This document shows, one piece after another, positions 1 through 10,160 of a DNA stretch of 10,160 nucleotides. The first letter of the stretch is position 1. Each line of letters begins with the position of its first letter. This DNA is from an uncultured Ellagibacter sp. Its GTDB lineage: Bacteria; Actinomycetota; Coriobacteriia; Coriobacteriales; Eggerthellaceae. The translations under genes and the position numbers were made by a program. The stretch is from the NCBI GenBank assembly GCA_934613165.1, contig CAKTSW010000030.1, positions 1 through 10,160 of the forward strand, given 5' to 3'. The notes beneath the pieces are model-generated. The model had not been told where the DNA came from. It saw nothing but the letters and a program-made list of their open reading frames with translations, and ran no database searches.

Positions 1-546
1 GTATTCGCTTTCGAACAGCCCGTGCGCATCGTCGACCAGGCGCGGCTGGCCGAGCTCGTAAGACAAGGGCGCCGGGTCTCCCGCCTCCTCAGCGGCCTTG
101 AGTTCCTTCTTCGTCGGGCGATACGCGGCGGCGCGGTACGTGTTGAACTCGTCTTTCTTGGTCGGGGCGGTGGCGCTTCCCCATTCAACCAGCTCATCGA
201 GGGCTTCGAGCGCCTCGTCGTTGCTTATGCGGCAGTCGCTCGCGATGTCTTCCATATTCGCCGTGCCCCGACGGTAGAGAGCTGCGAGCACCGGCTCCAA
301 ATGGGGGCTCATCTCGCCCGGTTCCATGCCGCACACCTTCGCGTATCCGCCCAAAGGGACGATGGTTATGCCGAAGCGCGTGCCGGCGCGGGTAAAGCCG
401 ATTCCCGGCCCGGGGAACCCGATCATGAACTCGGTCACGCGGACGCCAAACGCCCGCGCCGCCAAATAGTGCCCCCCTTCGTGGATGAGCACTAAAAAGC
501 CCAGGGCGATCGATACGTACACGATCATCAGGACGATATCCAGCAA
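1..546 (-). CDS. rseP: RseP-type site-2 membrane zinc metalloprotease (M50 family), N-terminal part
   Basis: Intramembrane protease that cleaves membrane-bound anti-sigma factors or signal-peptide remnants. The gene runs off the left edge, so only 182 N-terminal codons are visible. I chose a TTG start at 546-544 because GAAGGAG lies 5 bases upstream; an in-frame ATG at residue 7 is the alternative, without a comparable ribosome site. Residues 4-21 form the first membrane helix, which runs into the zinc motif HEGGH at 22-26 (the HExxH of M50 proteases). The stretch GFPGPG (43-48) and PLGGYAKVCGM (64-74) match the conserved region after the first helix. Residues about 83-130 are an unusual helix-rich segment resembling a winged helix, followed by a charged linker, before the PDZ region expected beyond the edge. 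In related genomes rseP directly follows dxr; here it is separated from it by about 5.6 kb. The family call is secure; the exact physiological substrate cannot be seen. Confidence 0.93.
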   Translation of the reverse strand, partial: MLDIVLMIVYVSIALGFLVLIHEGGHYLAARAFGVRVTEFMIGFPGPGIGFTRAGTRFGITIVPLGGYAKVCGMEPGEMSPHLEPVLAALYRRGTANMEDIASDCRISNDEALEALDELVEWGSATAPTKKDEFNTYRAAAYRPTKKELKAAEEAGDPAPLSYELGQPRLVDDAHGLFESEY

Positions 547-674
547 GGCAGCTCCTTCAAGGGAAAACGGCGCCTCAAGGCCGCAGGGTTCGAACGTAAA
601 AGCCAGCCCCAGTATAGGAAAAGAGCCGCTTCGCCCCCGCCTATTCGGGAAAAACCTACAACGTGAGCACCGCG

Positions 675-694
675 CCGTTGCCATGCCGTTGCCA
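675..694. repeat. 9-bp direct repeat CCGTTGCCA, 11-base period
   Basis: CCGTTGCCA occurs at 675-683 and again at 686-694, separated by TG. The 11-base period is about one helical turn, so two copies would face the same side of the DNA, as tandem regulator half-sites do. It could also be chance in GC-rich sequence. Confidence 0.45.
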
Positions 695-912
695 AGAGGC
701 GCCGCTCCCGGACGCATGGAACGGACAGTGGAAAACCTTGGGGTTGTCCAGGGCTCCTTCGGACAATCGTGTCGAATTCCCGTTGGAAGCGCGTTGGAAT
801 CCGTCGACCCTTGGGCGCTTTCGCCGGGCGTCCCGCTTGAAAACCCGACGCGCACACAGGCGCATCGCGCGCCCTTCCCCGCCAAACCCCATAGGTAGCG
901 TTTGAGCCCCTG

Positions 913-932
913 CGCGGGACCCTTTGCCCGCG
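913..932 (+). other. GC hairpin in the presumed 5' leader of the adhesin mRNA
   Basis: CGCGGG (913-918) pairs perfectly with CCCGCG (927-932) around an 8-base loop. It ends 15 bases before the AAAGGAG ribosome site of the leader ORF. There is no T-run after it, so it is not an intrinsic terminator. It could influence translation start or mRNA stability. No riboswitch family was recognised. Confidence 0.4.
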
Positions 933-959
933 AGCTAAACGATCGAGAAAGGAGCCCAC

Positions 960-1031
960 ATGGAAACCATTGGCACGCATTACCCCCGGGAAGGAGGCTT
1001 GACATGGAAAGCACACGCGCGTCAGGCATGA
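960..1031 (+). CDS. Possible 23-residue leader ORF overlapping the adhesin start
   Basis: An ATG at 960 has a strong ribosome site, AAAGGAG (948-954), 5 bases upstream. It opens a 23-codon frame (METIGTHYPREGG, then LTWKAHARQA) ending in TGA at 1029-1031. The frame is different from the adhesin frame. It spans the adhesin ribosome site (991-997) and the ATG at 1004. Its stop overlaps a further in-frame adhesin ATG (1028-1030) in an ATGA arrangement typical of translational coupling. The peptide itself has no recognisable function; if real, its role is probably regulatory. It could also be a decayed remnant of an earlier start site. Existence as a translated ORF is an inference from the ribosome site and the overlap. 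Confidence 0.35.
   Translation: METIGTHYPREGGLTWKAHARQA
991..997 (+). promoter_or_regulatory. Ribosome binding site deciding the adhesin start
   Basis: AAGGAGG lies 6 bases before the ATG at 1004. This selects 1004 over the upstream in-frame TTG at 902, which has no good site, and over the ATG at 1028, whose upstream bases show no Shine-Dalgarno match. The surrounding bases (GAAGGAGG then ACATGGAAA) closely resemble the leader ORF start region 44 bases upstream. Confidence 0.8.
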
Positions 1032-4000
1032 ACACACCTTCCCTCAAGACGAAAATCGCCCGGATCGCGTTGGCCGCGCTACTCGCAATCGGCATCGTTC
1101 CCGCCTGCACGTTCGCGCAGGCAGACGCCGCCGCAAACGGCAGCGCAGCCATCGAGTACATCCCCGAAGACGCCTTCACCCCGGAGGGGTTCAATTGGGG
1201 AATCAACTTCACTGACGTCCACGTCGTCAAGGGGTTCAGCGAGGAGTCGAACATCGCGCAGTTCTACCCGCGCGACTACGATGAGCTCGCGCAACCCGGC
1301 GATCCGGGGTTCGCGGCGCGCATCGGCAGATCGACCCCGAAGGGGAGTTTCGCGCTCCGCTACACCGGGGCCACGCACAAAGGCGACGTCGTCGACGCCG
1401 TCGTCACGCTCACCGACTGGAACTACGTCGAGCCCATCATGTCGAACGGGGCAACCGGGTGGGACGAGTACTACGAGCGCATCGATTACGACACTTTTCA
1501 ACCCGGCGTTTTCGCGAACGCCAACTATCAGCGCCAGGGTTCCCTCATCGAGAACTTCAACTTCTATACGGTGGGGCTCACCGACCTTGTCGTGAACGTC
1601 GAGTTCTTCTATTCCGGCACGAACGACCCTTACGAGATAAAGGGGCACGCAACGTGCATCGACCTCGACGTCGGCCAGAAATTCGGGTTCGGCGGCGCGG
1701 TCACGCTCGCGCAGGTTGTCGCGGAGAACGACTTTCTCTCGATCGACAGCGACAAACGGCTCGTCACCTCGCCGAACTACCCATGCGGGGGCGTCGACGA
1801 CCCGTACGGCGCGATCAGCGCCGACCCGAACGACCCGTTGTACAAACTCGGGCTCGTGGGCGCCTATTTCGACACCACGGGGCAGCGACGCGGTACGCCC
1901 TGCGAGCTCACGTTCGTGACGAGCTGGACGGGCATCGATTCGACGGCGCAGTCCTTCTTCGCCATGACGAACGAGTTCCTCACCGTGCCGAACCCCAAAG
2001 ATGACATCACCGACATCGGCAAGCTCAAGCTCACGAAGACGGCAGACAAGACCGAGGGCGTCTCCTTAGGGGACGTCGTCACCTACACCGTCGACGTTCC
2101 CGTGCACGAACGGGGCGTGACCTGCAGAAATGGTTACTCGTACACCGATTTCGAAATCGTCGACGTCCTGCCTGGCGAAATGCGCTACGTCGACGGGTCA
2201 GGATACCTCACCGACGACGAGGGAAGGCTCATCGAGGGCGCGGGCGAAGTCGTCTACGAAGGCCACGGAGACGCCGCAACCACCGAGAACACGGTGAAGT
2301 TCGAGTTCGCGCGCGACTACCTCGCCCAGTCCATGCGCATGCAGGGCGAGCATTACCGCTTCGTCTTCAAGGCCGTTTTAACCGAGTACCCCGCCGACGG
2401 GTCGCTTTCCGTGTCGAACCGCGCATATGCCCACGTGAACAGCAGCGGCGCGTACCTGAGCAACTCGGTCGAGACGAGCCTCGTCCCGCCGAAATGGCAC
2501 GTCGACAAGACGGCCGACGCCTACGAATACGAGGTCGGCGACGTGATCGGGTTCACGTCGGTCTTCACGCAGACCGAGAAGACCGCGCAGTGCCGCGAGG
2601 CGGTGTTTTCCGACAACCTCCCCGAAGGCATGCAGCTTATCCCCGAAACCGTTCAGGCGACGGGTATCAAGAATCTGCCCGAGCCGAGCATCAACGAGAA
2701 CCGCTGGAGCTATTCCCTCGACAAGTTCGACTACGGCGACACGTTGACCGTCACGTACCAGGCGATAGCCCTGCAGTCAGGAAACGGGGTTGAGCAGGTG
2801 AACCTTTCGGCGGCCCACGCCAACAATTGCATGGACGAAAACGACCCGGCCGAAGTCTGGACGAACACCGCGAAGCTCGACGTGCGAAAAAGCGCCGACT
2901 ACTACGAGCATTACGTGGGCGCGTCCGACGTGGATGCCGGCTACGTCGAGTACACGGTCGTAGTCGAGAACACGAAGGAGGGCACAATCGCGAACAACGT
3001 CGTGATACGCGACGCAAGCCTTCCCGAGGGGATGAAGATCGGGAAGACGAATGCGGACGACCTCGCACTCGACATCAGCAGCGTCCCCGATACGGTAGCC
3101 TACCCGACGGCAGGAAGCGACCGCGTGCACGGCGAAACGGAAACGCGCGCCGTAGCATGCAGCGTCGTCCCCGATGGGACAGGGTTTTCCGCCACCATCA
3201 ACCACTTGCCTGCTAACACCCCTGTGACGATCGTCTATCGATGCTACCCCGAGGATTCGGTTGCCGGGTGGGAAATCGAGAACACGGCCGCCGTTACCGC
3301 CGACAACGCGCTCTCGGAAGACGACACCGCCCTTGTTTGGGTGAACCAGCCAATGCTCGACGTCGAGAAAACGGCCTCGCTTTCCCAGTACACCGTCGGC
3401 GACTTCGTCACGTACCACATCAAGGCGACGAACAAGACGCCCGGAACGCTCGGCCGCAACCTCGTCATCTCCGACCTGCTGCACACCGAAGGAGTCGAAT
3501 TGCAACGCGACAGCATAAAGATCTGGGATTCGAACGGCAACGACATCACCGAGTCGTGCGATATCCGCACGAACAGGAACAAGCCGAGCTTCATCATCGA
3601 GACGCACAAGAACCTGGTAAACGATGCGGACACCCGAACGACCTGGAGTTTCGAAGAGCAGGAAACCTCCGGTAACAACCCTCTGGGCGCCACGGGTGAA
3701 ACCGCCGTGTACGTCGACTACACCGTCGCCATCGCCGACGCATCGCTTGCGGGCAAGACCGTCGACAACACCGCCCTCGCCGTGGTCGACGAGCCGAACA
3801 CCAAAACGACCGACGACGAAAGCGTCGCCGTGAAGGGGGCGAAGCTCCGCATTCAGAAACGCTCTGACAAGGCAACTTACGAAATCGGCGACACCGCTCG
3901 CTACGAGCTTTCCGTCACGCAAACGCGAGAAGACGTAACGGCTCACAACGTCGTCCTCTCCGACTCCTTCGAAGACGCTACCTGCGCGAGAATCGACATC

Positions 4001-5656
4001 GACAGCATCCGCTTGCTCGACGGCGAAGGAACCGAAACGGAGCCGAGGTCCATCGCGCCCCAAACCGACGACGAGGACCGCATTGTCGGATTCTCCTTGG
4101 AAACAGGGCTCGACCTCTCCGATGAGGAAACGCTCACCGTCGTCTACGACGCCACGATGACCGAAGAAAACGAGAGCGTGGAAAACCGCGCGCAGACATC
4201 AGCCGACGACGCGGCAGGAGATTCGACCCGCCACGACGTCGCCGTGACCGGTAAGCGGGCCGCAGCGATTCTCGAGAAGAAAGCGGAACCGGGCACGATC
4301 AGCGTCGGCGATCCCGTTTCCTATACCGTTACCGCAACGGTGACCGAAGGAAAGGCATGCAACGCCGTCGTCTCCGACAAGAGCCTCCCCGACGGGATGG
4401 CCCTCGACCTCAACAGCATTTCGGCCGAAGTGAACGGCGACGCGCTCGACCCCGCCTCCCTCGGCATCTCGGGCAACGGGTTCTCGATCGACCTCGGAGC
4501 CTTATCCGAAGGCGACACCGCGAAAGTGACGTTCACGGCGGTGGCCCGCGACCAGTCGCTCGCAGGGAAGCGAGTCGTCAACAACGCCGTTCTTTCCTCC
4601 CCCGACCTCGAGAGCGACCTCATGGCGCAGGCGATCGTCGAAGTGGAAAAAGACAAGGAGGGCCCCGAGCCTTCCGCAACCATCGAGAAGAAGGCGTCGG
4701 TGGAAACCGCCACCGAAGGCGACACCATCACCTACGCCATCAGCGTCGACGCGGGAGACGCCGATTTGGAAGACGTGTACGTCGAAGACGCGGGCATGCC
4801 CAATGGCACCTCCATCGACTACGGAACCTTCGTCTTGACGATAGACGGCAAAGCCTCGCCGGCGGTGTTCGATCGAAAGGACGCGAACTCGTTTTCGCTC
4901 TCGCTCGGCCGCGTGCCGGCGAATTCGCAGATAGTAATCGAATACGAGGCGACCGTCGAGGACGCATCGCTTATCGGGGACAAGATCGAAAACTCGGCGA
5001 CCTTGGTTTCCCGCAGCCTTGCGGACAGCTCGCACGCCAAGGCGGAAGTCGTCGTCGCGACGGCGCCTCCCACGAAAACGGATGCCGTCATAACCAAGTC
5101 GGTCGATAGGGAAACCGCACACGTTAAGGACACGCTCGCTTTCGAAATCGAGGTGAAAGCCGTTGGCGGCCCCTTGGAGAACGTCTCGATCAGCGACACG
5201 AAGATGCCCGACGGGGCGCCCATTGACTTCGGAAGCATCTCCGCCGAAGTAGACGGCGTACGAATCGATGCCCCGATCGAAAGCGACGGCAACGCATTCT
5301 CCGCAGCCATCGGGACCTTGAACGAAGGAGGCACCGCCACGATATCGTTCGAAGCTTCCCTTGAAGACGAATCGCTTGCGGGGACGAAGTTCTCGAACCG
5401 CGCGACGCTTTCAAGTCCGAGCCTCGAAGACGACAGGCTCGCCCACGCCGTCGTATCGGTCGAAGCCGAAGCCGACCCCGACCAGCCTGCTTCCGATCAG
5501 GGGCCTGGCGCCGAAACGAAAGGCACGTTGGGAAAGACGGGGGACGCGGTTTTGAGCACAGCGCTGAAAGCGCTGCCCGTCGTCGCGGCCCTTGCGATCG
5601 CCGCAACAGCCCTGGCGCTCGCGAAACGCGCCTCGCTCAAGCGGCGACGTTTCTAG
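1004..5656 (+). CDS. Large secreted, sortase-type surface adhesin with eight D2/DUF11-like repeats
   Basis: A 1550-residue cell-surface protein, likely anchored to the wall and used for attachment. Residues 1-40 are a signal peptide: basic n-region, hydrophobic core about 21-34, cleavage likely after AQA (38-40). Residues 41-340 form an N-terminal domain with motifs such as FALRYTGATHKGDVVDA, resembling the beta-rich ligand-binding heads of isopeptide-type fimbrial adhesins. Eight repeats start near residues 341, 498, 625, 785, 948, 1088, 1225 and 1361. Each opens with a Lys (345, 502, 629, 789, 952, 1092, 1229, 1365), has a mid-domain Asp in an SD-x-LPEGM-like motif, and ends with an Asn (472, 600, 760, 922, 1061, 1193, 1330, 1465). 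This fits D2-type Lys-Asn isopeptide domains. A Pro/Glu-rich linker leads to LGKTGD (1509-1514), a membrane helix about 1517-1539 and a basic tail. It is transcribed against its housekeeping neighbours. The surface-protein call is firm; ligand and isopeptide bonds are inferred. Confidence 0.9.
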   Translation: MESTRASGMNTPSLKTKIARIALAALLAIGIVPACTFAQADAAANGSAAIEYIPEDAFTPEGFNWGINFTDVHVVKGFSEESNIAQFYPRDYDELAQPGDPGFAARIGRSTPKGSFALRYTGATHKGDVVDAVVTLTDWNYVEPIMSNGATGWDEYYERIDYDTFQPGVFANANYQRQGSLIENFNFYTVGLTDLVVNVEFFYSGTNDPYEIKGHATCIDLDVGQKFGFGGAVTLAQVVAENDFLSIDSDKRLVTSPNYPCGGVDDPYGAISADPNDPLYKLGLVGAYFDTTGQRRGTPCELTFVTSWTGIDSTAQSFFAMTNEFLTVPNPKDDITDIGKLKLTKTADKTEGVSLGDVVTYTVDVPVHERGVTCRNGYSYTDFEIVDVLPGEMRYVDGSGYLTDDEGRLIEGAGEVVYEGHGDAATTENTVKFEFARDYLAQSMRMQGEHYRFVFKAVLTEYPADGSLSVSNRAYAHVNSSGAYLSNSVETSLVPPKWHVDKTADAYEYEVGDVIGFTSVFTQTEKTAQCREAVFSDNLPEGMQLIPETVQATGIKNLPEPSINENRWSYSLDKFDYGDTLTVTYQAIALQSGNGVEQVNLSAAHANNCMDENDPAEVWTNTAKLDVRKSADYYEHYVGASDVDAGYVEYTVVVENTKEGTIANNVVIRDASLPEGMKIGKTNADDLALDISSVPDTVAYPTAGSDRVHGETETRAVACSVVPDGTGFSATINHLPANTPVTIVYRCYPEDSVAGWEIENTAAVTADNALSEDDTALVWVNQPMLDVEKTASLSQYTVGDFVTYHIKATNKTPGTLGRNLVISDLLHTEGVELQRDSIKIWDSNGNDITESCDIRTNRNKPSFIIETHKNLVNDADTRTTWSFEEQETSGNNPLGATGETAVYVDYTVAIADASLAGKTVDNTALAVVDEPNTKTTDDESVAVKGAKLRIQKRSDKATYEIGDTARYELSVTQTREDVTAHNVVLSDSFEDATCARIDIDSIRLLDGEGTETEPRSIAPQTDDEDRIVGFSLETGLDLSDEETLTVVYDATMTEENESVENRAQTSADDAAGDSTRHDVAVTGKRAAAILEKKAEPGTISVGDPVSYTVTATVTEGKACNAVVSDKSLPDGMALDLNSISAEVNGDALDPASLGISGNGFSIDLGALSEGDTAKVTFTAVARDQSLAGKRVVNNAVLSSPDLESDLMAQAIVEVEKDKEGPEPSATIEKKASVETATEGDTITYAISVDAGDADLEDVYVEDAGMPNGTSIDYGTFVLTIDGKASPAVFDRKDANSFSLSLGRVPANSQIVIEYEATVEDASLIGDKIENSATLVSRSLADSSHAKAEVVVATAPPTKTDAVITKSVDRETAHVKDTLAFEIEVKAVGGPLENVSISDTKMPDGAPIDFGSISAEVDGVRIDAPIESDGNAFSAAIGTLNEGGTATISFEASLEDESLAGTKFSNRATLSSPSLEDDRLAHAVVSVEAEADPDQPASDQGPGAETKGTLGKTGDAVLSTALKALPVVAALAIAATALALAKRASLKRRRF
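2024..5464 (+). repeat. Eight tandem D2/DUF11-like domain repeats within the adhesin
   Basis: The repeats are about 157, 127, 160, 163, 140, 137, 136 and 127 residues long. They are diverged in sequence but keep the order Lys, GD-x(2)-x-Y, SD, PEG and N-x-A. Repeats 6-8 are the most alike: their Lys-Asn distances are 101, 101 and 100 residues and they share a SLAGK-like segment (SLIGD in repeat 7) before the Asn. The first five vary far more (98 to 133 residues), pointing to a younger stalk near the cell and older or more specialised modules outward. Confidence 0.8.
5528..5653 (+). other. C-terminal cell wall sorting signal, LGKTG variant
   Basis: The last 42 residues of the adhesin show the three-part sorting layout: LGKTGD at 1509-1514, a hydrophobic stretch rich in Ala, Leu and Val (about 1517-1539), and a basic tail KRASLKRRRF. 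The canonical LPxTG proline is replaced by glycine. The layout is clear; whether a housekeeping or dedicated sortase reads it is not visible here. Confidence 0.75.
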
Positions 5657-5668
5657 GTTCCGCGAACA

Positions 5669-5705
5669 GCAATGCCTCCTTGCGAAAGCGAGGCGGCTTT
5701 ATTGC
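5669..5705 (+). terminator. Probable terminator after the adhesin
   Basis: GCCTC (5674-5678) pairs with GAGGC (5689-5693) and is followed by GGCTTTATT. An outer pairing GCAAT (5669-5673) with ATTGC (5701-5705) can extend it. It begins 12 bases after the adhesin stop. The T-run is short, so termination strength is uncertain. Confidence 0.5.
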
Positions 5706-5729
5706 AAGGTTTCTTATTATTCTCGTTCC

Positions 5730-5758
5730 TTGTTCCGGTTTTATACGGTACCTTATAA
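5730..5758 (+). promoter_or_regulatory. Sigma-70-type promoter of the RHH gene
   Basis: TTGTTC (5730-5735) and TTATAA (5753-5758) are separated by exactly 17 bases in an AT-rich island within GC-rich DNA. Transcription would start near 5765, giving a 5' leader of only about 15 bases that is nearly all ribosome site. This is the best promoter match I find in the window. Confidence 0.65.
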
Positions 5759-5759
5759 A
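5740..5759. promoter_or_regulatory. 20-bp near-perfect palindrome, probable operator
   Basis: TTTATA, C, GGTACC, T, TATAAA: 18 of 20 positions are palindromic, with one mismatched pair flanking the central GGTACC. It covers the whole -10 element and part of the spacer of the RHH promoter, so a bound protein would block RNA polymerase. RHH proteins bind as dimers or tetramers to such symmetric sites and often repress their own genes; self-regulation is the natural inference. Confidence 0.6.
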
Positions 5760-5780
5760 GATACAGGAAAGGGGCGGGTA

Positions 5781-6083
5781 ATGGAGAAGTATCGGCTGAT
5801 AAACGGGTTCATCGTCCCCGCCGAGGTCGCCGGATGGGCAGACGAACCGAAAGGCACTGGTTGGGACGGCTGCGTCGAAAGCCAGCAGCCCGGGCGCCCC
5901 CGTTTGTCAGGAGAACCGAATTCCAACCTCTCGTTCAAGTGCCCCGAATCGAACGCAAGGCTGATCGCATACGCGGCGAAGATAAGCGGAACGGGAAAGT
6001 CGGCGTTCATGCGCGATGCCGTCCTCGAAAAGGCAGCCCGGGTCATTTCGATGCATCGGGCAAAGGAATCCTCCTGCGGCTAG
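5781..6083 (+). CDS. Small ribbon-helix-helix (CopG/Arc-like) DNA-binding protein, possible orphan antitoxin
   Basis: A 100-residue protein. The ATG at 5781 is preceded by the purine-rich site AGGAAAGGGG (5765-5774). The N-terminal 37 residues (with GWADEPKGTGWDG at 18-30) are of unknown role. GRPRL (38-42) is the kind of basic lead-in often seen before RHH domains. A short strand about 48-54 (SNLSFKC) is followed by two helices, about 56-69 and 73-89 (with the segment SAFMRDAVLEKA), fitting the RHH fold and recalling CopG or DUF1778-type antitoxins. No toxin gene, such as a GNAT, RelE or PIN gene, lies next to it: upstream is the adhesin, downstream the convergent dxr. A palindrome over its promoter suggests autorepression. 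It may also control the adhesin. The fold call is fairly likely; function and target are inferred. Confidence 0.7.
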   Translation: MEKYRLINGFIVPAEVAGWADEPKGTGWDGCVESQQPGRPRLSGEPNSNLSFKCPESNARLIAYAAKISGTGKSAFMRDAVLEKAARVISMHRAKESSCG

Positions 6084-6161
6084 CGAAAACTCAAACTCAA
6101 GACACCGTCCAACGATCCCTTCGCCCCTTTCCAAGCGCCGCCGAAGACGCCTCGCCCATCC

Positions 6162-6194
6162 CCCGGCGCCGCCCTAATCGAGGGCGGCGCCGGG
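6162..6194. terminator. Strong bidirectional hairpin between the RHH gene and dxr
   Basis: A perfect 14-bp stem (6162-6175 with 6181-6194) closes a 5-base loop AATCG. It lies 78 bases after the RHH stop and 9 bases after the dxr stop, between convergent genes. Neither side has a T-run, so it may act as a GC-rich roadblock, a Rho-assisted terminator or an mRNA 3'-end protector rather than a standard intrinsic terminator. Confidence 0.65.
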
Positions 6195-6203
6195 ACTGCA
6201 GCC

Positions 6204-7427
6204 TTAGCGGATGCTCTCCTTTGCCTTCGCACGGGCCCACGAATCGAGCGATTCGAGCTGTTCGAGGCTCTCAACCGTCTGCACGCCCTCGCGCTCGTGC
6301 GCCTCCATGACCGTCTCGACGCATTCGGCTATCCCGAGGTAGGTTCCCCTCTCCGCAAGGAACGCCGCAACGGCGACCTCGTTCGCAGCGTTCATGACGC
6401 ACGGTAACGTACCGCCGACGCTGCCCGCATGGCGCGCAAGGGGAAGGCAGCGGAACGTGTCCTCGTCGGGAGCCGCGAACTCGAGCGAGCCGAGCGCGCG
6501 GAAATCAAGCGGCTTCACCGGAGCATCCCACCGATCGGGATACGAAAGCGCGAACTGAATGGGGATGCGCATATCGGTCGTTCCCAAATGCGCCTTCACA
6601 CTGCCGTCGGCGTATTCGACCATGGAATGGATCGCGCTTTGCGGCTGCACCACGACCTCGATCTTGTCGTAGGGCATGTTGAAAAGATGGTGCGCCTCGA
6701 TCACTTCGAGCCCCTTGTTCATGAGCGTCGAGGAATCGATCGAAATCTTCGCCCCCATGTGCCAGGTCGGATGCTTCAGCGCCTGGGCGGGCGTGATTGT
6801 CGCGAGGTCGGAACGCTTCTTCCCCCTGAACGGACCGCCCGATGCCGTCACCCACAGTTTCGCGACCTCGCGTTCGTTCTCGCCAAGAAGGCATTGGTAG
6901 ATCGCGCCGTGCTCCGAATCGATGGGCATCAGCCCGCCCGCGGGGCCCGTCGCCGGAGCCGCACCCGCCGCGCGGCGTTGCGCGTCGACCTTCGCGGCGA
7001 GCGGCATGATCAAGTCGCCGCCAACGACAAGCGACTCCTTGTTGGCCAAAGCGAGGACCTTGCCGGCCTTGAGCGTCTCGTAGCTGGCGCGCAGCCCGGC
7101 CGCGCCCACAAGCGCGTTCACGACGACGTCGGCCTCGGGAAGATGAACAAGCTCGACGACCGCGTCCATGCCGAAGCCGATCGTCGCGATATTCCCCGAA
7201 GAGGAAACGTAAGCGGCAGCATCCGCGGCCGCCGCGCTCTGCGCTTGCCGAACGTCCCCCACCGCAAGGTGGTCAACGCCGAACTCGCGCGCCTGCGCAA
7301 GCATGTCCGGCACGCGCGTGTTGACCGCGAGACCGACGACGGCGAGCTTGTCGGCGTGCTGACGCACCACGTCGAGTGTTTGCGTTCCGATAGAACCCGT
7401 CGATCCGAGAACGACGATGCGCCTCAT
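6204..7427 (-). CDS. dxr: 1-deoxy-D-xylulose 5-phosphate reductoisomerase
   Basis: Converts 1-deoxy-D-xylulose 5-phosphate to 2-C-methyl-D-erythritol 4-phosphate with NADPH, the committed step of the MEP isoprenoid pathway. It is 407 residues, close to the usual 390-400. The ATG at 7427 is chosen because AAAGGA (7439-7434) lies 6 bases upstream and the protein then begins MRRIVVLGSTGSIG, as in the family; an upstream in-frame TTG at 7445 is unlikely. Motifs: GSTGSIG nucleotide loop (8-14), LANKESLVVGG (127-137), metal ligands D170 and E172 in PIDSEHGA and E241 in MNKGLE, the flexible-loop region TASGGPFR (194-201), and HSMVEYADGSVKAHLG (267-282). An Ala/Gly/Pro-rich insert at about 151-166 lengthens it slightly. 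It is 26 bases downstream of cdsA and likely in the same transcript. The product supplies precursors to UppS in the same cluster. Confidence 0.97.
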   Translation of the reverse strand: MRRIVVLGSTGSIGTQTLDVVRQHADKLAVVGLAVNTRVPDMLAQAREFGVDHLAVGDVRQAQSAAAADAAAYVSSSGNIATIGFGMDAVVELVHLPEADVVVNALVGAAGLRASYETLKAGKVLALANKESLVVGGDLIMPLAAKVDAQRRAAGAAPATGPAGGLMPIDSEHGAIYQCLLGENEREVAKLWVTASGGPFRGKKRSDLATITPAQALKHPTWHMGAKISIDSSTLMNKGLEVIEAHHLFNMPYDKIEVVVQPQSAIHSMVEYADGSVKAHLGTTDMRIPIQFALSYPDRWDAPVKPLDFRALGSLEFAAPDEDTFRCLPLARHAGSVGGTLPCVMNAANEVAVAAFLAERGTYLGIAECVETVMEAHEREGVQTVESLEQLESLDSWARAKAKESIR

Positions 7428-7453
7428 ATCGCGTCCTTTCCTCAAGGTAAAGG

Positions 7454-8353
7454 TTAGAAGTTGTAGGGAATGGCCCCCGAAGCCAGCAAAAGGATGGCCG
7501 AAGTCGCCGCCACGAGGAACAGCGAGTCGCAGCGGTCGAGAAGCCCGCCGTGCCCGGGCATGATCGTTCCCGAATCCTTGAAGCCCGAGTTGCGCTTGAT
7601 GCGGCTTTCAGCCAAGTCGCCGAGCACGCCCATAAGGCCGCACACGAACCCGAAGAAAACCGCTTCGGGAAGACCCAGATTCAAACCGGGGATGAGCGTG
7701 AACAGCGCCCAGAACAGCATCGACCCGACAAGCCCGGCGAAAAAGCCCTCCCAGCTTTTCTTGGGGCTGACGCGCGGGGCCATCTTATGCTTGCCGATCT
7801 TGCTGCCCACCAGGTAGGCGAACGAGTCGTTCGCCCAGATGCTCAAGAAGATGCCGATCACGAGGACGCCGCCCCAGGGGTCGGGCAAAGACGTGCGCAC
7901 CACCATGATTCCCGACAGCAAAAGGCCGGTGTAGGCGGCGCCGAAGAAGCTGACGCCCACGTCGGGAACGCGGGCTCGCAACCAGAAAACGTACCAGACG
8001 ATGAGCGCGAGCAGAAGGGCGATGCTCACATAGAGCGCGCCGATGATTCCCAGGAAATACACGCTGATCGGATAAAGCACCGCCGCGATGGTCCCGAGCA
8101 TTTCGTTCGGAAGCTTAGCGTCTGCACGAAGCATGTAATAGAACTCCCCGGCGCAGATGCCCGCCGTGGCGCAGAGGAAAACGAGCGTGGATATGTCGCT
8201 CGCGAGGATGCAGACGACGCACAGCGTCACATAGACCGCGCCCGTGCGGAAACGGACCTGTAAATCGGTTGCGTTCTTCAGCTTTTGCGGCGTCTTCTCG
8301 TACGCGAAATCCTTGATTTTTGTGGTTCGCTTGCGGTCGTCGGAGGCGGGCAC
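7454..8353 (-). CDS. cdsA: Phosphatidate cytidylyltransferase (CDP-diacylglycerol synthase)
   Basis: Integral membrane enzyme making CDP-diacylglycerol from phosphatidic acid and CTP, the branch point of phospholipid synthesis. It is 299 residues from a GTG at 8353, two bases after the uppS stop; the ribosome site is weak, so translation is probably coupled to uppS. The open frame continues upstream inside uppS, but that part is only a shadow. A hydrophilic N-terminal stretch of about 35 residues (Lys/Arg/Thr-rich) precedes the first of roughly seven or eight hydrophobic helices. The C-terminal CDS signature is present: ESRIKRNSGFKD followed by SGTIMPGHGGLLDRCDS, with the Mg-binding Asp residues kept. 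A Cys sits between DR and D, where the family pattern usually has an aliphatic residue, Phe, Met or Thr. It is followed by dxr after 26 bases. Confidence 0.95.
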   Translation of the reverse strand: MPASDDRKRTTKIKDFAYEKTPQKLKNATDLQVRFRTGAVYVTLCVVCILASDISTLVFLCATAGICAGEFYYMLRADAKLPNEMLGTIAAVLYPISVYFLGIIGALYVSIALLLALIVWYVFWLRARVPDVGVSFFGAAYTGLLLSGIMVVRTSLPDPWGGVLVIGIFLSIWANDSFAYLVGSKIGKHKMAPRVSPKKSWEGFFAGLVGSMLFWALFTLIPGLNLGLPEAVFFGFVCGLMGVLGDLAESRIKRNSGFKDSGTIMPGHGGLLDRCDSLFLVAATSAILLLASGAIPYNF

Positions 8354-8355
8354 GC

Positions 8356-9135
8356 TTACTTCACCGCCCCGAACCGGCGATCGCGTCCCTGGAACTCGAG
8401 AAGGCAGCGCAGAAACTCGTAGCGGTCGAAATCGGGCCAGAGCACGTCGGTCACCACGAACTCGGCATACGCGATCTGCCACAAAAGGAAGTTCGAGATA
8501 CGAACCTCCCCGCTCGTTCGGATGACGAGGTCGGGGTCGGGCATGCCGGCGGTGAACAGGGAGCCCTCGAAGTCCTCGACGCTTACCGGCTCGAACCCCT
8601 CGCCGGCTTCGCTTCTGTAAACGGCCTGCTCGGCGCACCGGTTCACCGCTTGAAGGATTTCCTGGCGCGACCCGTAGTTCACGGCGACGACGAGCGTCAT
8701 CCCCGTGTTGTTCTTCGTCTTTTCCCACGCTTCCTCGAACGCGACGCGCGTTTCCTCGGGAAGCGGGGACAAGTCGCCGATGGTCTTCACGCGCACGTGC
8801 TCTTCGTGAAGGCCGTCGACTTCGGCGAGCATGGTCTTCGCGAAGAGGTCCATAAGCCCGACGACCTCTTCCTGGGGGCGCTTCCAGTTCTCAGTCGAGA
8901 ACGAGTAGATCGTGAGGTAGCGGACGCCCAAGTCGCTCGCACAGCGGATGGTCTCGCGAACCGCTTCGATTCCCGCTTTATGGCCCTTCAGCCGATTGAG
9001 CGCACGCTTCTTCGCCCAGCGCCCGTTGCCGTCCATGATGACGGCGACGTGCTCGGGAATGCGCGAGCAATCGAGATCTTCAGGGGAAAGCCCCGAAGGG
9101 GGGCTCGGGAATATGTGGTCAAGCGGCTTGTTCAA
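8356..9135 (-). CDS. uppS: Undecaprenyl diphosphate synthase (cis-prenyltransferase)
   Basis: Condenses isopentenyl diphosphate units onto farnesyl diphosphate to make the C55 lipid carrier for peptidoglycan and other wall polymers. It is 259 residues, normal for the family. The start is a TTG at 9135 with GAGG (9144-9141) 5 bases upstream; no ATG or GTG fits better. Motifs: VAVIMDGNGRWAKKR (30-44), with catalytic D35 and the phosphate-binding loop; IYSFSTENWKRP, the substrate-binding FSxxNW-like region; and near the C-terminus DPDLVIRTSGEVRISNFLLW, with the Arg/Ser residues that bind isopentenyl diphosphate, then WPDF. It lies between frr (93-base gap with stem-loops) and cdsA (2-base gap). 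It uses isoprenoids whose supply depends on dxr two genes downstream. Confidence 0.97.
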   Translation of the reverse strand: MNKPLDHIFPSPPSGLSPEDLDCSRIPEHVAVIMDGNGRWAKKRALNRLKGHKAGIEAVRETIRCASDLGVRYLTIYSFSTENWKRPQEEVVGLMDLFAKTMLAEVDGLHEEHVRVKTIGDLSPLPEETRVAFEEAWEKTKNNTGMTLVVAVNYGSRQEILQAVNRCAEQAVYRSEAGEGFEPVSVEDFEGSLFTAGMPDPDLVIRTSGEVRISNFLLWQIAYAEFVVTDVLWPDFDRYEFLRCLLEFQGRDRRFGAVK

Positions 9136-9165
9136 AGAAACCTCGGCGATCGAGCGGACGAAACG

Positions 9166-9211
9166 TGAAAGCCGCGCTTTCAGGGCAGGATTCCCCTCCC
9201 CGGAAGCGCGG
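9166..9211 (-). other. Stem-loop in the frr-uppS gap
   Basis: CCGCGCTTTC (9172-9181) pairs with GGAAGCGCGG (9202-9211) in a 10-bp stem that needs one T-G pair, around a 20-base loop. The left arm can instead form a tight 7-bp hairpin, TGAAAGC (9166-9172) with GCTTTCA (9176-9182). The two structures exclude each other, which is the shape of an attenuator, though no T-run is present. Confidence 0.45.
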
Positions 9212-9213
9212 CA

Positions 9214-9230
9214 AGGCAGCGATGCTGCCT
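9214..9230 (-). other. 7-bp hairpin over the frr stop codon
   Basis: AGGCAGC (9214-9220) pairs perfectly with GCTGCCT (9224-9230) around a 3-base loop. It overlaps the frr TAG (9231-9229). No T-run follows on the minus strand, so it looks like a stability or processing element or a weak terminator rather than a strong stop. Confidence 0.5.
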
Positions 9231-9789
9231 ACACTTCCATGACCTCGGCTTCCTTCTTCTTGAAGGATTCGTCGACTTCGGCGATGAACTTGTCAGTGAG
9301 CTTTTGGATCTCGCCCTCGGCGCGACGCTGCTCGTCTTCGGGAAGGCTGTCTTCCTTGATGCACTTCTCGACGGCGGAGTTGGAATCGCGGCGGATGTTG
9401 CGGATGGCGACGCGCGCTTCCTCGGAATACGCCTTGCACTGCTTCACCAGCTCGCGGCGGCGCTCCTCGGTAAGGGCCGGGAACGGCAGGCGGATGACCG
9501 AGCCGTCGTTGGACGGGGTCACACCCAAATCGCTTTCGAGGATGGCCTTCTCGATGGCCTTCAGGCTGGACTTGTCCCACGGCTCGATGACGAGCATGTG
9601 GGCGTCAGGCGTCTTCACGCCCGCCATCTGGTTCACCGGAGTCGGCACGCCGTAGTAGTCGACCTTGATGCGGTCGAGCGACATGGCGTTCGCGCGACCC
9701 GTGCGGACCGACGCGAAGTTCTCATGCAACGCGGCAACCGCTTTCTTCATGCGGTCTTGCGCCTGCGCCTTGATCTCGTTGATGCTCAT
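9229..9789 (-). CDS. frr: Ribosome recycling factor
   Basis: Works with EF-G in the cytoplasm to split post-termination ribosomes so that they can start again. It is 186 residues, the normal length (about 185). The ATG at 9789 has AAAGGA (9802-9797) 7 bases upstream. The family pattern is complete: an N-terminal helix with HENFASVRTGRA (22-33), the small domain beginning VDYYG and including TPVNQMAGV, then VIEPWDKSSLKAIEKAI, NDGSVIRLPFPALTEERR, and the C-terminal helices with VAIRNIRRDSN, where the hinge Arg lies, followed by a long acidic coiled segment. It sits 100 bases downstream of pyrH and 93 bases upstream of uppS, the common order in bacteria. Confidence 0.98.
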   Translation of the reverse strand: MSINEIKAQAQDRMKKAVAALHENFASVRTGRANAMSLDRIKVDYYGVPTPVNQMAGVKTPDAHMLVIEPWDKSSLKAIEKAILESDLGVTPSNDGSVIRLPFPALTEERRRELVKQCKAYSEEARVAIRNIRRDSNSAVEKCIKEDSLPEDEQRRAEGEIQKLTDKFIAEVDESFKKKEAEVMEV

Positions 9790-9822
9790 AGCAGCTTCCT
9801 TTCATCCCCGCGCCGCCTTGAA

Positions 9823-9840
9823 GCGCCGCCGATGCGGCGC
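9823..9840 (-). other. GC hairpin in the pyrH-frr gap
   Basis: GCGCCGC (9823-9829) pairs perfectly with GCGGCGC (9834-9840) around the loop CGAT. It sits between the pyrH stop and the frr ribosome site and lacks a T-run. The rest of the 100-base gap shows no clear promoter. Confidence 0.45.
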
Positions 9841-9889
9841 GCCCGAACCGGAAAGCCCAGGCGAACGCGCCATCAGGGTTCTCTTTCCG

Positions 9890-10160
9890 TTATTTTACCG
9901 TGGTTCCGACCGCTTCGCCCTTGAGCGCGCGAGAAATGTTGCCGGGAACGGTGAGGTCGAACACGATCATGGGGACGTTGTTGTCCATGCACAGCGACGT
10001 GGCCGTGGAGTCCATGACGTGCAGCCCGCGGTTGAGCACTTCCATGTAGCTGATCGACTCGAAGCGCTTCGCATCGGGGTTCGTCTTCGGGTCGCTGTCG
10101 TAGACGCCGTCGACCTTGGTGGCCTTCATGAGGCAGTCGACGTCGAGCTCGCATGCGCGC
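9890..10160 (-). CDS. pyrH: UMP kinase (uridylate kinase), C-terminal part
   Basis: Phosphorylates UMP to UDP with ATP in pyrimidine nucleotide synthesis; hexameric, of the amino acid kinase family. The gene enters from the right edge, so only the last 89 residues and the TAA are seen. Recognisable parts are [15 protein letters not shown] (the nucleotide-binding [12 protein letters not shown] signature), then [25 protein letters not shown], and the closing [16 protein letters not shown]. These match bacterial PyrH closely. It is the first gene of the visible minus-strand cluster and is followed by frr, the standard pairing. Confidence 0.96.

Follow-up and report, generated by a model that had tools for sequence, protein, structure and literature searches.

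The window, that is the whole stretch of 10,160 nucleotides that was analysed, carries dxr and the N-terminal part of rseP on the minus strand, and between them two plus-strand genes encoding a large adhesin followed by an RHH protein (Table 1). This split of the dxr-rseP order, reported in an earlier sequence-only reading, was confirmed using profile matches and open reading frames (ORFs). The window edge cuts rseP to a fragment and, as expected for this reason, its TIGR00054 score of 64 bits lies below the cut-off of 147.55; Peptidase_M50 is above its cut-off with 67 bits. Position 960, given earlier as the start, is not that of the adhesin gene. The ATG there belongs to a leader of 23 codons in another frame, and the adhesin ATG is located at 1004, behind AAGGAGG. 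Conservation of the divergent intergenic region with Ellagibacter is confined to its rseP-proximal end and the AGAAAGGAG element, the rest being poorly conserved. Among the regulatory signals ascribed to the two inserted genes, the ribosome-binding sites and the adhesin terminator were recovered (the fold of 5660-5705 was calculated at -18.9 kcal/mol), but a scan of 500-6400 for sigma-70-like promoters returned none, against 0.9 expected by chance. The hairpin said to close off dxr is real (about -36 kcal/mol on either strand) but has no T-run on either side and does not appear in the terminator scan list, and it is therefore not a canonical intrinsic terminator. In agreement with the earlier reading, no transposase or integrase was recognised among window ORFs of at least 60 aa (the family searches covered the adhesin, RHH, dxr and rseP), no tRNA was found in the window, which also gave zero Rfam matches at gathering score, and a repeat search returned mostly weak stalk repeats, with no flanking repeat standing out. 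None of these marks of an integrative genomic island was thus found in the interval.

Table 1. Features of the dxr-rseP interval in the window (+, plus strand; -, minus strand).
Feature	Position	Strand	Basis or remark
rseP (site-2 protease), N-terminal part	1..537 (end approximate)	-	TIGR00054, Peptidase_M50; exact start codon not fixed
Divergent intergenic region, rseP/adhesin	538..959		Little conserved compared with Ellagibacter
AGAAAGGAG, first (resident) ribosome-binding element	946..954	+	Exact-copy search
Leader ORF, 23 codons plus stop	960..1031	+	Out of frame with the adhesin start, which it overlaps
AAGGAGG, second ribosome-binding site, the adhesin's own	991..997	+	From sequence, scored
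Adhesin, family B, 1550 aa	1004..5656	+	Signal peptide, head, eight repeats, LGKTGD anchor
Terminator-like hairpin with T-rich tail, 3' of adhesin	5678..5693	+	Terminator scan
RHH protein, 100 aa, orphan antitoxin-like	5781..6083	+	TacA1 match
Strong hairpin in the RHH/dxr gap, without T-run	6162..6194		14-bp perfect arms
dxr	6204..7445	-	TIGR00243, 424 bits

The adhesin comprises a hydrophobic N-terminus (signal peptide), a V-region-like head (residues about 45-340), eight DUF11/RrgB-type repeats forming the stalk (about 342-1480) and a C-terminus in which LGKTGD is followed by a hydrophobic stretch and a basic tail; no Pfam anchor match was obtained for it. PF01345 was matched with 112.9 bits against a cut-off of 24.6, TIGR04226 and TIGR01451 scored above their cut-offs, and DUF7507 and DUF7927 were also matched. 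The head is similar in fold to the V region of antigen I/II-type proteins; a Foldseek search by itself yielded no significant structural hit (best E 0.1, the Epf adhesin), and the full-length adhesin had no sequence match to solved structures at E 0.01. A and P repeats are features of antigen I/II proteins, and none were recognised in the window adhesin. It differs further from the antigen I/II and PAD proteins (SspB, AgI/II, GbpC, PrgB) in its DUF11/RrgB-type stalk, in its host, the Eggerthellaceae, a group not named in the parts of the literature used for comparison, and in its head, to which PF08363 (GbpC) had no match at E 0.1; the adhesin is therefore described as one that works like these proteins and was not filed as a member. 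With the DUF11 ('CLIPPER') isopeptide-stalk fibrillar adhesins it shares the DUF11, DUF7507 and DUF7927 matches, and a simple motif search of the stalk repeats identified 8 Lys, 5 Asp-type and 6 Asn-type motifs, similar to the repeated Lys, Asp and Asn motifs given for DUF11-type families in the available part of the source (PMC12617251). However, it differs from these adhesins in that the stalk is joined to a V-region-like head and the gene occupies a fixed chromosomal slot. A sortase would most likely anchor the protein to the wall, with the stiff stalk presenting the head to a putative ligand, predicted to be a polymer or a host glycoprotein.

For the survey of the junction in Eggerthellaceae, dxr was detected in 134 of 138 family genomes (E 1e-60) and the downstream stretches of 130, varying in length, were taken, leaving out four with dxr at a contig end (G034, G110, G122 and G129); together with the window these make 131. 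The dxr-rseP interval was tight (<350 bp) in 47, of the 1-2 kb class (mid) in 14 and long (3-10.3 kb) in 35, and rseP was inverted in one. No rseP was present in 34 stretches, 24 of which were read for at least 10 kb and 10 for less than 10 kb; L098 and L117 are for this reason outside the 97 with rseP. A large surface adhesin, of type A in 23 and type B in 6, was found in 29 of these 97, the other 68 having none. Twenty of the A-type occupants are convergent with dxr and three are reversed, and one orientation is shared by 26 of the 29 occupants. The reversed adhesins (L155, L156, L158), encoded on the dxr strand opposite to the other occupants, belong to one small clade, and the A-type adhesin at the slot of Adlercreutzia caecimuris B7 (L104, counted as convergent) has no single long open frame. 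Six of the 35 long intervals (L118, L131, L160, L173, L178, L205) and the 14 mid intervals hold other genes and, given also the 24 stretches of at least 10 kb without rseP, the junction is therefore also simply breakable. Control junctions of the same operon exceeded 1 kb in 0/39, 0/42 and 2/45 cases, compared with 18/36 for dxr-rseP in the same 49 loci. In an outgroup of 17 loci titled Coriobacteriia, Actinomycetota or their genera, none of them among the 138 family genomes (L048, L049, L051-L054, L056-L062, L064-L066, L072), rseP was found in 15, always 21-148 bp past dxr, and the adjacency of the two genes thus looks ancestral, as had been proposed. They are also adjacent in close relatives, with dxr-to-rseP distances of 184 bp in Senegalimassilia, 242 bp in Enteroscipio and 320 bp in UBA5906.

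An rseP tree of 96 of the 97 rows (L205, with unreadable rseP, was left off) was obtained by a quick search, the window covering 49% of columns. The presence or absence of the adhesin changes four times on it and the intact or split state of the junction 13 times, gains and losses being unrooted, and the window forms one clade (99) with the two Ellagibacter loci L210 and L211. Ellagibacter loci are the closest to the window (dxr 83%, rseP 83% over 179 residues) and carry the same adhesin at the same place (61% and 60%). Among the 138 family genomes, full-length matches to the window adhesin were found in G001 and G002 only, and relatives of the head at 45-46% at other loci in G101, G107 and G109; head relatives at 75-76% (P0029, P0041) are named 'uncultured Ellagibacter sp.' in the database. 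The adhesin and the RHH gene had been regarded as a single module, which does not hold, since only 71-72 bp separate the adhesin from dxr in Ellagibacter and G001 has no reported RHH match; nor do all relatives share this adhesin and RHH gene. The proposed interpretation, an accessory surface module placed in a conserved locus, is partly supported: a surface protein does lie there, but with a copy in Ellagibacter and 29 of 97 stretches occupied it is neither private nor recent. A recent island was ruled out by the GC and GC3 of the adhesin gene, which are those of the neighbouring genes, by the sharing of the adhesin with Ellagibacter and by the rseP tree. Carriage on a mobile element was likewise rejected, plasmids giving no match to the head, and viral contigs no confirmed relative of the head or the RHH protein.

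Different species do carry different surface proteins at the site, as the earlier reading had envisaged. A Pfam scan of 28 occupants (27 and the window; L104 was left out because of its broken frame) gave TQ and SpaA in 22, TED_2 in 11, DUF11 in 5 and AgI_II_C2 in 4. BLASTP of A against B aligned only the signal peptide and anchor ends, with low score, and hhalign of A (eight proteins) against B (four) gave a weak match over 38 columns (E 0.00023, probability 44%). In the absence of a convincing alignment by either program, one homologous adhesin at all sites was rejected and the two types are considered unrelated in sequence. Relatives of type A were found in 100 of the 138 family genomes. 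The occupant in L020 is a VaFE/SpaA/thioester protein, and in L047 there are, in addition, a SipW-type signal peptidase and a protein whose likeness to TasA/BsaA is weak and under the cut-off. Four genes are present in L195 and L197 (equivalent to L047 and L046), encoding a VaFE adhesin, a SipW-type signal peptidase, a TasA/BsaA-like protein and a protein of 1051-1063 aa. The adhesin/dxr gap of L209 contains a 283-aa ORF with a signal-like start, which may resemble a class B sortase.

The AGAAAGGAG element has 17 exact copies in the 131 stretches (1,421,681 bp, two strands), and 13 of these start a frame at the dxr-rseP locus, which does not amount to 13 independent events because the genomes are related. 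Twelve are on the adhesin strand, no more than 900 bp from rseP, and the thirteenth (L086) is located at an adhesin start beyond another gene. Ten provide in-frame starts of A adhesins (L086, L090, L093, L095, L100, L102, L103, L105, L108, L116) and three start a leader ORF, in the window and, in the same arrangement but with 16 codons, in L210 and L211; the remaining four have no start codon 3-10 nt on. In the 48 named loci (860,044 bp) there are 13 copies, of which eight precede a start codon, seven at the junction and one elsewhere (L034, a 68-aa frame). With one wobble allowed and a frame of 900 bp, which leaves L086 outside, the element was found in 14/20 convergent A and 3/6 B intervals and in 0/47 tight, 0/14 mid, 0/6 other and 0/3 reversed A intervals. 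It was also found at none of the 17 readable A paralogs (15) and head homologs (2) elsewhere, 20 having been taken. Occupants without it comprise deeper A types (L190, L192, L195, L197, L202), the reversed ones (L155, L156, L158) and B in L186, L207 and L209, and a replacement of A by B behind this start therefore covers only part of the family. In our view, B displaced A but left the resident start in place.

We consider it probable that the dxr-rseP junction is an old adhesin site, at which B replaced A in the window/Ellagibacter lineage and to which the RHH gene was added later. In many Eggerthellaceae the site would encode a single large surface protein, covalently cross-linked and anchored by sortase, its gene in most cases converging on dxr and diverging from rseP. 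Over much of the family, Adlercreutzia among others, this protein would have an ester-bond (TQ/VaFE) stalk; the window and Ellagibacter lineage would instead carry a different adhesin, combining the antigen I/II V-region-like head with an isopeptide-linked (DUF11) stalk. The newcomer would have come with a ribosome-binding site of its own, placed some 30-44 nt after the resident one, and the latter would now start a short leader ORF that overlaps the incoming gene; the arrangement suggests this order of replacement and a translational coupling mediated by the leader. The leader might alternatively be the B adhesin's own regulator, acting by translational coupling or attenuation, and no relic of an A gene, and its position is indeed kept in all three close relatives examined, where the leader lies 43-44 nt upstream and overlaps the start, the peptide not being conserved. 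However, this is rather doubtful, as the three carriers are close kin, no such leader was found by the same test in 22 other minus-strand adhesins, B in L186, L207 and L209 has none, and AGAAAGGAG matches the starts of A adhesins at the same locus. That adhesins were gained separately at a permissive operon boundary, with the shared ribosome-binding element arising by convergence, would account for the unrelated genes that also enter the junction, for the 13 changes between intact and split and for the abundance of A-type adhesins elsewhere. We nevertheless regard it as unlikely, because adhesin presence by itself changes only four times, the occupants share one orientation with few exceptions, and the element is rare and mostly found at this junction.

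The RHH protein exceeds the TacA1 cut-off (23.2 bits against 21) and is below that of RHH_1 (16.2 against 20.5), the RHH-like region corresponding to residues 50-93. A search of 5.8 billion clustered proteins gave eleven relatives at E 0.001. Matches occur in 25 of the 138 genomes, and the 34 listed places all lie outside the fetched dxr-rseP intervals. Using the partner ORF of L230 as query, RHH homologs were found to adjoin a toxin-like gene in 7/8 loci (all but L227); in L224 (1492-2057) and L230 (1495-2051) the RHH gene and a 91-94 aa ORF overlap by 4 bp and are likely a toxin-antitoxin pair. The partner ORFs tested had no match to Pfam, NCBIfam or PADLOC models, and a defence role of the RHH gene itself was ruled out on its missing PADLOC match. 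The window protein resembles type II toxin-antitoxin antitoxins in its RHH fold region and in having close homologs whose genes stand in tandem with a toxin-like ORF, but it differs in having no adjacent toxin: the L230 partner ORF is unmatched in the window, and the RHH-adhesin gap is 124 bp. The adhesin/dxr junctions of L095 and L086 contain, respectively, a distant toxin-like and RHH pair, and a HicA toxin (over the Pfam cut-off) with an HTH protein. In the account that we favour, the RHH gene would be a later, separate addition at the convergent adhesin/dxr junction, an orphan antitoxin left without its toxin, in a place that, judging from three cases, which are few, appears to take up toxin-antitoxin genes. 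A dedicated repressor of the adhesin is improbable: the two genes are neighbours on one strand, and homologs of RHH (P0007, 68%) and of the head (P0016, 87%) may share one contig, since the longest contig of each is 190,382 bp, but the Ellagibacter adhesin has no RHH gene in the junction, homologs mostly have toxin-like partners, L095 and L086 have complete pairs of other toxin-antitoxin-like types at this junction, and a terminator-like hairpin separates adhesin and RHH.

A literature search returned nothing on adhesins at dxr-rseP. At variable LPXTG loci of streptococci unrelated proteins likewise stand at one place, other strains of S. mitis having an unrelated LPXTG protein at the zmpA site according to the available part of the source (PMC6722419), and novelty is therefore limited; the slot described here differs in being family-wide, at a housekeeping junction and with a shared start element. 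A broader proposal, which we put forward tentatively and at somewhat less than even chance, is that the family uses the junction as a site reserved for adhesin expression, where whole adhesin coding sequences with unrelated cross-linking chemistry (ester to isopeptide) replace one another while the ribosome-binding start is retained; the old start would become a leader ORF coupling translation of the incoming gene, and toxin-antitoxin pairs would be gained and lost at the convergent junction. Little has been described of how the gut bacteria Ellagibacter, Adlercreutzia, Gordonibacter and Eggerthella attach. A fixed slot gives a starting point in the search for the principal surface adhesin of a newly isolated strain; it also allows ester- and isopeptide-linked stalks to be compared in a natural setting, and makes the exchange of coding sequences behind a kept start open to testing.
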